64,000 nucleotides of DNA from Paeniglutamicibacter psychrophenolicus. Lineage in GTDB: Bacteria > Actinomycetota > Actinomycetes > Actinomycetales > Micrococcaceae. The notes under the pieces were generated by a model. That model had not been told where the DNA came from and made no database searches. It was given only the letters and a program-made list of their open reading frames with translations. This document shows, one piece after another, positions 1 through 64,000 of this stretch (within the stretch, counting starts at the first letter, position 1; every line of letters starts with the position of its first letter). The position numbers and the translations under genes are program-made. The stretch lies in the NCBI RefSeq assembly GCF_030812255.1, contig NZ_JAUSSH010000016.1, positions 1-64,000 of the forward strand, written 5' to 3'.

Positions 1-66
1 GCCGGCCTTGTTCACCCGACGGGACTTGTTGATGGCTACGTGCATGGCCTTGGTTCCCGGTTCCAT
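1..66 (-). CDS. N-terminal fragment of an unidentified protein (runs off the window)
   Basis: Only the first 22 codons are visible, starting at the ATG at 66-64 and reading MEPGTKAMHVAINKSR... before the window edge. The start is supported mainly by a TAATTT -10-like hexamer at 78-73, six bases upstream of the ATG, which is the leaderless layout repeated elsewhere in this window. There is no Shine-Dalgarno sequence. The alternative ATG at 45-43 cannot be excluded. The fragment is too short to assign a family. Confidence 0.4.
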   Translation of the reverse strand, partial: MEPGTKAMHVAINKSRRVNKAG

Positions 67-153
67 GGCAACAAATTACACCCGTTTGATTGAAAGTGGA
101 AGACTTTTCACGAATATTTTAGTGGCTACGGTTTTCGGCCTGAAACATGGAAA

Positions 154-181
154 TGCCCCGGAACCTTGCGGTTCCGGGGCA
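154..181 (-). terminator. Hairpin terminator of the NUDIX-like gene
   Basis: A perfect 12-bp stem (154-165 with 170-181) encloses the loop TTGC and lies about 22 bases past the stop codon of the minus-strand gene at 203. Reading on the minus strand it is followed by a mildly T-rich stretch. Confidence 0.75.
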
Positions 182-202
182 AATCCCTAACGTAACTTCA
201 GG

Positions 203-742
203 CTAGCGGATGTAGCCGACGTGGGCGAGGGCCTGGCGGACCAGGTTTTCCCGGCCTCCGGCGAACTCTTCCTGGATGTTTGGGCTCAGCGCCTCCTCGG
301 GCGTCAACCAGGTCAGCTCCAGTGCGTCCTGGCGCGGGGAGCACTCCCCGCGGACCGGCACGATGTAGGCCAGCGCCACGGCGTGCTGCCGTTCGTCGGT
401 CAGCCCGGTCTCCGAAGGGGAGGGGAAATATTCGGCCACGGTGAAGGGGGCCGGGCAGGGCGGCAGCTGCGGCATCGCCAAGGGCCCCAGGTCCTTCTCG
501 ATGTGGCGGGTCAGTGCCGCGCGGATGGTCTCGCGGTACATCACCCGGCCCGAGACGAAGGTGCGCAGCATCCGGCCCTCCGGATCGGCGGTGAGCAGCA
601 GACCGATCTCCGTGACATAGCCGAGCGGATCCAGGCGCACCGGGATGGCTTCGATGTAAAGCATGGGCAACCGGGCGCGGGCCTCGTAGAGGTCTTCATC
701 GGACAACCAGCCGGGATAGGGATCCGGAGTGCGAACGTTCAT
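203..742 (-). CDS. NUDIX hydrolase-like protein, DUF4916 type
   Basis: 179 residues from the ATG at 742. The sequence opens PDPYPGWLSDEDLYEARARLPMLY and continues with a beta-rich core (YVTEIGLLLTADPEGRMLRTFVSGRV) and a C-terminal helix, as in the actinobacterial DUF4916 family, which has a NUDIX fold. I do not see a clean Nudix box (GX5EX7REXXEEXGX), so catalysis is unproven. The frame is open further upstream; an in-frame ATG at 760 is possible and the extra N-terminal part to 904 looks non-coding. It is transcribed divergently from the MFS gene and ends at a clear hairpin. Confidence 0.7.
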   Translation of the reverse strand: MNVRTPDPYPGWLSDEDLYEARARLPMLYIEAIPVRLDPLGYVTEIGLLLTADPEGRMLRTFVSGRVMYRETIRAALTRHIEKDLGPLAMPQLPPCPAPFTVAEYFPSPSETGLTDERQHAVALAYIVPVRGECSPRQDALELTWLTPEEALSPNIQEEFAGGRENLVRQALAHVGYIR

Positions 743-906
743 GTTCCCATCTTCGCCCATCGAGACGCCGCCGGGCGACGTCGGAGGCCGTGTTGTGTAA
801 TCCCGGACATGTTTTCGTTTTCCGGGAATCAACCGGTGTCCCCCGACGCTAGAATGAAATGTTCTGAAAAATACCATTCCAACACCCATGGAAGAGGCCA
901 CCACCC

Positions 907-2343
907 GTGACCGAGACCAGCACCAAACTCAACCCCAAGGATTTGGCCACCATCACGGTGCTGATCGTTTCTGCCTTCGTGGTGATCCTGAACGAAACCA
1001 TCATGAACGTGGCGCTGCCGGTGCTCATGCACGAGTTCAAGGTCAGCGAGGAAGCCATCCAGTGGCTTTCGACAATCTTCATGCTCACCATGGCCGTGGT
1101 CATCCCGGCCACGGGCTTCCTGCTCCAGCGTTTCAGCACCCGCGGGGTGTTCATGCTGGCCATGGGCCTGTTCTCCCTGGGCACGCTGCTGGCCGCCGCG
1201 GCCCCGGGTTTCTCCTTGCTGCTGGTTGCCCGCGTGATCCAGGCCTCCGGCACCGCGATCATGATGCCGTTGCTGATGACCACGGTCCTTGACCTGGTGC
1301 CGCCGGCACGACGCGGGGTCATCATGGGCAACGTGTCGATCGTGATTTCCGTGGCCCCGGCCATCGGCCCGACCATCTCCGGGCTGATCCTGCACTCGCT
1401 GTCGTGGCGCTTCATGTTCCTGATCGTCGCCCCCATTGCGCTGGCCGCCCTGCTCATCGGCGCCCCGCGGTTGAACAAGGTCGCGGAGGCCTCGAAGATG
1501 CCGCTGTCGATTCCGTCGGTGATCCTCTCGATCCCGGGCTTCGGCGGGCTGGTCTTTGGACTCAGCCGGCTCTCGGCCAACGGGTTGGATGCCGAGACGC
1601 TGGTCATCCTCGTGATTGCGGTGATGGCGCTGGTGGTCTTCACGATGCTGCAGCTGCGCCTGCAAAAAAAGGACCATGCCCTGCTTGACCTGCGCACCTT
1701 CACCTACAGGCCGTTCACGCTTTCGCTGTCGTTGATGGTGCTTGCGATGGTGGCGCTGTTCGGGGTCATCATCCTGTTGCCGATGTACCTGCAGAACGTG
1801 CGTGGGCTCGACACCCTAGCCACCGGACTGATGCTGCTGCCCGGCGGGCTGCTCATGGGCTTGCTGGCACCGTTCGTGGGGCGGATCTTCGACAAGGTGG
1901 GCCCGCGCCCGCTGATGATCCCCGGTGCCGTGATCCTGACGGTGGTGCTCTTTGGCTATTCGCGCCTGCTGGGCGCCGAGACCGCCATCGGCGTGATCAT
2001 CGGGTTGCACCTGACCATGTCGCTGGCGCTGGCGCTGATCTTCACCCCGGCCTTCACCACCGCACTGAACCCGCTGCCGCATTCGCTGCACTCCCACGGC
2101 TCCGCCGTGCTCTCCACCCTTCAGCAGCTCGGCGGCGCGGCGGGCACCGCACTGCTGGTTGGTGTCCTGGCCTCGCGCATCGGTGCCGGGTCTGCGGCCG
2201 GGATCGATCCGATCCAGGCCCAGATCAACGGTTTCTCCGCCGGGTTCACGGTGGCCTCGATCTGCGCCGCGGGCATGGTTGTCATTGCCTTCTTCCTGTC
2301 CAAGGCCGAAGAGCCGGCCGAGGTCGAGGTCCACGCCCACTAG
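907..2343 (+). CDS. MFS drug:proton antiporter, DHA2/EmrB-QacA type
   Basis: 478 residues from a GTG start; it should export small hydrophobic compounds across the cytoplasmic membrane using the proton gradient. It is almost entirely hydrophobic, with about 14 predicted segments, the family length. The N-terminal segment contains NETIMNVALPVL, matching the D1 motif of DHA2 transporters, followed by QWLSTIFMLTMAVVIPATGFL and a motif C-like stretch SVAPAIGPTISG in helix 5. The tail is acidic and ends with His residues. It stands alone, divergent from the NUDIX-like gene. The substrate cannot be read from sequence. Confidence 0.85.
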   Translation: MTETSTKLNPKDLATITVLIVSAFVVILNETIMNVALPVLMHEFKVSEEAIQWLSTIFMLTMAVVIPATGFLLQRFSTRGVFMLAMGLFSLGTLLAAAAPGFSLLLVARVIQASGTAIMMPLLMTTVLDLVPPARRGVIMGNVSIVISVAPAIGPTISGLILHSLSWRFMFLIVAPIALAALLIGAPRLNKVAEASKMPLSIPSVILSIPGFGGLVFGLSRLSANGLDAETLVILVIAVMALVVFTMLQLRLQKKDHALLDLRTFTYRPFTLSLSLMVLAMVALFGVIILLPMYLQNVRGLDTLATGLMLLPGGLLMGLLAPFVGRIFDKVGPRPLMIPGAVILTVVLFGYSRLLGAETAIGVIIGLHLTMSLALALIFTPAFTTALNPLPHSLHSHGSAVLSTLQQLGGAAGTALLVGVLASRIGAGSAAGIDPIQAQINGFSAGFTVASICAAGMVVIAFFLSKAEEPAEVEVHAH

Positions 2344-2620
2344 CAATATTCGGATTCGGGCTGCCGGTGCCGGCGACGCCCCATGTGGTGCTGCCGAACC
2401 CGGGAGTCCGGCCGCAACCGCAGGAACCGGAATCCATTCCCACCATGTCCGGCGGCGAACCACCTCCATGGGCCGGGGTTGCCGCGGGAGACGTCCCGCG
2501 CTGCCACGGAAACCATGCTGCTGGCCAGCGAACCCACGGCAAGAGCCCCAGCGAAACGGTGCCCGCGCCAAGCCCCAGATAGAAGCGGGCGGTGCGCCTG
2601 CCGCGGTTCCCCGGCTCCAT
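2340..2620 (-). pseudogene. Possible frameshifted small membrane-protein gene
   Basis: The spacer between the MFS stop and the Lrp stop shows split coding signal on the minus strand. From the ATG at 2620 one frame gives MEPGNRGRRTARFYLGLGAG followed by TVSLG, clearly the start of a membrane helix. At about 2550 the hydrophobic character jumps to another frame, which reads GALAVGSLASSMVSVAARD and runs to a TAG at 2342-2340, overlapping the MFS stop. Joined, the two halves make one plausible transmembrane protein of about 90 residues. A sequencing error or real decay would explain it. No family recognised; the gene would sit just downstream of the Lrp regulator. Confidence 0.3.
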
Positions 2621-2667
2621 GATCCTCAACCACACCACGTATGCCGTGGCCGGAATTGGGCGGGGGA

Positions 2668-3654
2668 TCAGGTCACGACCACCCCGGTCGGCCTGCCGTC
2701 CGGATCCAGCATCCAGCCCATGCGCTTGAAGGAATGCACGCCCACGCTCGCCTCTAGGATGTCGACTCCCGGGACCCGTGCCGCCAGTCGGGCCTCGAGG
2801 TCGGCGATGTCCGCAGGGGTGCGCAATTGCATCATGAAGGTCATGTTCGCCGCCCCGGTGGTGGCGGCGCACAGCCGCAGCGTGCGGTGCTCCCGCAGGA
2901 AAGCGGCCACGGCATCCGCCGAGCCGGCCGGAACCTTTGCGAACCACTGCACCGTCAGCGGGTAGCCCGTGTAGTGGCTCGCCAGTTCGCAGCGCAGGGT
3001 CACCATCCCGGTCTCCAGCGCGGTCTTCAGTGCCCGGCCGGTGGTGGACGGATGCTGGCCGGTGGCCTGGGCAATCTCCGCGGCGGTGGCCCGCCCGTCG
3101 CGCATCAACACCCGCAGCATCGGCCAGAACGAGTCGGGGATCAGGGTTGGTTGCGCCACCGGCGGGTGGCCCAGCCGCTGGATCCGGGCCTGCTGCGTGG
3201 GGGAGAGCACGTCCAGGCGCCACGCGTTGCCCGTGGCATAGAGCTTGGTGCACAGCGAGACCTTGGTGCGCTGGACGCCGCGGGCGGCCTTGATGCCCGG
3301 CAGCACCTCGCGGGCCATGGTCAACCAGTCCGCGGCCAGGCAGGTCAGCCGGAAGTCGGCACTGCTGGTCGCGTCATCGACCGTCAACACTTCGGAGATC
3401 GCGCACAGGTCCACGCGCGCCTGCTCGATGAGTGCCGGGTCGGCCACTACCTCGATGAATGCAGTGCAATGCTGGTCGGGATAGCCGCCCAAGTGCCCCA
3501 GGATCCAGGCCATGCGATCCTCGCGCAACCGGGCCCAGCGGGCAGAGAGCGTCGCGGGGTGCCTTCCGAGGATCGCCCCCAGTTCGGACCAGCTGGCGCG
3601 CGGTGCGATTTGCAGCGCGTGGACCAGCTGCAGGTCCTCGACGGGCAATTCCAT
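2668..3654 (-). CDS. Lrp/AsnC-family transcription regulator with two HTH domains
   Basis: 328 residues. Two tandem Lrp-like modules are visible: an N-terminal HTH (DLQLVHALQIAPRASWSELG and following, residues about 7-45) with a ligand-binding-like segment, then a second HTH (LMRDGRATAAEIAQATGQHP, about 180-215) followed by an alpha-beta RAM-like domain (ATTGAANMTFMMQL). It is divergent from the M20 amidohydrolase + MHS permease operon, so it most likely controls that operon in response to a substrate-derived ligand. It is a paralogue of the regulator at 61073-62104, sharing the opening APRASWSEL motif and layout. Its C-terminus ends in a short polar tail. Confidence 0.85.
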   Translation of the reverse strand: MELPVEDLQLVHALQIAPRASWSELGAILGRHPATLSARWARLREDRMAWILGHLGGYPDQHCTAFIEVVADPALIEQARVDLCAISEVLTVDDATSSADFRLTCLAADWLTMAREVLPGIKAARGVQRTKVSLCTKLYATGNAWRLDVLSPTQQARIQRLGHPPVAQPTLIPDSFWPMLRVLMRDGRATAAEIAQATGQHPSTTGRALKTALETGMVTLRCELASHYTGYPLTVQWFAKVPAGSADAVAAFLREHRTLRLCAATTGAANMTFMMQLRTPADIADLEARLAARVPGVDILEASVGVHSFKRMGWMLDPDGRPTGVVVT

Positions 3655-3701
3655 GGAACCCCTCTTTCATCCGTGCACATTTTCGCGGTTTGAAGGCCAC
3701 C

Positions 3702-3781
3702 TTGCGCAATTAACTGTGAATCTTCCTCCATTATCCTGCCCGTGCCCCACGATCGATAGTGACACGACTCACCAATTGGTG
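3702..3781. promoter_or_regulatory. Divergent control region with two short palindromes
   Basis: Between the Lrp gene (minus) and the amidohydrolase (plus) lie TTGCGCAA at 3702-3709 and the perfect 12-mer CACCAATTGGTG at 3770-3781. The second sits about 30 bases before the amidohydrolase start and just before its AGGAAGAGG ribosome-binding site (about 3796). They are candidate sites for the neighbouring Lrp-type regulator; binding is inference. Confidence 0.4.
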
Positions 3782-3812
3782 GGCAGCCAGACCCAGGAAG
3801 AGGCCGCACGGC

Positions 3813-5048
3813 ATGAGCACCGCCACCACCACAATCCTGCAGGACGCACACGAACTCGCACCCGAGATCACGAACCTGCGCCACGCGCTGCACCGCGATC
3901 CCGAGGTTGGCCTGCAGTTGCCGCGCACCCAGGAGAAGGTGCTCCAGTGGCTCGAGCCCCTCGGCTACGAAATTTCGCTGGGCCAGGACCTGACCTCGGT
4001 GACCGCGGTGCTGAGCGGCGGGGCATCGAACGCCCCCGCCGGCGAGCGCCCGGCGGTGCTGCTGCGCGGGGACATGGACGGGCTGCCGCTGACCGAGAAG
4101 TCGGGTGTCGAGTTCGCCTCGCAGACCGGGGACACCATGCATGCCTGCGGCCACGACCTGCACACCGCGATGCTGGCCGGTGCCGCCACGCTGCTGGCCG
4201 AGCGCCGCGAGTCCCTGCCAGGGGACGTGGTGCTGATGTTCCAGCCCGGCGAGGAGGGCTGGGACGGTGCGAGCCACATGGTGCGCGAGGGCGTGCTGGA
4301 GGCCAGCGGCAAGAAGGTCGACGCGGCCTTCGGACTGCACGTGATGAGCGCAATGGGCTCCACCGGGGTCTTCACCGCGAAGCCCGGCGCCATGATGAGT
4401 GCCTCCGACGGGCTGTTCGTGACGGTCCGCGGCGCCGGCGGGCACGGCTCGGCCCCCTTTGCCGCCAAGGACCCGGTCACCGCGGCCGCGGAAATGGTCA
4501 CGGCCCTGCAGGTCATGGTCACCCGCCAATTCGACATCTTCGACCCGGTGGTCGTCTCCGTGGGCGTGTTGCGGGCCGGGACGGTACGCAACATCATCCC
4601 GGAAACCGCCTACTTCGAGGCAACCATCCGTTCCTTCAGTCCTGCCGCGCACGAGAAGTTGCAGGCCGCGGTCCCCACGCTGCTGCAGGGGATCGCCCGG
4701 GCCCACGGGTTGGAGGTCGAGGTGCAGTACCGCACCGAATACCCCACCACGATCAACACCGAGGCCGAGACCCGTTTCGCCGCCGATGCGGTGCACGAGC
4801 TTTTCGGCACCGGGTCCTTCACGACCATGGCCAGCCCGCTGGCCGGGTCTGAGGACTTCTCCCGGGTGCTCAACGAGGTTCCCGGTGCCTTTGTTTTCCT
4901 CTCCGCGTTGACCCCCGGCGTGGATGCGGCTGCGGCGGACTACAACCACTCCCCGTATGCACGTTTCGATGATTCGGTGTTGGGTCGCGGTACCGCGCTC
5001 TACACGCAGTTGGCCACGGCCAAGCTCGCTTCCCTGGCAACACGCTAA
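3813..5048 (+). CDS. M20 family metallo-amidohydrolase (hippurate/amino-acid amide hydrolase type)
   Basis: 411 residues from the ATG at 3813, preceded by AGGAAGAGG. This is the M20D/AbgB-like fold that hydrolyses N-acyl amino acids, in the cytoplasm, with metal bound by the family residues. Visible landmarks are LRHALHRDPEVGLQLP at the N-terminus, the metal ligand motif MHACGHDLHTAML, the catalytic glutamate segment FQPGEEGWDGA, and a dimerisation-domain stretch GGHGSAPFAAKDPVTAAAEMV; the last ligand region is SPLAGSEDFSRVL. The MHS permease follows 47 bases downstream and the two-HTH Lrp regulator is divergent, so uptake and cleavage of one compound class under a dedicated regulator is likely. 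Substrate unknown. Confidence 0.88.
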   Translation: MSTATTTILQDAHELAPEITNLRHALHRDPEVGLQLPRTQEKVLQWLEPLGYEISLGQDLTSVTAVLSGGASNAPAGERPAVLLRGDMDGLPLTEKSGVEFASQTGDTMHACGHDLHTAMLAGAATLLAERRESLPGDVVLMFQPGEEGWDGASHMVREGVLEASGKKVDAAFGLHVMSAMGSTGVFTAKPGAMMSASDGLFVTVRGAGGHGSAPFAAKDPVTAAAEMVTALQVMVTRQFDIFDPVVVSVGVLRAGTVRNIIPETAYFEATIRSFSPAAHEKLQAAVPTLLQGIARAHGLEVEVQYRTEYPTTINTEAETRFAADAVHELFGTGSFTTMASPLAGSEDFSRVLNEVPGAFVFLSALTPGVDAAAADYNHSPYARFDDSVLGRGTALYTQLATAKLASLATR

Positions 5049-5095
5049 CCCCACCCCCGTTCCCCCTCCCACACAGAATCCAGGAACCCTTCCCC

Positions 5096-6469
5096 ATGAG
5101 CATCAAGGAACAGCTGGCCCCGGCCGGCACCACCCAGGCCACCGGCCGGCCCCAGCACGACGCGGCTCCGTCCCCGCACGGGACACCCGGCCAGTCCACC
5201 TTCAAGACCCTGCTGGGCATCGGCGCGGGCAACGCCGTGGAGTGGTTCGACTGGGCCATCTACGCCACGTTCGCCTCCTTCATCTCCGGCCAGCTCTTCT
5301 CCAAGGCCGACCCGACCTCCGCGTTCCTGGCCACCATGGCGATCTTTGCCGTCGGCTTCGTCGCGCGCCCCTTCGGTGGCGCCTTCTTTGGCCTGATCGG
5401 CGACAAGGTCGGCCGCAAGGCGGCCATGACCATGGCCGTGGGCCTGGCCTCGGTAGGTTCACTGATCATCGCCCTCACCCCGACCTACTCCAGCATCGGA
5501 GCCGGCGCCTCGCTGATCCTGCTGGTGGCCCGGCTGCTGCAGGGCCTGGCCCACGGCGGCGAGATGCCCAGCGCGCAGACCTACCTCGCCGAGGTGGCCC
5601 CGGCCCCGAAGCGCGGGTTCTACTCCACGCTGATGTACTTCTCCGGCACCGCCGGCATCGTGGCCGGCACGCTGCTCGGCGCGATCCTGACCGTGACCCT
5701 GAGCAAGGAACAGATGGGCGCCTTCGGCTGGCGCATCCCCTTCGCCGTCGGTGCGCTCATGGGCCTGTACACCCTGATCATGCGTTCGCGCCTGAAGGAG
5801 ACCAAACAGTTCGAGGAGCAGAAGTCGGCCAAGGCCGCACACGGCACGTCCGGGCCCTCGGTCTTCTCACAGATCATGGCCAACTGGCGCCAGGCGCTTC
5901 AGGTCATCGGCCTGACCGTCGGGCTGACAGTGGTCTACTACATCTGGAGCGTTTCGACCCCCGCCTACGCGATCGCCAACATGAAGATGGATCCGGCCAC
6001 CGCGCTGTGGACCGGAGTCGCCGCCAACCTGGTGTTCATGGCAGTGCTGCCGTTCTGGGGCAAGCTATCGGACCGCATCGGCCGCCGCCCGGTCCTGCTG
6101 ATCTCGGCCCTGGGAGCCGCCGTCATGCAGTTCCCGATGTCCTCCGTGGTCCGCGGCGAGGCCTGGCAGCTGTTCATCGCCATGTCGGTGATGCTCGTCT
6201 TCATCGCGGCCTCCGCCTCGATCGTCCCGGCCGTGTACGCCGAGCTTTTCCCCACCGCCATCCGCACCATTGGCGTGGCCATCCCGTACGCCATCTGCGT
6301 GGCGGCCTTCGGCGGCACCGCGGCCTTCCTGCAGGCGGGGTTCAACGCCTGGTTCGGGCACTCCGTCGGCGGAACGGTCTTCGCGCTCTACGCCATCGTC
6401 CTGCTGCTGATCACGGCGGTCACCGTCTACAAGCTGCCAGAATCGGTGGGCAAGGACCTGCGCGGCTAA
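5096..6469 (+). CDS. MFS permease, metabolite:H+ symporter (MHS) family
   Basis: 457 residues with 12 predicted membrane segments; imports organic acids or related solutes with protons. The N-terminal helix has the family signature GIGAGNAVEWFDWAIYATFA, followed by FVARPFGGAFFGLIGDKVGR between helices 2 and 3 and ARLLQGLAHGGEMPSAQTYL in helix 4-5. AGGAA lies before the start. It follows the M20 amidohydrolase and ends at a strong terminator, so the two genes probably form an operon in which this protein brings in the hydrolase substrate. Confidence 0.87.
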   Translation: MSIKEQLAPAGTTQATGRPQHDAAPSPHGTPGQSTFKTLLGIGAGNAVEWFDWAIYATFASFISGQLFSKADPTSAFLATMAIFAVGFVARPFGGAFFGLIGDKVGRKAAMTMAVGLASVGSLIIALTPTYSSIGAGASLILLVARLLQGLAHGGEMPSAQTYLAEVAPAPKRGFYSTLMYFSGTAGIVAGTLLGAILTVTLSKEQMGAFGWRIPFAVGALMGLYTLIMRSRLKETKQFEEQKSAKAAHGTSGPSVFSQIMANWRQALQVIGLTVGLTVVYYIWSVSTPAYAIANMKMDPATALWTGVAANLVFMAVLPFWGKLSDRIGRRPVLLISALGAAVMQFPMSSVVRGEAWQLFIAMSVMLVFIAASASIVPAVYAELFPTAIRTIGVAIPYAICVAAFGGTAAFLQAGFNAWFGHSVGGTVFALYAIVLLLITAVTVYKLPESVGKDLRG

Positions 6470-6495
6470 GGCCCGCGCAACCGACTTTCGGCACC

Positions 6496-6552
6496 AACGT
6501 GCAAGGGCGCGGGCCCTCCGGGAGAAACCGGAGGGGCCGCGCCCTTGCACGT
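6496..6552. terminator. Strong bidirectional terminator
   Basis: A stem of about 25 bp with one mismatch (6496-6520 against 6528-6552) and a short GGAGAAAC-like loop lies between the stops of the MHS permease (plus) and the oxidoreductase (minus). It has the position and strength to end both convergent transcripts. Confidence 0.85.
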
Positions 6553-6563
6553 TCCCGGCGCTC

Positions 6564-7673
6564 CTACCAGTGGGCGCGCCAGTATTGCGGGGCGAAGGGC
6601 ACCGCGTCGGGGACCGAACCCAATGCTGCCGCGGCAACTGCCGGCCAGTTCGGGTTCTTCAGCGCCGCACGGCCGATCGAGACCCCGTCGGCGGCGCCGG
6701 TGACCAGCACCTGCTCGGCCTGTGAGGGATCGTTGATCATGCCCACCGCTGTCACGAAGGCCCCGGGGACCGCCTGCTTCACGGCCGCGGCCAGCGGCAC
6801 CTGGAAGCCCGGGCCGGAGGGCCCATGGTACTTGCCGATCCCGGCGCTGGAGAGGTCGAAGGCCGTGACCCCCAGCTCGAAGGCCTCGGCGGCAAAGCGC
6901 ACGGTGTCGGCGATCCGCCACCCGCCGGCCACCCAGTCGTCCCCCGAGAAGCGGATCGCCAGCGGCTTGTGCGCCGGCCAGGCGGCGCGCACCGCGGTGA
7001 TGACCTCGCGGGCGTACCGGGTGCGGTTCTCGAAGCTTCCGCCGTACTCGTCGGTGCGGGTGTTCGCCAACGGGGAGAGGAACTCATGGACCAGGTACCC
7101 GTGGGCGGCGTGGATCTGGGCAACATCGAATCCGGCCGCGTCTGCGCGGGTTGCGGCCTCGGCCCAGTCCCGGACCGAGGCGGCGATCTGCCCGGTGGAC
7201 ATCGCGGTGGCCGGGGCCAGCCCGAAGGCGTCGGTGGCCGAGGGGCCGGCTGTTTCCCAGCCGCGGCCGGGCACCGGCAGGTTCCCGGTTTCCCCGGCGG
7301 CGATGGGGCCCGGCAGCCACGGGTGGGTGGAGGCCTTGGCTCCGGCGTGCGCCAGCTGGATTCCTGCGGCCGCGCCCTGGGAGTGGATGAAGTCGACGAT
7401 CGGTGCCCAGGCGCTTCCCTGGGCGTCGTTCCAGATGCCGGTGTCCGCGTCGCTGATCCGGCCCTGGGCCGTGACGGCGGTGGCCTCGGTGAACACCAAC
7501 CCGAAGCCGCCGGCCGCCCGGGCGCCGAGGTGTGCCAGGTGCCAGGCATGCGGCACCCCGTCGTGGTTGGTGACGGAGTACTGGCACATCGGGGCCAGCA
7601 CCGTGCGGTTGCGCAGGTCCAGGCCGGGGCCCGCCGGGGCGGCCAGGGTGACCGGCGTAAAGAGTTTGCTCAT
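6564..7673 (-). CDS. NADH:flavin oxidoreductase, old yellow enzyme (YqjM-like)
   Basis: 369 residues from the ATG at 7673; the frame is open far upstream but family alignment begins at MSKLFTPVTL. The enzyme is an FMN TIM barrel that reduces activated C=C bonds with NAD(P)H. Landmarks are NRTVLAPMCQYS (flavin contact), GLVFTEATAVTAQGR, IQLAHAGAKAS, the active-site-like region DVAQIHAAHGYLVHEFLSPL, NTRTDEYGGSFENRTR, and the phosphate-binding end GAADGVSIGRAALKNPNWP. It lacks a clear Shine-Dalgarno sequence. It lies downstream of the VOC gene on the same strand with a 73-base gap. Confidence 0.88.
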   Translation of the reverse strand: MSKLFTPVTLAAPAGPGLDLRNRTVLAPMCQYSVTNHDGVPHAWHLAHLGARAAGGFGLVFTEATAVTAQGRISDADTGIWNDAQGSAWAPIVDFIHSQGAAAGIQLAHAGAKASTHPWLPGPIAAGETGNLPVPGRGWETAGPSATDAFGLAPATAMSTGQIAASVRDWAEAATRADAAGFDVAQIHAAHGYLVHEFLSPLANTRTDEYGGSFENRTRYAREVITAVRAAWPAHKPLAIRFSGDDWVAGGWRIADTVRFAAEAFELGVTAFDLSSAGIGKYHGPSGPGFQVPLAAAVKQAVPGAFVTAVGMINDPSQAEQVLVTGAADGVSIGRAALKNPNWPAVAAAALGSVPDAVPFAPQYWRAHW

Positions 7674-7746
7674 GTGTGGTGCCAACCGGTGCGGGCCCCG
7701 GGCTATTCCCGTGGCACCCCGGAACCCGCTCCCTACCTCGGGTGCA

Positions 7747-8496
7747 TCAGTGGCGTAAGTATCCGTACAGGTCCCGCTGGCGTTCGTTGATCCACAGCTG
7801 GGCGCCGTCGGGATGCTCCACCAGCAACGTGCGCCCGTAGGCCTCGTCCGCCAGCAGCGCCTCGAAGCCGGCAGCCGACAGCCGGTTCGCCAGTGCTTCC
7901 AGCTTCCCGGAATATTCGAGGGACAGCTCGACCCCGGGCGCCTGGCCGGCGTGTGCTGCGACGAAGCCGCCGTGCTTGGCCCGGAATTGCGCCCAGGTGC
8001 CGCCGTTGGAGGTGGTGTCCGGTTTCGCCCCGATGTTGGCCAGGGTTGCCTGGGCACCTGGCACATCGGGGGTGTTCCAGAGTGCCAGGACCGCCAGCTG
8101 CTCCTCGGCGCCTGCCGTGTCCGGCGGTGTTCCCTCGGTGGCCAGCGGATCCACCGCGAGTGCGCTGAAGGACAGCCCGTCCGGGGCCGTGATCCGCGCC
8201 AGTGCCCGGGTGCCGTCGCCGTGGGGTGCCGGCAGCATCGTCACGGGGGTCCCGTCACTGATGGTCCACTGCGCGAACCTTTCCAGGTCGCGGACCTCGA
8301 AGACCAGCTCGGTGTGGAACGTGGCGGATTCCTGCAGCAGGATGCGGCCCGCGTCGGCGGCAAAGCAGCGCTGCCCGGTGCCGGGTGCGGCGCAGGTGGC
8401 CGGCAGCATGGGCATTTCCTTCAGGCCCAGTGCGGTGAGCAGCTGCGCCCAAAGAGATACGTGCGGGGTGTGCTGGGTGGGGCGGACGCGCAGCAT
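7747..8496 (-). CDS. VOC (glyoxalase/bleomycin-resistance fold) family protein
   Basis: 249 residues from the ATG at 8496, which has GGAGG seven bases upstream. Two beta-alpha-beta-beta-beta repeats are recognisable: one around PHVSLWAQLLTALGLKE and FHTELVFEVRDLERF, one around VPGAQATLANIGAKPD through EHPDGAQLWINERQRD. The family includes dioxygenases, isomerases and resistance proteins, so the reaction cannot be named. The start overlaps the stop of the upstream ribbon-helix-helix gene (TGATG), which implies translational coupling. Confidence 0.8.
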   Translation of the reverse strand: MLRVRPTQHTPHVSLWAQLLTALGLKEMPMLPATCAAPGTGQRCFAADAGRILLQESATFHTELVFEVRDLERFAQWTISDGTPVTMLPAPHGDGTRALARITAPDGLSFSALAVDPLATEGTPPDTAGAEEQLAVLALWNTPDVPGAQATLANIGAKPDTTSNGGTWAQFRAKHGGFVAAHAGQAPGVELSLEYSGKLEALANRLSAAGFEALLADEAYGRTLLVEHPDGAQLWINERQRDLYGYLRH

Positions 8497-8654
8497 CACT
8501 GATCCTCCAGGTAGTGTTCCAGCGCCTTTTCGACGAATGCCGACAGACTTGCTTCATCGTCGATGGCCGCGTGCTTCACCCGCCGCACCAGGGCGGCGGG
8601 CAAATACACGTTGAACTGGATCTTGGGACTGGTTGCGTCCTCGTTCGTTGCCAT
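8496..8654 (-). CDS. Small ribbon-helix-helix (CopG-like) DNA-binding protein
   Basis: 52 residues, too short for routine gene finding. It reads [19 protein letters not shown], then [14 protein letters not shown], then [16 protein letters not shown]. This is the beta strand (IQFNVYLP), two helices and turn of an RHH protein of the antitoxin/repressor type. The TGA overlaps the ATG of the VOC gene. A tandem TAGCAA element (8663-8679) lies immediately upstream of its start, the expected place for an autoregulatory operator. I infer that it represses this two-gene operon; a toxin partner is not evident, since VOC proteins are not known toxins. Confidence 0.75.
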
Positions 8655-8662
8655 GCAAGGGA

Positions 8663-8679
8663 TGCTAGCAAGTTAGCAA
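8663..8679. promoter_or_regulatory. Tandem TAGCAA operator upstream of the RHH-VOC operon
   Basis: TAGCAA occurs at 8666-8671 and again at 8674-8679, eight bases apart, and the first copy is part of the palindrome TGCTAGCA (8663-8670). Short repeats spaced by about 8 bases are typical of cooperative ribbon-helix-helix binding. Confidence 0.55.
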
Positions 8680-8741
8680 TGATATGTGAAGGGGGCGCCG
8701 GCGGTGGCGCCAACGCGCCTTGGCGTGGTGGGATGGGTGCC

Positions 8742-9314
8742 ATGGCAATCCTTCTGGAAGAACTCCTGGTCCCCGACGCCGCCGCCTGGCGCCAATGGCT
8801 CACCGAGCACCACGCGGACCATCCCGGGGTCCGCCTGGTGTTGCACAAGAAGGGCGGAACCACCACGAGCCTCACCTACGCCCAGGCGCTGGACGAGGCA
8901 CTGTGCTTCGGCTGGATCGACGGCCAGCGCAACGGGCGCGACGAGCACAGCTTTACCAATAGGTTCACCCCGCGCACCGCGCGCAGCAAGTGGTCCGCCA
9001 GGAACGTGGAACACATCCAGCGGCTGGAGGCCGCCGGCTTGATCGAACCGGCGGGGACCGCCGCGGTTCAGGCGGCCAAGGCCGACGGGAGGTGGGACGA
9101 GGCCTATGCGGGGCAGGCCTCGGCGCAGCTTCCCGCCGATTTCCTCGAAGCGGTGTCCGGTTCTCCCCGGGCACGGGAAACGCTGGAAACACTCGCTGCC
9201 GGCGAGCGCTTCGCCATCTACTACAGGTTGCACACCGTCAAGGGTGTCGAGACCCGGCGGAGGAAGATCGCCGACTACGTGGCCCGGCTCGAGGCCGGGC
9301 AGGGGATCGCCTAG
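8742..9314 (+). CDS. YdeI/OmpD-associated family protein
   Basis: 190 residues from the ATG at 8742 (GGGATGG upstream); the longer open frame to 8514 covers the RHH region and is rejected. Characteristic segments are WLTEHHADHPGVRLVLHKKG, YAQALDEALCFGWIDGQRNG, TPRTARSKWSARNVEHIQRL and the C-terminal KGVETRRRKIADYVARLEAG. Proteins of this family are called bacteriocin-protection-like, but the biochemical function is unknown. It converges on the glutamine amidotransferase-like gene with a 4-base overlap of ends. Confidence 0.85.
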   Translation: MAILLEELLVPDAAAWRQWLTEHHADHPGVRLVLHKKGGTTTSLTYAQALDEALCFGWIDGQRNGRDEHSFTNRFTPRTARSKWSARNVEHIQRLEAAGLIEPAGTAAVQAAKADGRWDEAYAGQASAQLPADFLEAVSGSPRARETLETLAAGERFAIYYRLHTVKGVETRRRKIADYVARLEAGQGIA

Positions 9315-10057
9315 CTTACGGCCCCGTAGCGCTGCACGAAGTTGCGCAGGATCAGTGCGGGCCACTCCACGCGCGAGCCCAGGGCCGCATCGTGCAGGCG
9401 CTGGGCCTCGTGCGGCGGGAAGTAACCGGCATCCCGGTAGATCAGGATGCGCTGGGCCAACCCCATCGGGTCGAGCTCGGGATGGAACTGGGTGGCGTAG
9501 AGATTGGTCTTGATGCGGAACATCTGCACGGGACAGGCCGCCGAGTCCGCCAGCAGGACCGCCGCGGCGGGGAGCACGGAGACCGCTTCCTTGTGGCCCA
9601 CGAAGGCGTCGAACTCCTCGGGAAGCCCGGCCAGCAACGGATCGATCCGACCCTCGTGGGTGAGCCGGATTCGCGAGGTGCCCACCGGCTCGCCGTAGTG
9701 GGTGTCGATCGTCCCGCCCTGGTGGGTTCCCAGCGTGCCGACTCCGTAGCAGGCGCCCAGGAACGGGAAGTCCTCGGCCACCAGCACATCGAGCAGCCTG
9801 GACAGGTCCTCCTCGCAGCGCTTCTGCGTCGCGGATTTCACCGAGGTGTCGTCCGAGGCATTGAACGGACTGCCGCCCAGGACGATGCCCGGGCAGTCTT
9901 CCAGCCCCAGTTCGTCGATCGGGCCCAGCGGCTCGCGGTCGAGCCGGATGACCCGCAGGGCATCGGCGGCCAGCCCGCTGGCGGCCAGCACCCCGCGCAC
10001 CTCGTCGGAGGTGGCCAGGTCGTGTTCCCGCGTGGAAATCAAGATGAAGCGCCCCAT
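9311..10057 (-). CDS. Class I glutamine amidotransferase-like protein
   Basis: 248 residues. The fold is the GuaA-like triad amidotransferase: nucleophile region [12 protein letters not shown] (Cys in ACYG) and the His-Glu pair in [10 protein letters not shown]. It is a stand-alone domain, as in GMP synthase-like proteins of unknown acceptor. TAGACT lies at 10069-10064, six bases before the ATG, without a Shine-Dalgarno sequence, so the transcript is probably leaderless. Confidence 0.85.
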
Positions 10058-10202
10058 GTCAGCAGTCTACGTCCCCCGTGGCGGCCGCAAGGGCTGTGGC
10101 ACCACCCCTTTTGTCCGGGAGCCGGCTCGCCTACGCTGGAGTGAGTTAATGGCCTCTAACCCAATTGGCGGCCGTCGGCAACACGATGGAGGGAATTCCA
10201 GC

Positions 10203-10982
10203 ATGCTCATCACCGACTCAGTCGCACTGGTCACCGGAGGCGCCTCGGGCCTTGGAGCCGCCACCGCCCGGGTGCTTTACGACGCCGGGGCCCGCGTGCT
10301 GCTGGTGGACCTGCCCTCCTCCAACGGCGATGCAGCCGCGGCCGCACTGGGGGAGCGGGCCAGCTTCGTGGCCGCCGATGTCACCGACGAATCCCAGGTC
10401 AAGGCCGCCATTGCCGCGGCCGGGGAAATGGGGAACCTGCGCATCGTGGTCAACTGCGCCGGGGTCGCCACCCCGGGAAAGGTGCTGGGGCGGGAGGGCG
10501 TGCTGCCGCTGTCCACCTTCGAGAAGGTCATCGCCGTCAACCTCACCGGCACCTTCAACGTGGTGCGCCTGGCGGCCGAGGCCATGGCGGCCACCGAGCC
10601 GCTCGTGGACCCGGCCACCGGAACCGCCGAACGCGGGGTCATCATCAACACCGCCTCGGTCGCCGCCTTCGACGGGCAGATCGGCCAGCCCGCCTACGCG
10701 GCGTCGAAGGGCGCGGTGGCCGCGATGACGCTGCCGCTGGCCCGGGAACTGGCCCGCCACTACATCCGGGTCATGACCATTGCCCCGGGCATCTTCGAGA
10801 CCCCGATGATGGCCTCGCTCTCCGCCGAGGCACAGGCCTCGCTGGGCGCGCAGGTTCCGCACCCGGCACGGCTGGGCAAACCTGCCGAATACGCGGCCCT
10901 GGTTCAACACATCGTGGCCAACCAGATGCTCAACGGCGAAACCATCCGCCTGGACGGCGCCATCCGCATGGGCCCGAAGTAG
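10203..10982 (+). CDS. Short-chain dehydrogenase (3-hydroxyacyl-CoA dehydrogenase type 2-like)
   Basis: 259 residues from the ATG at 10203, with GGAGGG at 10188-10193. The NAD-binding motif is [15 protein letters not shown], the D-x-x motif VAADVTDE follows, then [11 protein letters not shown], the catalytic Ser-Tyr-Lys is visible as NTASVAAF and [10 protein letters not shown], and [11 protein letters not shown] closes the fold. The long loop [15 protein letters not shown] and the end [11 protein letters not shown] match the HSD17B10/acyl-CoA group. It probably oxidises 3-hydroxyacyl-CoA or a related alcohol with NAD+. It is monocistronic. Confidence 0.88.
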
Positions 10983-10996
10983 GAGGCACCGCGACC

Positions 10997-11022
10997 GCTG
11001 CCGGGGCCGCCGGCCCGGCAGC
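10997..11022. terminator. Bidirectional hairpin between convergent genes
   Basis: A perfect 9-bp stem (10997-11005 with 11014-11022) sits between the stop of the SDR gene and the stop of the DUF1684 gene. Confidence 0.65.
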
Positions 11023-11023
11023 T

Positions 11024-11800
11024 CTAGTGCGGCAGCTTTTCCCCGGCGCGCACCGCGAACCCGAGCCGGTTGCCCGGCACCGGGGCGGGGCACACCGCGA
11101 AAGGCGAGAAAGCCATGGGATAGTTCAGCGTGCGGTTGAAATCGATCATGACCGAGCCGTCGGCACCGGGGGCCGGGACCGTGACGAAGCGCCAGGGCGC
11201 GGTCTGCTCCCCGTTGGTCGTGTCCCTGAAGGCCAGGGTCAGCGCGCCGTCGGCGTTCTGGGTCGCGGCCAGGGACGCGGCATGTCCGGCGAGCGTGAAG
11301 GCGACCTCGCCGACCAGCTCAGCCCTCAGCATGGTGTCGGGGCGGAAGCTGTCGATCGGCACCACCTTCGGGGCGTGGAAGGGCGTGAAGTGCCCGGCCA
11401 CGACGAAGCGCGCATCGTGGTCGAAGACCGGAACCCCGGAGAAGGCCTTCAGCCGCGGGTGGGTGCGCTCGCGGGTGCGGATCATGTAGCGTCCGCCGCG
11501 GACCCCCAGCTCCCCCAGGGTGTCGCCGTGGCGGACGAGATGCATCGACTCGTCCTCGTGCAGGGACTTGGCCAGGGTCCCGGACACCGGGTCGCCGTCC
11601 GGGGTGGTGACCATGTCGGCTGCCGCGAAGCCGGCCCTCGCTCCGGACGCGTCGGCGCTCCAGCTGCCGGGGACCAGGTCCAGGTGCCCGGGATCCGCGG
11701 GGAGCCATTGGTAGCTGCTCAGCGAGAGCCACCCGAAGGGGACGGCCAGGCCTTCATTGCGCATCCGGCGCCACTGCGTGAATTCTTCTGCTGCATTCAT
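11024..11800 (-). CDS. DUF1684 domain protein
   Basis: 258 residues from the ATG at 11800, with GGTGGGAGA about ten bases upstream. Family landmarks are FTQWRRMRNEGLAVPFGWLSLSSYQWL at the N-terminus, GGRYMIRTRERTHPRLKAFSGVPVF in the middle, and FNRTLNYPMAFSPFAVCP near the end. DUF1684 proteins are soluble, beta-rich and of unknown function. No operon partner. Confidence 0.85.
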   Translation of the reverse strand: MNAAEEFTQWRRMRNEGLAVPFGWLSLSSYQWLPADPGHLDLVPGSWSADASGARAGFAAADMVTTPDGDPVSGTLAKSLHEDESMHLVRHGDTLGELGVRGGRYMIRTRERTHPRLKAFSGVPVFDHDARFVVAGHFTPFHAPKVVPIDSFRPDTMLRAELVGEVAFTLAGHAASLAATQNADGALTLAFRDTTNGEQTAPWRFVTVPAPGADGSVMIDFNRTLNYPMAFSPFAVCPAPVPGNRLGFAVRAGEKLPH

Positions 11801-11887
11801 GGTTTCAGTCTCCCACCTTCGCGACCGGCGGCTTCGGGCCCCGGGGTGCGGCGACGGCACCCGGATCGCGCCGCTAGGCTAGATGCC

Positions 11888-12196
11888 ATGCCTTCCTATC
11901 GCGCGCAATTGAACATCATGGGGCTGCGGCCCGGGCACGTGCCCGAAGCGGTCATGGACACCGCGGTGGCCTCGCTGGCAACCGGCCACCATGTGGATGC
12001 GAACCAGCTCGATGTGGTGGCCGGGGTCCCGCGCATCACGGTGCGCTACACCGTGGAGGAGGACGGGAACCCGGATGCGCGTGCCGTTTCCTCGGCTGCG
12101 GCCATGCGCGCCGCGGTGGAAAACGTGGCGGTGACCGAGAAGCTGGTGGTGTTGCGCCGCACCAAGGGACGCTGGATCGCGCTGCGGCGCCCCTGA
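11888..12196 (+). CDS. Conserved-looking small protein of unknown function
   Basis: 102 residues, MPSYRAQLNIMGLRPGHVPEAV onward. It has an alpha-beta pattern (two strands RAQLNIMGL and RITVRYTVEE around helices) but no motif I recognise. Translation is supported by strong third-position GC bias and by a TAGGCT -10-like box at 11875-11880, seven bases before the ATG (leaderless layout). It converges on the large membrane-protein gene. Confidence 0.6.
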   Translation: MPSYRAQLNIMGLRPGHVPEAVMDTAVASLATGHHVDANQLDVVAGVPRITVRYTVEEDGNPDARAVSSAAAMRAAVENVAVTEKLVVLRRTKGRWIALRRP

Positions 12197-12217
12197 CCCA
12201 GGGCCCGGAAGGTCAGG
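12192..12217. terminator. Small hairpin spanning both stop codons of a convergent pair
   Basis: CCTGACC (12192-12198) pairs with GGTCAGG (12211-12217); each arm contains the stop codon of one gene. The stem is only 7 bp, so its strength is uncertain. Confidence 0.4.
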
Positions 12218-14018
12218 AAAAGTCGGTGGACTTGCCGCGGGCGGCCCGGTGTTCGGCATGGTGGATCTGGTAGCGCCGGTTCTCGGTGGCCAGCAGGACC
12301 ACGAAGCCGGCCATGCCGGCGAGGATGGCGACCCAGATGGAGTTGCTGGTCCCCAGCACGCGGGGCACCAGGATCCAGAACATGCCCCAGCCAAAGCCGA
12401 TGGCCAGGATGATGCGACCGCGTTCGGTCATCGACAGCGCCATGGCCGCGTAGCCCGCCGCGGGCACCAGGAACGTGGCGATCCAGATGCCCACCCCGCC
12501 GCCGGCACCCCAGGATGCCAGCAGGTTGGTGAAGGTGGATGCCAGCACGACCAAGCTGAAGCCGGTCATCAGGCTGACGGGGGCGTCGGTGAGCATGCGT
12601 TCGCGCCGGGTGCGGGCGGTCTTGGCATTCAGCCCGCGCACCGCGGTGAGCAGGAACCAGCAGCTGGCCGCGGCGCACACGAGTGCGGGGAACAACCAAT
12701 CGTTCAGGGCGCTGAGCATCCACAGCCCGGAGGCCACGCAGGCCAGTGCAAACTGATGGCCGAGCACACGCTGCCGCACCGCCGAACGCTGCGAGGGAGC
12801 CCACGAGTAGGCGGCACCCAGCAGGGCCCAGATGAAGATGACGGGCCAGACCAGGTGTGCGGTGGGGGCCAGGGACAGCATCGAGTAATTGGAGCCCAGC
12901 GACACGACCCTGCCGGAGGACAGCGTATCCAAGGCGGTCAGCGACAGGACCGCTGCCGCCAGTGCCGCGGTGCTCCCGGCGATCCTGCGGCGCAGGTCCG
13001 TCGGTTCCTCGGCCGGGTTGGGGTCGAATTCGGGCAGCGCGTAGGGGGCCACGTACACCGGCTCGGCGGTGGCCTGCTGGTGGTCGATCGCGGCCTTGGC
13101 GCTGGCGACCAGCGCGGCCAGCTGCTCCGGATCCACCTGCGGGGCGGGAGCTGAAACCACCGGGGTCCCCGCGCCGGCAATCGCCACCTCGGTTTCCGGC
13201 GACTGCTCGACCTCGGGCACCTCGAAGGCCGGAAGCACCTCGGGGGGCGGAGCCATTGGCTTGTTCCGGGCAGCTTCGGCGGCCCGGGTGCGGGCCTCGG
13301 CCTGCGCCTGGGCCGCGACCCGTGCCTCGGCGGCCTGGTGTGCTGCTGCATCCAGCTTGGCCTGGTGGGCCAGGCGCACGGCCTCGCGCTTGGCGGCCTC
13401 GGCCTTCGCCTCGGCGCGGGCGACCTCGAGCAACCGGTGTTGTTCCTTGAGTTCGGCGGCCTTGGCCCGTTCAATGCGCCGTTGCTGCCAGCGGGCCTTG
13501 AAGGTCTTGGGGGCGGCGTAGATCTTGTCGCCCAGGGCTTCCCAGTCGGGTTCGGGCATCGAATCGAGCCAGTTGTTGATTCCGGAGAATCCCCCGGAAA
13601 CCATTCGTTCGGGTTTGTTGTCCGCGGCCTTGGCCGTCGGTGCATGCTTGTCGGTCAGGTGGCGCAGCGGGGACCCGGCAGCGGCCGGTGCCCCGGGGGA
13701 CTTGAGCACCTCATCGACGGAGCCGGGCTCGGGAACGATGCGATGGGGAACCGGGTGGGCAATGCGCTCGGAGACCCGGTCGGTGCCGGCAGACGGTGCG
13801 GATTCCTCGGCAGCGCGGACCAGGTCGGTCGGGCCGTGCGGAGCAGGTTCCATGGACCTGGGGCTCTTCGCCGGTGCGGTGCCGGCGGCGGGATCTTTGC
13901 CCGAATCCTTGCCCGGTGCCGGTGCCGGCGCCGGTGCCGGGGCCTCGGCAGGCCGTGCCGGGGCCGTGTTGGTCGATTTCTTTGACCCGGCGGAGGTCCT
14001 GGTATTGGAATTGCTCAT
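12213..14018 (-). CDS. Large coiled-coil membrane protein, function unknown
   Basis: 601 residues from the ATG at 14018 (AAGGGG upstream). Residues 1-110 are low-complexity Pro/Ala/Ser/Lys-rich and likely disordered (APAPAPAPG stretch). About residues 160-270 form a long charged Ala/Glu/Lys/Arg helix (ARAEAKAEAAKREAVRLAHQ), a likely coiled coil. The C-terminal ~230 residues hold seven or eight hydrophobic segments (for example LVWPVIFIWALLGAAYSWA and IILAIGFGWGMFWILVPRV). It is therefore a cytoplasmic N-domain anchored by a polytopic membrane domain. I recognise no catalytic motif. It may be monocistronic; TACGCT near 14084-14079 is a possible -10 element. Confidence 0.7.
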   Translation of the reverse strand: MSNSNTRTSAGSKKSTNTAPARPAEAPAPAPAPAPGKDSGKDPAAGTAPAKSPRSMEPAPHGPTDLVRAAEESAPSAGTDRVSERIAHPVPHRIVPEPGSVDEVLKSPGAPAAAGSPLRHLTDKHAPTAKAADNKPERMVSGGFSGINNWLDSMPEPDWEALGDKIYAAPKTFKARWQQRRIERAKAAELKEQHRLLEVARAEAKAEAAKREAVRLAHQAKLDAAAHQAAEARVAAQAQAEARTRAAEAARNKPMAPPPEVLPAFEVPEVEQSPETEVAIAGAGTPVVSAPAPQVDPEQLAALVASAKAAIDHQQATAEPVYVAPYALPEFDPNPAEEPTDLRRRIAGSTAALAAAVLSLTALDTLSSGRVVSLGSNYSMLSLAPTAHLVWPVIFIWALLGAAYSWAPSQRSAVRQRVLGHQFALACVASGLWMLSALNDWLFPALVCAAASCWFLLTAVRGLNAKTARTRRERMLTDAPVSLMTGFSLVVLASTFTNLLASWGAGGGVGIWIATFLVPAAGYAAMALSMTERGRIILAIGFGWGMFWILVPRVLGTSNSIWVAILAGMAGFVVLLATENRRYQIHHAEHRAARGKSTDFS

Positions 14019-14195
14019 GTTCAGCCCCTTCTTCGCCGCGCTGCCCGTGGTGCACCGGCCCATCGGATGGCTACCAGCGTACCGAACAACGTCGAGGGGA
14101 TGCCCGATCCCCACGCCCGCACACCCGCGCCCGCAGGGTGAGTTGTGCCATGAATGCCGCCCCGCCGGCGGAAAGCCGTGGCCGTTTGCCTGGTC

Positions 14196-15275
14196 TCAGG
14201 CGGGGGATTCGGCCAGTTCCAGCTTCGAGGTGTAGCTCACCGGCAACCCGGTGATCGGGTCGTTGAAGGAAATGCTGCGGGCTAGCAGTTGCAGCGGACG
14301 CGCGTAGTCGTCGGGGGCCAGGTCCAGCAGCGTCGGGTAGAACGGGTCGTTGAGGATCCCCAGGCCCAATGCGGCCAGGTGCACGCGCAGCTGGTGGGTC
14401 TTGCCGGAGTGCGGGCGCAGCCTGAACCTGGCCACCCTCGCCCCGGCAAAGTGCCCGGCCGAGGTCCCGGTGCCCAGCAGCTCGATCAGGGATTCGGCAT
14501 TGGGCTCGCCCTCCTCGACCAGCGAGCGCAGCTGCCCCTTGATCTTGCTCATCCGGTTCCGGTACACCAGCGGGTCCGCGGCCAGGGCGTCGAGGCGTGC
14601 CTGCAGTTCGTCCGGGGACAGCAGGTGGTTGCCCGGACCTGCCATCCCGTCGACCGCGTTGCCGCTGCGCTCCTCGGCGCTTCCGCCCAGCCCGCCGGTG
14701 CCCAGCACCTCGCCGGCCGGGCGTCCCGCCACCGGCTCCAGCGCGGAGACCGCCTCGTAGGCCTTGGAGATCTCGCGGCGCTCGAAGAGCGTCTGGTAGG
14801 CCCCGCGCGTGGCCGGGTTGGTGGAGAAAAGCAGGATCCCCGCGGTCGCCCGGTCCAACCGGTGCATGGGGATCAGCTCCGGGTTGCCGGTCCGGTTGCG
14901 CAGCCGCACCAGTGCCGATTCCTGGATGAACCGCCCGCCCGGGGTGGTGGGCAGGAAGTGCGGCTTGTCGATGACCAGCAGGTGCTCGTCGTGGTGCAGG
15001 ATCGCCTCGGTGAAGGGAATGGGCTCCTCGGCCGGAAGGTTGCGGTAGTACCAAATGAACTCGTGGCCGCCCAGCGGGGTGAACTCGTCCAGCACGGCCC
15101 CGTCGATGCCGACCACCTCGCCGTTGCGGAAGCGCCGGGTGATGCCTGCCGCGTCGACGTGCCCGAAGCGGTGCAACATGTACTCGCACACCGTCGCCCA
15201 CTGGCCGCCGGAGGGCACCCGCAGGCGGGTTGCATTGACGCCGTTGCGCACGGGCAGGGGAGAGATCATGGCCAT
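14196..15275 (-). CDS. RluA-family pseudouridine synthase
   Basis: 359 residues from the ATG at 15275 (an in-frame ATG lies at 15269). It isomerises uridine in rRNA or tRNA. The catalytic aspartate is in MHRLDRATAGILLFS, preceded by HLLVIDKPHFLPTTPGGRF and followed by GKTHQLRVHLAALGLGILNDPFY, the standard RluA landmarks. A 75-residue insertion (about residues 205-275, rich in Gly/Ser/Glu) interrupts the core and may position the RNA. There is no S4 domain, but the N-terminal VCEYMLHRF and FRNGEVVGIDGAV region resembles a reduced RNA-binding module. The target base cannot be assigned. Confidence 0.85.
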   Translation of the reverse strand: MAMISPLPVRNGVNATRLRVPSGGQWATVCEYMLHRFGHVDAAGITRRFRNGEVVGIDGAVLDEFTPLGGHEFIWYYRNLPAEEPIPFTEAILHHDEHLLVIDKPHFLPTTPGGRFIQESALVRLRNRTGNPELIPMHRLDRATAGILLFSTNPATRGAYQTLFERREISKAYEAVSALEPVAGRPAGEVLGTGGLGGSAEERSGNAVDGMAGPGNHLLSPDELQARLDALAADPLVYRNRMSKIKGQLRSLVEEGEPNAESLIELLGTGTSAGHFAGARVARFRLRPHSGKTHQLRVHLAALGLGILNDPFYPTLLDLAPDDYARPLQLLARSISFNDPITGLPVSYTSKLELAESPA

Positions 15276-15333
15276 GCACACCAGTCTTTCACGGGTGCAT
15301 GGCCCCAGCGGCCGCCGGCGCCCGTTCCCGCCG

Positions 15334-16167
15334 CTAGCGTGCCCCTTCCCCGGAAGGCACGTAGGAGCCCTGGCAGGAGGCGCAATAAAACACGTCGCGT
15401 TCGGCGCTGCGCGTGGATTCGGCCAGCGACTCCTTCTGCAGGGGCTCCCCGCAGCGCAGGCACGCCTGCCCGGCACGGCCATAGACCCAGTAGGGGTTCA
15501 TTCCGTCCGCGCCGGTGGTCACCCGCCGGGCACGGTCCTTGTTGGCGTTCAGCAGCCGGTGCGCCAGATCCACCAGGTGCCCCAGGTCCTCGACCTCGCC
15601 CACCGGGGTGCGCGGGTGCACCCGCGCCACAAAGAGCAACTCGGAGCGGTACACGTTGCCCAGCCCGCAGATCAGCCGCTGGTCAAGCAACGCCAGCCCG
15701 ATCGGCCGTTCGGGGGCTGCAAGCAGCCGGCGCACCGCCTCGGCCGGGTCCCAGGAGTGCCCCAGCGGGTCGGGGCCCAGGTGCCCGATGACCTCGACCT
15801 CGTCGGTGGTGCGCAGCACGTGCAGGAACCCGAGCTCGAAGCCCACCGCGGTGAAGGCCGGGTTGCCCAGCACCGCACGGGCCTTGAACGCCGGAGAGCG
15901 CCAGCGCTCGCCGGTGGCGTAGACGTCCCAGTGGCCCTCCATCAGCAGGTGCGAGTGGATGCTCAGCGGAGGGGCGGAGACCCGCGACGGCGGGCGGGTG
16001 CGGATCAGCAGGTGCTTGCCGCGAGAGACGACGGATTCGACCATCCAATCCACCAGCGACAACGTCGCGTGGGCGGGCACCCTGAAGTCGCTCAGGCTTA
16101 ACGTCTTTCCCCCCAGCGCGGCCTCCAATCGACGGGCCGTGCGAAAAACTGTGTCCCCTTCGGGCAT
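15334..16167 (-). CDS. Fpg/Nei-family DNA glycosylase-AP lyase
   Basis: 277 residues. The start at 16167 is fixed by chemistry: after Met removal, Pro2 is the nucleophile and Glu3 the acid in MPEGDTVFRTARRL. Other landmarks are the conserved lysine segment SRGKHLLI, the helix-two-turn-helix LICGLGNVYRSELLF, and a C-terminal zinc finger (CLRCGEP...FYCASCQGS). The sequence resembles actinobacterial Nei2. It removes oxidised pyrimidines or related lesions and nicks the AP site. It stands between rRNA modification and Lhr helicase genes, a common DNA/RNA maintenance neighbourhood. Confidence 0.9.
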   Translation of the reverse strand: MPEGDTVFRTARRLEAALGGKTLSLSDFRVPAHATLSLVDWMVESVVSRGKHLLIRTRPPSRVSAPPLSIHSHLLMEGHWDVYATGERWRSPAFKARAVLGNPAFTAVGFELGFLHVLRTTDEVEVIGHLGPDPLGHSWDPAEAVRRLLAAPERPIGLALLDQRLICGLGNVYRSELLFVARVHPRTPVGEVEDLGHLVDLAHRLLNANKDRARRVTTGADGMNPYWVYGRAGQACLRCGEPLQKESLAESTRSAERDVFYCASCQGSYVPSGEGAR

Positions 16168-16198
16168 CGCCAAAACCACCTAACTCGCTAGACGGGGT

Positions 16199-16234
16199 TC
16201 ACCTGCCCAAGTATTCAGGTGACCCTGATCACCT
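16199..16234. repeat. Triple AGGTGA/TCACCT inverted half-sites upstream of the glycosylase gene
   Basis: TCACCTG (16199-16205), CAGGTGA (16216-16222) and TCACCT (16229-16234) form two overlapping inverted repeats about 30 bases upstream of the glycosylase start. It could be an operator for this gene; no regulator is next to it. Confidence 0.35.
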
Positions 16235-16280
16235 AGCCTAGCCGGTGCCGGGCAACGGCGGGTGAAAATGCCCCAAATTA

Positions 16281-19200
16281 CTAGCTCCTAAACCGTAGTC
16301 CACTAGGAGTCGAATAGAATCCGGCACGGCGCAGCGCCGCACCCAGCGGCGAATCGTTGACGGGGGAGCCATTGACCTTCTCGATCCCCAGCTTCACCGT
16401 CCCGGCCCGGCGCAGCACCGCCACCAGTTCCACGGCCACCGCATCGAGCACCGCTGCGTCGGGCCCGGCGGATTCGGTGGCCGGGGCCAGCGGGCCGAAG
16501 CCCAGCACGGTCTTGCCGCCGCGTTCCACATACAGGGCCAAGGCCCCGTCCAGCAGCACCACCAGGGCCCCGGCCTTGCGCCCGGGCCGGTGCCCGCCGG
16601 CGGACTCGGGCCAGCCCAGCGCCGCCCCGTACGGGTTGGCCGGGTCGGTGGCCGCCAGCCCCAGGGCGGTGGGCAACTGCCCGTGCCCGGGCTCCCGCAC
16701 CAGGGTGCGCAGCCGGTCGATGGTCGCGGAGGTGGAGAACTGGGCGGCGCCCAGCCGCTCGACGAAGTAGCCGCGGCGGGTGTGACCGGCCTCCTCGAGC
16801 CTCCCGAGCACCCGGTAGAGCTGCCCGAAGCCGCCGGGCACCGCCTCGGCGGCGACCGAGCCGCGGGTCACCACCCCGTAGCGCTCCAGCAGGAACTCCG
16901 CGGCGGCGTGCGCCCGGATGGTGGGGTCGTTCAGCGGTGCCGGCAGCGCCGCCCAGCGCCCGGTGGCCGACTCCGGTGCCGGTCGCCGTCCCGTCAGCTC
17001 AACGGGGGCCCCGGGGCCCGAGGCGCGCAGCATGGCCATGCGCCCCAACCGGGCGGTGCGCGCCCGCGGGGCCGGCGCGGGCAGACGGTGCGCGCTCTTG
17101 CCGCCGGTGACCAGCTGGCGGATCGGTGCCAGGGTGTCGGGGGAGACGGCCGAGGCCCAGAACAGTTCCCACAGGGCCTCGAGCACCGCGCCGCCCGTGG
17201 GCTCCGGGCCCGGTTCGCCCGGCTCGCGGGCCAGCAGCCCGGCCAGCTGCGGCACGAAGTGGGCGCCGGAGGAGCCCAGCAGCCCGTGCAGCCGGGAGGC
17301 CAGCGGGCCCAGCGCGGAGGTGTCGGGCAGCGGCAGGCTCAGCGGCGCGTTTTCGGCCGTGTGCAGGGCGATCCACCCGTCGGTCCCGGCCAGCGCCCCG
17401 GCCCCGGAGACCAGGACCTCCCCGGCGCTCATGAGCTCGTCGAGCATCCATGGCTGGTAGTCCCGCACGCGGGCCGGCAGCACGTAGGACTCCAGCGCGG
17501 AGGCCGGGACCGGCACCCCGGCCAGCTGCTCGACCACGGCCAGCACCCCGTCGATGCCGCGCAGCCCCGCACCGATGCCCTGCCAGCCGGGCAGGAAGCG
17601 GGCGAAGGTCTGTTGGTCCACGGGCTCGACCTCGGCGCGCAACGCCGCCAGCGACCGGGTGCGGATCATCCGCAGCACACCGGCATCGCAATACTCGGTG
17701 GCATTCACCCCGGTGGCCGGGAGCCCGGCAAGCATTTCGGCGGGCCGGAACGCCCCGGCCATGACCCGGCCATCGGCCACCAGGCGTTCCAGCACGGAGG
17801 CGACGACCGCGACGCCCAGGCCCAGCGCGGCCGCGACGTCGGGCGCGGTGAAGGGACCGTGGGTGCGGGCAAAACGGGAGACCAGGTCTCCCACCGGGTC
17901 GGCGACCGGTTCGATGAAGGCCAGCGGCACCCCGTGCGGCAGCGGCACCCCGAGCCCGTCGCGCAGCCGCGGGGCATCCTCGATGGCCGCGAACAGCTCC
18001 CTGCCGCCCAAGCGCACGGCCAGCGCCCGGTTGGCGTGCACCAGCGCGGCCAGGTGCCCGGCCGCGGCCTGAAGGGCATCGGCCCCGGTTGCGTCCCCTG
18101 TTTCGGGGCGCAGCCTGGCCGCCACGGCCCCGGCATCCAGCGGGCCGAGCATTCGCAGCAGATCGGCGGTGCCTTCCAGGCCGGCCAGCCTGCGGTCCTC
18201 GGCGGTGCGCTGCAGCTGGTCCTGCGTGCGTGCGATGACCTGGGCATCGAGCAGTTCGCGCAGCTCGGTGCGGCCCAGCAGCTCGTTGAGCAGCGCCGGG
18301 TCCAGGGACAGGGCCGCGGCGCGGCGTTCGGCCAGCGGCGAGTCGCCCTCGTAGAGGAACTGGGCGACATAGCCGAAGAGCAGCGACTGGGCGAAGGGGG
18401 AGGGGGTGCGGGTGGCGACCTCGCGCACCGCGATGGCCCGGGAGGTGATGCCGCCCAGCAGGGACTTGAGTGCGGGCAGGTCGTAGACGTCGTTGAGGCA
18501 CTCGCGCACGGTTTCCAGGATGATCGGGAAGTCCGGGTACTTCCGTGCCACGTCCAGCAGCTGCTTGCTGCGTTGGCGCTGCTGCCACAGCGGGGTGCGC
18601 TTGGACGGGTCGGTGCGTGGCAGCAGTAGCGCCCGGGCCGCGCATTCGCGGAAGCGCGAGGCAAAGAGCGCGGAGTTGCCCACCTGCGCGGTGACCAGGT
18701 CCTCGATCTCCTCGGGCTCGAAGGCGAACAGCTCGGCCCCGGGAGGCGTATCGTCCATCGCCGGGACGCGCAGCACGATCCCGTCGTCCGCGGCCATGGA
18801 CGAGCCGTCCAGTCCGTAGCGCTCGTGCAGCCGTGCCCCGACGGCCAGTGCCCAGGGCGCGTGCACCGGCAGCCCGAAGGGCGAATGCAGGATGACCCGC
18901 CAGTCCCCGAGCTCGTCCACGAAGCGTTCGATGAGCAGGGTCTTGTCGCTGGGCACCACGGAGGTGGCCTGCTGTTGCGCGCCGAGGTAGTTGCGCAGGT
19001 TCCCCGCGGCGAAGGCATCCAGGCCGATGCCCTCAAGCTCCGCGCGGGCGGCCTCCTCGGTGGCGTTGGCCAGCCGGGCGGTGAAGGCGCCCAGCGCGGC
19101 GCCGAGTTCCACGGGCCGGCCCTGGGTGTCGCCCTTCCAGAAGGGCAGCTTGCCCGGTTGCCCGAAGGCGGGGGAGACCAGCACCCGGTCGTGGGTGATG

Positions 19201-21152
19201 TCCTCGATCTTCCAGCTGGTGGCCCCCAGCGCAAACACGTCCCCGACCCGGGATTCGTAGACCATTTCCTCGTCGAGCTCGCCGACCCGGCGCCCGCCCT
19301 TGGGCCCGGAATCCTCCGCCCCGGCCAGGTACACGCCGAAGAGCCCGCGGTCCGGGATGGTGCCGCCGCTGATCACGGCCAGGCGTTGGGCGCCGGGCCG
19401 CCCGGTGAGCACCCCCGCATCGCGGTCCCAGACCAAGCGCGGGCGCAACTGGGCGAACTCGTCCGAGGGGTACTTGCCCGCAAGCATCTCCAGGGTCGCG
19501 GTGAACGCGGCGCGCGGCAGCGAGGCATAGGGGGCCGAACGCCGCACGGTCTCGAACCATTCCTCGACGCCCAGGTCCTGCAGCGCACAGGCGGCCAGGG
19601 TCTGCTGCGCGAGCACGTCCAGCGGGTTCGCCGGGATGTGCAGCTTCTCGATCTTCCCCTCGCGCATCCGCGAGACGGTCAGCGCGGTGGAGAGCAGGTC
19701 GGCCCGGTGCTTGGGGAAGAAGGTGCCGGTGGAGGTTTCCCCGACCTGGTGCCCGGCGCGGCCCACGCGCTGCAGGCCCGAGGCCACCGAGGGCGGGGAC
19801 TCGACCTGGATCACCAGGTCAACCAGGCCCATGTCGATGCCCAGTTCCAGCGAGCTGGTGGCCACCACGGCGCGCAGCACCCCGGTCTTGAGGTCGTCCT
19901 CGATGTTGGCCCGGGTCTCCTTGGACACCGAGCCGTGGTGGGCGCGGGCCAGCGGTGCCACGGCGCCGTCCCCGGGATCGGGGCTGCTGGTGGCGGTGGT
20001 GCCGGCCTGCGCCATCATCGCCGCGGGCATCCCGGTTCCCGGCTGCACCCGGGCGACCGGGGTCCCGGCCGTCATCCCGGCGCCGGTGGACCCGATCCCG
20101 TTGGGGGCGAAGCCTGCCCCGGAGTCGGTCCCGGTGAGGCGGGTTTCGTGGATCTCGTTGAGCCGCCCGGTCAGTCGCTCGGCCAGCCGGCGGGAGTTGG
20201 CAAAGACGATGGTGGAGCGGTTCGCCTCGATCAGATCGACGATCTGTTCCTCGACGTGCGGCCAGATGCTCGCCTGCGGGGCCAGCCCGGAACCCGGGCC
20301 CAGGTCGTGGGCGGCGGCTGCGGCGGGCAGGTCGGTCATGTCCTCGACCGGCACCCGGACGCTCAGTTCCCAGGTCTTGGTGATCGGCGGGGCGATGATG
20401 CTCACCGGGGCCGTGCCGCCCAGGAAGCGGGCCACCTCGTCGCGCGGCTCGACGGTGGCCGAGAGCCCGATGCGCTGGGCCGGGGAAGCCAGCAGGGCAT
20501 CGAGGCGTTCCAGGGACAGCGCCAGATGGGCGCCGCGCTTGGTCCCGGCCACCGCGTGCACCTCGTCGATGATCACGGTGTGCACGCCCCGCAGGGATTC
20601 GCGGGCCCGGGAGGTGAGCATCAGGTAGAGCGATTCGGGGGTGGTGATCAGGATGTCCGGCGGGTTGGTCACCAGCTTGCGGCGCTCGTTCGCCGGGGTG
20701 TCCCCGGAGCGCACGCCCACCGAGACCTGCGGGACCGCCAGGCCCAGGTGCGCGGCGGTGGCCTTGATGCCCACCAGCGGGGCGCGCAGGTTCCGTTCCA
20801 CGTCCACGCCCAGGGCCTTGAGCGGGGAAATGTAGAGCACCTTGGTGCCACCGGATTTGCCGGCCGTCTTCTTGTCCTTGGCCCCGGGAGAACCCGTGGT
20901 TTCCAGGCCCGGGAGCGCCGGGTCCAGGATCTCGGTGGCGGTGCGGGCAAAGGAGTCCAGTGCCCAGAGGAATGCCGAGAGCGTTTTGCCGGAACCGGTG
21001 GGTGCAACGACCAGGGCGTGTTGGCCGGTGGAAATCGCGTCCCAGGCCCCGATCTGGGCGGGGGTCGGCGCGGCGAAGGCTCCCTCGAACCAGGCCCGCG
21101 TCGCGGGGGTGAACCGCTCAAGGACGTGCGCCGCATCAACATTCTTAGCCAT
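16281..21152 (-). CDS. lhr: Lhr-type ATP-dependent helicase (large helicase-related protein)
   Basis: 1623 residues from the ATG at 21152, with TAGGCT at 21165-21160, seven bases upstream, and no Shine-Dalgarno sequence. It is a superfamily 2 DNA helicase that tracks on single strands in repair. Walker A PTGSGKT is at 51-57, the DEVH box at 196-199, SAT at 231-233, motif V SSLELGIDMG at 433-442, and QRVGRAGH at 461-468. The winged-helix Lhr-core domain and the long Lhr C-terminal extension follow. An unusual low-complexity insertion (about residues 338-400, Gly/Ala/Thr/Pro-rich) separates motif IV from the conserved RAHHGSVSKETR. Length is slightly above the usual ~1500. Confidence 0.93.
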   Translation of the reverse strand: MAKNVDAAHVLERFTPATRAWFEGAFAAPTPAQIGAWDAISTGQHALVVAPTGSGKTLSAFLWALDSFARTATEILDPALPGLETTGSPGAKDKKTAGKSGGTKVLYISPLKALGVDVERNLRAPLVGIKATAAHLGLAVPQVSVGVRSGDTPANERRKLVTNPPDILITTPESLYLMLTSRARESLRGVHTVIIDEVHAVAGTKRGAHLALSLERLDALLASPAQRIGLSATVEPRDEVARFLGGTAPVSIIAPPITKTWELSVRVPVEDMTDLPAAAAAHDLGPGSGLAPQASIWPHVEEQIVDLIEANRSTIVFANSRRLAERLTGRLNEIHETRLTGTDSGAGFAPNGIGSTGAGMTAGTPVARVQPGTGMPAAMMAQAGTTATSSPDPGDGAVAPLARAHHGSVSKETRANIEDDLKTGVLRAVVATSSLELGIDMGLVDLVIQVESPPSVASGLQRVGRAGHQVGETSTGTFFPKHRADLLSTALTVSRMREGKIEKLHIPANPLDVLAQQTLAACALQDLGVEEWFETVRRSAPYASLPRAAFTATLEMLAGKYPSDEFAQLRPRLVWDRDAGVLTGRPGAQRLAVISGGTIPDRGLFGVYLAGAEDSGPKGGRRVGELDEEMVYESRVGDVFALGATSWKIEDITHDRVLVSPAFGQPGKLPFWKGDTQGRPVELGAALGAFTARLANATEEAARAELEGIGLDAFAAGNLRNYLGAQQQATSVVPSDKTLLIERFVDELGDWRVILHSPFGLPVHAPWALAVGARLHERYGLDGSSMAADDGIVLRVPAMDDTPPGAELFAFEPEEIEDLVTAQVGNSALFASRFRECAARALLLPRTDPSKRTPLWQQRQRSKQLLDVARKYPDFPIILETVRECLNDVYDLPALKSLLGGITSRAIAVREVATRTPSPFAQSLLFGYVAQFLYEGDSPLAERRAAALSLDPALLNELLGRTELRELLDAQVIARTQDQLQRTAEDRRLAGLEGTADLLRMLGPLDAGAVAARLRPETGDATGADALQAAAGHLAALVHANRALAVRLGGRELFAAIEDAPRLRDGLGVPLPHGVPLAFIEPVADPVGDLVSRFARTHGPFTAPDVAAALGLGVAVVASVLERLVADGRVMAGAFRPAEMLAGLPATGVNATEYCDAGVLRMIRTRSLAALRAEVEPVDQQTFARFLPGWQGIGAGLRGIDGVLAVVEQLAGVPVPASALESYVLPARVRDYQPWMLDELMSAGEVLVSGAGALAGTDGWIALHTAENAPLSLPLPDTSALGPLASRLHGLLGSSGAHFVPQLAGLLAREPGEPGPEPTGGAVLEALWELFWASAVSPDTLAPIRQLVTGGKSAHRLPAPAPRARTARLGRMAMLRASGPGAPVELTGRRPAPESATGRWAALPAPLNDPTIRAHAAAEFLLERYGVVTRGSVAAEAVPGGFGQLYRVLGRLEEAGHTRRGYFVERLGAAQFSTSATIDRLRTLVREPGHGQLPTALGLAATDPANPYGAALGWPESAGGHRPGRKAGALVVLLDGALALYVERGGKTVLGFGPLAPATESAGPDAAVLDAVAVELVAVLRRAGTVKLGIEKVNGSPVNDSPLGAALRRAGFYSTPSGLRFRS

Positions 21153-21208
21153 CGATCCCAGCCTAAACGCTCGAAGCGTCAATTCGGGTTCGGCCGCGGG
21201 AACCACCG

Positions 21209-21685
21209 TCAGGCGGCACCGAGGCGGCGGGCGGCGCGCACGGTGTGCCTGAGGCCCAGCCCCACCAGGAAGATCAGCAAGGCGGCGCCCGCGAGCGCGG
21301 GTACGCCCATCGATAGCCGCAGCGGTCCCGAGTCCGGGAACACGTCGTGCAACAGCAGGGTCCAGATCAAGGCGGGGATGATCCCGGAGGCCAACGACAG
21401 CAGCGACATCAGGGCGATGGCCGTTCGCGACCCCGTCGTGAAGCCAACCAGCACCGCCAGGGCCGCGCAGATGAACCATGGCGCCAACGGAAATGCCAGC
21501 GCCAACCACAGCCCTTCCTCATCCAGTTCCCACCATGGTGACCCGGCCATGGACGGGTCCACCACGCAGATCACCAGGAGCATGGAAGCCGCACAGACCA
21601 CCGGCACATACCGCCACATTCGATTCACCACCGGCTGCGGGTTCTTCCTGGCGGGCCGAGTGGTGCCGTATGGCGCGTCAGACAT
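21209..21685 (-). CDS. Small integral membrane protein, function unknown
   Basis: 158 residues with four hydrophobic segments (for example YVPVVCAASMLLVICVV and LAGAALLIFLVGLGL). The ATG at 21685 overlaps the last eight bases of rlmH (ATGTCTGA), so it is translationally coupled to that gene. No family recognised. Confidence 0.7.
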   Translation of the reverse strand: MSDAPYGTTRPARKNPQPVVNRMWRYVPVVCAASMLLVICVVDPSMAGSPWWELDEEGLWLALAFPLAPWFICAALAVLVGFTTGSRTAIALMSLLSLASGIIPALIWTLLLHDVFPDSGPLRLSMGVPALAGAALLIFLVGLGLRHTVRAARRLGAA

Positions 21686-22136
21686 GGTGGTACTTCCCGC
21701 CGCCGGAGATTTCCTGGGCCCGGTAGAGCTGCTCGGTGAGGATCAGCCGCACCAGTTGGTGCGGGAAGACCAGCTTGGACAGGCTCCAAGTGAAATCCGC
21801 CCGCGCATGGACCGAGGCGTCGACGCCGTAGGCGCCGCCGATCACCACGGTGATGTTCCGCGAGGTGTCGAAGGGCTGCTGCAGGGTCTTGGCCAGCGCG
21901 GGGGAGTCGATGTTCTTGCCGCGCTCGTCCAGCAGGACCAGGAAGTCCCTGGCCTCGACCTTGGCCAGGATCCGCTCGGATTCCTCGGTGCGGGCCGCAT
22001 CCCCCTCGCGGGAGGAATGCGGAAGCAGCTGCCATTTGAGGTCGAAGGGCTTCTTCATGCGCTTTTCGTAGCGGTCGATGCCCTCGGACACCCAGGACTC
22101 GTGTTTCTTGCCGATGGCCAGCACGCGGATTGTCAT
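21678..22136 (-). CDS. rlmH: 23S rRNA (pseudouridine1915-N3)-methyltransferase RlmH
   Basis: 152 residues from the ATG at 22136, with GGGAAGATGGGGG upstream. The SPOUT methyltransferase fold is clear: MTIRVLAIGKKHESW at the start, FLVLLDERGKN, the SAM-knot segment VVIGGAYGVDASV, and the end FPHQLVRLILTEQLYRAQ with KYHHV. It methylates the universally modified pseudouridine 1915 of helix 69 on the 70S ribosome. Length (152 versus the usual 155-160) is normal. Confidence 0.93.
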   Translation of the reverse strand: MTIRVLAIGKKHESWVSEGIDRYEKRMKKPFDLKWQLLPHSSREGDAARTEESERILAKVEARDFLVLLDERGKNIDSPALAKTLQQPFDTSRNITVVIGGAYGVDASVHARADFTWSLSKLVFPHQLVRLILTEQLYRAQEISGGGKYHHV

Positions 22137-22236
22137 GCCCCCATCTTCCCGCATTGCGGCCCGGCCCTCGGGCATGCGCGAAGGCCGGGTGCCCCCCATC
22201 GCTCCATGCCAAGGTGCGAACGCTAGGCTGGCTTAC

Positions 22237-22941
22237 ATGAGTTCACCGCGCCGTTCCGGCAAGAGCGGGCAACGTGCCGGTTCGATCCTGGTCTTTGCCC
22301 TTGCCCTCGTCTTGGGCCTTTTTGCCGTGGCACGCCGCCTGTGGGTGTCGGTGCGGGTCGGAGGGGTCCCCGATGCCTGGGACATCCCGGTGCTCGAGTG
22401 GATGGTGGGCCACCGGAGTCCGGCCGCCACGGCGGTGGCCTGGTTCTTCACCATTGCGGGGGACACCCTGGGCATGACCATCATTTCGCTGTGCCTCATC
22501 GCCCTGTTTTCCTGGCGCAGCAGAAGCGCGTGGCCGGGTGCACTGGTCGCGGTGACGGCCGCCGGCTCGGTGACGCTGACGATCGCCCTGAAGAGCACCC
22601 TGGGCCGGGCCCGGCCGCCGCTGGCGGAAGCCTTGGAGCCGGTGCCGGCATCCTTCTCCTTCCCGAGCGGGCACACGCTCAATGCCGTCGCAATCCTGTC
22701 CGTCGTTGGCTACCTGGCGTTCCTGGTCCTGCGCACCCGGATGGCCCGCATCCTGGCGCTGTGTGCGCTGGGCTGCTTTGCCCTCGGGGTGGGCTGGAGC
22801 CGAATCTACCTGGGCCACCACTGGCTCAGCGACGTGGCCGGCGGGCTGCTCATCGGCGGCTGCTGGGCCACGGTGGTGATCGTGCTGCACCACTTCGTGG
22901 TTCTCAAGAACCGGCGTTGGCACAGGTGGCTGAACGTTTAG
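22237..22941 (+). CDS. PAP2-family membrane phosphatase
   Basis: 234 residues with about six membrane segments. The three lipid-phosphatase motifs are intact: KSTLGRARPP (motif 1), SFPSGHTLNA (motif 2) and SRIYLGHHWLSDV (motif 3, with the catalytic His). It would dephosphorylate lipid pyrophosphates or phosphatidate at the outer membrane face. TAGGCT at 22224-22229 lies seven bases before the ATG, so the transcript is probably leaderless. It is divergent from rlmH. Confidence 0.88.
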   Translation: MSSPRRSGKSGQRAGSILVFALALVLGLFAVARRLWVSVRVGGVPDAWDIPVLEWMVGHRSPAATAVAWFFTIAGDTLGMTIISLCLIALFSWRSRSAWPGALVAVTAAGSVTLTIALKSTLGRARPPLAEALEPVPASFSFPSGHTLNAVAILSVVGYLAFLVLRTRMARILALCALGCFALGVGWSRIYLGHHWLSDVAGGLLIGGCWATVVIVLHHFVVLKNRRWHRWLNV

Positions 22942-23032
22942 GCGCATCCGGCGGGGCACGGAACCGGGTGGCGGCGGCCAATGCCTGCCATTCCCCTCGA
23001 ACCAACCCCGGTTCAGGCGTACGCTGAATTGC

Positions 23033-23806
23033 ATGAAGGTGATCGTTCTCGGCGGCAACGGAAACTTGGGCAAGCGGGTCGTGCACCTGTTGCAGGAAGC
23101 CGGACATGAGGCGGTGGCGGCCGGCCGCAGAACGGGGGTCGACGCCTACACGGGCTTTGGCCTGGCGGCGGCGATGCGCGGTGCCGACGCGGTGGTGGAC
23201 TGCCTGAACGTGCTCACCACCAATGCCGCCACGGCCATTGATTTCTATGAAACGACGGCCAGGAACATCATCCGCACCGCCGAGCAGGAACAAGTGAAGC
23301 ACCTGGTGTGTGTCTCGATCATCAATGCCCGCAAACCCGAGGTCAACAAGCACATGGGCTACTACCGCGGCAAGGCGGCGCAGGAGGCGCGCTACCAAAA
23401 CGCGAAGGTGCCCACGACGATCGTGCGCTCCACGCAATGGTTCGAACTGGCCGAAACCATGATCGAGCAACTCACGATCGGCCCGGTCGCGATGGTGCCG
23501 CACATGGACAGCCAGCCGGTGGCCGCCGACGCCGTGGCCAAGCTGGTGCTCTCGGCGGTCGAAGCGGGAAAGAACGCCCCGGCCGGCCTTGAACTTGCCG
23601 GGCCCGAACCGCGGAACATGGCGAGCCTGGCACGACTGGTCGCCAAGAACAATGCCGCATCCCGCAATGGCGGCCCGCACGCCAGGGTCATCGGCGTCCC
23701 GGTGCCGGGAGTGAAGGTGATGAACGGCGGGCTGCTGCCGTCGGCAGCGGTTCCGCGCGATTCCACGACCTTCGAGCAGTGGATGGCCGGGGGCCGGAAG
23801 GCCTGA
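23033..23806 (+). CDS. NmrA-like / atypical SDR NAD(P)-binding protein
   Basis: 257 residues. The N-terminus MKVIVLGGNGNLGKRVVHLL is a GxxGxxG dinucleotide-binding motif of an NmrA/HSCARG-type atypical SDR. VVDCLNVLTT, HLVCVSIINARKPE and YYRGKAAQEARYQNAKVPTTIVRSTQWFEL match the family, in which the catalytic Tyr-Lys is replaced by YYRGK. It may act as a redox sensor or reductase. TACGCT at 23020-23025 is seven bases before the ATG, the leaderless layout. Confidence 0.8.
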   Translation: MKVIVLGGNGNLGKRVVHLLQEAGHEAVAAGRRTGVDAYTGFGLAAAMRGADAVVDCLNVLTTNAATAIDFYETTARNIIRTAEQEQVKHLVCVSIINARKPEVNKHMGYYRGKAAQEARYQNAKVPTTIVRSTQWFELAETMIEQLTIGPVAMVPHMDSQPVAADAVAKLVLSAVEAGKNAPAGLELAGPEPRNMASLARLVAKNNAASRNGGPHARVIGVPVPGVKVMNGGLLPSAAVPRDSTTFEQWMAGGRKA

Positions 23807-23944
23807 AACCGGAACGTACGCCGGTCCTAAGTGATCCAGCCGCGCGCGGTCGACCGGAAGCCCAACAAGGTTTCCGCGCCGTGGAGGCATATGCCGTCCC
23901 GGGAGCTGGAATTGTCGACGTTCCCGTTGCCTCCGGCGACGGCA

Positions 23945-24844
23945 CTACGCCAGCCGAAGGGGCCGGTCGCCGAGCCCGATGCTGATTTCCTGCCCCCACG
24001 AGGCGGTGAGGCGGTCCTGCTCCATGCCGTCGCCAAACACCACCAGCTGGTCCGAGGCCACGGCGAGGCGGAGTGGTTCGCCGGCCTCCAGCAAGCCGTC
24101 GGTCAGGGAAGTGCCGGTGGCGGGGGAGGGCCACGCCTCGCGGACAAACCATGCCAGGGCCGGGTCCGTCGGGGCCGGCAGCGTGCGTCCCCCGCGGTCC
24201 TGCGCGATGGAGGCGCACCACCCGGTGGCACCCGCTCCGGTGGAAACGATGAGGCCGGACGACGACTGCGACTCGCTCCGGCCGTCGGGCGTCGTAAGCC
24301 GGTAGCGGGCCGACTGGTGGGTCCGGTGGCCGATGAAAATCTCGTTGAGCCCCGACAATTCCTGACCGTCGTCGAGCCTTGCCCTCACCATGGACAGTTC
24401 CCGGCAAGGTAACGGTAGCTGGCTTCCACTGCCCGGGGCGAGGCCCAGCAGCAGCCGTGCGGCATCCGCGGAGGTGTGCCGGACCAGCACACCCGGATTC
24501 GTTCCCGGTTCCGAGTCGATCCCGATGACGGGCTGGCCTGCGAGGTACTTGGCCGCATTGGCCACGAGCCCGTCCTGGCCCACGACGGCGACGATGTCCT
24601 CGGGCGTGAACAGGAACCTGTTCAGGTCTTCCCGTTCGACCTCGGCGCGGCGCCATTCGGGCGGGACCGCGGCGCGGATGGCTGCCAGGGCCGCGCCGAG
24701 CCGCTCGTGGCGCTCCTGGACGGCGGCAAGGGTTCGACCGCGGGTGCGCAGGAAGAATTCGGCCTGGCCGAGGGTGGCGTGCCGGTCCAGCAATTCGTCC
24801 AGCTCGGTGCGCCGGTGGACGATAACGAGGCGGGGTGTTGCCAT
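23945..24844 (-). CDS. NAD kinase-fold protein
   Basis: 299 residues from the ATG at 24844, ending well before the NmrA-like gene. It carries the ATP-NAD kinase/diacylglycerol kinase fold. EDIVAVVGQDGLVANAAKYL holds the position of the GGDG motif (GQDG, 89-92), NEIFIGH (167-173) gives the conserved NE pair, and STGAGATGW (201-209) the conserved TGSTAY-like loop. The change GGDG to GQDG could alter substrate or activity. It lies eight bases downstream of the SPFH gene in the same operon and next to an NrtR-like regulator, suggesting an NAD- or NADP-related role. It is not the housekeeping NAD kinase by sequence; that assignment is inference. Confidence 0.75.
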   Translation of the reverse strand: MATPRLVIVHRRTELDELLDRHATLGQAEFFLRTRGRTLAAVQERHERLGAALAAIRAAVPPEWRRAEVEREDLNRFLFTPEDIVAVVGQDGLVANAAKYLAGQPVIGIDSEPGTNPGVLVRHTSADAARLLLGLAPGSGSQLPLPCRELSMVRARLDDGQELSGLNEIFIGHRTHQSARYRLTTPDGRSESQSSSGLIVSTGAGATGWCASIAQDRGGRTLPAPTDPALAWFVREAWPSPATGTSLTDGLLEAGEPLRLAVASDQLVVFGDGMEQDRLTASWGQEISIGLGDRPLRLA

Positions 24845-24852
24845 GGCCGGGC

Positions 24853-25872
24853 CTACTTTCCGCCGGCGGCTGCGGTGCCCGGTTCCCGGAACAACCCGGC
24901 CAGGGCCCCGCTGAGCAAATCCGGGGTGACGGTCAGGTTGCCGATGTTCGGCAGCGATCCGGCTGCCTCGCGGAATGCCACTGCCAACAGGGTGGCCTGG
25001 TCCATGCCCCGGTAGACCTCCATGGCGGCGGCTTCCCGGATTGCGTCCGCCTCGCCGACCAGGCGGATCCGGTTGGCCTCGGCGGTGGCGCCGATGCCCC
25101 GGCGTTCGGCTTCGGCATTGGCCTGGATGAGGCCGGCTGCTGCTTGTTCCTCGGCCTCGCGCCTGGCATTGGCCCCCTCCTGGGCCACGAGGTGTTCGCG
25201 CCGGGAGGCCAGCTCGATCTTGCTGGCCATCTCGTTCTCGGAGATCGTCCGCTCGCGTTCGACCGCGACCGCCCGGCGTTCGTAAACGGCCCGGTCGGCC
25301 TCGGCCTGCAGTTGTTCGCGGACCGGTGTCTGCAGGGCCCGCTCGACCTCTGACTCCGGACGGACGGCGAGGACCTGCACGCCGAGGATCTCGATGCCGG
25401 TGGACGCCAGCCGGGCGTCCGTGCCGAGGGCCTCGGCGAGCAGCTGGCGCAGCTCGCTGACCCCGCGTTCCAGCGACTGGGCGAGTGTGGTGGTGGCGAT
25501 GTGGTCGATCGCGTGGCTTTGGCAGAGCTGGCCGATGATGGTGGCCACCTGCTCCTTGCCGCCGGACGCTGCCGGGCCGCCCTGCTGGAGGCCGAAGTCG
25601 AGCCGGCTGGCCACCGACACCGGGTCCACAAAGCGGTAGGTGACGTTGGCCTGGATGCTGACGTCCTGGTGGTCGCGGGTGATGGCGTGGAAGAGCGTGG
25701 GCAGTTCCTGGTCGTCGACGGGAACCTCGCTCAGCACGGATGCCGCCGGCCGGAACCAAAACGCCTGGCCCACACCCCGGTGCCTGACGGCACCCTTTTG
25801 CAGGTGGACGACGTAACCGGTGGGGCTGCCCAGGAAGTGGCTGATCCAGGGGTAGTTCTTGATGGTGGCCAT
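24853..25872 (-). CDS. SPFH/Band 7 domain protein
   Basis: 339 residues from the ATG at 25872 with GAGGAG upstream. The Band 7 domain spans about residues 10-190 (YVVHLQKGAVRHRGVGQAFW, VSIQANVTYRFVDPVSVASR, LASTGIEILGVQVLAVRPESEV). A long charged coiled coil follows (about 190-285; AEADRAVYERRAVAVERERT and AEEQAAAGLIQANAEAERRG), then a short C-terminal tail. No N-terminal membrane helix is visible, unlike stomatins and flotillins, so it may be a cytoplasmic or peripherally attached oligomer. It shares an operon with the NAD-kinase-fold gene and is divergent from the NrtR-like gene. Confidence 0.85.
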   Translation of the reverse strand: MATIKNYPWISHFLGSPTGYVVHLQKGAVRHRGVGQAFWFRPAASVLSEVPVDDQELPTLFHAITRDHQDVSIQANVTYRFVDPVSVASRLDFGLQQGGPAASGGKEQVATIIGQLCQSHAIDHIATTTLAQSLERGVSELRQLLAEALGTDARLASTGIEILGVQVLAVRPESEVERALQTPVREQLQAEADRAVYERRAVAVERERTISENEMASKIELASRREHLVAQEGANARREAEEQAAAGLIQANAEAERRGIGATAEANRIRLVGEADAIREAAAMEVYRGMDQATLLAVAFREAAGSLPNIGNLTVTPDLLSGALAGLFREPGTAAAGGK

Positions 25873-25899
25873 GATGGGGTCGCTCCTCAACCTTTGCAA

Positions 25900-25967
25900 C
25901 TTATCGTCTGTTTGACGATAAGAAAAGCATAGGGAGCTTTCGGGTTTATTTTCAAGGTGACGATAAG
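25900..25967. promoter_or_regulatory. Paired operators and divergent promoters of the Nudix/SPFH locus
   Basis: Operator 1: CTTATCGTC (25900-25908), spacer TGTTT, GACGATAAG (25914-25922), a perfect 9-5-9 inverted repeat. Operator 2: a degenerate copy with the same spacing, TTTATTTTC (25945-25953), five bases, GACGATAAG (25959-25967). For the minus-strand SPFH gene a promoter can be drawn as TTGAAA at 25955-25950 and TATGCT at 25931-25926, 18 bases apart; operator 1 then covers the start point and operator 2 the -35. The Nudix gene has TATGAT at 25972-25977, just downstream of operator 2. One regulator bound here would control both directions; the NrtR-like product is the obvious candidate. 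Confidence 0.75.
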
Positions 25968-25983
25968 TATTTATGATGGGTGC

Positions 25984-26718
25984 ATGGCCGAATTCCCTCC
26001 CGCGCTCCAGCGCTTCCCGGTGACGGTGGACATCGTCGCCCTCACCGTCCGCGACAATGCCCTGAACGTCCTGCTCATCACGCGCCTCATCGAGCCGTTC
26101 CGCGGCCGGCTCGCGCTGCCGGGAGGATTCGTACTGGCCGGAGAGGACTTGGGGGAGGCCGCAATCCGCGAACTGGCGGAGGAAACCGGGGTCGAGCAGG
26201 TGCCGGGGCACCTGGAACAGCTGCAGAGCTATGGGCCGCAGGGGCGCGACCCGCGAGGGGATGTGCTCACCGTGGCCCACCTGCTGCTTGCGCCCGACTT
26301 TCCCGTCTTGTCTGCCGGGAGCGACGCCGAGCAGGCTGCCTGGTGCCCGGTCGGCGACATCCTGGCAGGGGAAAGGCATCTGGCGTTCGACCACGCCCGC
26401 ATCCTGGTCGACGCCGTGGAGCGGGCAAGATCAAAACTCGAGTACTCGCCGCTGGGGGCGGCTTTTTGCGGGGAGGAATTCACCATCGCGCAGCTGAGAG
26501 CCGTATATGAAGCGGTGTGGGGCACCCGCCTGGATCCCCGGAACTTCCACCGCAAGGCCACGGGAAACCCCGGTTTCCTTGAGGACACGGGGCGGATGAC
26601 CACGGGCGACGCCGGTCGCCCAGCGGCGCTCTTCCGGCTCGCGGCCGAGGCTCGTTCCGCGGCGGGCGAGCCGGTTCGGGCGGTGCTCAATCCACCGCTG
26701 ATGCGGCCGCATTCCTGA
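25984..26718 (+). CDS. NrtR-like transcription regulator with Nudix domain
   Basis: 244 residues. The N-terminal domain (about 1-150) is a Nudix fold with a complete Nudix box at 48-70: GFVLAGEDLGEAAIRELAEE followed by TGV. The C-terminal domain (about 155-225) has the winged-helix pattern of NrtR/AraQ-type regulators: FTIAQLRAVYEAVWGTRLDP, then NFHRKATGNPGFLEDTGR. NrtR proteins sense ADP-ribose or related NAD metabolites and repress NAD-synthesis genes. The TATGAT box six bases before the ATG predicts a leaderless mRNA. Unlike many NrtR proteins it keeps an intact box, so it may be both enzyme and regulator. A related alternative is a sugar-responsive (AraQ-type) regulator. Confidence 0.85.
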   Translation: MAEFPPALQRFPVTVDIVALTVRDNALNVLLITRLIEPFRGRLALPGGFVLAGEDLGEAAIRELAEETGVEQVPGHLEQLQSYGPQGRDPRGDVLTVAHLLLAPDFPVLSAGSDAEQAAWCPVGDILAGERHLAFDHARILVDAVERARSKLEYSPLGAAFCGEEFTIAQLRAVYEAVWGTRLDPRNFHRKATGNPGFLEDTGRMTTGDAGRPAALFRLAAEARSAAGEPVRAVLNPPLMRPHS

Positions 26719-27030
26719 CGCCGCCTTGCACCAGGTGCGCTCATGCATCTGTTTCCGGAATGCAGAAAAGCATCCACTCCGCAATGCAAGGCTGCATGGA
26801 AACGGCATTTTGTGGTTTGCGTCGGTGGTGAATCCGACCAAGGTTCCCAGGGGGTGCCTCACGGCCTGCGGCACACTGCGGCAAGCCTCGCTGGAGTGCA
26901 GGGCAACGCCCCTGGGCGTCCGGGCGGGGTTGCTTAATGAATGTGGAGGGCGTCGCCATGGGCATGCATGACGGCGCGCCTCAGGGGCGTGAGCCCGGAG
27001 CGGAGCCCCAGCGGCTGGTTCCCGGGCATG
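26719..27030. other. Gene-free spacer, 312 bases
   Basis: Between the NrtR-like gene and the tRNA terminator I see no gene with convincing codon use. It contains an imperfect inverted repeat around 26900-26935 (GCAACGCCCC against GGGGTTGC) and a patch of lower GC near 26740-26830. Its function is not apparent. Confidence 0.4.
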
Positions 27031-27071
27031 AAAAAAGCCTCAGATCCCTTTGTTCGCAAGGGATCTGAGGC
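27031..27071 (-). terminator. Terminator of tRNA-Ser
   Basis: A perfect 14-bp stem (27037-27050 with 27058-27071) and 7-base loop lies just past the tRNA 3' end and is followed on the minus strand by six T residues (27036-27031). Confidence 0.9.
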
Positions 27072-27079
27072 CTTCAATC

Positions 27080-27170
27080 TGGCGGAGACGGAGGGATTTG
27101 AACCCTCGGTACGGGGTTACCGTACACAACATTTCGAGTGTTGCACCTTCGGCCGCTCGGACACGTCTCC
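27080..27170 (-). tRNA. tRNA-Ser, anticodon CGA
   Basis: A 91-nt minus-strand gene including an encoded CCA. The acceptor stem GGAGACG pairs with CGTCTCC, the anticodon loop is CTCGAAA (anticodon CGA, reading UCG), there is a long class II variable arm, and the T arm contains GGTTCAAATCC. It has a dedicated terminator. Confidence 0.95.
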
Positions 27171-27240
27171 AGACCTGAATACTCTATCGGAAGAATGGTC
27201 CACAGCAAAAACGTGGGAACTTTGAAGGCAGAATGTACCC

Positions 27241-28479
27241 ATGACCACGCAGAATGAAATGACGCAGATCCCGCCGGAGAAACTGGACCCGCAATTGTTG
27301 CGCGCATGGTCCTGGCACCGCCAGGGCCTTGACGGGTCGCTGGCAGCCAAGGGAGCGGCAGAGGTCCTGGACCGGGTGGGCTGGGCCCGGTCGATCGGTG
27401 GAGCCAACATTTACCTGACGCTTTTCTCCCGGGCCGGCATGCTCCGGGGCGATGTCGACGCGGCGGCGGCCGCCCGCGAAATCCACGAACTGCCGACGGC
27501 CCGGGGCTGCACCTACGTGCTGCCGGCCGCGGACTACGCCTGGGGGTTGCAACTGGGCCATGCCTCGGCCGAAGCCGCCGTGAAGGTGCTCGAGCGCCTG
27601 GGCGTCCAACGGGCCGAGATCGAGGCCTTGGCGCAAGCCATCCTGCAGGTCCTGCTCGACGCCCGGGGAACCGCAGAAGAAGCCCTGGACCCGCAGGGCC
27701 TCAAGAAGATCCTGGGGGACAAGGTCCGCAACATGGGCGAGGAAGGCAAGAAGAAGGGTGCCTCCACCACGTTGCCGGCCGCGCTCGGGCTACTGCAGGC
27801 GGACGGCCGGATCCGCCGGGTGCCGGTGAACGGGCGGCTGGACCAACAGCGCTACTCCTATGTGGCCTGGGAGCTGGAAGGCAGCGGGGAAGGCGACGAG
27901 GCGGTCAGGGCGCGGATGCTCGAGCGGTTCCTCAGCTGGACCGGAGGCGCCACGCTGGGACAAATCCGCTGGTTCACGGACTTCACCGTGGCCCAGGCCA
28001 AGAAGGCACTGGCGGCAACCGACGCCGTTCAGGTATCCACCGCCGCGGGCGAGGTGCTGTGGATGCTGCCGGATGACGTGAACGAACTGGCCGGCTTCGA
28101 GGCTCCCGCGGGTGAGGACATCCAGCTGCTCTCGGGCTCCGACTCGTTGGTGCTGTTGCGCCGGAACTCGGCCGACCTGTTCGATGAGGCGGGGGCCAAG
28201 GCCGTGGAGGGGATGAGCGGCTCGGCGCTGGCCGCCGACCTCTCGGACCACCCGATCCTGGATCGCGGGCGAATCATCGGGCTGTGGCAGTACGACCCGG
28301 AGAACGCCCGCATTGCCTGGTGGACCTTTGGCCCGGCGAGCGCCGCCGTGCGTGCACGCATCGCGCTCACTGAGGAGTGGATCACCGAGGACCTCGGGGA
28401 CTTCAGGTCCTTCTCCCTGGATTCGCCGAAGTCGCGGGCCAAGAACATTGCCAGGCTTGACGCGCTGCGCGCCGGGTAG
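27241..28479 (+). CDS. Winged-helix DNA-binding domain protein (HTH_42/YcaQ-like)
   Basis: 412 residues. Sequence features of the PF06224 family are present: LLRAWSWHRQGLDG, a repeated winged-helix layout with GCTYVLPAADYAWGLQLG, and the C-terminal segment RGRIIGLWQYDPENARIAWWTF. Related proteins include the AlkX/YcaQ interstrand-crosslink glycosylases, but this one lacks an obvious match to their active-site motif in my reading, so I describe it only by fold. It is encoded alone, upstream of convergent tadA. Confidence 0.8.
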   Translation: MTTQNEMTQIPPEKLDPQLLRAWSWHRQGLDGSLAAKGAAEVLDRVGWARSIGGANIYLTLFSRAGMLRGDVDAAAAAREIHELPTARGCTYVLPAADYAWGLQLGHASAEAAVKVLERLGVQRAEIEALAQAILQVLLDARGTAEEALDPQGLKKILGDKVRNMGEEGKKKGASTTLPAALGLLQADGRIRRVPVNGRLDQQRYSYVAWELEGSGEGDEAVRARMLERFLSWTGGATLGQIRWFTDFTVAQAKKALAATDAVQVSTAAGEVLWMLPDDVNELAGFEAPAGEDIQLLSGSDSLVLLRRNSADLFDEAGAKAVEGMSGSALAADLSDHPILDRGRIIGLWQYDPENARIAWWTFGPASAAVRARIALTEEWITEDLGDFRSFSLDSPKSRAKNIARLDALRAG

Positions 28480-28494
28480 GGCAGCGGGTGCGGA

Positions 28495-28983
28495 TCAGTC
28501 GCGGCGCCGGGCGCGGAAGAAGTCGCTGAGCAGTGCGGCGCATTCCTCCTTGCGGACCCCGGGGTAGACCTCGACCCAGTGGTTTAGCCGCGGTTCGCGC
28601 AGGATGTCGAACACCGAGCCGACGGCACCTGCCTTCTCGTCCCAGGCGCCGAAGATGACCTTCGGGATGCGCGAGAGCACGATCGCCCCGGCGCACATGG
28701 CGCATGGTTCAAGGGTGACCACCAGGGTGCAGTCCTCCAGCCGCCAGCCGTCCCCGCGCCCGGCATCGCGCAGGGCCTGGGCCGCGGCGCGGATCGCCAC
28801 CAGTTCCGCGTGCGCCGTGGGGTCCCCGTGGGCCTCGCGCTCGTTGCGGCCGGTGGCCAGCACCTTTGCATCGGGGCCAATGACCACCGCGCCGATGGGG
28901 ACGTCGTCGGTGGCCAGGGCGGCCCGGGCCTCGGCGAGGGCAAGGTCCATGAGGTCGCGGTGGCTGGGTTGTTCGGGAGTCAC
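28495..28983 (-). CDS. tadA: tRNA-adenosine(34) deaminase-like nucleoside deaminase
   Basis: 162 residues from a GTG at 28983. The zinc deaminase motifs are HAE (58-60) and PCAMC (93-97), and LSRIPKVIFGAWDEKAGAVG follows as in TadA, which converts A34 to inosine in tRNA-Arg(ACG). Two tRNA-Arg(ACG) genes occur in this window. TAGACT at 28996-28991 is seven bases upstream of the GTG, so the mRNA is probably leaderless. In relatives tadA often lies beside upp; here an FAD oxidase gene lies between them. Confidence 0.88.
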   Translation of the reverse strand: MTPEQPSHRDLMDLALAEARAALATDDVPIGAVVIGPDAKVLATGRNEREAHGDPTAHAELVAIRAAAQALRDAGRGDGWRLEDCTLVVTLEPCAMCAGAIVLSRIPKVIFGAWDEKAGAVGSVFDILREPRLNHWVEVYPGVRKEECAALLSDFFRARRRD

Positions 28984-28997
28984 CCGGCCAAGTCTAG

Positions 28998-29044
28998 TTC
29001 CGGTGCAGGGACCTCGCTGCTCTCTGCACCGGAATCCGGAAACC
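28998..29044 (-). terminator. Hairpin downstream of the FAD oxidase gene
   Basis: A perfect 11-bp inverted repeat (28998-29008 with 29034-29044) lies between the oxidase stop and the tadA -10 element. It lacks a T tract. Confidence 0.45.
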
Positions 29045-29062
29045 AGCTGCCGGCAGGTGCGG

Positions 29063-30472
29063 CTATCCGGCGCTCGGCAGGATGATGTTGTGGTTCAGGC
29101 GTAGCCTGTTGTGAGGGTCGTAACGGTGTTTGAGCGTCGTGAGCTTGGCGAGCTTTTCGGCCCCGTAGAGGCCGAGTAGATCGAAGCCGCCGGGCACGTG
29201 TTCGTCGCTGCTTGAGAAATTCACGTACTCCCCGCCGTGAGTGAAGGGTTGCATCTCATGGTGGAAGCCGCGGATGAAGGCAATGTGGTGCTCGTCGTGT
29301 TCCTTGCCGTTCCAGAATCCGTAGATGTTCAGCCAGAACGGGGAGCTTCGGTCTTCGAATGCCGTTGCTTCCGGGCGAACCCGTCCCATGGCGCCACCCA
29401 TGACGTGGATGTCGAAGCCCATGCCCGGCCAGTCAAGTTGCCGCGCTCGGGCAGTGAACACGTTGATGGCCTTGTCCGAGAGGTAGTCCAGTGCAGTGTT
29501 CTTCCAGTAGGCGCGCACGCCCTTGGGGAACATCTCGTCCACCACGGACTGCCAGTCGGGCCATGAAACGAGGGAGATGTCCTGTTCGTCGGTGGGCGCA
29601 GCTGCGAGGAATTCCTCCACGCAAGCGGCACCGGCCGCATGGTCCGGATCGGCCCAGAGGAATCCGACGATGAGCACGCTGCTGGTGCCCAGCTCCCACT
29701 CGGGCGGCGGCACCATGGCCGTGGCGATGACCGTCATCTGGTCCGGGAGCCTGGAGGACCAGTCACGCACGGCCCGCAGGGCATGCTTCCACTGTTCGGG
29801 GCGGTAGATCAGGTTCCCGGCGTAGAGGGTTTTCGGCAGCGGGTGGGTCTTGAACATGAACTCGGTGACGACCCCGAAATTTCCGCCGCCTCCGGTGAGA
29901 CCCCAGAGCAGGTCGGGGTTGGTGGCGGCGTCAGTGTGGACCACCTCGCCCTCCGGGGTGACAAGGTCCGCCGCCAAGAGGTTGTCAACGGTCAGTCCGA
30001 GGGGCCGGGTGAGCCAGCCGAAGCCGCCGCCAAGACACAGTCCGGCCACGCCGGTTTTCGAGACGACCCCGACGGGAACCGCCAGCCCGTGGGCGCTGGT
30101 CGCGCGGTCGAGTTCACCCAGGAGCGCGCCTCCGCCGACCCTCACCCGGTGCTCCGCGGCATCCACGTGCACGGTGTTCAGGGCGCGCATGTCCAGCACC
30201 AAGCCGTGCTCGACGGTGCCGAACCCCGCCACGCTGTGCCCGCCGGATCGAACCGCCAACGGCAATCCATGCTCCCGGGCGAAGGCCAGCGCGAGAGACA
30301 CGTCGGCAACGTCGGCGGCGCGAACCACCAACATGGGGTGCCTGTCGATCATGGCGTTCCAAACGGTGCGGCTCTCCGTGTATTCGGGATCGGCGGCGGT
30401 GAAGAGCATTCCGTGCAGTGACGCCGACAGCGACCGTAACGCGGATGCCGGAAGCGGGTGGGTGATTTCCAT
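29063..30472 (-). CDS. FAD-linked oxidoreductase, PCMH/BBE type
   Basis: 469 residues. The FAD-binding PCMH domain (about 40-215) contains [11 protein letters not shown], with the His that covalently binds FAD in this family. [16 protein letters not shown] and [22 protein letters not shown] follow, and the C-terminal berberine-bridge segment [13 protein letters not shown] is typical. The group includes 6-hydroxynicotine oxidases and oligosaccharide oxidases; the substrate cannot be read. It is monocistronic, between tadA and upp. Confidence 0.86.
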
Positions 30473-30623
30473 GGTGCCAGCTTCATGTTTGTCCGGGCTT
30501 CAGGCCGGCCCGGTCTGTGGCCCATTCTCCTCCCGGCCCAAAGGCCGGTCAATGGCGGGAATCACCCGAAGCCCGAATGCGAAAACCGGGCCAAGGGCAC
30601 GATCGGCTGGTAGATTTTGGTGC

Positions 30624-31262
30624 ATGCGCGTACAGGTAATCGACCACCCGTTGGTGGCCCACAAGGTATCGGTCCTTCGAGACAAGAACACCCCGTCGCC
30701 GGTTTTCCGGCAGCTGACCGATGAGTTGGTGACCCTGCTGGCCTATGAGGCAACGCGCGAGGTCAAGACAGTTGAGGTCCGGGTCGAGACCCCGGTGGCA
30801 ACGACCACCGGCATCGCCTTCGCCAAGCCGACCCCGCTGGTGGTGCCGATCCTGCGCGCCGGCCTGGGCATGCTCGAGGGCATGACCCGCCTGGTCCCGA
30901 CCGCCGAGGTCGGCTTCCTGGGCATGGCCCGCAACGAGGAAACCCTGGACATCATCACCTACGCCGAGCGGCTTCCCTCCGACCTGACCGGTCGCCAGGT
31001 CTTCGTGCTGGACCCGATGCTTGCAACCGGCGGCACACTGATCGAATCGATCAAGTTCCTCTTCGACCGCGGCGCAGCCGACGTCACCTGCATCTGCCTG
31101 ATCGCCGCCCCCGAGGGACTGGCCCGCCTGGAGCAGGCCTATGGGGACAACGAGAAGGTCCACCTGGTCCTGGGTGCCCTGGACGAGAAGCTGGACGAGA
31201 ACGCCTACATCGTTCCCGGCCTGGGCGATGCCGGGGACCGCCTCTACGGCGTGGCCCACTAG
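30624..31262 (+). CDS. upp: Uracil phosphoribosyltransferase
   Basis: 212 residues. The enzyme makes UMP from uracil and PRPP in the pyrimidine salvage pathway. [20 protein letters not shown] opens the protein; [14 protein letters not shown], the PRPP-binding loop [16 protein letters not shown] and the end [15 protein letters not shown] are conserved. TAGATT at 30611-30616 is seven bases upstream of the ATG (leaderless). A terminator follows. Confidence 0.96.
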
Positions 31263-31281
31263 CAGCGACACTTTCTTGCGG

Positions 31282-31330
31282 CGCCGCCGCGGACGGGAAC
31301 AAGGGTTCCGATCCGCGGCGGCGTTTGTCT
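31282..31330 (+). terminator. Terminator of upp
   Basis: A 12-bp stem (31282-31293 with 31312-31323) followed by TTTGTCTT lies about 20 bases past the upp stop. It also stands at the end of the convergent histidine-kinase operon. Confidence 0.85.
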
Positions 31331-31341
31331 TGGGGCCCGGC

Positions 31342-32985
31342 TCAGGCAGTCTTCGGCGGGGTCGAGGGCTTGGGCGGGACCACCAGCGGCAGCGGCAGGC
31401 GCACCTCGAAAACCGTGTTCCCAGGGGCCGAGGTGACATCGATGGTTCCGTCGTGCGACTCCACGATGGCCTTGGCGATCGGCAGTCCCAGCCCGGTGGT
31501 GCCGTCAGCGCCGGAGCGCGCCGCATCGGCGCGGGTGAAGCGCTTGAACACCAGCGGCAGGAAATCCGGTGCGATGCCCTCCCCGGTGTCCGCAACCCGC
31601 AGCACCGCCTGGTGCGTGGCCGCATCGCGGGCGACGGAGACCGTGACGGTGTTGCCCTCGGAGGTGTGCTTGCGGGCGTTGGCCAACAAGTTGGTGATGA
31701 CCCGGCGCAGCGCCGAGGCGTCGCCCGAAACCACCAACGGGGTGTCCGGGACCTTGGGGGTCCAATGGTGGGACGGGGCGGTGATGGCAAAGTCCTCGGT
31801 GATTTCGGCCGCCAGCTTCCCCAGGTCCACCGGGGCCTTCTTGACATGGTGCTTCTCGTCGAGCCGTGCCAGCAGCAGCAGGTTCTCCACCAGGGAGCCC
31901 ATCCGGGTGCTTTGTTCCAGCACCCGGTTCAGCGAGCGTTGCCCGTCGTCGGAGAAGTGCTCGGTGGCGCTGATCAGCTCGGTGTAGCCGCGGATGGCCG
32001 AGAGCGGGGTGCGCAGCTCGTGTGACGCGTCGGCAACGAATCGGCGCATCTGCGCCTCCGAGGCCTCGCGCACCGCGAAGGCGGAGCCCACGTTGTCCAG
32101 CAGGGCGTTCAACGCCCTGCCGACCTCACCGGATTCGGTGCCGGGGATCGAGTCGCGGGGGGCGACCCGTGCCTCCAGCGCGGCGGTGCCGGATTCGAGT
32201 TCGGCGTTGGCCACCGAGGAGGCCACGGCGGAGACCCGCTGCAGCGGGGCCAGCGAGCGCCGGATGATCATCGAGCCAACCAGGCCGATGGCGATCAGCC
32301 CGGCCAGTGAAATGGTCAGCGTCAGGACGCCCAACGCGGCCAGGGTCCGCTCGTTGGGTGCCAGCGGCAGCCCGGTGATCAGGACGCCTCCGGATCCGGG
32401 GTCCTTCTGGGCCGAGAGCAGGTAGTCGCCGATGCTCAGGTGCTTGACCACGGGCGGGGCATCGACCTTGACGGAGGACAACGGCAGCACGTCCGCGTCG
32501 GTGATGTCCTTGCGCTCTCCGGTCTTGGAATCGAGCACGGCCCCGGAAATCAGGTAGCCGGGGACGAGCCGGGCATTGAGCGTGCCGGAGGCCTGGCCGG
32601 GGGCGAAGAGCGGGCCGGATGACGCGTCGCGTCCGTTTTGCGCGGAGTAGGTGGCCGCGCGTTCGGAAGCGAAATCCAGCTGTTCGTGCAGCTGCGACGC
32701 CATGGCCTGGCGCATGCCGGCATTCAGCAGCAGCCCGATGACGGTGCAGATCAAGGCAAGTGACCCGATAAGTGCCAGCAGCAGCTTGCGTTGCAGGGTG
32801 AGCCGGCCGAAGCGTTGCCTCAGCCGTGCGCTGAGCGGAACCGGCCCGGACTCCTGCCCGGGCCCGCCGGGTTGGGACGGAGCTGCCTCGGGGGTCGCGG
32901 CATCCTCGGCATCGGGCCGGGCCGCCGCGTCCGGCTGCGGTTCCGGCGCGTCGGAGGGAAGCAACGGACGTGCTGCCTGGCTCAT
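31342..32985 (-). CDS. Two-component sensor histidine kinase, OmpR/PhoR family
   Basis: 547 residues. Layout: Pro/Ala/Glu-rich cytoplasmic N-tail (1-55), membrane helix about 66-89, an extracytoplasmic sensor domain (about 90-210), second helix about 215-240, HAMP (about 241-300), dimerisation domain with H322 in DASHELRTPLSAIRGY, and ATPase with NLLANARKHT, DTGEGIAP and TGLGLPIAKAI. The start overlaps the stop of the response regulator (ATGA). It resembles the TrcS/TcrY group of actinobacterial kinases; the signal is not known. Confidence 0.93.
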   Translation of the reverse strand: MSQAARPLLPSDAPEPQPDAAARPDAEDAATPEAAPSQPGGPGQESGPVPLSARLRQRFGRLTLQRKLLLALIGSLALICTVIGLLLNAGMRQAMASQLHEQLDFASERAATYSAQNGRDASSGPLFAPGQASGTLNARLVPGYLISGAVLDSKTGERKDITDADVLPLSSVKVDAPPVVKHLSIGDYLLSAQKDPGSGGVLITGLPLAPNERTLAALGVLTLTISLAGLIAIGLVGSMIIRRSLAPLQRVSAVASSVANAELESGTAALEARVAPRDSIPGTESGEVGRALNALLDNVGSAFAVREASEAQMRRFVADASHELRTPLSAIRGYTELISATEHFSDDGQRSLNRVLEQSTRMGSLVENLLLLARLDEKHHVKKAPVDLGKLAAEITEDFAITAPSHHWTPKVPDTPLVVSGDASALRRVITNLLANARKHTSEGNTVTVSVARDAATHQAVLRVADTGEGIAPDFLPLVFKRFTRADAARSGADGTTGLGLPIAKAIVESHDGTIDVTSAPGNTVFEVRLPLPLVVPPKPSTPPKTA

Positions 32986-33722
32986 GACGCGGGCTTGAGC
33001 ATGTACCCGGCCCCGCGCACGGTGTGGATCATGGCCGGGCCGTCGGCCTCGATTTTCTTGCGCAAGTAGGAAATGTAGAGCTCGACGATGTTGGCCTGGC
33101 CCCCGAAGTCGTAGTGCCAGACGTTGTCCAGGATCTGGGTCTTGGAGACCACTCGGCGGGCGTTGACCATCAGGTAGGAGAGCAGGTCGAACTCGGTGGC
33201 GGTGAGGTTGATGGGAACTCCCGCCCGGGTGACGTCGTGGGAATCGGAGTTAAGCACCAGGTCCCCGACCACCAGTTCGGCGCCGTCCGCGGCGGTGGCG
33301 CCGGATCGTTCCACAAGCTTGTGCAGCCGCAACAGCACCTCTTCGAGGCTGAACGGCTTGGCGACGTAGTCGTCGGCGCCGATGCCCAGTCCTTCGATGC
33401 GGTCCTCCACGGCGTCCTTGGCGGTCAGGAAGAGCACCGGGACCTCGGGAAGGAAGGTGCGGACCTTGCGCAGGACTTCCGGGCCCTCGAAGCCCGGCAG
33501 CATCCAGTCGAGCACCAGGACGTCGGGTGTCGACTTCCGGGCGGCTTCAACCGCGGAGGGCCCGTCATGCGCCACGGTGGCTTCCCAGCCCAGCATGCGG
33601 GTGCCCATCGAGACCAGTTCGGCCAGCGAGGGTTCGTCGTCGACGACCAGCACCTTGATGGCTGTTCCGTCCGGGTGGGTCAGTCGGGGAAGTTGCGTGG
33701 GGGAAAATCGGGAGCTTGGCAT
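32982..33722 (-). CDS. Response regulator, OmpR/PhoB family
   Basis: 246 residues from the ATG at 33722 with GGAGGG upstream. The receiver domain (about 22-140) has the acidic pair VVDDE, phospho-acceptor D72 in VLVLDWMLPG, and conserved LTAKD and KPFSLEEVL. The C-terminal winged helix has TATEFDLLSYLMVNARRVVS and the end YISYLRKKIEADGPAMIHTVRGAGYML. It overlaps the kinase gene by ATGA. The pair is divergent, across about 590 bases, from the orphan winged-helix regulator at 34311. Confidence 0.94.
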   Translation of the reverse strand: MPSSRFSPTQLPRLTHPDGTAIKVLVVDDEPSLAELVSMGTRMLGWEATVAHDGPSAVEAARKSTPDVLVLDWMLPGFEGPEVLRKVRTFLPEVPVLFLTAKDAVEDRIEGLGIGADDYVAKPFSLEEVLLRLHKLVERSGATAADGAELVVGDLVLNSDSHDVTRAGVPINLTATEFDLLSYLMVNARRVVSKTQILDNVWHYDFGGQANIVELYISYLRKKIEADGPAMIHTVRGAGYMLKPAS

Positions 33723-34109
33723 GTTTCTAACTTTCCCTCCGTGGTGTAGGCCGGCCCTGTGGTGTGGCTGTGCGCGGGCTGTGAGGCGTGGTGCATCCAG
33801 CCTACGGCCTGTGACCACCGGGGGTCCGGTGCCTGAAGCACCAATGCTGGGCGGTGCCGTTGCTTGGAGCCCGCTTCGGGTGTAAGTCTGGACGCATAGG
33901 CGCTACGGATCCGGACCATTGATCAGATTGCTTGCCCGATGGGAAATCGCAGGGCATACCGCGTTGTTCAAGGCCACCACATCACACATCTGCACAATGT
34001 GATGATCATCACTTTAAGCGCTTGATGTCTCACATGGTGGACACTATCGAAGTTTGTTACTTGCGGGTTCCTTATATTACGAGGAAACTAGTATTTGTGA
34101 ATAGCGCAG
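33723..34109. other. Gene-free spacer upstream of response regulator and winged-helix gene
   Basis: No convincing gene. The nearest features are the inverted repeat CATCACA / TGTGATG (about 33979-34003), the palindrome GATGATCATC (about 34001-34010), and an AT-rich TATATT at about 34073. It must contain promoters for the two divergent regulator genes. Confidence 0.4.
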
Positions 34110-34208
34110 CAATGACACCTCGAAGCCTTTTTGAAGGCGTGGCGATGACTCATCGCCAGTGTCATTGTCGAATGCCCAGCTGAGCGTCGGAACCCTTTCG
34201 ACGCTCAG
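34110..34208 (+). ncRNA. Candidate structured RNA/leader with nested inverted repeats
   Basis: Within the 588-base spacer 33723-34310 a dense set of inverted repeats occurs. CAATGACAC (34110-34118) pairs with GTGTCATTG (34159-34167) and encloses two hairpins: GCCTT/AAGGC (34125-34138) and GGCGATGA/TCATCGCC (34141-34157). This would fold as a three-way junction. A separate 10-bp hairpin (34180-34189 with 34199-34208) follows. The ORF starting at 34311 has an AGAGG site. The region is clearly less GC-rich than its neighbours. Strand and function (riboswitch, sRNA, or DNA operator set) are inference; I recognise no known RNA family. Confidence 0.4.
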
Positions 34209-34310
34209 TGCCACTCGCATCGCTCCCGCCCCCCGCACCGGCGAGATGAGCGGAGCACCTAGGTATTCGCGCCATTCCGTGGCATTCACAAGAGTTAGAG
34301 GTAAAGAAGC

Positions 34311-35108
34311 ATGTCGGTAACGTCCGGATACGTCCATGTCTCAATCCGCAACGCCCAGTCCCGCGCCGCGGCAGCGCAGCGCAACACTGCTCCAGGCGGC
34401 TACACCCCGGCCGGCTATCGCCAGCTCCATGCGGTCCCGGCGGCCCACGAGACTCGACCGATGACTGCTCCGACCCCCATTGTGGCTCCCAGCGGAAACC
34501 CCGGCCCGCAGCCGGTGGCGGGTGACACCACCGCACGCGGATTCGTGCTCTATGTAGGTCTTGACGAGTCGGTGGCCCAGGCGCAGGGAACCTCGCTGGG
34601 CAAGCTGGCAACCCAGGTCCGCGCCTTCCTGGCCACGCTTTCCCCCGAGGCACAGACCCATGCCGCCGTCGCACTGGCCCCGGCCAGCGCGCAGGGCGAA
34701 AACATCGACGTCGTACGCCAGGCACTGGGGGACCCCACCGTCAACCGCCGCCCGCGCGTCGACGCCCGCCCCGCGGCGCCGCGCCCCTCGGGCGTACTGA
34801 TCGACCTGTCCCGCCGCGAGGTGCACCTGGACGGCGAGACCCTGAACCTCACGTTCAAGGAATTCGAGCTGCTGAACTACCTGGTGGAGAACGGCACCCG
34901 CACCGTGGGCCGCGACGAGCTGCTCACCAACCTGTGGCGCAACGCCGAAGAGGTCCCGAACGAGCGCACCATCGATGTGCACATCCGTCGCCTGCGCTCC
35001 AAGCTGGGCCGCCTGGCCAACACCGTGCGCACCGTGCGCGGCCAGGGCTACCGATTCTACGAGCACCCCGAGGTCGTCGTCTGGGCCGCTCCGGAATACA
35101 CCATCTAG
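34311..35108 (+). CDS. Orphan winged-helix transcription regulator (OmpR-type DNA-binding domain, no receiver)
   Basis: 265 residues. The C-terminal part (about 165-255) is a complete OmpR-type winged helix: GVLIDLSRREVHLDGETLNL, LTFKEFELLNYLVENGTRTV, then PNERTIDVHIRRLRSKLG and VRTVRGQGYRFYEHP. The N-terminal part (about 70-155) has no receiver domain; it contains a Gly/Pro/Ala-rich linker and a small alpha-beta region (GFVLYVGLDESVAQAQGTSL). It therefore cannot be phosphorylated like a normal response regulator and probably senses another signal. The start follows an AGAGG site, and a long, repeat-rich leader lies upstream. Confidence 0.85.
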   Translation: MSVTSGYVHVSIRNAQSRAAAAQRNTAPGGYTPAGYRQLHAVPAAHETRPMTAPTPIVAPSGNPGPQPVAGDTTARGFVLYVGLDESVAQAQGTSLGKLATQVRAFLATLSPEAQTHAAVALAPASAQGENIDVVRQALGDPTVNRRPRVDARPAAPRPSGVLIDLSRREVHLDGETLNLTFKEFELLNYLVENGTRTVGRDELLTNLWRNAEEVPNERTIDVHIRRLRSKLGRLANTVRTVRGQGYRFYEHPEVVVWAAPEYTI

Positions 35109-35126
35109 TTTTTGTCTTTGCGTCCT

Positions 35127-35158
35127 GCGGGGCCCGCATCCACGGATGCGGGCCCCGC
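35127..35158 (+). terminator. Hairpin terminator after the winged-helix gene
   Basis: A near-perfect 15-bp stem of G/C (35127-35141 with 35144-35158) lies 18 bases past the stop. It has no U tract. Confidence 0.65.
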
Positions 35159-35214
35159 GGGCGCTTAAGCCCCTCAGGAGACCGGATGCCCCCGCGCGCC
35201 TTAGGCTTGGAGGC

Positions 35215-35736
35215 ATGAGCGAACATCATCTGAAGCGACTCGTGTTGCTGCGCCATGCCAAGAGCGACTATCCGCTGGGTGTGTCCGACCACGACCGGCC
35301 GCTGGCCGCCCGCGGCAACCGCGAGGCGCCCGCCGCCGGTGCCTGGCTGCGCGAGCACGACGTGGTCCCCGACTACATCGTGCTCTCCGATGCCCAGAGG
35401 ACGCGTGCCACCTGCGCCTGGGTCATCAGCGAGCTCGGCGAAAAGGCTCCCACGCCCTACATGGATTCACGCATCTACGGCGCCTCGAGCACCAGGCTGT
35501 GCTCCATCATCAACGAAACCCCTGACACCGTCACCACGCTGCTGGTCATCGGGCACCAGCCGGTGCTGCAGGAACTGGCCATGCGCCTGGCCTCGGCGGA
35601 CTCGGACGAGGAAGCTGTCTACGAGCTGGCCATGAACTACCCGACGCTGGGACTCGCCGTGCTGCAGACCGAGAAGCCGTGGGCGGAAATCGACGGACGC
35701 GACATGCGGGTGACCGACTTCGTGGTCCCGCGCTGA
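35215..35736 (+). CDS. SixA-type phosphohistidine phosphatase
   Basis: 173 residues. The catalytic His is in LVLLRHAKS (His14), with GHQPVLQELA as the second conserved His and LSDAQRTRAT as the phosphate-pocket arginine motif. It belongs to the histidine phosphatase superfamily; SixA dephosphorylates phosphohistidine in HPt domains, but the substrate here is unproven. TAGGCT (35202-35207) lies seven bases before the ATG, and GGAGG overlaps that spacer. It stands alone. Confidence 0.87.
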   Translation: MSEHHLKRLVLLRHAKSDYPLGVSDHDRPLAARGNREAPAAGAWLREHDVVPDYIVLSDAQRTRATCAWVISELGEKAPTPYMDSRIYGASSTRLCSIINETPDTVTTLLVIGHQPVLQELAMRLASADSDEEAVYELAMNYPTLGLAVLQTEKPWAEIDGRDMRVTDFVVPR

Positions 35737-35973
35737 GATCCGGCACGGGCGCCGCAAATAGTTCAATGAGAGTTTGGGGAGGGCCGAAACCCCGGCTTTC
35801 AGCGGTGCGCCACCACGAACATGAGAGCGGGTGGGCCGATTATGAGAACGCCCTCATGGATTGTTCATCCTTTGCTTACTTTGGGTTCTTTGACTAGGAG
35901 CAACGCAAGCAACCAAGGCTTGCGGCCGCGACAGCGCGGCACCTGATTCCCGGCCTTGAAAAGGATTGTCCCC

Positions 35974-37128
35974 ATGAGCATCAGCCCCAGCCTTGAAACC
36001 CACACCGTCGATGCTGCCCCGGCCGCCGAAGGCCAGTTGCGCCACCTGCCGCTCGGGGCCCGGCGGGCGCTGGAGATCCGTGCCGCCTACACCACCCGCT
36101 TCGTGGCCACCGAGTTCTCCAAGCGCCCCGAGGACTTCCACCTGATCGCCGGTGCCGACGTCACCCCGCAACCCGGGGACGTGGTCATCGCCCGCGTCGC
36201 CGAAATCGGCAAGCACACCCGCCTCGAATCCCCGGTCTCCCGACGCCAGCTGATGTTCGTCGGCCAGGAGATCATGGTCGCCTACGGCAACCGCTACGCC
36301 CCGGACCAGTTCCTGGCCCATGTGCCCGAGAACCTGGAGCCCTGCCACCTGGTGGCAGGCGGCGGGCTGGCCGGCTACGTGGCCGAGATGCACGCCTCCA
36401 TCGACGCGGCCACCGCGATCGAACCGGTCGGCCTGCTGGCCACCAAGGACGGCGTGGTGAACCTGCGCGACTTCGCCCCGCTGCAGGTCGGCACCCCGTC
36501 GCTGGCCGTGGTGCGCGCCGTGGGCACCGTGCGCCCGCCGGTCATCGCTGTGCTGGGCACCTCGATGAACTCGGGCAAGTCCACCACCCTGGGCTGCCTG
36601 GTCAACGGGCTGGCCAACGCCGGGCTGCACGTCGCAGCGGGCAAGGCCACCGGAACCGGGGCCGGCAACGACCCGAACCTGTTCATCGACGCCGGCGCGT
36701 TCCCGGTCTGCGACTTCACCGACTTCGGCTACCCCACCACCTTCAAGCTCGCCTACGAACAGGTCCGCGACCTGCTGGCCGCGATGATCGACGAGCAGGC
36801 CGCATCCGGCGCCGACGTGGTGGTCATCGAGATCGCCGATGGCCTGTACCAGGGCGAGACCTCCCGGCTGCTGCGCGACCCGCTCTTCGCCGCCTGCGTG
36901 GACACCGTGGTGTTCTCCGCCCAGGACGCACTGGGTGCCCGTGCCGGGCTCGACGTGCTGCAGGATGCCGGGGTGCCGGTTGCCGCGGTCTCCGGCCTGC
37001 TCACCGCCTCCCCGCTGGCCACCGCGGAAGCCGCGGCCCAGCTCGAGGTCCCGGTCATCGACACCTACTCCCTGTGCAACCCCAAGGTCGCCACCGCCCT
37101 GGTCCCGGTGCGCGCCGACTCGCTGTGA
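35974..37128 (+). CDS. P-loop protein related to DUF1611
   Basis: 384 residues with AAGGA upstream. The C-terminal half has a Walker A motif GTSMNSGKST (195-204) in the context IAVLGTSMNSGKSTTLGCLV, followed by GKATGTGAGNDPNLFIDAGA and VVVIEIADGLYQGET, as in the DUF1611/DgcN-like P-loop family. The N-terminal half (1-185) is a beta-rich domain I do not recognise. Its end overlaps the GTG start of the ABC-like gene (GTGA), so the two proteins are translated together. The biochemical reaction is unknown; DUF1611 relatives include an N-acetyltransferase for D-glutamate. Confidence 0.78.
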   Translation: MSISPSLETHTVDAAPAAEGQLRHLPLGARRALEIRAAYTTRFVATEFSKRPEDFHLIAGADVTPQPGDVVIARVAEIGKHTRLESPVSRRQLMFVGQEIMVAYGNRYAPDQFLAHVPENLEPCHLVAGGGLAGYVAEMHASIDAATAIEPVGLLATKDGVVNLRDFAPLQVGTPSLAVVRAVGTVRPPVIAVLGTSMNSGKSTTLGCLVNGLANAGLHVAAGKATGTGAGNDPNLFIDAGAFPVCDFTDFGYPTTFKLAYEQVRDLLAAMIDEQAASGADVVVIEIADGLYQGETSRLLRDPLFAACVDTVVFSAQDALGARAGLDVLQDAGVPVAAVSGLLTASPLATAEAAAQLEVPVIDTYSLCNPKVATALVPVRADSL

Positions 37129-38885
37129 GCGACCTCGACGCGCTGATGAAGGAGCAGCAGGCCCCGGTCACGGCACCGCTGGACATCGTTCCCGCCGTGC
37201 CGGCGAAGGACCGCGCGCCGGCCCCGCGGCTGCCGAAGCTCGTCACCGGATCGCGCCGGGCCCTCTTCGCCGCGCTGCTGGCCGTCGCCGTCGGCTGCGC
37301 CGGACTCGGGCTGCTCGTGGCCCTGCAGGTCGGCCGGCTGGTGAACGGCGCCGCCGTGCTCCCGGCCGCCGTGGGCATCGCAGCGCTGGTGCTGCTCCTG
37401 GGCTACGGCCGCTACCAGGAGCGGGTGCTGGCCGAGAAGCTCGGGCAGCACTACGTGGCACAGCTGCGCGTGGGCCTGATTTCGCACTCGATGCTGGCCA
37501 GCAAGGTCCCCTCGCTGGGGATCACCGTGGCCCGGGCCAGCAACGACCTCTCCTCGGTACGGAACTGGGTGGCCCAGGGAATCGCGCCGATGCTGGCCGG
37601 CATCCCGCTGGTGGCCATCTCCATGGCCGGACTCTGGATGCTGCACCCCGTCCTGGCCCTCGCCCTGGGGCTTCCGGTGCTTGCCCTGGCCGGTGCCCTG
37701 CTGCTGCTGGCGGGCCCCGCCTTCGAACGGGCCCGCACCCTGCGGCGGCACCGCGGCAACCTGGCCGCGCGCATCGCCGACACCGTCGCCGCGTCCTCCG
37801 CGGTGGTCGCCGCCGGCGGGGTGGCCCGGGAACTGGCCAGGGTCAAGGCCAGCGGCCAAAAGGTCATGGACGCGGCGGTGCACCGCGCGCGGCTGGCCGC
37901 GGTGCTGCGCGCTCTCTCGCTGGGCATGCCGTTGCTGGCCACCGCCCTGGTGGTGTTGCTCGCCCGGCACGCACAGCTGGATGCCGGGCAGATCGCCACG
38001 GCGTTGACCCTGCTGGGGCTGTGCGCGGCCCCGGTGGGCGAATGGGGGCGGATCGTGGAGTACCGGCAGAACCACCGCGCCGCCGCGCGGATCATCGCCC
38101 CGCTGCTCGAGGAGGAGGGCGAGCTGTCCGCCGGTCCACCACTGCGCGAGGATGCCCGGCACGCCGCGGCACAGATCCAGGCCGAACGGGTGTCCGGGGT
38201 GTGGCTGCGCGGCATCACCCTCGAGGGGCGCCCCGTCCCCGAGCTGCTCGCCGAACCCGGTGCCAGGATCCGGATGACCGGCGGCGACGCGCGGGTCCGC
38301 GCCCAGCTGTTCGGCGTGCTGGCCACGGCCCGCACTCCCGACGGACCGGTCCTCGGGAACCTGGGCTCCGACGCTTCGAACCGCGCCGCCGGGTACGTGG
38401 TGGCCGGGGCGATTCCCGCGGCCGTGGAGGAGAAGAAGCGCCGCCGGCTCATTGGCGCGGCCTTCGGCTCGATGCTGCCCGAACGCGGAACCGTGCTCCG
38501 GGCCCTGCGCTACCGCCGCCCCGAGGCAAGCCCGGCCAAGGCGCTGGCGCTGGCCGCGCGGCTGGGACTGGACACCGCCCGGCTGGAGCACGGGGAAAAC
38601 ACGCAGCTGCGCCGCGGCGGGATGCCGCTGGACGCCGCGCAGCGCGCCGGGCTCATGGTGGCCCGCGCGGTGCTCGGCTCCCCGGCCCTGCTGCTGCTCA
38701 ACGACATCGACTCCCACCTCGACGCCGCGGCCCGGCGCGAGCTGGAGGCCATGCTTCAGGGGTACCGCGGCGTGGTGGTCGTCGGCTCCGACGCCGACTG
38801 GTGCTCCGGCTACCGGGAATGGAACCTGGACGGCCCGCAGGCGCCGGCCGAGGGCGCGGAGGGACTCAGCGCAGCGGCGCGGTGA
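37125..38885 (+). CDS. ABC exporter-like fusion protein with degenerate ATPase
   Basis: 586 residues from the GTG at 37125. A type-I exporter membrane domain covers about 30-325 (six hydrophobic segments, intracellular charged loops). The C-terminal ATPase-like domain has lost the Walker A lysine: the loop reads ARIRMTGGDARVRAQLF. The signature and Walker B regions are recognisable but altered: LRRGGMPLDAAQRAGLMVAR and ALLLLNDIDSHLDAAARREL instead of LSGGQ and DEPTS. It is unlikely to hydrolyse ATP alone. It shares the start codon overlap with the DUF1611-like gene and ends 20 bases inside the convergent TetR gene. Confidence 0.78.
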   Translation: MSDLDALMKEQQAPVTAPLDIVPAVPAKDRAPAPRLPKLVTGSRRALFAALLAVAVGCAGLGLLVALQVGRLVNGAAVLPAAVGIAALVLLLGYGRYQERVLAEKLGQHYVAQLRVGLISHSMLASKVPSLGITVARASNDLSSVRNWVAQGIAPMLAGIPLVAISMAGLWMLHPVLALALGLPVLALAGALLLLAGPAFERARTLRRHRGNLAARIADTVAASSAVVAAGGVARELARVKASGQKVMDAAVHRARLAAVLRALSLGMPLLATALVVLLARHAQLDAGQIATALTLLGLCAAPVGEWGRIVEYRQNHRAAARIIAPLLEEEGELSAGPPLREDARHAAAQIQAERVSGVWLRGITLEGRPVPELLAEPGARIRMTGGDARVRAQLFGVLATARTPDGPVLGNLGSDASNRAAGYVVAGAIPAAVEEKKRRRLIGAAFGSMLPERGTVLRALRYRRPEASPAKALALAARLGLDTARLEHGENTQLRRGGMPLDAAQRAGLMVARAVLGSPALLLLNDIDSHLDAAARRELEAMLQGYRGVVVVGSDADWCSGYREWNLDGPQAPAEGAEGLSAAAR

Positions 38886-39474
38886 AGGCCATGACCGCCT
38901 CCACGCAGCTTTCGATGCCGCGTTCGGGGTGGAACACCAGCCGGTCCCGGCCCAGGATCAGTGCCGCGCCGAAGATCGCGGTGGCCAGGGTATCCAGGTC
39001 CGCCTCCGGGGTGCCCGGGGCCGGCGGGCCGTCCGCGGCCATCCGGGCCAGGGCGTTGCGCACCAGGGCGATCACCTCGTGGCGCAGCGTGGCCAGGGCG
39101 GTGGCCCAGTCGCTGTCGGACTGCCATTGCTCGGAGATCCACAACTGCGCGAACGACGGGTATTCGGCAATGAATTCCAGGGCATCGGCGATCATCAGCC
39201 GCAGGCCGTCGGCGGCGTCGGGGACCTTGGCGGCCCGCTCGAAGCGCTCAAAGAGGATCGCCGCGCCGTAGTTCAGCAGCTCGCCGATCAGCTCGGACTT
39301 GGACCCGAAGTTGTAGTAGACCGTGCCCTTGGAGACCCCGGCGGCCCTGGCGATCTCATCGACGCTTACCTCGTGGTGCCCGCGCGCACCGATCAGCTCC
39401 ATGGAGGCGGTGAACAGGCGGTGCTTTGAATCTGTGGCCCGCACGCGGGTGCGCGGGGCGCTTGGGTCGCTCAT
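38866..39474 (-). CDS. TetR-family repressor
   Basis: 202 residues. The N-terminal HTH reads ARGHHEVSVDEIARAAGVSK followed by GTVYYNFGSKSELIGE, the standard TetR recognition helix; the rest is a helical ligand domain. Its ATG overlaps the YhgE stop (ATGA), making it the last gene of the operon it probably represses. A perfect 18-bp palindrome between the promoter elements at 42678-42695 is the likely operator. The 3' end overlaps the convergent ABC-like gene by 20 bases. Confidence 0.9.
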   Translation of the reverse strand: MSDPSAPRTRVRATDSKHRLFTASMELIGARGHHEVSVDEIARAAGVSKGTVYYNFGSKSELIGELLNYGAAILFERFERAAKVPDAADGLRLMIADALEFIAEYPSFAQLWISEQWQSDSDWATALATLRHEVIALVRNALARMAADGPPAPGTPEADLDTLATAIFGAALILGRDRLVFHPERGIESCVEAVMAFTAPLR

Positions 39475-41789
39475 GCGCTCAGCTCCGGATGCAGGGTTTT
39501 CAGGGACCAGGTCTTGTGCAATCGTACCGCCACGGTGCTGGCCACCAGGCCCAGCACGGTGTAGCCAACCAGGCCCGAGACGATCGGTCCGAGCACCGAC
39601 AGGTCCGCCCCGTACATCAGGTGCCGCAGGCCCGTGACCACGTGCCCCATGGGCAGCCAGCGGTGCGCCACGTGCAGCGCCTCGGGGGTGGTTTCCCAGG
39701 GGAAGGTGCCGCCGGAGGAGACCAGCTGCAGCACCATCAGCACCAGCACCACCATCTTTCCCGGGGTCCCGGCCAGCGCGCAGATGCCCTGGATGATCGC
39801 GGTGAACGCCATGGACGCCAGCAGGAACAGCCCCCACGTCATCCACGGGTGGGCGGTGTCCAGGCCCAGCCCGTAGAGCACCACGGCGTAGAGGATGGTG
39901 CCCTGGAGCATCGAGATGCCCAGGAAGGGCAGCCAACCGCCGACGGCGATCTTCCAGTTCGCGGCGTTGGAGGCCAGCGCGCGCTTGGTGATGGGGCGCA
40001 TGATCTGCACCAGGATGAACGCGCCGATCCAGATGGCCAGGGTCATGAAGAACGGGGCCAGGCCCTCGCCGTACACCCCGGCCTTGGCCTGGTCGGTGCG
40101 GGCAATGTCCACCGGATCCCCGATGACCGAGGAGACCTGTTCGCGGGCAGCGGCATTCGGGTTGGGCACCTCGTCGGTGCCGTCGGCCAGCTTGGTGGAC
40201 AGTTCCCCGGAGCCGTCGCGCAATTCGGTGGCGCCGTCGCCCAGCTCGCCCACGCCGGCGCGCAGTTCGCCGACCCCGGAAACCAGTGAGCCGGTTCCCT
40301 CATGGAGCCTGTGGGCGCCGGTGGCCAGCGCGCCGGCGCCGGAGTCGAGCTTCTTCGCCCCGGCCAGCGCGTCGTGCTGCCCGTCGGCCAGGGTGCCCGC
40401 CCCGGTGGCCAGGGTGTGGGCGCCGCCGTTGAGCTTGGACGCGCCGGCAGCGGCATCCGAGATGCCGGTCTTCAGGGCCGGCATGGCCCCGGCCAGCTGG
40501 TGGGTTCCGTCGGCGAGGGTACTCAGCCCGCCGGAAAGTTCCTTGGCGCCCGCGGCGACCTGGGCCGACCCGTCGGCGAGCGCGGAGATCTGCGATCGGG
40601 CGGTGGTTAGCTGCTTCTTGGTGTCGGCGACCTGCTTGGCCACGCCACTGGAGGCGGCGGCGTCCTTGACGTCGCCGCGGAGCTTCTGGGCCTGGTCCTG
40701 GGTGAGGACCCCGTCCTGCACCAAGGTGTCCAGCCGGGCATCCAATGTGTTGGTGGCCGAGTCAATGCGGGTCTCGGCATCCTTCTCCAGGGCAGTGAGG
40801 GTGTCGGCAGCCTGGGTGACCTTGTCATCCAGGGCCTTGTTTCCGGCGGCGACCTGGGCGGCACCGGAGGAAAGCTTCTTGGAGGCGTCGGCGGCTTTTT
40901 GCGCCCCGCCGTCGAGCTGCGCGGTCTTGGCCGGAAGCGAGGAGGTCTTTGATTTCAGTTCGCCCATCCCCGTGTTCAGCTCGGAGGTGCCCCGGGCGAG
41001 GGTGTCGGCTCCATCGGCGAGCTGGTCGGCGCCGGAGACCAGTTTCCCTTGCCCGGCCACCAGGGAGCCGGTGCCGCCGTGCAGGGTGTCGGCTCCGTCC
41101 GCAAGATCCGCGGCGCCGGCGTTGAGCTTGGTGGCTCCGTCCTGCAGGCTTCCCACCCCGTCGGCCAGGGTGGTGACCCCGTCGGAGAGCTTGACGGTTC
41201 CGGTGTGCAGTTCCCCGGCGCCGTCGGCGGCCTTGGCCATGGAGGTGTGGATGTCGGAGAATCCGGTCAGCAGGGCGTCGGCGGTCTGCGTGCCGACCTC
41301 CTTGGCCACGGTGTTGTGCACCTGCCCGGCGAGCTTGTCGGCGAAGGTGCCGACCATGTAGTTGTTGGCGTCGTTGGTGGTGATCTCCAAGATGCCCTGC
41401 CTGGCCTTCTCGAAGTCACCCGGGGAGGCAAGATTCGCGGAGAAGTCCTTCGGGATGGTCATGGAGAATGCATAGTCGCCGGAGGCGACCCCGGCGTTGG
41501 CCTCGGCATCTGAGGCGACCACGGTCCAGCCGAAGGTTCCGTCCTGGAGCAACTCGGTGGTGACGTCGTCTCCGACCCGCAGTTCCTTGCCGTCCTTGTC
41601 GGAACCGGCATCGAGGTTCACGATGGCGGCCTTGACGTTGTTCAGGTGCGCGTACGGGTCCCAGTTGGCGTAGAGGTACAGGGCGCCGTAGAGCAGCGGG
41701 ACCAGGCACATGGCGATGATCGCGATCCGCGGCAGGGCCCCGGAGGTCATGCGCTTGAGTTCGGACAGGGCGAGGCGCAACGTGGTCAT
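39471..41789 (-). CDS. YhgE/Pip-type membrane protein
   Basis: 772 residues from the ATG at 41789. The N-terminal YhgE/Pip domain has a membrane helix (IAIIAMCLVPLLYGALYLYA) and WDPYAHLNNVKAAIVNLDAG. About residues 210-560 form a long helical surface region rich in repeated small motifs such as LADGAD, LSDGVT and LASGA-like heptads. The C-terminal ABC2-type membrane domain (about 580-770) has five hydrophobic segments. This layout resembles MmpL/ESX-accessory and phage-infection proteins; its role is unresolved. It is coupled by ATGA on both sides, to the ABC-like gene and to tetR. Confidence 0.88.
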   Translation of the reverse strand: MTTLRLALSELKRMTSGALPRIAIIAMCLVPLLYGALYLYANWDPYAHLNNVKAAIVNLDAGSDKDGKELRVGDDVTTELLQDGTFGWTVVASDAEANAGVASGDYAFSMTIPKDFSANLASPGDFEKARQGILEITTNDANNYMVGTFADKLAGQVHNTVAKEVGTQTADALLTGFSDIHTSMAKAADGAGELHTGTVKLSDGVTTLADGVGSLQDGATKLNAGAADLADGADTLHGGTGSLVAGQGKLVSGADQLADGADTLARGTSELNTGMGELKSKTSSLPAKTAQLDGGAQKAADASKKLSSGAAQVAAGNKALDDKVTQAADTLTALEKDAETRIDSATNTLDARLDTLVQDGVLTQDQAQKLRGDVKDAAASSGVAKQVADTKKQLTTARSQISALADGSAQVAAGAKELSGGLSTLADGTHQLAGAMPALKTGISDAAAGASKLNGGAHTLATGAGTLADGQHDALAGAKKLDSGAGALATGAHRLHEGTGSLVSGVGELRAGVGELGDGATELRDGSGELSTKLADGTDEVPNPNAAAREQVSSVIGDPVDIARTDQAKAGVYGEGLAPFFMTLAIWIGAFILVQIMRPITKRALASNAANWKIAVGGWLPFLGISMLQGTILYAVVLYGLGLDTAHPWMTWGLFLLASMAFTAIIQGICALAGTPGKMVVLVLMVLQLVSSGGTFPWETTPEALHVAHRWLPMGHVVTGLRHLMYGADLSVLGPIVSGLVGYTVLGLVASTVAVRLHKTWSLKTLHPELSA

Positions 41790-42661
41790 GAATTTTCCTT
41801 CGGTGCCCTCAGGGCGGCGGTGGGTTGGTCCGGGGCGGAGTCGGTTGCGGGCTCGTCCGCGGGCGCGATTTCGGGTTCCTGCGGTGAAGGCGAGGCCTCG
41901 GGAACCGGGGTTTCCCCGGTGGGGGAGAATGCCGGGGCCCATGCGTTCTCCGCGATCTCGACTTGCGCGGCCGCGGTTTCGGAGCGCGGCCCGGATTCGG
42001 TTGGGTGCGCCGGTGGCCGTTCCCGGCCCACGGCCAGCTTCTCTTGGACCTGGCCCGCGTGTGCCCTGGAGCCTTCCCAGTTATCCGGGATGCGTTGGAC
42101 CACCGAGACGACCGCCGGTGCGCGGCGGGAGGTGGCCACGGATTGAAGGTAGCCGGTCCAGTCGTCCTCGGGGATGCCGTGGCGGTCGGGGGAGTCGAAG
42201 ACCAGCAGCTCGATGGCGCGGTCCTCGAGGGCCAGGTGGGTGAGCAGCGTGAGGCGTTCGAGCGGGTCGATGGCGTCGAGCCATTGGTTGGCCAGCGATT
42301 CCATGCCGTGCTTCTTCATCCAGGCCTCGATGCCGCTGCGCCGCCAGATCGGTCCGGGCTGCAGGGCCAGGTCCTCGGCCACGAGGTCACGGACCTTCAG
42401 GTGCGCCTCGGGTTCGTTGATTTCCGGGGAGTCGACAAGTGCGCTGATGCGCCGCACCGAGCGCAGGGCGGTGGTCCCGGACCAGCTCACGGTGCCCTCG
42501 CCGGGTCGCATGCGCGCGCTGAGGCCCAGGGCCAGCGCGGTGCGGGTGGGCTGGGGCTCGGCCGCCACCAGCAGGAGTTCGCCGCGCGCAACGGCAAGGC
42601 TTGTGGGTTTCAGCAGGGGCAGGTGGCGTCCGGCAATGGCCAGGTTATCGGCAATGAGCAC
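41786..42661 (-). CDS. ABC ATPase-like protein lacking a normal Walker A
   Basis: 291 residues from the GTG at 42661. It has an ABC-type N-terminal core (LADNLAIAGRHLPLL pattern, ELLLVAAEPQPTRTALALGL at the Walker A position, ELLVFDSPDRHGI at Walker B) but no GxxGxGK[ST] sequence. The C-terminal ~70 residues are Pro/Glu/Ala-rich and likely disordered. It is the first gene of a three-gene operon with the YhgE protein and TetR; I infer it is a partner subunit of the YhgE membrane domain. Confidence 0.75.
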   Translation of the reverse strand: MLIADNLAIAGRHLPLLKPTSLAVARGELLLVAAEPQPTRTALALGLSARMRPGEGTVSWSGTTALRSVRRISALVDSPEINEPEAHLKVRDLVAEDLALQPGPIWRRSGIEAWMKKHGMESLANQWLDAIDPLERLTLLTHLALEDRAIELLVFDSPDRHGIPEDDWTGYLQSVATSRRAPAVVSVVQRIPDNWEGSRAHAGQVQEKLAVGRERPPAHPTESGPRSETAAAQVEIAENAWAPAFSPTGETPVPEASPSPQEPEIAPADEPATDSAPDQPTAALRAPKENS

Positions 42662-42667
42662 AGCTAA

Positions 42668-42697
42668 AGCGTAAACCGAACTGACCGGTCAGTTCAA
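42668..42697 (-). promoter_or_regulatory. TetR-controlled leaderless promoter
   Basis: A -35 element TTGAAC (42697-42692) and -10 element TACGCT (42673-42668) are 18 bases apart. The spacer carries most of the perfect palindrome GAACTGACCGGTCAGTTC (42678-42695). The GTG start lies six bases past the -10, predicting a leaderless mRNA. A repressor on this palindrome would block RNA polymerase directly; the TetR encoded at the end of the operon is the natural candidate. Confidence 0.8.
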
Positions 42698-42818
42698 ATA
42701 GTATGGATGTCGGATTCCCCACCTCGGGGTGTGGCGCAAAACGGGCCCAACGACACGATCGGGCAACATTTCAGCGCTGACCACCACACGGGCGGGGCGG
42801 CGGGGGAGGATTGGGGGT

Positions 42819-43844
42819 ATGGACAAGCGGTTTTGGGTTGGCGGCTATTCGCCCGACGGCGGCGGAACAAGCCTGGGCATCCGGGCCATCGGGATCCGCA
42901 ACGGCGTGCTGAACGACCTGGGCCTGGCCCACGCCGCCGATTCGCCGTCGTGGCTGGCAACCCACCCGACGCTGCCGGTGCTTTATGCAGCGCTCGAACA
43001 CCGCGGAGAGGTCGCCGCCTACCGCATCCTCGGCAACGACCGGCTCGAACCCCTGGGCAGGCCCGTGCGGGCCGGGGAGCTGGTGTGCCATCTGGCCGTC
43101 GCGACCGCATCCGGAACGTTGGTTGCCAGCTGCTACGGGGACGGGAAGGTGCTCGCCTACCCGATCAACCCCGACGGGTCGCTGGCGGAACCGGCGACCG
43201 CACCGGCCTCGGTCGACCCCTTTGCCGTGCCCGGGCACGAAAGGCGCGCCTCGCGGTCGCACCAAAGCACGGTGCTGCGCTCGGGCCGGGTCATCACCAC
43301 CGACCTGGGCCATGATTCGGTGCGGATCTGGGACCTGGTCGCCGGGGAGCTGCAATTGCGCCAGCAGGTCGCATTGCGCAAGGGGGACGGCCCGCGGCAC
43401 CTGGTGGAGCATCCCTCGGGACTCATCTATGTGGTGACCGAACACGGCGCCGAGGTCATCGCGCTGGGCGCCGATGCCACCGGGGACTACCGGGAAGTCT
43501 CCCGGAGCGCCCTGGGCGAATCGATCCGGGCCGGTGAGCATTTCCCGGCGGAGATCTCGTTGGACCTGCCCACCAATCGGCTCTACATCGGGGTCCGGGG
43601 CGCCCGGGTGATGGCGGTGCTGGGACTGAACGCAGGGCGTCCGGTCTTCCTGGGCAGCGGCCCGTGCGCGGGGGAGTGGCCCCGGCACCACCTGCACGTC
43701 GGCAACTCCCTCTTGGTGGCCAACCAGCTCTCGAACACCATCGAGGCGATCGGGCTGGACTCCGCGGACGGGCTGCCCAGCCGGCGCCTCAGCTCCCTGG
43801 CGCTGGAAAGCCCCACCTGCATCGCAGCGCAAGTGGACGTGTAG
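42819..43844 (+). CDS. Lactonase-family (6-phosphogluconolactonase-like) beta-propeller
   Basis: 341 residues from the ATG at 42819, with GGGGAGGA upstream. The Pgl-type seven-bladed propeller is recognised by WVGGYSPDGGGTSLGIRAIG, ALEHRGEVAAYRILGNDRLE, HQSTVLRSGRVITTDLGHDS, GDGPRHLVEHPSG and PRHHLHVGNSLLVANQLSNT. YbhE-type members hydrolyse 6-phosphogluconolactone, but many homologues have other roles. It starts next to the divergent YhgE operon promoter. Confidence 0.8.
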   Translation: MDKRFWVGGYSPDGGGTSLGIRAIGIRNGVLNDLGLAHAADSPSWLATHPTLPVLYAALEHRGEVAAYRILGNDRLEPLGRPVRAGELVCHLAVATASGTLVASCYGDGKVLAYPINPDGSLAEPATAPASVDPFAVPGHERRASRSHQSTVLRSGRVITTDLGHDSVRIWDLVAGELQLRQQVALRKGDGPRHLVEHPSGLIYVVTEHGAEVIALGADATGDYREVSRSALGESIRAGEHFPAEISLDLPTNRLYIGVRGARVMAVLGLNAGRPVFLGSGPCAGEWPRHHLHVGNSLLVANQLSNTIEAIGLDSADGLPSRRLSSLALESPTCIAAQVDV

Positions 43845-43856
43845 CGTGGCTGCCTG

Positions 43857-44582
43857 ATGCGCCCGGGAAACCCGTGGTGGCGGTTGCTTGACTATTCCCA
43901 TGCCGGGCGGGTCCAAGCCCGCTCGGTGTTTAGGCGACGCGCGCCGAGGGATTTCGCCGCGGGGGATCCGGGGCTCCCGGCCCTCGTGCTGCTGCCCGGT
44001 GTGTACGAGACATGGCTGTTCCTCGAACCCGCGGCCGTGGGCCTTCGGCGGGCCGGGTTCCGCGTCTTCACCGTTCCGGATCTGGGATTCAACCAGCGCT
44101 CCGTGCCCGAGTCCGCCGCCCGGGTGCGCCGGCGCCTGGTGGAACTGGGCCAAGCGCACGGCGTGGAGCAATGCGTGTTGCTGGCACACAGCAAGGGCGG
44201 GCTGATCGGCAAGCACGCGATGCTCGATGCCTTGCTGCCGCCGGAATCGGCCCTCCGACCGGAGGGACCCAAGATCCTGGGGATGGTGGCCATCAATACC
44301 CCGTTTGCCGGATCCGTTTACGCCAGGTACCTCTTTCCGCGGGCCCTGAGGCAGTTCTCGCCCGGCGATGCGGTCCTGCTCTCCCTGCAGGCCCAGGTGG
44401 AGGCGAATGGGCGGATCACCTCCATTTTCCCTGAATTCGACCCGCATATCCCCGGTGGCAGCGCCTTGGCTGGCGGCACGAATGTGCGGCTGCCGGTGTC
44501 CGGGCATTTTCGGACGTTGAAGGATCCGCTGGTGCTGGCCGCCGTGAACGAAGCGGTCGCGATACTGGCCGCCGGCCGCTGA
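43857..44582 (+). CDS. Alpha/beta hydrolase, lipase-like
   Basis: 241 residues. The nucleophile elbow is LLAHSKGGLIGKHAML, with the oxyanion region ALVLLPGVYETWLFLEPAAV and the likely catalytic His in PVSGHFRTLKDP. The Lys after the Ser (SKGG) is a feature of some lipases/thioesterases. It begins 12 bases after the lactonase-like gene and is probably cotranscribed with it. Confidence 0.75.
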   Translation: MRPGNPWWRLLDYSHAGRVQARSVFRRRAPRDFAAGDPGLPALVLLPGVYETWLFLEPAAVGLRRAGFRVFTVPDLGFNQRSVPESAARVRRRLVELGQAHGVEQCVLLAHSKGGLIGKHAMLDALLPPESALRPEGPKILGMVAINTPFAGSVYARYLFPRALRQFSPGDAVLLSLQAQVEANGRITSIFPEFDPHIPGGSALAGGTNVRLPVSGHFRTLKDPLVLAAVNEAVAILAAGR

Positions 44583-44682
44583 GCGGTCCGGGCCGTACTC
44601 CGCTGGTGCGCGGGGCCCCGGGGTGCCCATAATGGGCTGTCAGGTTTTCCGCTGCCGGTGAGGGAAAAGAGATGGGTGTCCG

Positions 44683-45864
44683 GTGTCTTCCACGGAATCC
44701 GACCCGCGCCGAGCGGTAATTCCGGGAAGGGATGCCGGGGAGCATCGCCCCGCCGACTGGTACGAGTTGTTCTTCGACTTGGTCTTTGTGGTGGTCATTG
44801 CGGTTTCGGCGAAGGTCCTCGAACATGGGCCCACGCCGGGCGCGGTGGCCGGGTTCGTGCTGTTGTTCTTTCCGCTCTGGTGGGCCTGGGTCAACTTGAT
44901 GGTCACCAACAACCTCTATGGCCGGCGTTATGCCCCCATCGGGATGCTGGTGGTGGCCGCCATGCCGGGACCGGCGGCGATGGCCGTCGCGGTCGCGGGA
45001 GGAATCTCCGACAATGCCTGGCTTTACGCCCTCGGTGCCGTCTGGATCCGGCTGGTGTTGCTGCTGATGTGGATGACGGCCACGGTCCGCGGGGCGATCC
45101 GGGTGCCGCTGTGGCGGACCCTGGGGTACAATGTGGGTACCGCCGCGCTGTGGTTGGGGTCGATCGCCGTGCCCGCTCCCTACCGCTACTGGATGTGGGC
45201 CCTCGCCGTGCTCGCCGAGATGCTGCTGCTGGTGCTGCGTGCCGGGTTCGCCTACGAGGTGTACGAGCAGGTCTCCATTCCCCACTTGCTCGAGAGGATC
45301 GGTCTTTTTGTTGTCATCGTGATCGGCGAGGCGGTGTATCTGGGGGTTACCGGGCTGATCGAGCATCCGAGCGGGGGTGGAGCCGCGGCGGCATTCTCCG
45401 GATTCGTGGCCTGCGCGTTCCTGGCCCGGGCGTTCTTCCGCTGGGGCGTGCCAACGGCGGCCGCGGGACTGGGGGACGCCCGCCTGGCGCAATCCTATGG
45501 GGTCATGCGCGATGTCGTGATGTATTTGCCCTTCCTCGTGGTCACCGCCCTGTCATTTGTCTCGGCGGCCGTCGGCATTGCCGTGGCGCATGCGCAGGAT
45601 CCGCTGGACCTGGAATCCAGGGCCCTGCTCGCGATGGGTGTTGGCGGCTACTACCTATCTAACGCGTTGATTGCCCTGCGCCTCGGGCGCCCGTGGCGGC
45701 GGGTGCTGCTGGTGCTGGGATTGGGAATTGCCCTGACGGTCGTGGCCTGCCTGCTCAGCTGGGCCCTGCCCGCCTGGTGCACCTTTGCCCTGGTTGCGCT
45801 GGCCCTGGGGGCCATCGATGGGGCGAACGCGCTGCTTTCCCGGCGCTGGTACGGGGGGCGTTGA
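44683..45864 (+). CDS. Low temperature requirement protein A (LtrA) family membrane protein
   Basis: 393 residues from a GTG at 44683, about 12 hydrophobic segments. The N-terminal family signature WYELFFDLVFVVVIAVSAK and later HLLERIGLFVVIVIGEAVYLG are typical LtrA. In Listeria this protein is needed for growth at low temperature; its molecular activity is not known. A bidirectional hairpin follows. Confidence 0.87.
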   Translation: MSSTESDPRRAVIPGRDAGEHRPADWYELFFDLVFVVVIAVSAKVLEHGPTPGAVAGFVLLFFPLWWAWVNLMVTNNLYGRRYAPIGMLVVAAMPGPAAMAVAVAGGISDNAWLYALGAVWIRLVLLLMWMTATVRGAIRVPLWRTLGYNVGTAALWLGSIAVPAPYRYWMWALAVLAEMLLLVLRAGFAYEVYEQVSIPHLLERIGLFVVIVIGEAVYLGVTGLIEHPSGGGAAAAFSGFVACAFLARAFFRWGVPTAAAGLGDARLAQSYGVMRDVVMYLPFLVVTALSFVSAAVGIAVAHAQDPLDLESRALLAMGVGGYYLSNALIALRLGRPWRRVLLVLGLGIALTVVACLLSWALPAWCTFALVALALGAIDGANALLSRRWYGGR

Positions 45865-45880
45865 TTCCGGCGTGAATGCA

Positions 45881-45908
45881 GAAAAGCCGCGATTTCTCGC
45901 GGCTTTTC
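45881..45908. terminator. Bidirectional terminator, LtrA and tRNA-Arg
   Basis: A perfect 12-bp stem (45881-45892 with 45897-45908) and TTTC loop stands between the LtrA stop and the tRNA 3' end. It has a T-rich flank in both directions. Confidence 0.85.
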
Positions 45909-45912
45909 GTCT

Positions 45913-45989
<77 letters not shown>

Positions 45990-46317
45990 ATATGCAGTTG
46001 TTGGACCAGTCTTGCGACTTGACCTCGAACAACTATACATAGCTTTCGCGGGATGGTCGATCCGCGAGGTCGAATCGTGCGCGATCTCACGCTTTGCGCG
46101 CCGACCGCGCGGCAACGAGCTCGGTTTAGGGACCCGCAAGCCCCGGCCCATCGGGACATGCCGTCCTGTGTCGAACCAACCGAGGCGGGGGCGGGTGCCG
46201 GACGGCTCGAAGCAGGCCGATGCGGGTGCGAGGGAACCCGGCCCGCCGGAACGGTGAATCACGTGTGGACGGATCGATGCGTCCGACCGTGGAGCCTCGG
46301 ATTCGGGGGCGCAGGGG
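45990..46317. other. Gene-free spacer
   Basis: It holds the tRNA promoter on the minus strand (TATAGT-like box near 46030) and about 280 bases with no convincing gene, before the LysE-type gene. Confidence 0.4.
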
Positions 46318-47019
46318 ATGCTTGCACTTGCCCAAGTTGGTGCCCCGGCGCTGGCAGGTGTCCTCCTGATTGCCGTGCCCGGCCCCGGTGTCATGTTCGT
46401 CGCGGGGCGGGCGCTGAGCCAGGGGCGCGGGAACGCGCTGGCCAGCGTCGCGGGGAACGCCTTGGGCTGCTATCTCGTGGGCCTGGTCGGCACCCTTGGC
46501 CTGGGTCCCTTGCTCGAGCGGTCCGAGCTGCTCTTCCAGGCCATCAAGAGGGCGGGCATCCTCCACCTCCTGCACCTGGGCCTCCAGGCAATGCGCCACG
46601 CGGCACCGGTCCGGCGGGACGCCCCGGCAAGGCTGCGGGCCGGTTCCCCGTGTGCAGCCCCTCGCACAGGCGTCGCGGTGGGGCTGGCCAACCCCAAAAG
46701 CCTCATTTTGTTCACCGCCGTTGTGCCGCAATCCATCGTTCCCGTTGCGGGAAGCATCGTGTTGCAGATCGCTGCCCTGGGCCTGATCCCGCTGCCGATT
46801 GGCTTGGTCGCGGACACGGCGCGGGTCCTGTCGGCGGCCAGGATCGTGCCCTGGCCGCATTGGGGAATCTCCATTGTCGGGACGGGCTCTCGGTTGCCGT
46901 TTCGGAAGGCCATCGCTGGATCGCCGGCAGGGAAAGCCGCGTGTTGGCCGTCGGCGATCCCGGTGGCGCCGCAATTCATGGCCGGGCCGAAGCCGGATGC
47001 GTTGCTCCCGGGGCGTTGA
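46318..47019 (+). CDS. LysE-family translocator, C-terminus divergent
   Basis: 233 residues. The N-terminal half is a normal LysE/RhtB-type amino-acid exporter: VLLIAVPGPGVMFVAGRALSQGRG, GNALGCYLVGLVGTLG, then AGILHLLHLGLQAMR and GVAVGLANPKSLILFTAVVP. From about residue 165 the sequence ceases to look like the family (few hydrophobic segments, polar RKAIAGSPAGKAACW tail), and the length is near 230 rather than ~210. Either a frameshift or real divergence is possible. It is a single gene between tRNA-Arg copy 1 and the ceb-like operators. Confidence 0.65.
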   Translation: MLALAQVGAPALAGVLLIAVPGPGVMFVAGRALSQGRGNALASVAGNALGCYLVGLVGTLGLGPLLERSELLFQAIKRAGILHLLHLGLQAMRHAAPVRRDAPARLRAGSPCAAPRTGVAVGLANPKSLILFTAVVPQSIVPVAGSIVLQIAALGLIPLPIGLVADTARVLSAARIVPWPHWGISIVGTGSRLPFRKAIAGSPAGKAACWPSAIPVAPQFMAGPKPDALLPGR

Positions 47020-47060
47020 CATTTGTTCCGGGTCATGGAATCTTGTATCTAGAAAGTTCG

Positions 47061-47162
47061 TGAGAGCGCTCACATTCAAGTTTGAGAGCGCTCTCACGGT
47101 TCGGCGAATCCCCGGCCAAGTTTGCGAAGGGTGCTCGTCGGCGCAAATTGAGAGCGCTCTCA
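47061..47162 (+). promoter_or_regulatory. Three LacI-type operators of the beta-glucoside operon
   Basis: TGAGAGCGCTCTCA occurs as a perfect palindrome at 47083-47096 and 47149-47162, with a one-sided variant TGAGAGCGCTCACA at 47061-47074. The two perfect copies are 66 bases apart, about six helical turns. The core GAGCGCTC is shared with the Streptomyces CebR box TGGGAGCGCTCCCA. The CebR-like LacI protein encoded at 52152 is the likely binder. Confidence 0.85.
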
Positions 47163-47218
47163 AGAATGTTTCACCACCATGTATTCGCAGCACCACCAAC
47201 GCACTCAAAGGAGTGAAC

Positions 47219-48544
47219 GTGAAGTTCTCACGCCACACTAGAACCGCCGCGGCCGTCGCCGGGGCAGCGGCCTTCGCGCTTTTGGCCGTAGGTTGCTCAA
47301 CAGGCGCCTCCTCGGCGGAGCCCGCCTCGTCGGACAACCCGGTGACCCTGACCGTCACCACCTTCGGCACCATGGGTCTTGACGACCTCTACAAGCAGTA
47401 CGAATCCGAGCACCCGGGCATCACCATCGAGGCCACCAACATCGACACCGGTGGAAACGCCCTGACCGATTGGAAGACCAAGCAGGCAGCGGGCTCGGGA
47501 CTCGCCGACGTGCAGGCCGTCGAGGAAGGCTGGCTGGGGCAAGTCATGGCGGTCTCCGACGCCTTCACCGATCTGGGCCAGCATGGCGCCGCCGACATCA
47601 AGGACCGCTGGGTGTCCTGGAAGATGGACCAGGCCACCGATCCGGAGGGCCGGGTCATCGGCTACGGCACCGACATCGGACCGGTGGGACTTTGCTACAA
47701 CAAGGACCTGTTCAAGGAGGCCGGCCTGCCGACCGACCGGGCAGAGGTCGCCTCGCTGCTTGGCGGGGACAACTCCACCTGGGCCGACTACTTCGAGACC
47801 GGCAAGAAGTACAAGGAAGCCACCGGCAAAGCCTGGTACGACCAGTCGGGCTTCGTCTGGAATTCCATGGTCAACCAGCTGCCCGAGGGCTACTACCGGG
47901 CCGACGGAACGCTGGACGTCGAAGGCAACGCGGCATTGGCCGAACGCTGGGGCGAACTCGCCGGCGGGGCAGCGGCCGGATTGTCCGCGGGCCAGACCCA
48001 ATGGGACTGGGGCAAGGGCAAGGCCTTTGTCGACGGTTCCTTTGCCACCTTCGTCTGCCCGGGCTGGATGCTCGGGGTCGTCCAGGGGCAGGTCGAGGCC
48101 GCCGGCGGAAACGCGGACTCCGGCTGGGACTTCGCCGACGTGTTCCCGGGCGGCGCCACCAACTGGGGCGGAACCTTCCTGACGGTGCCCACCCAGTCCA
48201 AGCACCCGGCCGAGGCCGCCGAACTCGCCGCGTGGCTCACCGACGCCAAGGCCCAGGTGGCCGCCTTCCAGGCCGCAGGAACCTTCCCGAGCGTGACGGC
48301 AGCCCAAGGCGATCCCGGCGTCACCGGCAGCAACGCCTTGAGCAAGTTCTTCAACGACGCCCCGGTCGGGGAGATCCTGGCCTCGCGTGCCGAGGGAGTC
48401 AAGGCCCAGTACAAGGGCCCGAACGACTCGGTCATCCAGGAGCAGGTCTTCGGCCCGGCGACCATCGCACTGGACAAGGGGACCGACGGGACCACTGCGT
48501 GGAACGACGCACTGGCCACGCTGAAGAACCTCGACCTCAAATAG
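47219..48544 (+). CDS. ABC transporter sugar-binding lipoprotein (CebE-like)
   Basis: 441 residues from the GTG at 47219, preceded by AAAGGAG. It has a lipoprotein signal (AAFALLAVGC, Cys about residue 22). The extracellular solute-binding protein family 1 fold is visible in VTLTVTTFGTMGLDDLYKQY, DVQAVEEGWLGQVMAVSDAF and GYGTDIGPVGLCYNKDLFKEAGLP. With two permeases and a GH1 beta-glucosidase next to it, the ligand is likely cellobiose or a related beta-glucoside. The ATPase is not encoded here; an MsiK-type shared ATPase elsewhere is expected. Confidence 0.87.
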   Translation: MKFSRHTRTAAAVAGAAAFALLAVGCSTGASSAEPASSDNPVTLTVTTFGTMGLDDLYKQYESEHPGITIEATNIDTGGNALTDWKTKQAAGSGLADVQAVEEGWLGQVMAVSDAFTDLGQHGAADIKDRWVSWKMDQATDPEGRVIGYGTDIGPVGLCYNKDLFKEAGLPTDRAEVASLLGGDNSTWADYFETGKKYKEATGKAWYDQSGFVWNSMVNQLPEGYYRADGTLDVEGNAALAERWGELAGGAAAGLSAGQTQWDWGKGKAFVDGSFATFVCPGWMLGVVQGQVEAAGGNADSGWDFADVFPGGATNWGGTFLTVPTQSKHPAEAAELAAWLTDAKAQVAAFQAAGTFPSVTAAQGDPGVTGSNALSKFFNDAPVGEILASRAEGVKAQYKGPNDSVIQEQVFGPATIALDKGTDGTTAWNDALATLKNLDLK

Positions 48545-48611
48545 GCCACCGAACGGTTCGGGGCTCGGCATGGGCACCATGCCGAGCCCGGACCCCTGGG
48601 AGAGGAAACCA

Positions 48612-49748
48612 ATGACCAGCACCATCAGCCCGCCCTCGGGGCCGGCGCAAAAGCATGGCCCACGTGCCGGGAAAGCTCCGGCAACACCCGAAGCCGCGGA
48701 ATCCCCGCGCCCCCGCAGCACGCTGCGCAGCAGGCTGGGGGCCCTGGACGTCAAGGCGTCTCCCTACCTCTACGTTGCGCCGTTCTTCATCCTGTTCGCC
48801 CTGGTCGGACTCTTCCCGCTGGTCTACACCTTCGTCGTCTCGATCAACGACTGGGACCTGCTTTCGGGTGCCGGGGAATGGGTGGGCCTGGAGAACTACG
48901 CGGCCGAGCTCACCGACCCCTACTTCTGGAATTCGCTGTTCAACACCTTCAGCATCTTCCTGCTTTCCGCCGTCCCGCAGCTGATCGCGGCAACCTTCAT
49001 TGCCGCCCTGCTTGACCAGAACCTGCGCGCCAAGACCTTTTGGCGCATGGGCGTCCTGCTTCCCTACGTGGTCACCCCCGTGGCAGTGACGCTGATCTTC
49101 TCCAGCGCCTTCGACGAGAAATACGGGCTGATCAACAACCTGTTGCAGATGCTCGACATCGACCCGGTCGGCTGGAAGTCAGAGGTCCTGCCCTCCCACC
49201 TGGCCATTGCCTCGATGGTGAACTGGCGCTGGACCGGCTACAACGCGCTGATCCTGCTGGCGGCCATGCAGGCCGTGCCGCGGGACCTGCACGAGTCGGC
49301 GTCGCTGGACGGCGCAGGGGCCCTGCGCCGCTTCGTCTCCATCACGCTGCCGGGCATCCGCCCGACCATGATCTTCGTGATCATCACCGCAACCGTCGGC
49401 GGCCTGCAGATCTTCACCGAACCCAAGCTCTTCAACCCCAGCAGCTCGACCCTCGGCGGTCCCAACCGCGAATACCAAACCACCGTCCTTTACCTCTGGG
49501 ACCTGGCCTTCAACCGGGGAGACTTCGGCAAGGCCTCGGCCGTGGCCTGGCTGCTCTTCTTGATCATCATCGGCGTGGGACTGATCAACTTCTTCATCTC
49601 CCGCTCCATCGCCTCGGCCGATGCGAAGCACCACGCCAAGCCCGGCCGGGCGGCCCGCCGGGCGGCACGGGAGCGCAAGTCGCGGCGCGCACACGAGCCG
49701 GCCGCCCGCCATTCGGCCGCCCATGATTCGAAGGAGGATCCGTCATGA
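48612..49748 (+). CDS. ABC sugar permease 1 (CebF-like)
   Basis: 378 residues with GAGAGGAAA upstream. Six predicted membrane segments follow a polar N-terminal tail of about 65 residues. The EAA loop ESASLDGAGALRRFVSITLP marks contact with the ATPase, and SPYLYVAPFFILFALVGLFP is the first segment. The C-terminus is unusually long and basic/His-rich (about 45 residues). Its stop overlaps the next start (ATGA). Confidence 0.9.
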   Translation: MTSTISPPSGPAQKHGPRAGKAPATPEAAESPRPRSTLRSRLGALDVKASPYLYVAPFFILFALVGLFPLVYTFVVSINDWDLLSGAGEWVGLENYAAELTDPYFWNSLFNTFSIFLLSAVPQLIAATFIAALLDQNLRAKTFWRMGVLLPYVVTPVAVTLIFSSAFDEKYGLINNLLQMLDIDPVGWKSEVLPSHLAIASMVNWRWTGYNALILLAAMQAVPRDLHESASLDGAGALRRFVSITLPGIRPTMIFVIITATVGGLQIFTEPKLFNPSSSTLGGPNREYQTTVLYLWDLAFNRGDFGKASAVAWLLFLIIIGVGLINFFISRSIASADAKHHAKPGRAARRAARERKSRRAHEPAARHSAAHDSKEDPS

Positions 49749-50641
49749 GCACCAATACCGAGTTGTCCCCGGGGCCCGGTACCCGGACCGCGCCCGCCAA
49801 GACCCGGCGCAAACGACCCCTTGGCATCGACAGGCGGCCGGGATTCCTCACCTACGGGTTGCTGATCGCCTTCTTCCTGGGCGGGGCCTATCCGCTGTGG
49901 TGGTCGTTTGTGACAGGCTCCGGCTCCACAGGTGCCTTCGCCGGGCCGCTGCCGCCGCTCTTTCCGGGAAGCGCATTCCTCGCCAACGTGGCCGAGGTCT
50001 TTTCGACCATCGACTTCTGGGCCGCCCTGGGCAACAGCGTCATCGTCTCAAGCGTCATCACGATCTCGGTGGTCGGGTTTTCCACGCTTGCCGGCTACTC
50101 CTTCGCCAAGCTGCGCTTCCGCGGAAAATCCGGACTGATGGTGTTTGTCATCGCGACGCTGGCGGTGCCCACGCAGCTGGGCATCATCCCGTTGTTCATG
50201 ATGATGAAGGAATTCGGCTGGACCGGATCGATCGGGGCTGTCATGGTCCCCACGCTGGTCACGGCGTTCGGGGTGTTTTTCATGCGCCAGTACCTGGTTG
50301 ATGTCATCCCCGACGAATTGGTCGAGGCTGCCCGCGTGGACGGGGCATCCATGATCCAGACCTTCTGGCACGTCGGGGTCCCCGCAGCGAGACCCGCCAT
50401 GGCGATCCTGGGGCTGTTCACCTTCATGACGGCCTGGACCGACTACCTCTGGCCACTGCTGGTGGCCCCGCAAAACCCCACCCTGCAGGTGGCCTTGAGC
50501 CAACTGCAATCGGCCAAGTACGTGGACCACACCATCGTGATGGCCGGAGCCGTCATGGCGACCATCCCGCTGCTGCTGCTCTTCGTGCTGGCCGGCAAAC
50601 AACTTGTATCAGGAATCATGGCAGGAGCAGTAAAAGGCTAA
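49745..50641 (+). CDS. ABC sugar permease 2 (CebG-like)
   Basis: 298 residues with AAGGAGG upstream. It has six membrane segments, a binding-protein-dependent permease domain with EAARVDGASMIQTFWHVGVP as the EAA motif, and the usual end IMAGAVKG. The last base of its TAA is the A of the beta-glucosidase ATG, a TAATG overlap. Confidence 0.92.
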   Translation: MSTNTELSPGPGTRTAPAKTRRKRPLGIDRRPGFLTYGLLIAFFLGGAYPLWWSFVTGSGSTGAFAGPLPPLFPGSAFLANVAEVFSTIDFWAALGNSVIVSSVITISVVGFSTLAGYSFAKLRFRGKSGLMVFVIATLAVPTQLGIIPLFMMMKEFGWTGSIGAVMVPTLVTAFGVFFMRQYLVDVIPDELVEAARVDGASMIQTFWHVGVPAARPAMAILGLFTFMTAWTDYLWPLLVAPQNPTLQVALSQLQSAKYVDHTIVMAGAVMATIPLLLLFVLAGKQLVSGIMAGAVKG

Positions 50642-52059
50642 TGGACATCAAAAAACTTCACGATTTTTCCTGGCCCCGGGGCTTTTTGTGGGGATCGGCC
50701 ACGGCCGCCGCGCAAATCGAGGGAGCCGCGCACGAGGACGGAAAGGAGGACTCCATCTGGGACGCGTTCGCCCGGGTCCCCGGGGCCATCGCCGGCGGCG
50801 ACCACCTGGAAGTGGCGGTGGACCACTACCACCGCTACGCCCAAGACGTAGGCATCATGAAAGACCTTGGCCTGGATTCCTACCGGTTTTCCACCTCCTG
50901 GGCCCGGGTCGTCCCGGGTGGGCGCAGGGTCAATGCCAAGGGCCTGGACTTCTACAGCCGCCTGGTCGATGAGCTGTTGGAGGCAGGCATCCTGCCATGG
51001 CTGACCCTCTACCACTGGGACCTGCCGCAGGCGCTGGAGGAGCGCGGAGGCTGGGCCAACCGCGACACCGCCCACCGCTTTGTGGAGTATGCCGAGGCCG
51101 TCCACGGTGCACTGGGGGACAGGGTCACTCACTGGACGACCTTCAACGAGCCGCTCTGCTCCTCGTTGATCGGCTATGCGGCGGGCGAGCACGCGCCGGG
51201 CCGCAGGGAACCGCGCGCTGCGCTGGCAGCGATGCACCACCAGCACCTGGCCCACGGACTGGCAACCGCGCGGCTGCGCGAGGCGGGCGTCGAAAAGATC
51301 GGCATCACGCTGAACCTCACCAATGCGGTGCCCCACGACCCGAGCGACCCGGTGGACCTTGACGCCGCGCGGCGCATCGATGCGTTGTGGAACCGCATGT
51401 ACCTCGACCCGATCCTGCACGGCACCTATCCCGCCGACCTGCTCGAGGACCTCAAGGACCACGGCTTGGCGGAACTGATCCTGCCCGGCGACCTGGAAAC
51501 CATCGCCCGGCCCCTCGACTTCCTGGGCGTGAACCACTACCACGACGACAACGTCAGCGGGCATCCGGCCGACGCGGACGCGGCCCCCGCGGTGGTCCCC
51601 ACCGATCGGCCCAAGAGCTCGCCCTTTGTCGGCAGCGAACACGTCTCCTTCCCCGCCCGCGACCTGCCGCTGACCGCCATGGGCTGGGAGGTGAACCCCG
51701 CCGGGCTGCGCACGCTGCTGGACCGGCTCACCGCCGACTACCCGAACCTGCCGCCGCTGTACATCACGGAGAACGGTGCGGCCTTCGAAGACGCGGTGGA
51801 ACCGGACGGGAGCGTGGCCGATACCCGGCGTTCCGGCTACATCACGGAGCACATCGGGGCCGTGGCCGAGGCCATCACGGACGGAGCCGATGTCCGGGGC
51901 TACTTCGTCTGGTCGCTGCTGGACAATTTCGAATGGGCCTGGGGGTATGAAAAGCGCTTCGGCATAGTCCGGGTCGACTACGACACGCAGGAACGAACCA
52001 TCAAGGACAGCGGGCTCGCCTACGCCAAGCTGATAGCGGCGAGCCGTACACTGGCATGA
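50641..52059 (+). CDS. GH1 beta-glucosidase
   Basis: 472 residues. Family 1 landmarks are FLWGSATAAAQIEGA, YRFSTSWARVVP, LTLYHWDLPQAL, the acid/base Glu170 in TFNEP, the nucleophile Glu377 in ITENG, and GYFVWSLLDNFEWAWGYEKRFGIV. It would cleave imported cellobiose and related beta-glucosides in the cytoplasm. It is the enzyme of the operon, as BglC is in Streptomyces. Confidence 0.95.
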   Translation: MDIKKLHDFSWPRGFLWGSATAAAQIEGAAHEDGKEDSIWDAFARVPGAIAGGDHLEVAVDHYHRYAQDVGIMKDLGLDSYRFSTSWARVVPGGRRVNAKGLDFYSRLVDELLEAGILPWLTLYHWDLPQALEERGGWANRDTAHRFVEYAEAVHGALGDRVTHWTTFNEPLCSSLIGYAAGEHAPGRREPRAALAAMHHQHLAHGLATARLREAGVEKIGITLNLTNAVPHDPSDPVDLDAARRIDALWNRMYLDPILHGTYPADLLEDLKDHGLAELILPGDLETIARPLDFLGVNHYHDDNVSGHPADADAAPAVVPTDRPKSSPFVGSEHVSFPARDLPLTAMGWEVNPAGLRTLLDRLTADYPNLPPLYITENGAAFEDAVEPDGSVADTRRSGYITEHIGAVAEAITDGADVRGYFVWSLLDNFEWAWGYEKRFGIVRVDYDTQERTIKDSGLAYAKLIAASRTLA

Positions 52060-52151
52060 ACCGGGTGCCGCGGACGCTTGACGCTCCGCGGCACCTCTCC
52101 GTCGCCGCGGCGGGGACACGGACTTGTCACGGAAGGGGCATGGGAGCAGCA

Positions 52152-53165
52152 ATGGGCGATCCAGCCAAGCAGCAGCCGACCCTCGAGCTCGTGGCGGCGC
52201 GGGCGGGGGTCTCACGCGCAACCGTCTCCCGGGTCGTCAACGGATCGCCCAACGTCAAGGCCGAGGTGATCGAGCAGGTCAACAGGGCCATCGCCGAACT
52301 CAACTACGTCCCGAACCGGGCGGCACGCTCGCTGGCCAACGGACGCACCAATTCCATCGCCTTGGTGATCCCGGAGAACGCCGCCAGGTTCTTCGCCGAC
52401 CCCTACTTCGCCACAGTCATCCAGGGTGCCGCGATGTACCTGGCCGACACCGAATTCACGCTCACGCTGCTCATCGCCACCGAGGCCGATCCCGCCAAGA
52501 CCGGCAGGTACCTGCGTGGCGGCAACGTCGACGGTGCGCTGATCCTTTCCCACCACAGCGACGACCGCTCCTACGTGGAACTGGCCGGAGCGCTGCCGAT
52601 GGTCTTTGGCGGCAGGCCCATGAGCAAGGAGACCGGCCCCGTGCACGTGGTGGACGTGGACAACGTTGCCGCCGCCGCCACCGCAACGCGAACCATCCTG
52701 GAATCGGGCCGCAGCCGGGTGGCCACGATTGCCGGTCCGCAAAACATGGGAGCCGGGCAGGATCGCCTGCAGGGCTGGCGCGAGGCCCTCGATTCCGCAG
52801 GGCTGGATGCCGACCTGGTGGAGTTCGGGGACTTCACCCCTTCCGGGGGAGAAGCCGCCATGACGGCGCTGCTCGAGCGCGGGCAACCGCTGGACGGGAT
52901 CTTCATCGCCAGTGCGCAGATGGCCTTTGGTGCACTGAAGGTCTTGCATGAGCGCGGGATCCTGGTGCCCCGGGACGTCTCGATCACCACGGTGGACAAC
53001 GACTCCTATGCGCAAAGCGCGTCCCCGCCGCTGACCACCGTCGCGCAGCCCGCCGAGCGCCAGGGTGCAACCATGGCCAAGTTGCTCGTGGAATTGATCT
53101 CCGGCGGGAAGGTTCCGGAACGGACCATCATCCCCACCGAGCTGATCAAGCGCGGATCGCACTAG
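52152..53165 (+). CDS. LacI-family repressor (CebR-like)
   Basis: 337 residues from the ATG at 52152 (GGGAG upstream); an in-frame ATG at 52140 is also possible. The HTH reads TLELVAARAGVSRATVSRVV, followed by NGSPNVKAEVIEQVNRAIAE and the hinge YVPNRAARSLANGRTNSIAL. The periplasmic-binding-like sensor domain ends VAQPAERQGATMAKLLVELI. It is the last gene of the uptake operon and most likely binds the three GAGCGCTC operators upstream, as CebR does in relatives. Confidence 0.9.
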   Translation: MGDPAKQQPTLELVAARAGVSRATVSRVVNGSPNVKAEVIEQVNRAIAELNYVPNRAARSLANGRTNSIALVIPENAARFFADPYFATVIQGAAMYLADTEFTLTLLIATEADPAKTGRYLRGGNVDGALILSHHSDDRSYVELAGALPMVFGGRPMSKETGPVHVVDVDNVAAAATATRTILESGRSRVATIAGPQNMGAGQDRLQGWREALDSAGLDADLVEFGDFTPSGGEAAMTALLERGQPLDGIFIASAQMAFGALKVLHERGILVPRDVSITTVDNDSYAQSASPPLTTVAQPAERQGATMAKLLVELISGGKVPERTIIPTELIKRGSH

Positions 53166-53166
53166 A

Positions 53167-53520
53167 GTTTCCGGCCGGCTGCACAGGATCGGCGAGGAGC
53201 TCGACTGGCACTACGATACTGCCGATTGGCTGGCGCCCTGGCGGATCTCCGGGCAGAACGTGGAACTGGAATTCACGCCGTTCGGGGACAGGACGAGCCG
53301 CACCGAGCTGCTGCTCGTCGCCAGCCGCGGCCACCAATGCCTTGGGCACTTCACCGGTTCGGTGCTGGTGGAGGAGCGCCGGGTCCGGATTGACGGACTG
53401 CTCGGTTGGGCCGAGCAAATGCGCAACCGGTGGTGGGACACGAGCCCCCGAAAGGAGCTTCAACGCCCAGGCACTGCCTGGTCGAAGCCGGGGCCCGGCC
53501 CCGGCAATCCAGCTCCATGA
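53167..53520 (+). pseudogene. C-terminal fragment of a DUF2804 protein
   Basis: Directly after the LacI stop, one frame continues as GRLHRIGEELDWHYDTADWL, then LAPWRISGQNVELEFTPFGD, then RTSRTELLLVASRGHQCLGH and VRIDGLLGWAEQMRNRW. This matches the C-terminus of DUF2804 proteins, whose full length is about 330 residues. The N-terminal two thirds are absent and no start is available, so this is a remnant. The end past NRW is out-of-family sequence to a stop near 53520. Confidence 0.75.
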
Positions 53521-53836
53521 GTTGGATTCGGATGCGTCCGCGGCCTTTTCGTGAAGCCATTGGCCGCCCTCGAGGTGGCGCCACGGACCGCTTTTGACCG
53601 GCAGATGACCGCGAGGCAAGTCGCGCACGGGCGCGGTGGGTCGAGTCGATCCAGAAGGGCCTGTTAAGCAAGGACAACAGCGCCACTTGGGTCGGCAACG
53701 CCCGGGGAATGGACGGTGGATAGGATTTCCGGCGCGACGGCAGCCGAAAACAGTCCAACATCGTGACCGTGTCGTGGCTTTCCCGGCGGGTCGTCGGTAG
53801 CGACGCCCGGGGTATGGCCAGGGCTGGAGGAAATGC
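53521..53836. other. Gene-free spacer with apparent decay
   Basis: I see no gene. The stretch follows the DUF2804 remnant and precedes the terminator of the second tRNA-Arg; it may be degraded DNA from the same event. Confidence 0.4.
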
Positions 53837-53864
53837 GAAAGGCCACGATTTCTCGTGGCCTTTC
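53837..53864. terminator. Terminator of tRNA-Arg copy 2
   Basis: A 12-bp stem (53837-53848 with 53853-53864), loop TTTC, closely resembles the hairpin behind copy 1 (45881-45908). Confidence 0.8.
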
Positions 53865-53868
53865 TTCT

Positions 53869-53945
<77 letters not shown>

Positions 53946-54253
53946 ATATTCTGTTTTCGGTACCAACCTCGCGGTTCGACCTCGAATAACTATACAGACG
54001 AATGCCTGCCACGCAAAATTCGGGGGAGTGAACGGTGGGCCGTCTTCGGGTGGCGTTGCATGAAGTATACCGGTCTACGTGTCCTTCGTCACTTTTGTGG
54101 TTTGATGGGGGAGGGGCAATGCCCGTGAAGCCGGGCTTTTCGTTGAAGCTAAACCAAATTTGCGAAATTTTTGGGATCCGGGTCACATGGGCCCGCGATT
54201 TCCGCCCAATAGCATCGAATTATTGCAAATTCAGCCCAATGGAGGGAATGGAC
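53946..54253. other. AT-richer control region of pckG and tRNA-Arg
   Basis: No gene. It contains the small palindromes AAATTTGCGAAATTT (about 54153-54167) and GAATT/AATTC (about 54216-54231), which may be regulatory, and a GGAGGG Shine-Dalgarno sequence at 54241-54246 for pckG. Confidence 0.45.
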
Positions 54254-56083
54254 ATGAGCGAGAGCTCGGACCAGAAGGTCATCGACGCAGCACCGACCAC
54301 GCACGCAAAGCTAGCTGCTTGGGTGCAGGAAGTCGCGGAACTGACGAAGCCTGACCGTGTCTATTGGGTGAATGGCACGCAGGAGGAAAACGATCGACTG
54401 ACCGCCGAGCTGGTTGAGAGCGGAACGCTGAAGAAGCTGACCGACCCTTCGTTCCCCAACTCCTTCGCTGCCTTCTCCGACCCCAAGGACGTTGCCCGCG
54501 TCGAGGAGCGTACCTTCATCTGCTCGGAAGACGAGAAGGACGCCGGCTTCACCAACAACTGGGAAAACCCGGTCAAGATGAAGTCGATGCTCAAGGGCCT
54601 GTTCGACGGCGCCATGCGCGGCCGCACCATGTACGTCATTCCGTTCGTCATGGGCCCGCTGGATGCCGAGCAGCCGCAGTACGGCGTGGAAATCACCGAC
54701 TCGGCCTATGTTGTCGCCTCCATGCGCATCATGGCACTCATCGGCGACAAGGTCCTGCGCCAGATCGAGGCAGAGGACGCATTCTTCGTCCCCGCACTGC
54801 ACTCGGTCGGCGCCCCGCTGGCCCCCGGGCAGGCGGATGTGGCTTGGCCGTGCAACGAGGACAAGTGGATCGTGCACTTCCCGGAAGAGCGCTCCATCTG
54901 GTCCTACGGTTCGGGCTACGGCGGAAACGCACTGCTGGGCAAGAAGTGCTACGCGCTGCGCATCGCCTCGGTCATGGCCCGCGACGAGGGCTGGCTGGCC
55001 GAGCACATGCTCATCCTCAAGCTGACCAGCCCGGAAGGCAAGAGCTACAACATTGCAGGGGCTTTCCCCTCTGCCTGCGGCAAGACCAACCTGGCCCTGC
55101 TGGATCCGACCATCGAGGGGTGGAAGGCCGAGACCCTGGGCGATGACATCAACTGGATGCGCATCGGCAAGGACGGCGAGCTTCGCGGCGTCAACCCGGA
55201 ATACGGCCTGTTCGGCGTGGCTCCGGGCACCGGTTGGTCCAACAACCCCAACGCCATGAACGCCATCACCAAGGGCAACTCGATCTTCACCAACGTTGCA
55301 CTCACCGACGAAGGCGGCGTGTGGTGGGAAGGCATGACGGACGAGGTCCCGGCACACCTGATCGACTGGTTGGGCAACGACTGGACCCCTGAGTCCGGTC
55401 GAGTCGCGGCACACCCGAACTCCCGCTTCTGCACCCCGATCGACCAGGTCGACATGCTCTCGCAGGAGTACTACAGCCCGGACGGCGTGGAGATCCACGC
55501 GATCCTCTTCGGCGGCCGCCGCAAGACCACCATCCCGCTGGTCACCCAGGCCCGCAGCTGGGCCCACGGCATCTTCATGGGTTCGACCCTGTCCTCGGAA
55601 ACCACTGCCGCTGCAGCCGGTGCCGTGGGCGTGGTCCGCCGCGACCCGATGGCCATGCTTCCGTTCATCGGCTACAACGCCGGCGACTACCTGAACCACT
55701 GGGACTCGATCGAGTCCAAGGCTAACCCGGAGCGCCTGCCCAAGATCTTCCTGGTCAACTGGTTCCGCCGCAACGCCGACGGCGGCTTCGCCTGGCCCGG
55801 GTTCGGTGACAACTCCCGCGTGCTGAAGTGGGCCATCGAGCGCATCGAGGGCAAGGCCGACGCCGTGGAGACCCCGATCGGCTTCGTACCGACCGGCGAC
55901 TCGATCGACCTGACCGGCCTGGACCTGACCCCGGCAGACGTCGAGGCCGCCGTGGTCGTCGACAAGGGCGAATGGGCCACCGAGCTGGCAAGCATCGAGG
56001 GGTGGTACGCCAAGTTCGGCGAGGCGCTTCCCGCATCGCTGCGCGCCGAGCTTGATGGCTTGAAGGAGCGCTTGGAAGCCTAG
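54254..56083 (+). CDS. pckG: Phosphoenolpyruvate carboxykinase (GTP)
   Basis: 609 residues from the ATG at 54254, GGAGGG seven bases upstream (another in-frame ATG at 54248). It converts oxaloacetate and GTP to PEP, CO2 and GDP in gluconeogenesis. The GTP-type P-loop with its active-site Cys is [11 protein letters not shown] (from 271); [20 protein letters not shown] and [20 protein letters not shown] are other family signatures. Codon use is strongly biased, consistent with high expression. A large hairpin follows. Confidence 0.97.
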
Positions 56084-56107
56084 CGTTCCCGGCACGGCAA
56101 CCTTCGA

Positions 56108-56182
56108 GAAGGGCCCCGCTGCCATCACCCGCCACCCGGTTACGGGATGGTTGGGGGATGGCCGGCGGGGCCCTTCCGTTTC
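56108..56182 (+). terminator. Terminator of pckG
   Basis: GAAGGGCCCCGC (56108-56119) pairs with GCGGGGCCCTTC (56165-56176) around a long partly self-paired loop, followed by CGTTTCCCC. Confidence 0.7.
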
Positions 56183-56263
56183 CCCTTCCAGGGTCCCGGC
56201 GTCGGCCTCATCGCCAGAGGTCGGGCATGGTTTCGACAGCAAAATGCGTGGCTGCTGGACCAA

Positions 56264-56277
56264 TCCCCTAGGGGATG
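56264..56277. promoter_or_regulatory. Perfect palindrome upstream of padR-like gene
   Basis: ATCCCCTAGGGGAT (56264-56277) lies 15 bases upstream of the PadR-like start and could be its autoregulatory operator. Confidence 0.5.
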
Positions 56278-56292
56278 TGTCAGGATGAAAGC

Positions 56293-56820
56293 ATGATTCT
56301 TGCGCGTTTGATCCTCGGGCTCTTGAGTTTGGCGCCCATGACCGGGTATGAACTGAAGAAGCACTTCGACTCGTCCATCAATCACTTCTGGAATGCCGAC
56401 AAGGCGCAGATCTATCGCACACTGGCCCAATTGGTAAAGGACGGGCACGCCACCGTCACCACCGTTGCCCAGAAGAATTACCCGGACCGCCAGGAACACC
56501 ACATCACCGACGCCGGGCGCGAGGCCCTGGTGGAATGGCTGGGCGGCGAGGTCACCGCGCACACGCCCCGCGAGCCGTTCCTGGCCCGGGTGTTCTTTGC
56601 CGCCGAACTCGACCGAGAGTCGGTGCTCGAACTGATCCGGGCCCGGCGCGAGGCCACGCAGGAAGTGCTGGACGACTACCTCTCCCAGCGTGAGGACATT
56701 GACATGCGCGCAGCAGCGGACCGCCGCAGCTTCCTGATGGCAGCAACCCTCGACAACGGAATCCGGCATGCGGCCGCCGAGCTTGAATGGCTGGATGCCG
56801 TGACGGAGTACCTGCCATGA
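56293..56820 (+). CDS. PadR-family transcription regulator
   Basis: 175 residues with AGGATG upstream. The winged-helix domain is MILARLILGLLSLAPMTGYE, LKKHFDSSINHFWNADKAQI then YRTLAQLVKDGHATV. The C-terminal domain is a helical dimerisation region (VFFAAELDRESVLELIRARR). Its stop overlaps the ATG of the alpha/beta hydrolase gene (ATGA), so the two probably form an operon, with the hydrolase as a likely target. Confidence 0.9.
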   Translation: MILARLILGLLSLAPMTGYELKKHFDSSINHFWNADKAQIYRTLAQLVKDGHATVTTVAQKNYPDRQEHHITDAGREALVEWLGGEVTAHTPREPFLARVFFAAELDRESVLELIRARREATQEVLDDYLSQREDIDMRAAADRRSFLMAATLDNGIRHAAAELEWLDAVTEYLP

Positions 56821-58055
56821 GCGAGCACGAGGGCGCCTCCGGCGGCGACGCGGGAGCCGACGAGGAATTCGTGGACCGCTCGCTGTCCGACGAAAACTCG
56901 GAGCCCGCCCCGGAGGACGGGGCAGGCCAGGCCTCCCGGGCCGACAAGCCGGCCCGGGAAGCCAACCCGAAACGCGCGCCCAAGGACCACCGGCCCCGCC
57001 CCGAACCCGGGCAGGACAAGGGCACCGCGAAGGACGAGGCGAAGCCAGCAGCCGAAGCGGACGCGGTTCCGGCCGGCGGCCCGGCGGACCCGAAGCCCCC
57101 GGAGCGCCGGCCGCAGGTTCCGGCCAAGGAAAAGCCCGCGCGCCCGGCCAAGGCGCCACGGCAACCCCGGCCGACGGTCCCGCACGCCCGCACCGAGCCG
57201 CAGGGAACGGCGGCACCGGCAGCAGCCACCGTCTCGGCCAAGCCCGCAGGTCCGCGCGACCCGGGCGGCTACCCGGAGTTTCATGCGCCCACGCGTGCCC
57301 GCCGCGACGGCAAGCCGGCCCAGACCATCGTGTTCCTGCACGGCGGAAACGTGGCGAACTGGACCTGGGACCCGCAGGTGCGGGCCTTCGGCGACTACGA
57401 GGTGCTCACCCCGCACCTTCCCGGGTTCGGTGCACGCGCCCAGGAAGACTGGGCGGGCCTGGACAGCGCAGCCGACGACGTGGCCGCGGTCATTGCCGAC
57501 GAGGTCTCCAACGGCGGCGCCCACCTGGTGGGCCTGTCCCTGGGTGGCGTCGTGGCACTGCGCGTGCTGGCCCGGCACCCCGAGCTCGTCGAGTCCCTGC
57601 TGATCTCCGGGGTCCCGGCCGCCGGGGTCTCGGCCTCGATGCGCACCATGAGCCGGATGCAGCTGCGCCTCTTCGGCAGCGAATGGTACTGGCGCTTCCA
57701 GGCCGGCGCCTATGGCATGGTTGCCGACGAGAAAGACCTGTTCACCGAGCACGGCACGCACCTGCGGGCCGACAACATGCGCGCCATCATGGACGAGGTC
57801 GACCCCGGCGGCGTCCCGGCCAAGCTCGGGGACTACAAGGGCCCGGTGCTGGTGATTGCCGGCGGCAAGGAACCCAAGCTGGTGGCCAAGTCCTTCCCGG
57901 TGCTGGCCCGCGCGCTGCCGCAGGCCCGGTTCCGCACCGCTGCCGGCATGCACCACCAGTGGAACATCGAGGACCCGATCCTCTTCAATGCGACCGTGCG
58001 CGCCTGGGTCGAAAAGGGCACCGCACACCCGCGGTTGCAGGAGCCCGGGCAGTAG
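56817..58055 (+). CDS. Alpha/beta hydrolase with a long disordered N-terminal extension
   Basis: 412 residues. Residues 1-about 155 are low-complexity Pro/Ala/Glu/Lys/Arg (APEDGAGQ, KPAREANPKRAPK and similar), with no domain I can name. The hydrolase core starts near IVFLHGGNVANWTWDPQVRA; the nucleophile is in LVGLSLGGVVALRVL, and the catalytic His is probably in MHHQWNIEDPILF. The tail is unusual for this family and may tether the enzyme or bind a partner. Coupled to the PadR-like gene. Confidence 0.8.
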   Translation: MSEHEGASGGDAGADEEFVDRSLSDENSEPAPEDGAGQASRADKPAREANPKRAPKDHRPRPEPGQDKGTAKDEAKPAAEADAVPAGGPADPKPPERRPQVPAKEKPARPAKAPRQPRPTVPHARTEPQGTAAPAAATVSAKPAGPRDPGGYPEFHAPTRARRDGKPAQTIVFLHGGNVANWTWDPQVRAFGDYEVLTPHLPGFGARAQEDWAGLDSAADDVAAVIADEVSNGGAHLVGLSLGGVVALRVLARHPELVESLLISGVPAAGVSASMRTMSRMQLRLFGSEWYWRFQAGAYGMVADEKDLFTEHGTHLRADNMRAIMDEVDPGGVPAKLGDYKGPVLVIAGGKEPKLVAKSFPVLARALPQARFRTAAGMHHQWNIEDPILFNATVRAWVEKGTAHPRLQEPGQ

Positions 58056-58079
58056 ACGGCACGCAAGGACGAAACAAAA

Positions 58080-58123
58080 GGACCGGAGTCGTTGCGGGAC
58101 GTTCCCTGCAATGACCCCGGTCC
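58080..58123 (-). terminator. Terminator between the hydrolase and abgT-type genes
   Basis: An imperfect 19-bp stem (58080-58098 with 58104-58123) is followed on the minus strand by TTTTGTTT, which marks it as the terminator of the transporter transcript. It also stands at the end of the convergent hydrolase gene. Confidence 0.75.
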
Positions 58124-58148
58124 CTCGGCCTCCCGGGAAACGGGTTCC

Positions 58149-59720
58149 CTAGCCGATCATGATGTCCATGCCGGGGCCTGTGCCGGTCCCCGTCAGGAAG
58201 AACACGGTCAATACCAGCACCCAAAGCACCCAGAAGACCAGCGTGAACGGAAGAAGGCGGGCAATGATGGACCCGATGCCTGCTTCCGGCTCGTATCTAC
58301 GCAGGAACCCAAGGACAACCACCAGATACGGATTCAACGGAGTCAACACCTGGGTTGCGGAATCGCCGACACGGAAAGCCGCCTGGATGAAACCGGCCTC
58401 GTAGCCGATCAGGGCGAACATTGGGATGAACACGGCGGCAATCAGCGTCCACAGGGAAGACCCCGAGCTGATCAGGAGGTTTAGGATCGAGACGACGACG
58501 ATGAATGCGATGATGGCGCCGTAACCGGTGAAGTTCATGTCCTTCAGCATCTGGGCCCCGTTGAAGGCAACCCATGAGGCAAGACCGGACCATGTGAACA
58601 ACGCCAGGAACTGGGCGAGGATGAACGCCACGATGATGAAGGACACCGCGTCCTTTACGGCCTGGCCCATCATTTCCACGACGGACTGGATATTGGTGAT
58701 CAATCTAAGACGCGCCCCATAGACGATCGAGGGTGCCAGCAATACGCAGAACACGATGAAGATGACCGAACTCAGCAGCGGCGACTTGGGCAGGAATTCG
58801 CCGGCCTCGTTACGCAGCGGTGCGCCCCCTGGAATCGACAAGGCCAAGACCAGGCCGACGACGGCCAACAGTGCCAGCCCCGCCCAGCGCAGTGCGGATT
58901 TCTCGGCGGCGGTGACTTCCGTGTTCGCGTCCTCGGAGACCATCGAATTCACGCCCACTCCGGCGCGGTTCAGCCGTGGCTCGAGCACCTTGTCGATGAC
59001 CAGGCCTCCGGCGATCGTCAGCACGCCGGCCAAGACGATGTTCAGCAGCAGGTTCGACACTGCCGTCACCGGCAGCACCATGTCCGCGACCGGGGCGGCT
59101 GCGGCATTGGAGATGCCTGCCAGCAACGCATCCGTGGAGGTGACGAACGGGGTGCAGCTGAATGCCGCCAGCCCGATGGCATAGGACCCAAGCAGGCCGG
59201 CCACGGGGTTGCGCCCTGCGGCGCGGAAAACCATGGCCGCTATGGGCGGGATTACCAGGATCGAGGCATCGGACATGATGTGGGCGCACAACGCCACCAA
59301 AGCCATGACGTACGGCAACGCCCACCCCGGGGCGCGGCCCAAAGTCGATTTGACCAGGACCAGCAACAGCCCGGTGCGTTCGGCGACCCCGACCGCCAGC
59401 AACAAGGTGACCACAACGCCCAAGGGCGGGAACCCGATGAAGTTCTGGACGGCGGTGGTCATGAGCCACACGATGCCTTCGCCGGTGAAAAGCCCCTTGA
59501 CCAAGGTTGGTGTCTCGGCTCCCGGCAGCGTGGTGCTCACATTGAACCAGGAAACCACGGTGGAAATGATCCCGATGGCCAGGAAAAGGTAAAGGAAGAG
59601 CGCGAAGGGTTCGGGCAGCTTGTTGCCAACGCGTTCTATATGGTCCAATGCCCCTGCGCCGAACTTCTTCTTTCCGGCCCGGGGCTTGGTTGGTGGCTTC
59701 TTGCTCATCAGGGTGCTCAT
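58149..59720 (-). CDS. AbgT-family transporter
   Basis: 523 residues with about 12 hydrophobic segments, including the family stretches AHIMSDASILVIPPIAAMVF, YAIGLAAFSCTPFVTSTDAL and QVLTPLNPYLVVVLGFLRRY. AbgT proteins import p-aminobenzoyl-glutamate or export sulfonamides. Its start overlaps the stop of the amidohydrolase (ATGA), so both belong to one operon. In E. coli abgT is linked to M20 amidohydrolases; here it is paired with a different hydrolase class. Confidence 0.9.
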   Translation of the reverse strand: MSTLMSKKPPTKPRAGKKKFGAGALDHIERVGNKLPEPFALFLYLFLAIGIISTVVSWFNVSTTLPGAETPTLVKGLFTGEGIVWLMTTAVQNFIGFPPLGVVVTLLLAVGVAERTGLLLVLVKSTLGRAPGWALPYVMALVALCAHIMSDASILVIPPIAAMVFRAAGRNPVAGLLGSYAIGLAAFSCTPFVTSTDALLAGISNAAAAPVADMVLPVTAVSNLLLNIVLAGVLTIAGGLVIDKVLEPRLNRAGVGVNSMVSEDANTEVTAAEKSALRWAGLALLAVVGLVLALSIPGGAPLRNEAGEFLPKSPLLSSVIFIVFCVLLAPSIVYGARLRLITNIQSVVEMMGQAVKDAVSFIIVAFILAQFLALFTWSGLASWVAFNGAQMLKDMNFTGYGAIIAFIVVVSILNLLISSGSSLWTLIAAVFIPMFALIGYEAGFIQAAFRVGDSATQVLTPLNPYLVVVLGFLRRYEPEAGIGSIIARLLPFTLVFWVLWVLVLTVFFLTGTGTGPGMDIMIG

Positions 59721-60985
59721 GCCACGGCCCCTGCCGGCACGCCGACGCGGCTGTCCTTGACGATGCGACCCTTGGCCATGACGAGCTCGATGTTCTTGGC
59801 ATTGGCTAAGGCATGGATGGACGTCAAGGGATCAATACTTGTCAGGACCAAGTCCGCTTCCTTCCCGACCTCGACAGAGCCGACCCGGTCCTCCAACTGC
59901 AGCAGCCGTGCCGCGTTGAGGGTTCCGGCGACCAGGGCATCCATCGGCGACATGCCGAAGTCCACAAGGAGGCCCAACTCGGTGAGGTTGGTGCCGTGCG
60001 GGGAAATCCCTGCGTCGGTTCCCATGGCCACCTTGACTCCGGCGGATATGGCATTCGAAACGCAGCCGTAGAGGCTTTTCTGTAGGCGCTGCTTCTTTTC
60101 AACCGCGTAGGAAGCGGCAGTCGCCGGGTCTGCTGGGACCGTTGCCGTGCTGAGGGTTGGCACCAGGAAGCTGCCTTTGTCGAGCATAAGCTCGATCGCC
60201 TTTTCATCGATCTCATAGCCGTGCTCGATGCTTCGCACACCGGCAACCAGGGCATTGGAAATGGAACGAGCAGACTGGGCATGGGCAGCAACGGGCACGC
60301 CGTGGCTTCCGGCCTCGTCGACCACCGTGCGCATTTCGGCGATGTTCAGGCCGTCGTGCCATGGGGTGTCGCGCGGGGACCACACGCCGCCGCTGGCCAT
60401 CACCTTGATGACCTTTCCGCCCAGGCGCATGACCTCGCGGGTGTTGCGCAAGGCCTCATCCGTCCCGTCGGTCAGGAATCCGATGTCCCCGTTCGGGGAA
60501 ATCGCGGAGCCCTGGTTGAAGCCGCAGCAGGTGCGAAAATCGCCGTGGCCGCCAGTGGGGCCCAGCGCACGGTAAGCGAAGATGATTTCCGGTCCCTCGA
60601 CGAGTCCGCGCTCGACGGCCACCTCGGTTGCCATGTCTATGCCGCCCAAGTCCCGGACGGTGGTGACCCCGGCGTCAAGGGTGGCGCGCAGCAGCGGAAT
60701 CGCTGCGTAGTAACCAAAGCGCGGAGGCAGGTGCAGCATTTCGGTGCCGCTGAACAGGCCGGCGGACATGGCCAAATGGACGTGGGAATCGATGAATCCT
60801 GGGAGAAGGACCTGTCCACGTCCGTCAATGCGGATCGCATCGGTATCGAAGATCGGTGCATGTGCGTCCGGGCCAACCCATTCGATTTCGCGGCCCCGCA
60901 CCACTACGGTGTGCATTTCCACCGGGGCAGTCCCCGTGCCATCGATAAGGGTGACGTGTTCAAATACCGTTTGCAGCTGCTGCAA
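59717..60985 (-). CDS. Metal-dependent amidohydrolase family protein
   Basis: About 422 residues. The start is taken as the TTG at 60985, behind GGAGGAAAG; the frame extends to a TTG at 61018. It has the amidohydrolase signature: metal ligands in GFIDSHVHLAM, a carboxylated Lys candidate in GGKVIKVMASGG, His in AAHAQSARS and SIEHGYEID, and the Asp in GTDAGISPHG. It belongs to the group with prolidases and imidazolonepropionase-like enzymes. Operon with the AbgT transporter; divergent from the Lrp regulator. Confidence 0.85.
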   Translation of the reverse strand: MQQLQTVFEHVTLIDGTGTAPVEMHTVVVRGREIEWVGPDAHAPIFDTDAIRIDGRGQVLLPGFIDSHVHLAMSAGLFSGTEMLHLPPRFGYYAAIPLLRATLDAGVTTVRDLGGIDMATEVAVERGLVEGPEIIFAYRALGPTGGHGDFRTCCGFNQGSAISPNGDIGFLTDGTDEALRNTREVMRLGGKVIKVMASGGVWSPRDTPWHDGLNIAEMRTVVDEAGSHGVPVAAHAQSARSISNALVAGVRSIEHGYEIDEKAIELMLDKGSFLVPTLSTATVPADPATAASYAVEKKQRLQKSLYGCVSNAISAGVKVAMGTDAGISPHGTNLTELGLLVDFGMSPMDALVAGTLNAARLLQLEDRVGSVEVGKEADLVLTSIDPLTSIHALANAKNIELVMAKGRIVKDSRVGVPAGAVA

Positions 60986-61038
60986 CTTTCCTCCATGTGC
61001 GCTGTGCCATAATTTCAACTAAACGTAAGGAGATAGAC

Positions 61039-61098
61039 ATGACTTTTCTCCAGAATGCAGGAAAAAGATACTATGGCGAAAAATTTGCAGAAAATTGA
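61039..61098 (+). CDS. Short leader ORF overlapping the second lrp-type gene
   Basis: 19 codons, MTFLQNAGKRYYGEKFAEN, stop TGA at 61096-61098. Its Shine-Dalgarno sequence AAGGAG (61027-61032) is better placed than the AGGAAA in front of the regulator's ATG at 61073, which lies inside it in another frame. It could be a leader peptide that adjusts translation of the regulator, or chance. Confidence 0.3.
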   Translation: MTFLQNAGKRYYGEKFAEN

Positions 61099-62104
61099 TG
61101 GCATCTCCGAAAGTGACCTGGAACTCGTCAACGCCCTGCAGCTGGCACCGCGAGCCAGCTGGAGCGAGCTGTCGAAGGTCCTGGATGTGCATGCAACCAC
61201 ACTCTCACGCCGCTGGGACCGCATCGCGGAGGCCGGACTGGCTCGCATCTCCACCTCCCCGGGCCATGGCAGCGCCACGCAACTGGAAATGGCATTCGTG
61301 GAGCTGACATGCAGAAACAGCCAGGTCGCGCAGGTCGCTAACGAACTTTTCATGGACCACCGGGCCATGACCGTCCAGTTCATTGCAGGGTCTGCTCACC
61401 TCTTGGTGACGGTTGCCGCTCCCGGGGGCTCACTGGCGGACTTCCTGATCACCACCATTGGGTCCATGGACGGAGTGCTGCACTACTCGGTGCGCACGGT
61501 GACCGGCCAGTTGGTGGAAGCCAGCAAATGGCATTTTCGTGCATTGCCGGCGGCTACGGTGCGCACGCTTCGAAGCATTTCCTCCAGCGCCGGTTCCGCT
61601 CGCGAAGACCGCAACGTTGTGATGGATGAAGCCGACCGCGCGGTGGCGTGTTCCTTGAGCACCAACGGGAGGATGGGCTTCAGGGAAATCGGCGATCGCG
61701 CCGGAATCTCCGCGACGGCCGCGGCCCGACGCGTCAACCGGCTGATAACGGGGAACTTTATCAATGTACGCTGCGATCTGGTGCGTCACGGGCTGGGACG
61801 CAATGTCAGTGCCGTGTTTTGGGGAACCATGTCGCCGGAGGCCATGCTTCTTATTGACCGAGATCTCGGGGCTGAAATACCGGAACTCCGGATCATGATG
61901 GCTGTCACCGGCGCGCACAACATCCACATGGTGGTCTGGCTTAACAGCCCAGCCGATTCGTTGGCCATCGAGCGCAAGATCCTGCGTGCCGTTCCCGGTC
62001 TGACCATCGATGACCGGCGGATCGTCCTAAGGACATTCAAATACAACGGTGCAAGGATCACCGAGTCCGGGGTCTTTGGCGACGTGGTTCCCGTGGGGTA
62101 TTGA
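61073..62104 (+). CDS. Lrp/AsnC-family regulator with two HTH domains (paralogue)
   Basis: 343 residues from the ATG at 61073 (an in-frame ATG at 61055 is also possible). Two HTH modules: ESDLELVNALQLAPRASWSE near the start and EADRAVACSLSTNGRMGFRE with ISATAAARRVNRLITGNFIN in the second half, each followed by a RAM-like alpha-beta segment. It is clearly related to the regulator at 2668-3654, sharing the APRASWSEL core. It is divergent from the amidohydrolase-AbgT operon and likely controls it. A terminator follows. Confidence 0.87.
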   Translation: MAKNLQKIDGISESDLELVNALQLAPRASWSELSKVLDVHATTLSRRWDRIAEAGLARISTSPGHGSATQLEMAFVELTCRNSQVAQVANELFMDHRAMTVQFIAGSAHLLVTVAAPGGSLADFLITTIGSMDGVLHYSVRTVTGQLVEASKWHFRALPAATVRTLRSISSSAGSAREDRNVVMDEADRAVACSLSTNGRMGFREIGDRAGISATAAARRVNRLITGNFINVRCDLVRHGLGRNVSAVFWGTMSPEAMLLIDRDLGAEIPELRIMMAVTGAHNIHMVVWLNSPADSLAIERKILRAVPGLTIDDRRIVLRTFKYNGARITESGVFGDVVPVGY

Positions 62105-62112
62105 AACGAAAC

Positions 62113-62150
62113 GCGAAGGCCGCCACCGAGTGATCGGTGGCGGCCTTCGC
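62113..62150. terminator. Strong bidirectional terminator
   Basis: A perfect 17-bp stem (62113-62129 with 62134-62150) stands between the convergent Lrp-type and hmp genes. Confidence 0.9.
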
Positions 62151-62208
62151 CCCCCAAGCGGGTTCCGCTGATATGCCTATCGTCGCGGGACCCGCGGATT
62201 CCGGGCCG

Positions 62209-63390
62209 TTAGGCTGCGAGCCACAGGTCGGGTCCGAAGACCTCGTAGTGGATGTTGGTGGCCGGGATGCCGGCCTCGATGGCCTGCGAGCGGACCGCGC
62301 GCATGAATGGCAGCGGGCCGCACAGGTACAGGCGGGCATCGGCCGGAAGTTCCAGGTTGGCCAGGGACATGTAGCCCTCGGTGGCTTCGGTGCCTTCGGC
62401 CTTGGCATTGATGTCCTCGAGCCACAGCTTCAGTTCGGCGTTGGGCAGGGAATCGACGGATTCGAGCATCTGCTCCTTGAGCGCCCAGGCATCCTCGTTG
62501 GCCTCCGCGTGCAGCACCATGACCTGGCGGTCCGAGCCCGCCGCGGCCAGGGTGGCCAGCGCGGAGGCGCTCGGGGTGCAGCCGATGCCCGCGGTGGCCA
62601 GGATGATCGGGGCGCCGGTGGTGTCGATGACCAGGTCGCCGTAGGGGTTGGAAAGCTCGATGACGTCCCCGACGTTCAGGTGCTGGTGCATGAACGGGGA
62701 GACCTCGCCGCCGCCGTCGAATTTGGTGGTGATCACGCGCTCGGTCGTGGAGGTGACCGAATCGCTGAGGGTGTACTGGCGGCACTGGCGCAGTCCGTCC
62801 AGCAGCGGGACCCGCACCGAGACGAACTGGCCGGCCTTGGCCACCGTCACCGGGGTGTCGTCCGCCGGGACGAAGCGGAAGGTGACCGAACCGGTCCCGG
62901 CAGCTTCCTTGGCCACGAGCTTCCAGTCGGTCCAGATCTTGTCGTTGGCCTGCTGCGCGTAGAGGCCCTTTTCGATCTTGACCAAGGCGTCGGCCATGAG
63001 CCAGTAGACCTCGGACCAGGCCTCTGCGACCTCGGGGGTCACGGCCTCGCCCAGGTCGTCGACGATGGCGGCAAAGAGGTGCTCGTAGACGATGGCGTAC
63101 TGTTCCTCGACGATGCCCAGCGAGGTGTGCTTGTGGGCGATGCGGGAGAGCACCGCCTCGGGCAGGGTGCCGGGGTTGTTGACCAGGTGGGTGGCGAAGG
63201 CGGCGATGGAGCCGGCCAGGGCCTGCTGCTGTGCACCGTTCTTCTGGTTGGCGCGGGAGAAGAGTCCGTCAAGGAGTTCCGGGCGGGCCGCGAACATCCG
63301 GTCGTAGAACTTCGGGGTGATGTGGGAGATCCGCTCGCCAATGATTGGCAGCGTGGCTTCGATGACCGGGCGGGACTTGTCGGAAAGCAT
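62209..63390 (-). CDS. hmp: Flavohaemoglobin, nitric oxide dioxygenase
   Basis: 393 residues from the ATG at 63390, with AAGGAG eight bases upstream. The globin domain covers about 1-135 (FYDRMFAARPELLDGLFSRA; proximal His in IAHKHTSLGI), the FAD domain has CRQYTLSDS, and the NAD domain has ATAGIGCTPSASALATLAA and LYLCGPLPFMRAV. It oxidises NO to nitrate using O2 and NAD(P)H. It lies downstream of the Rrf2 regulator gene on the same strand, with palindromic operators between them. Confidence 0.96.
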   Translation of the reverse strand: MLSDKSRPVIEATLPIIGERISHITPKFYDRMFAARPELLDGLFSRANQKNGAQQQALAGSIAAFATHLVNNPGTLPEAVLSRIAHKHTSLGIVEEQYAIVYEHLFAAIVDDLGEAVTPEVAEAWSEVYWLMADALVKIEKGLYAQQANDKIWTDWKLVAKEAAGTGSVTFRFVPADDTPVTVAKAGQFVSVRVPLLDGLRQCRQYTLSDSVTSTTERVITTKFDGGGEVSPFMHQHLNVGDVIELSNPYGDLVIDTTGAPIILATAGIGCTPSASALATLAAAGSDRQVMVLHAEANEDAWALKEQMLESVDSLPNAELKLWLEDINAKAEGTEATEGYMSLANLELPADARLYLCGPLPFMRAVRSQAIEAGIPATNIHYEVFGPDLWLAA

Positions 63391-63420
63391 CTTGTGGCTC
63401 CTTGACGAAGGGTGGCTCTT

Positions 63421-63471
63421 ATCTTGCATCTGTCATGCAAGATTGATACTTCATTTCTACATGGCGTAGAA
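63421..63471. promoter_or_regulatory. Two palindromic operators upstream of hmp
   Basis: ATCTTGCAT (63421-63429), 5-base spacer, ATGCAAGAT (63435-63443) is a perfect 23-bp inverted repeat. Thirty-one bases further (centre to centre) TTCTAC, 5 bases, GTAGAA (63455-63471, the arms within it) forms a second. They fit the NsrR-type regulator encoded next door; the spacing of three helical turns suggests cooperative binding. Confidence 0.65.
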
Positions 63472-63520
63472 GTTTGATGCAAATCGGCCCGTCAATTTCG
63501 TGAAGAAGGGTGTCATTTCG

Positions 63521-63562
63521 GGGGCATTGAACCCCCGTGCCCGCGCGCCCGCGCAATGCCCC
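63521..63562. repeat. Inverted repeat downstream of the Rrf2 gene
   Basis: GGGGCATTG (63521-63529) and CAATGCCCC (63554-63562) are perfect inverted arms separated by 24 bases. It may act as the terminator of the nsrR-like gene, which ends at 63602 on the minus strand. Confidence 0.4.
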
Positions 63563-63601
63563 TGACACCGCTACAGGGCCCGGAAATCGGGGCTCTGGTG
63601 G

Positions 63602-64000
63602 TCAGGGCATGGCGGGGAAAGGCAGTGGTGCCTTGGTGGAAATGGAGGTGAGATCCTCGACACTGAGCAGGTCCAGCTCCGCGTAGAAGGCCTCGCGGGC
63701 CCGGCGCAGGGCGCTGCGCAGCTTGCACGCGGCAAGCAGCGGGCAGGGGACACCGGCCTCGGAGATGCAGTCGACAACATCCTCGCGGAGATCGAGATCG
63801 CGCATCAAGGTGCCCACGCGCAGCTCCAGGCCGCGGCCGGTGATCTGCGATCCGCCGTAGCGCCCACGCGCCACATCCAGGGCACCGCGGTTGCGCAGCT
63901 CAACGACGGCCTTGGCCACGTGGTTGTAGGGCACGCCGATCTGCTCGGCGATGTCCTTGGTGGTGACCTGCTGGTCGCGACGGGAGCCGAGAAACATCAA
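63602..64000 (-). CDS. nsrR: Rrf2-family iron-sulfur regulator, NsrR-like (5' end outside the window)
   Basis: The visible 132 residues lack the first residues, which lie past the window edge. The HTH is QQVTTKDIAEQIGVPYNHVA, then the wing RNRGALDVARGRYGGSQITG. Three cysteines in DCISEAGVPCPLLAACKLRS are spaced as in the [4Fe-4S] cluster ligands of NsrR. NsrR senses NO and controls hmp, which is the next gene downstream. The tail ISTKAPLPFPAMP follows the last Cys region. Confidence 0.85.
   Translation of the reverse strand: MMFLGSRRDQQVTTKDIAEQIGVPYNHVAKAVVELRNRGALDVARGRYGGSQITGRGLELRVGTLMRDLDLREDVVDCISEAGVPCPLLAACKLRSALRRAREAFYAELDLLSVEDLTSISTKAPLPFPAMP

What the first reader, a model, noticed from the sequence alone, without database searches (positions are those of the whole stretch)
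23945..26718. Nudix regulator, SPFH protein and NAD-kinase-fold protein form one compact, jointly controlled locus
An NrtR-like regulator with an intact Nudix box faces an SPFH/Band 7 protein and an NAD-kinase-fold protein. NrtR proteins are known NAD-metabolite sensors, and NAD kinase acts on NAD. SPFH proteins are scaffolds, and this one lacks a membrane anchor. A soluble scaffold + NAD-kinase-like + NAD-sensor set would be a new stress or NAD-homeostasis module. The GGDG to GQDG change hints at altered activity.
Basis: partly seen in the sequence, partly recalled or inferred. Interest (0 to 1): 0.8.

Follow-up and report, generated by a model that had tools for sequence, protein, structure and literature searches.

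The report
NAD-sensor-controlled ring protein and NAD-kinase pair
Across several bacterial phyla, a soluble scaffold protein of a ring-forming family and an unusual NAD-kinase-like protein are encoded side by side, often next to a repressor of a family known to sense a breakdown product of NAD; we found no paper that describes the set, and it may be a way cells respond to loss of NAD.

Summary
The window (Paeniglutamicibacter-like) carries a Nudix/winged-helix regulator (R) facing an SPFH gene (S) and an NAD-kinase-fold gene (N). In 296 sampled genomes of the class, N and S occur in the same 51, adjacent in all 51; R-family genes are in 49 of those 51 and in 54 of the other 245. The R-S gap holds two copies of TTATCGTCA-N3-TGACGATAA; all 55 R-S gaps scanned have two, mostly 34 bp apart, or 44-45 bp (about one helical turn more) in Micrococcaceae. 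Most loci without local R keep the operators, and R-family genes then lie elsewhere. In the own genome the only sites within 2 mismatches are these two; nadA and nadC sit with another, classical NrtR. N folds like human NADK2 (Z 24.5) but has GQDG for GGDG. S models as SPFH plus a long helix, without membrane anchor. The divergent triplet recurs in alpha-, beta- and gammaproteobacteria, in Providencia under a close relative of crystallised Shewanella NrtR. Most likely an ADP-ribose-type signal derepresses an NAD-binding SPFH/NADK-like complex; ligand, activity and assembly are untested.

The parts
23945..24844 (-). N: NAD-kinase-fold protein, 299 aa, start ATG at 24844, signature GQDGLVAN
24853..25872 (-). 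S: soluble SPFH/Band 7 protein, 339 aa, start ATG at 25872; SPFH domain then a helix of about 115 residues
25901..25921 (.). operator 1, TTATCGTCTGTTTGACGATAA, just downstream of the predicted S -10 element
25926..25955 (-). predicted S-N promoter, TTGAAA-18-TATGCT (consensus match only)
25946..25966 (.). operator 2, TTATTTTCAAGGTGACGATAA, covering the predicted -35 elements of both divergent promoters
25949..25977 (+). predicted R promoter, TTTTCA-17-TATGAT; the R start codon follows 7 nt after the -10, so the mRNA may be leaderless (inference)
25984..26718 (+). R: Nudix + NrtR-type winged-helix regulator, 244 aa, intact Nudix box

Best explanation
A locally acting repressor of the NrtR superfamily (R) holds down its own gene and the S-N operon by binding two spaced operators (operators shown by conservation; binding and repression inferred). 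An NAD-derived nucleotide, most likely ADP-ribose, releases it (inferred from the family and from the close relative of Shewanella NrtR that faces the same operon in Providencia). Derepression makes S, a soluble SPFH protein that assembles into a ring or dome (inferred from fold), and N, an NADK2-type protein that binds NAD(H) (fold shown by model, binding inferred) and either phosphorylates it with an altered donor site or acts as a non-catalytic NAD(P)-binding subunit. In the actinobacterial form R keeps a complete Nudix active site and may hydrolyse the inducer, so the switch would reset itself (inferred). The net role would be a response to NAD breakdown, separate from the nadA/nadC biosynthesis circuit of the same genome.
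For: N and S: same 51 of 296 genomes, adjacent in all 51, and adjacent in 80 of 80 fetched loci. R-family genes in 49 of 51 N+ and 54 of 245 N- genomes, Fisher p 1.8e-24, not corrected for relatedness. Two operators in 55 of 55 R-S gaps; spacing 34 bp in 35, 33 in 4, 36 in 1, 44-45 in 12, 42 in 2, 51 in 1. Loci without local R: 25, of which 24 hold the DNA upstream of S; 19 of these keep an operator at the usual place, 16 as a pair 33-34 bp apart. 18 of the 25 genomes were searched for R: 13 with operator have an R-family gene at E<=1e-69, 4 without a normally placed operator have only hits of about 1e-35. All 8 trans-R regions of the Streptomyces/Streptacidiphilus and Plantactinospora type that were fetched at length carry the operator at R. 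Own genome: the only sites within 2 mismatches are here; nadA and nadC sit with a classical NrtR that has a degenerate box. Same divergent triplet annotated in Rhizobium, Providencia, Methylomonas and Moraxella and found by tblastn in Cupriavidus; Providencia R matches 3gz5/3gz6 over its full length at E 1.7e-108. N against human NADK2: Z 24.5, rmsd 3.0, 278 aligned. Residues that mutagenesis showed to matter in M. tuberculosis Ppnk (passages of PMC8553519) map by motif to D91, N167, E168, T207 and W209 (Tyr to Trp), kept in 44, 44, 42, 44 and 44 of 44 rows.
Against: No ligand, binding or enzyme data. G to Q in GGDG could abolish kinase activity. The genome has another NAD-kinase-family match over the Pfam cut-off, so N is not needed for NADP. 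L053 has an R-family gene in its genome but no operator at S, and G283 and G475 have N-S without an R hit at 1e-55. R-family genes occur in 54 genomes without N, so R has other targets; in Actinoplanes regularis two other places have better sites (1 mismatch) than the S-N pair (2 each), one of them at a nucleoside-phosphorylase operon with an R paralogue, and in Frankia G068 another place has as good a site as the best local one. For Actinomadura the cognate R is unclear: the best hit in G374 lacks the Nudix box and that of G375 lies by an unrelated 588-aa gene with no operator in the region fetched. AraR shows that this superfamily can sense pentoses instead (PMC4666351, passages).
Confidence: 0.55

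Rival explanations
1. N is an active inducible NAD(H) kinase of the NADK2 type: the operon raises NADP(H) under oxidative or NAD stress, and S only positions the enzyme.
For: Fold and four of five key residues kept, the fifth Trp as in NADK2. The passages of PMC8553519 say human NADK2 (C5orf33) uses ATP or polyphosphate and that the residue after GGDG varies among NAD kinases.
Against: The second Gly of GGDG is Gln, or rarely Pro, in the family members looked at; no Pfam NAD_kinase match at E<=1.
Confidence: 0.35
2. N is a pseudokinase: an NAD(P)/ADP-ribose-binding sensor or clamp that controls the S assembly, not an enzyme.
For: Near-fixed GQDG in a loop that I take to lie at the phosphate-donor side (recalled), with the NAD-side residues kept.
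Against: The Asp proposed as catalytic base (PMC8553519) is fully conserved (44 of 44), which a pure binder would not obviously need.
Confidence: 0.4
3. The module is an anti-phage or conflict system triggered by NAD loss, with S-N as effector or protector.
For: Patchy within the genus (full N in 5 of 14 other genomes, broken in 1) and present on plasmids; R-like regulators also sit beside phosphorylase-superfamily genes.
Against: No convincing PADLOC match for any of the three (best E 0.00095, to the helical part of S); no N in 50,697 phage records; a very stable gene pair and operators, unlike most defence genes (general knowledge).
Confidence: 0.15
4. R senses a sugar or another non-NAD metabolite, as AraR does, and the NAD link is accidental.
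For: AraR of the same superfamily binds arabinose (PMC4666351); R scores 31.1 bits to Pfam AraR_C, over its cut-off of 23.8.
Against: NrtR_WHD scores higher (58.8); the proteobacterial counterparts are close to ADP-ribose-responsive NrtR; N has an NAD-kinase fold.
Confidence: 0.15

Closest known systems
NrtR (Shewanella 3gz5/3gz6; MsNrtR of M. smegmatis, PMC6800001; C. glutamicum nrtR, PMC2807442)
   Same: Nudix domain plus winged helix, palindromic operator, faces its target operon
   Different: R has an intact Nudix box and another operator (MsNrtR: GTTTTCGA-N7-TCGAAAAC), sits by S-N rather than nad genes, and falls outside the five classical nad-type sequences in the tree (100/100)
AraR of Bacteroides
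   Same: same superfamily; Pfam AraR_C match
   Different: AraR has an impaired Nudix box and controls arabinose genes (PMC4666351, passages)
Human mitochondrial NADK2 (C5orf33)
   Same: best sequence and fold match for N; shares SSGL and a Trp in region II
   Different: GGDGT in NADK2, GQDGL in N; 22% identity over the aligned fold
SPFH proteins (erlin, prohibitin, HflK/C, stomatin, major vault protein)
   Same: SPFH fold followed by a long helix (Z 11-14)
   Different: no N-terminal membrane segment; partner is N. PMC2636767 notes two soluble subfamilies (SPFH8, SPFH9) and no conserved operon partner for the smaller subfamilies; whether S is one of them was not tested

Membership tests
NrtR superfamily (Nudix + wHTH regulators) | N-terminal Nudix domain and C-terminal NrtR-type winged helix | tested here: met
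   PF00293 62.7 bits, PF21906 58.8 bits, both over cut-off; match to 3gz5 over residues 5-223 of 244
NrtR superfamily (Nudix + wHTH regulators) | palindromic operator in the divergent promoter region | tested here: met
   (sequence only, no binding)
NrtR proper (ADP-ribose-responsive repressor of NAD synthesis or salvage) | curated equivalog model NF050029 at cut-off 400 bits | tested here: not met
   112.9 bits; caution: the Providencia relative of Shewanella NrtR scores only 267 and the own nadA-linked NrtR 108.9, so the cut-off is strict
NrtR proper (ADP-ribose-responsive repressor of NAD synthesis or salvage) | operators at NAD-biosynthesis genes of the same genome | tested here: not met
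   only sites within 2 mismatches are at S-R; nadA and nadC sit with another NrtR. The three 3-mismatch sites elsewhere were not annotated
NrtR proper (ADP-ribose-responsive repressor of NAD synthesis or salvage) | binding of ADP-ribose or NAD | not testable with these tools
   needs purified protein
NAD kinase | NAD-kinase fold | tested here: met
   model pLDDT 93.7; Z 24.5 to 7r4l
NAD kinase | GGDG motif | tested here: not met
   GQDG, or rarely GPDG, in the sequences looked at
NAD kinase | NE/D short motif and region II residues | tested here: met
   N167, E168, T207 kept; Tyr to Trp as in NADK2; the Asp of region II is Ser as in NADK2 (motif alignment by eye)
NAD kinase | Pfam PF01513 match | tested here: not met
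   0 families at E<=1
NAD kinase | phosphorylation of NAD(H) | not testable with these tools
   needs assay
SPFH/Band 7 | SPFH domain | tested here: met
   PF01145 58.4 bits, cut-off 23.6; fold
SPFH/Band 7 (membrane-anchored classes) | N-terminal hydrophobic anchor | tested here: not met
   hydropathy; helix and strand map
SPFH/Band 7 | large ring or dome oligomer | not testable with these tools
   no multimer prediction available

The most novel reading that the evidence does not exclude
S forms a closed cytosolic shell, related in build to vault and HflK/C domes, that encloses or caps N, so that an ADP-ribose signal makes the cell assemble an NAD-handling compartment: a bacterial counterpart of the vault-PARP4 association. 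NrtR-type repressors of different branches were recruited to the same shell-cargo pair across phyla.
Probability: 0.15. Interest if true: 0.92.

Novelty: new variant of a known kind. Interest (0 to 1): 0.72.

Why it matters
Cells that lose NAD to toxins, ADP-ribosylation or phage defence need to notice it. This locus offers a compact, widespread set with a predicted NAD-breakdown sensor, defined operators, a soluble SPFH protein and an NAD-kinase relative with a changed catalytic loop. It makes two open questions testable with three small soluble proteins: what soluble SPFH proteins do, and what GQDG-type NAD-kinase relatives (annotated 'sugar kinase' or 'hypothetical protein') catalyse. The operator gives an immediate reporter for the signal.

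Tried and rejected
R as the housekeeping NAD-biosynthesis regulator: rejected, because a classical NrtR with nadA and nadC lies elsewhere and the close operator sites lie only here.

GQDG as a one-off mutation or pseudogene mark: rejected. The 80 loci were found partly through the peptide GQDGLVAN and are the best 80 of at least 567, so Q conservation in A4 (43 of 44) is biased; the set found with the whole protein or profile and the plasmid hits were used instead. In that set L130 is a weak partial hit.

Known defence system: no convincing PADLOC match. Phage carriage: no match. E. coli carriage, using the Providencia locus as DNA query: no match.

Literature: searches that asked for all terms together gave no paper. 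Looser searches gave listings (14 papers; 3; 62, of which 15 listed); of these I looked into PMC7159879 and PMC2636767 only, the others were seen as titles and abstract starts. The eLife 2020 conflict-systems paper PMC7159879 mentions Nudix once in its text, and SPFH and Band-7 only in its reference list. The 2008 NrtR paper is not held, and RegPrecise or SEED could not be searched, so a mention of this regulon that I could not see is possible.

Operator phasing: the resultant at 10.5 bp is 0.90 over 55 loci but only 0.53 over the seven distinct spacings; related genomes share spacings, so 'one helical turn' is a suggestive reading.

Rhizobium R-S gap: no convincing match to the gammaproteobacterial operator (28 of 500 shuffles as good). 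Roseomonas plasmid p546-3: S and N but no R match on that record. Treponema: S-N adjacent, R-like gene about 4 kb away on the same strand.

Fold search of S: unrelated ribosomal proteins reach Z 10-11 on residues 53-173, so the SPFH matches at Z 11-14 stand only a little above them; the family rests on the Pfam match as well.
Full report
WHAT IS THERE. At 23945-26718 lie three genes: N (23945-24844, minus), S (24853-25872, minus) and R (25984-26718, plus). S and N are 8 bp apart, which fits one operon. R is divergent. Both read out of a 111-bp gap that holds two operators (25901-25921 and 25946-25966) and predicted promoters for both directions. Operator 2 covers the predicted -35 elements of both promoters; operator 1 lies just downstream of the S -10. 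The R start codon lies 7 nt after its -10, so the R mRNA may be leaderless. The promoter calls are consensus matches only (2 found in the stretch, 0.2 expected from shuffles).

THE PROTEINS. R has a Nudix domain and an NrtR-type winged helix. Its Nudix box follows G-x5-E-x7-REUxEExGU; so do 54 of 55 R proteins in related loci. This differs from NAD-type NrtR and AraR, where PMC4666351 says the box is impaired (passages), and from MsNrtR, reported inactive with a mutated box (PMC6800001, passages). S is an SPFH protein without an anchor: model pLDDT 83.8, strands and SPFH domain to about residue 172, then a helix 174-288 and a poorly predicted tail. Its best folds are erlin, prohibitin, HflK/C and stomatin (Z 11 to 14), with major vault protein at Z 11 to 13; unrelated ribosomal proteins reach Z 10-11 over part of the domain, and pTM is only 0.51. 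N has no Pfam match at E<=1, but its model (pLDDT 93.7) is a full NAD-kinase fold, best to human NADK2 (Z 24.5, rmsd 3.0, 278 aligned, 22% identity), which is also the best sequence match.

THE CATALYTIC LOOP. [quoted passage not shown] tuberculosis Ppnk are vital. By motif these are D91, N167, E168, T207 and W209 in N (my alignment by eye), conserved in 44, 44, 42, 44 and 44 of 44 rows. The Asp that opens region II is Ser in N and in NADK2. The change that sets N apart from NADK2 is GGDG to GQDG, seen in 17 of 19 sequences found with the whole protein or profile (own copy included), the other two being GPDG, one of these a weak partial hit, and in 7 of 7 N from non-actinobacterial plasmid records. 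So the NAD side looks intact and, by inference, the donor side changed.

CO-OCCURRENCE. In a sample of 296 genomes of the class, N (E<=1e-40) and S (E<=1e-40) are found in the same 51 genomes, adjacent in all 51; the gap between matched segments has median 38 and maximum 311 nt. R-family genes (E<=1e-55) are in 103 genomes: 49 of the 51 and 54 of the 245 others (Fisher p 1.8e-24, not corrected for relatedness). Among 80 loci fetched from named genomes, the best 80 of at least 567, S-N is adjacent in 80 and R is found in 55, one of them (L037) about 0.8 kb away. Among 14 other genomes of the genus, 5 have full N, 1 (G004) has a broken N without recognisable S or R nearby, and 8 have no match.

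OPERATORS. The consensus TTATCGTCA-N3-TGACGATAA occurs twice in 55 of 55 R-S gaps (54 related loci plus the window; L037, left out of that count, also has two), while shuffled gaps yield any site in a mean of 1.05 of 55. Positions C8 and A15 are invariant in 110 sites and G14 and C16 are kept in 109. Spacings are 34 bp (35 loci), 33 (4), 36 (1), 44-45 (12: the window, ten other Micrococcaceae loci and L033), 42 (2) and 51 (1). The two main classes differ by about one turn of DNA, as if two dimers must keep their relative face; because relatives share spacings this is suggestive only. In 14 further genomes searched at up to 3 mismatches, the local pair are the two best sites in 11, one of the pair ties with a site elsewhere in G066, and in two the local pair is not the best: A. 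regularis (G062) has sites with 1 mismatch at two other places, and Frankia G068 has an equally good site elsewhere. So R in most of these genomes looks local, with exceptions.

OPERATOR WITHOUT LOCAL REGULATOR. Of 25 S-N loci where no R was found, one (L052) has no DNA upstream of S. Of the other 24, 19 keep an operator at the usual place and 16 keep a pair at 33-34 bp (L089 has one match far upstream, which I do not count). I searched 18 of the 25 genomes for R: the 13 with a normally placed operator all have an R-family gene at E<=1e-69; L084, L089, L090 and L101, without one, have only hits near 1e-35 that lack the Nudix box; L053 is the exception, with an R-family gene in its genome but no operator at S. 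The 8 trans-R regions of the Streptomyces/Streptacidiphilus and Plantactinospora type that were fetched at length all have an operator at the R gene, the two Plantactinospora ones a pair. For Actinomadura the cognate R is unclear. This is the strongest evidence that R is the cognate regulator of S-N: the link outlives the separation of the genes.

NOT THE NAD-BIOSYNTHESIS REGULATOR. The own genome has another NrtR-type gene, with a degenerate box, at the head of nadA, nadC and a cysteine-desulfurase-like gene (the last is below the curated cut-offs); the reading of the gene between nadA and nadC as nadB is mine from the sequence. C. glutamicum has a similar nrtR-nadA-nadC-sufS set (PMC2807442, passages). 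In the tree the five classical proteins (own one and those of the four R-lacking genomes) are split from all other rows with 100/100 support. Relatives of R with other neighbours exist: a Streptomyces branch with related TTATAGTCA-type sites within 2 kb, one copy beside a gene with a sub-threshold match to the cytidylyltransferase-like family (NadR-like by my reading), some near an adenylosuccinate-synthetase-like gene, and some beside phosphorylase-superfamily genes.

OTHER PHYLA. Whole-protein search of plasmids found N at 35-52% identity in alpha-, beta- and gammaproteobacteria and a spirochaete (rows listed, 20 of 57). NUDIX-SPFH-N in the same divergent order is annotated in Rhizobium etli p42f, Providencia alcalifaciens, Methylomonas and Moraxella osloensis and is found by tblastn in unannotated Cupriavidus p1. 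Roseomonas has S-N without R on the record, Treponema has S-N with an R-like gene about 4 kb off. Identity to the window proteins in Rhizobium, Providencia, Methylomonas and Moraxella is 35-37% for N, 29-34% for S and 35-40% for R. The Providencia R matches Shewanella NrtR (3gz5/3gz6) over its full length at E 1.7e-108 and has a degenerate box (sequence). That Shewanella NrtR responds to ADP-ribose is stated in PMC4666351. The gammaproteobacterial gaps carry a different inverted repeat, TAGTGTC-N5-GACACTA-like: 2, 3 and 1 mismatches at best in Providencia, Methylomonas and Moraxella, with 0, 3 and 0 of 500 shuffles as good; I chose this motif after seeing the sequences, so these figures are optimistic; Rhizobium has no convincing match. 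So repressors of different NrtR branches face the same S-N pair, which argues for an NAD-derived signal more than any single motif does.

MECHANISM AND LIMITS. Shown: gene set, linkage, operator sequences, folds by model, intact Nudix box, near-fixed GQDG. Inferred: binding and repression, ADP-ribose as inducer, self-reset by hydrolysis, S oligomer, N-S contact, NAD binding by N. Not known: kinase or pseudokinase, physiological trigger. The statistics are inflated by shared ancestry, and some genomes are fragmented.

NOVELTY. Each part belongs to a known superfamily. The set was not found in the open-licence papers searched (see Tried and rejected for what was opened), but subscription papers and regulon databases were out of reach. 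I rate it a new variant of a known kind: an NrtR-type circuit with an SPFH/NADK-like target operon.

Noticed in passing
L115 2082-5459 (Actinoplanes regularis); L184 2840-5417; L186 4840-6466: R paralogues next to a 570-590 aa protein without Pfam match (L115, L184) and/or a phosphorylase-superfamily (PNP_UDP_1) gene (L115, L186); in L115 two sites 43 bp apart lie upstream. Looks like a second R-controlled system.
   Followed up: partly
L206 2115-6862 (Moraxella osloensis pNP7-1); L207; L208: The uncharacterised protein beside tetR(H)-tet(H) on some resistance plasmids is this NADK-like N: with R and S in Moraxella, with only a part of S next to a transposase in pHHV216, and as a partial N match in Psychrobacter pKLH80.
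   Followed up: partly
L194-L197 (Streptomyces): A second R-like branch has a related site of the TTATAGTCA/TGACTATAA type within 2 kb; in L197 it lies upstream of a gene with a sub-threshold cytidylyltransferase-like match, followed by the R-like gene.
   Followed up: partly
L033 (Sporosarcina beigongshangi REN13) and L097 (Acidobacteria MAG): Actinobacterial-type S-N-R loci in records named as other phyla; L033 R nests inside Micrococcaceae: recent transfer or contamination.
   Followed up: no
L022 5070-5722 (G004): A broken copy of N in a sister species, with S and R not recognisable in the 12.5 kb fetched.
   Followed up: no
window 27080-27170: tRNA-Ser (cga) about 360 bp downstream of R; given the patchy presence in the genus it could mark an integration site. 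Empty sites were not compared.
   Followed up: no
G000:C11:5630-5758: A further match to the Pfam NAD_kinase model over its cut-off (30.6 bits), besides the stronger one at C13:125199-125396 (59.9 bits).
   Followed up: no
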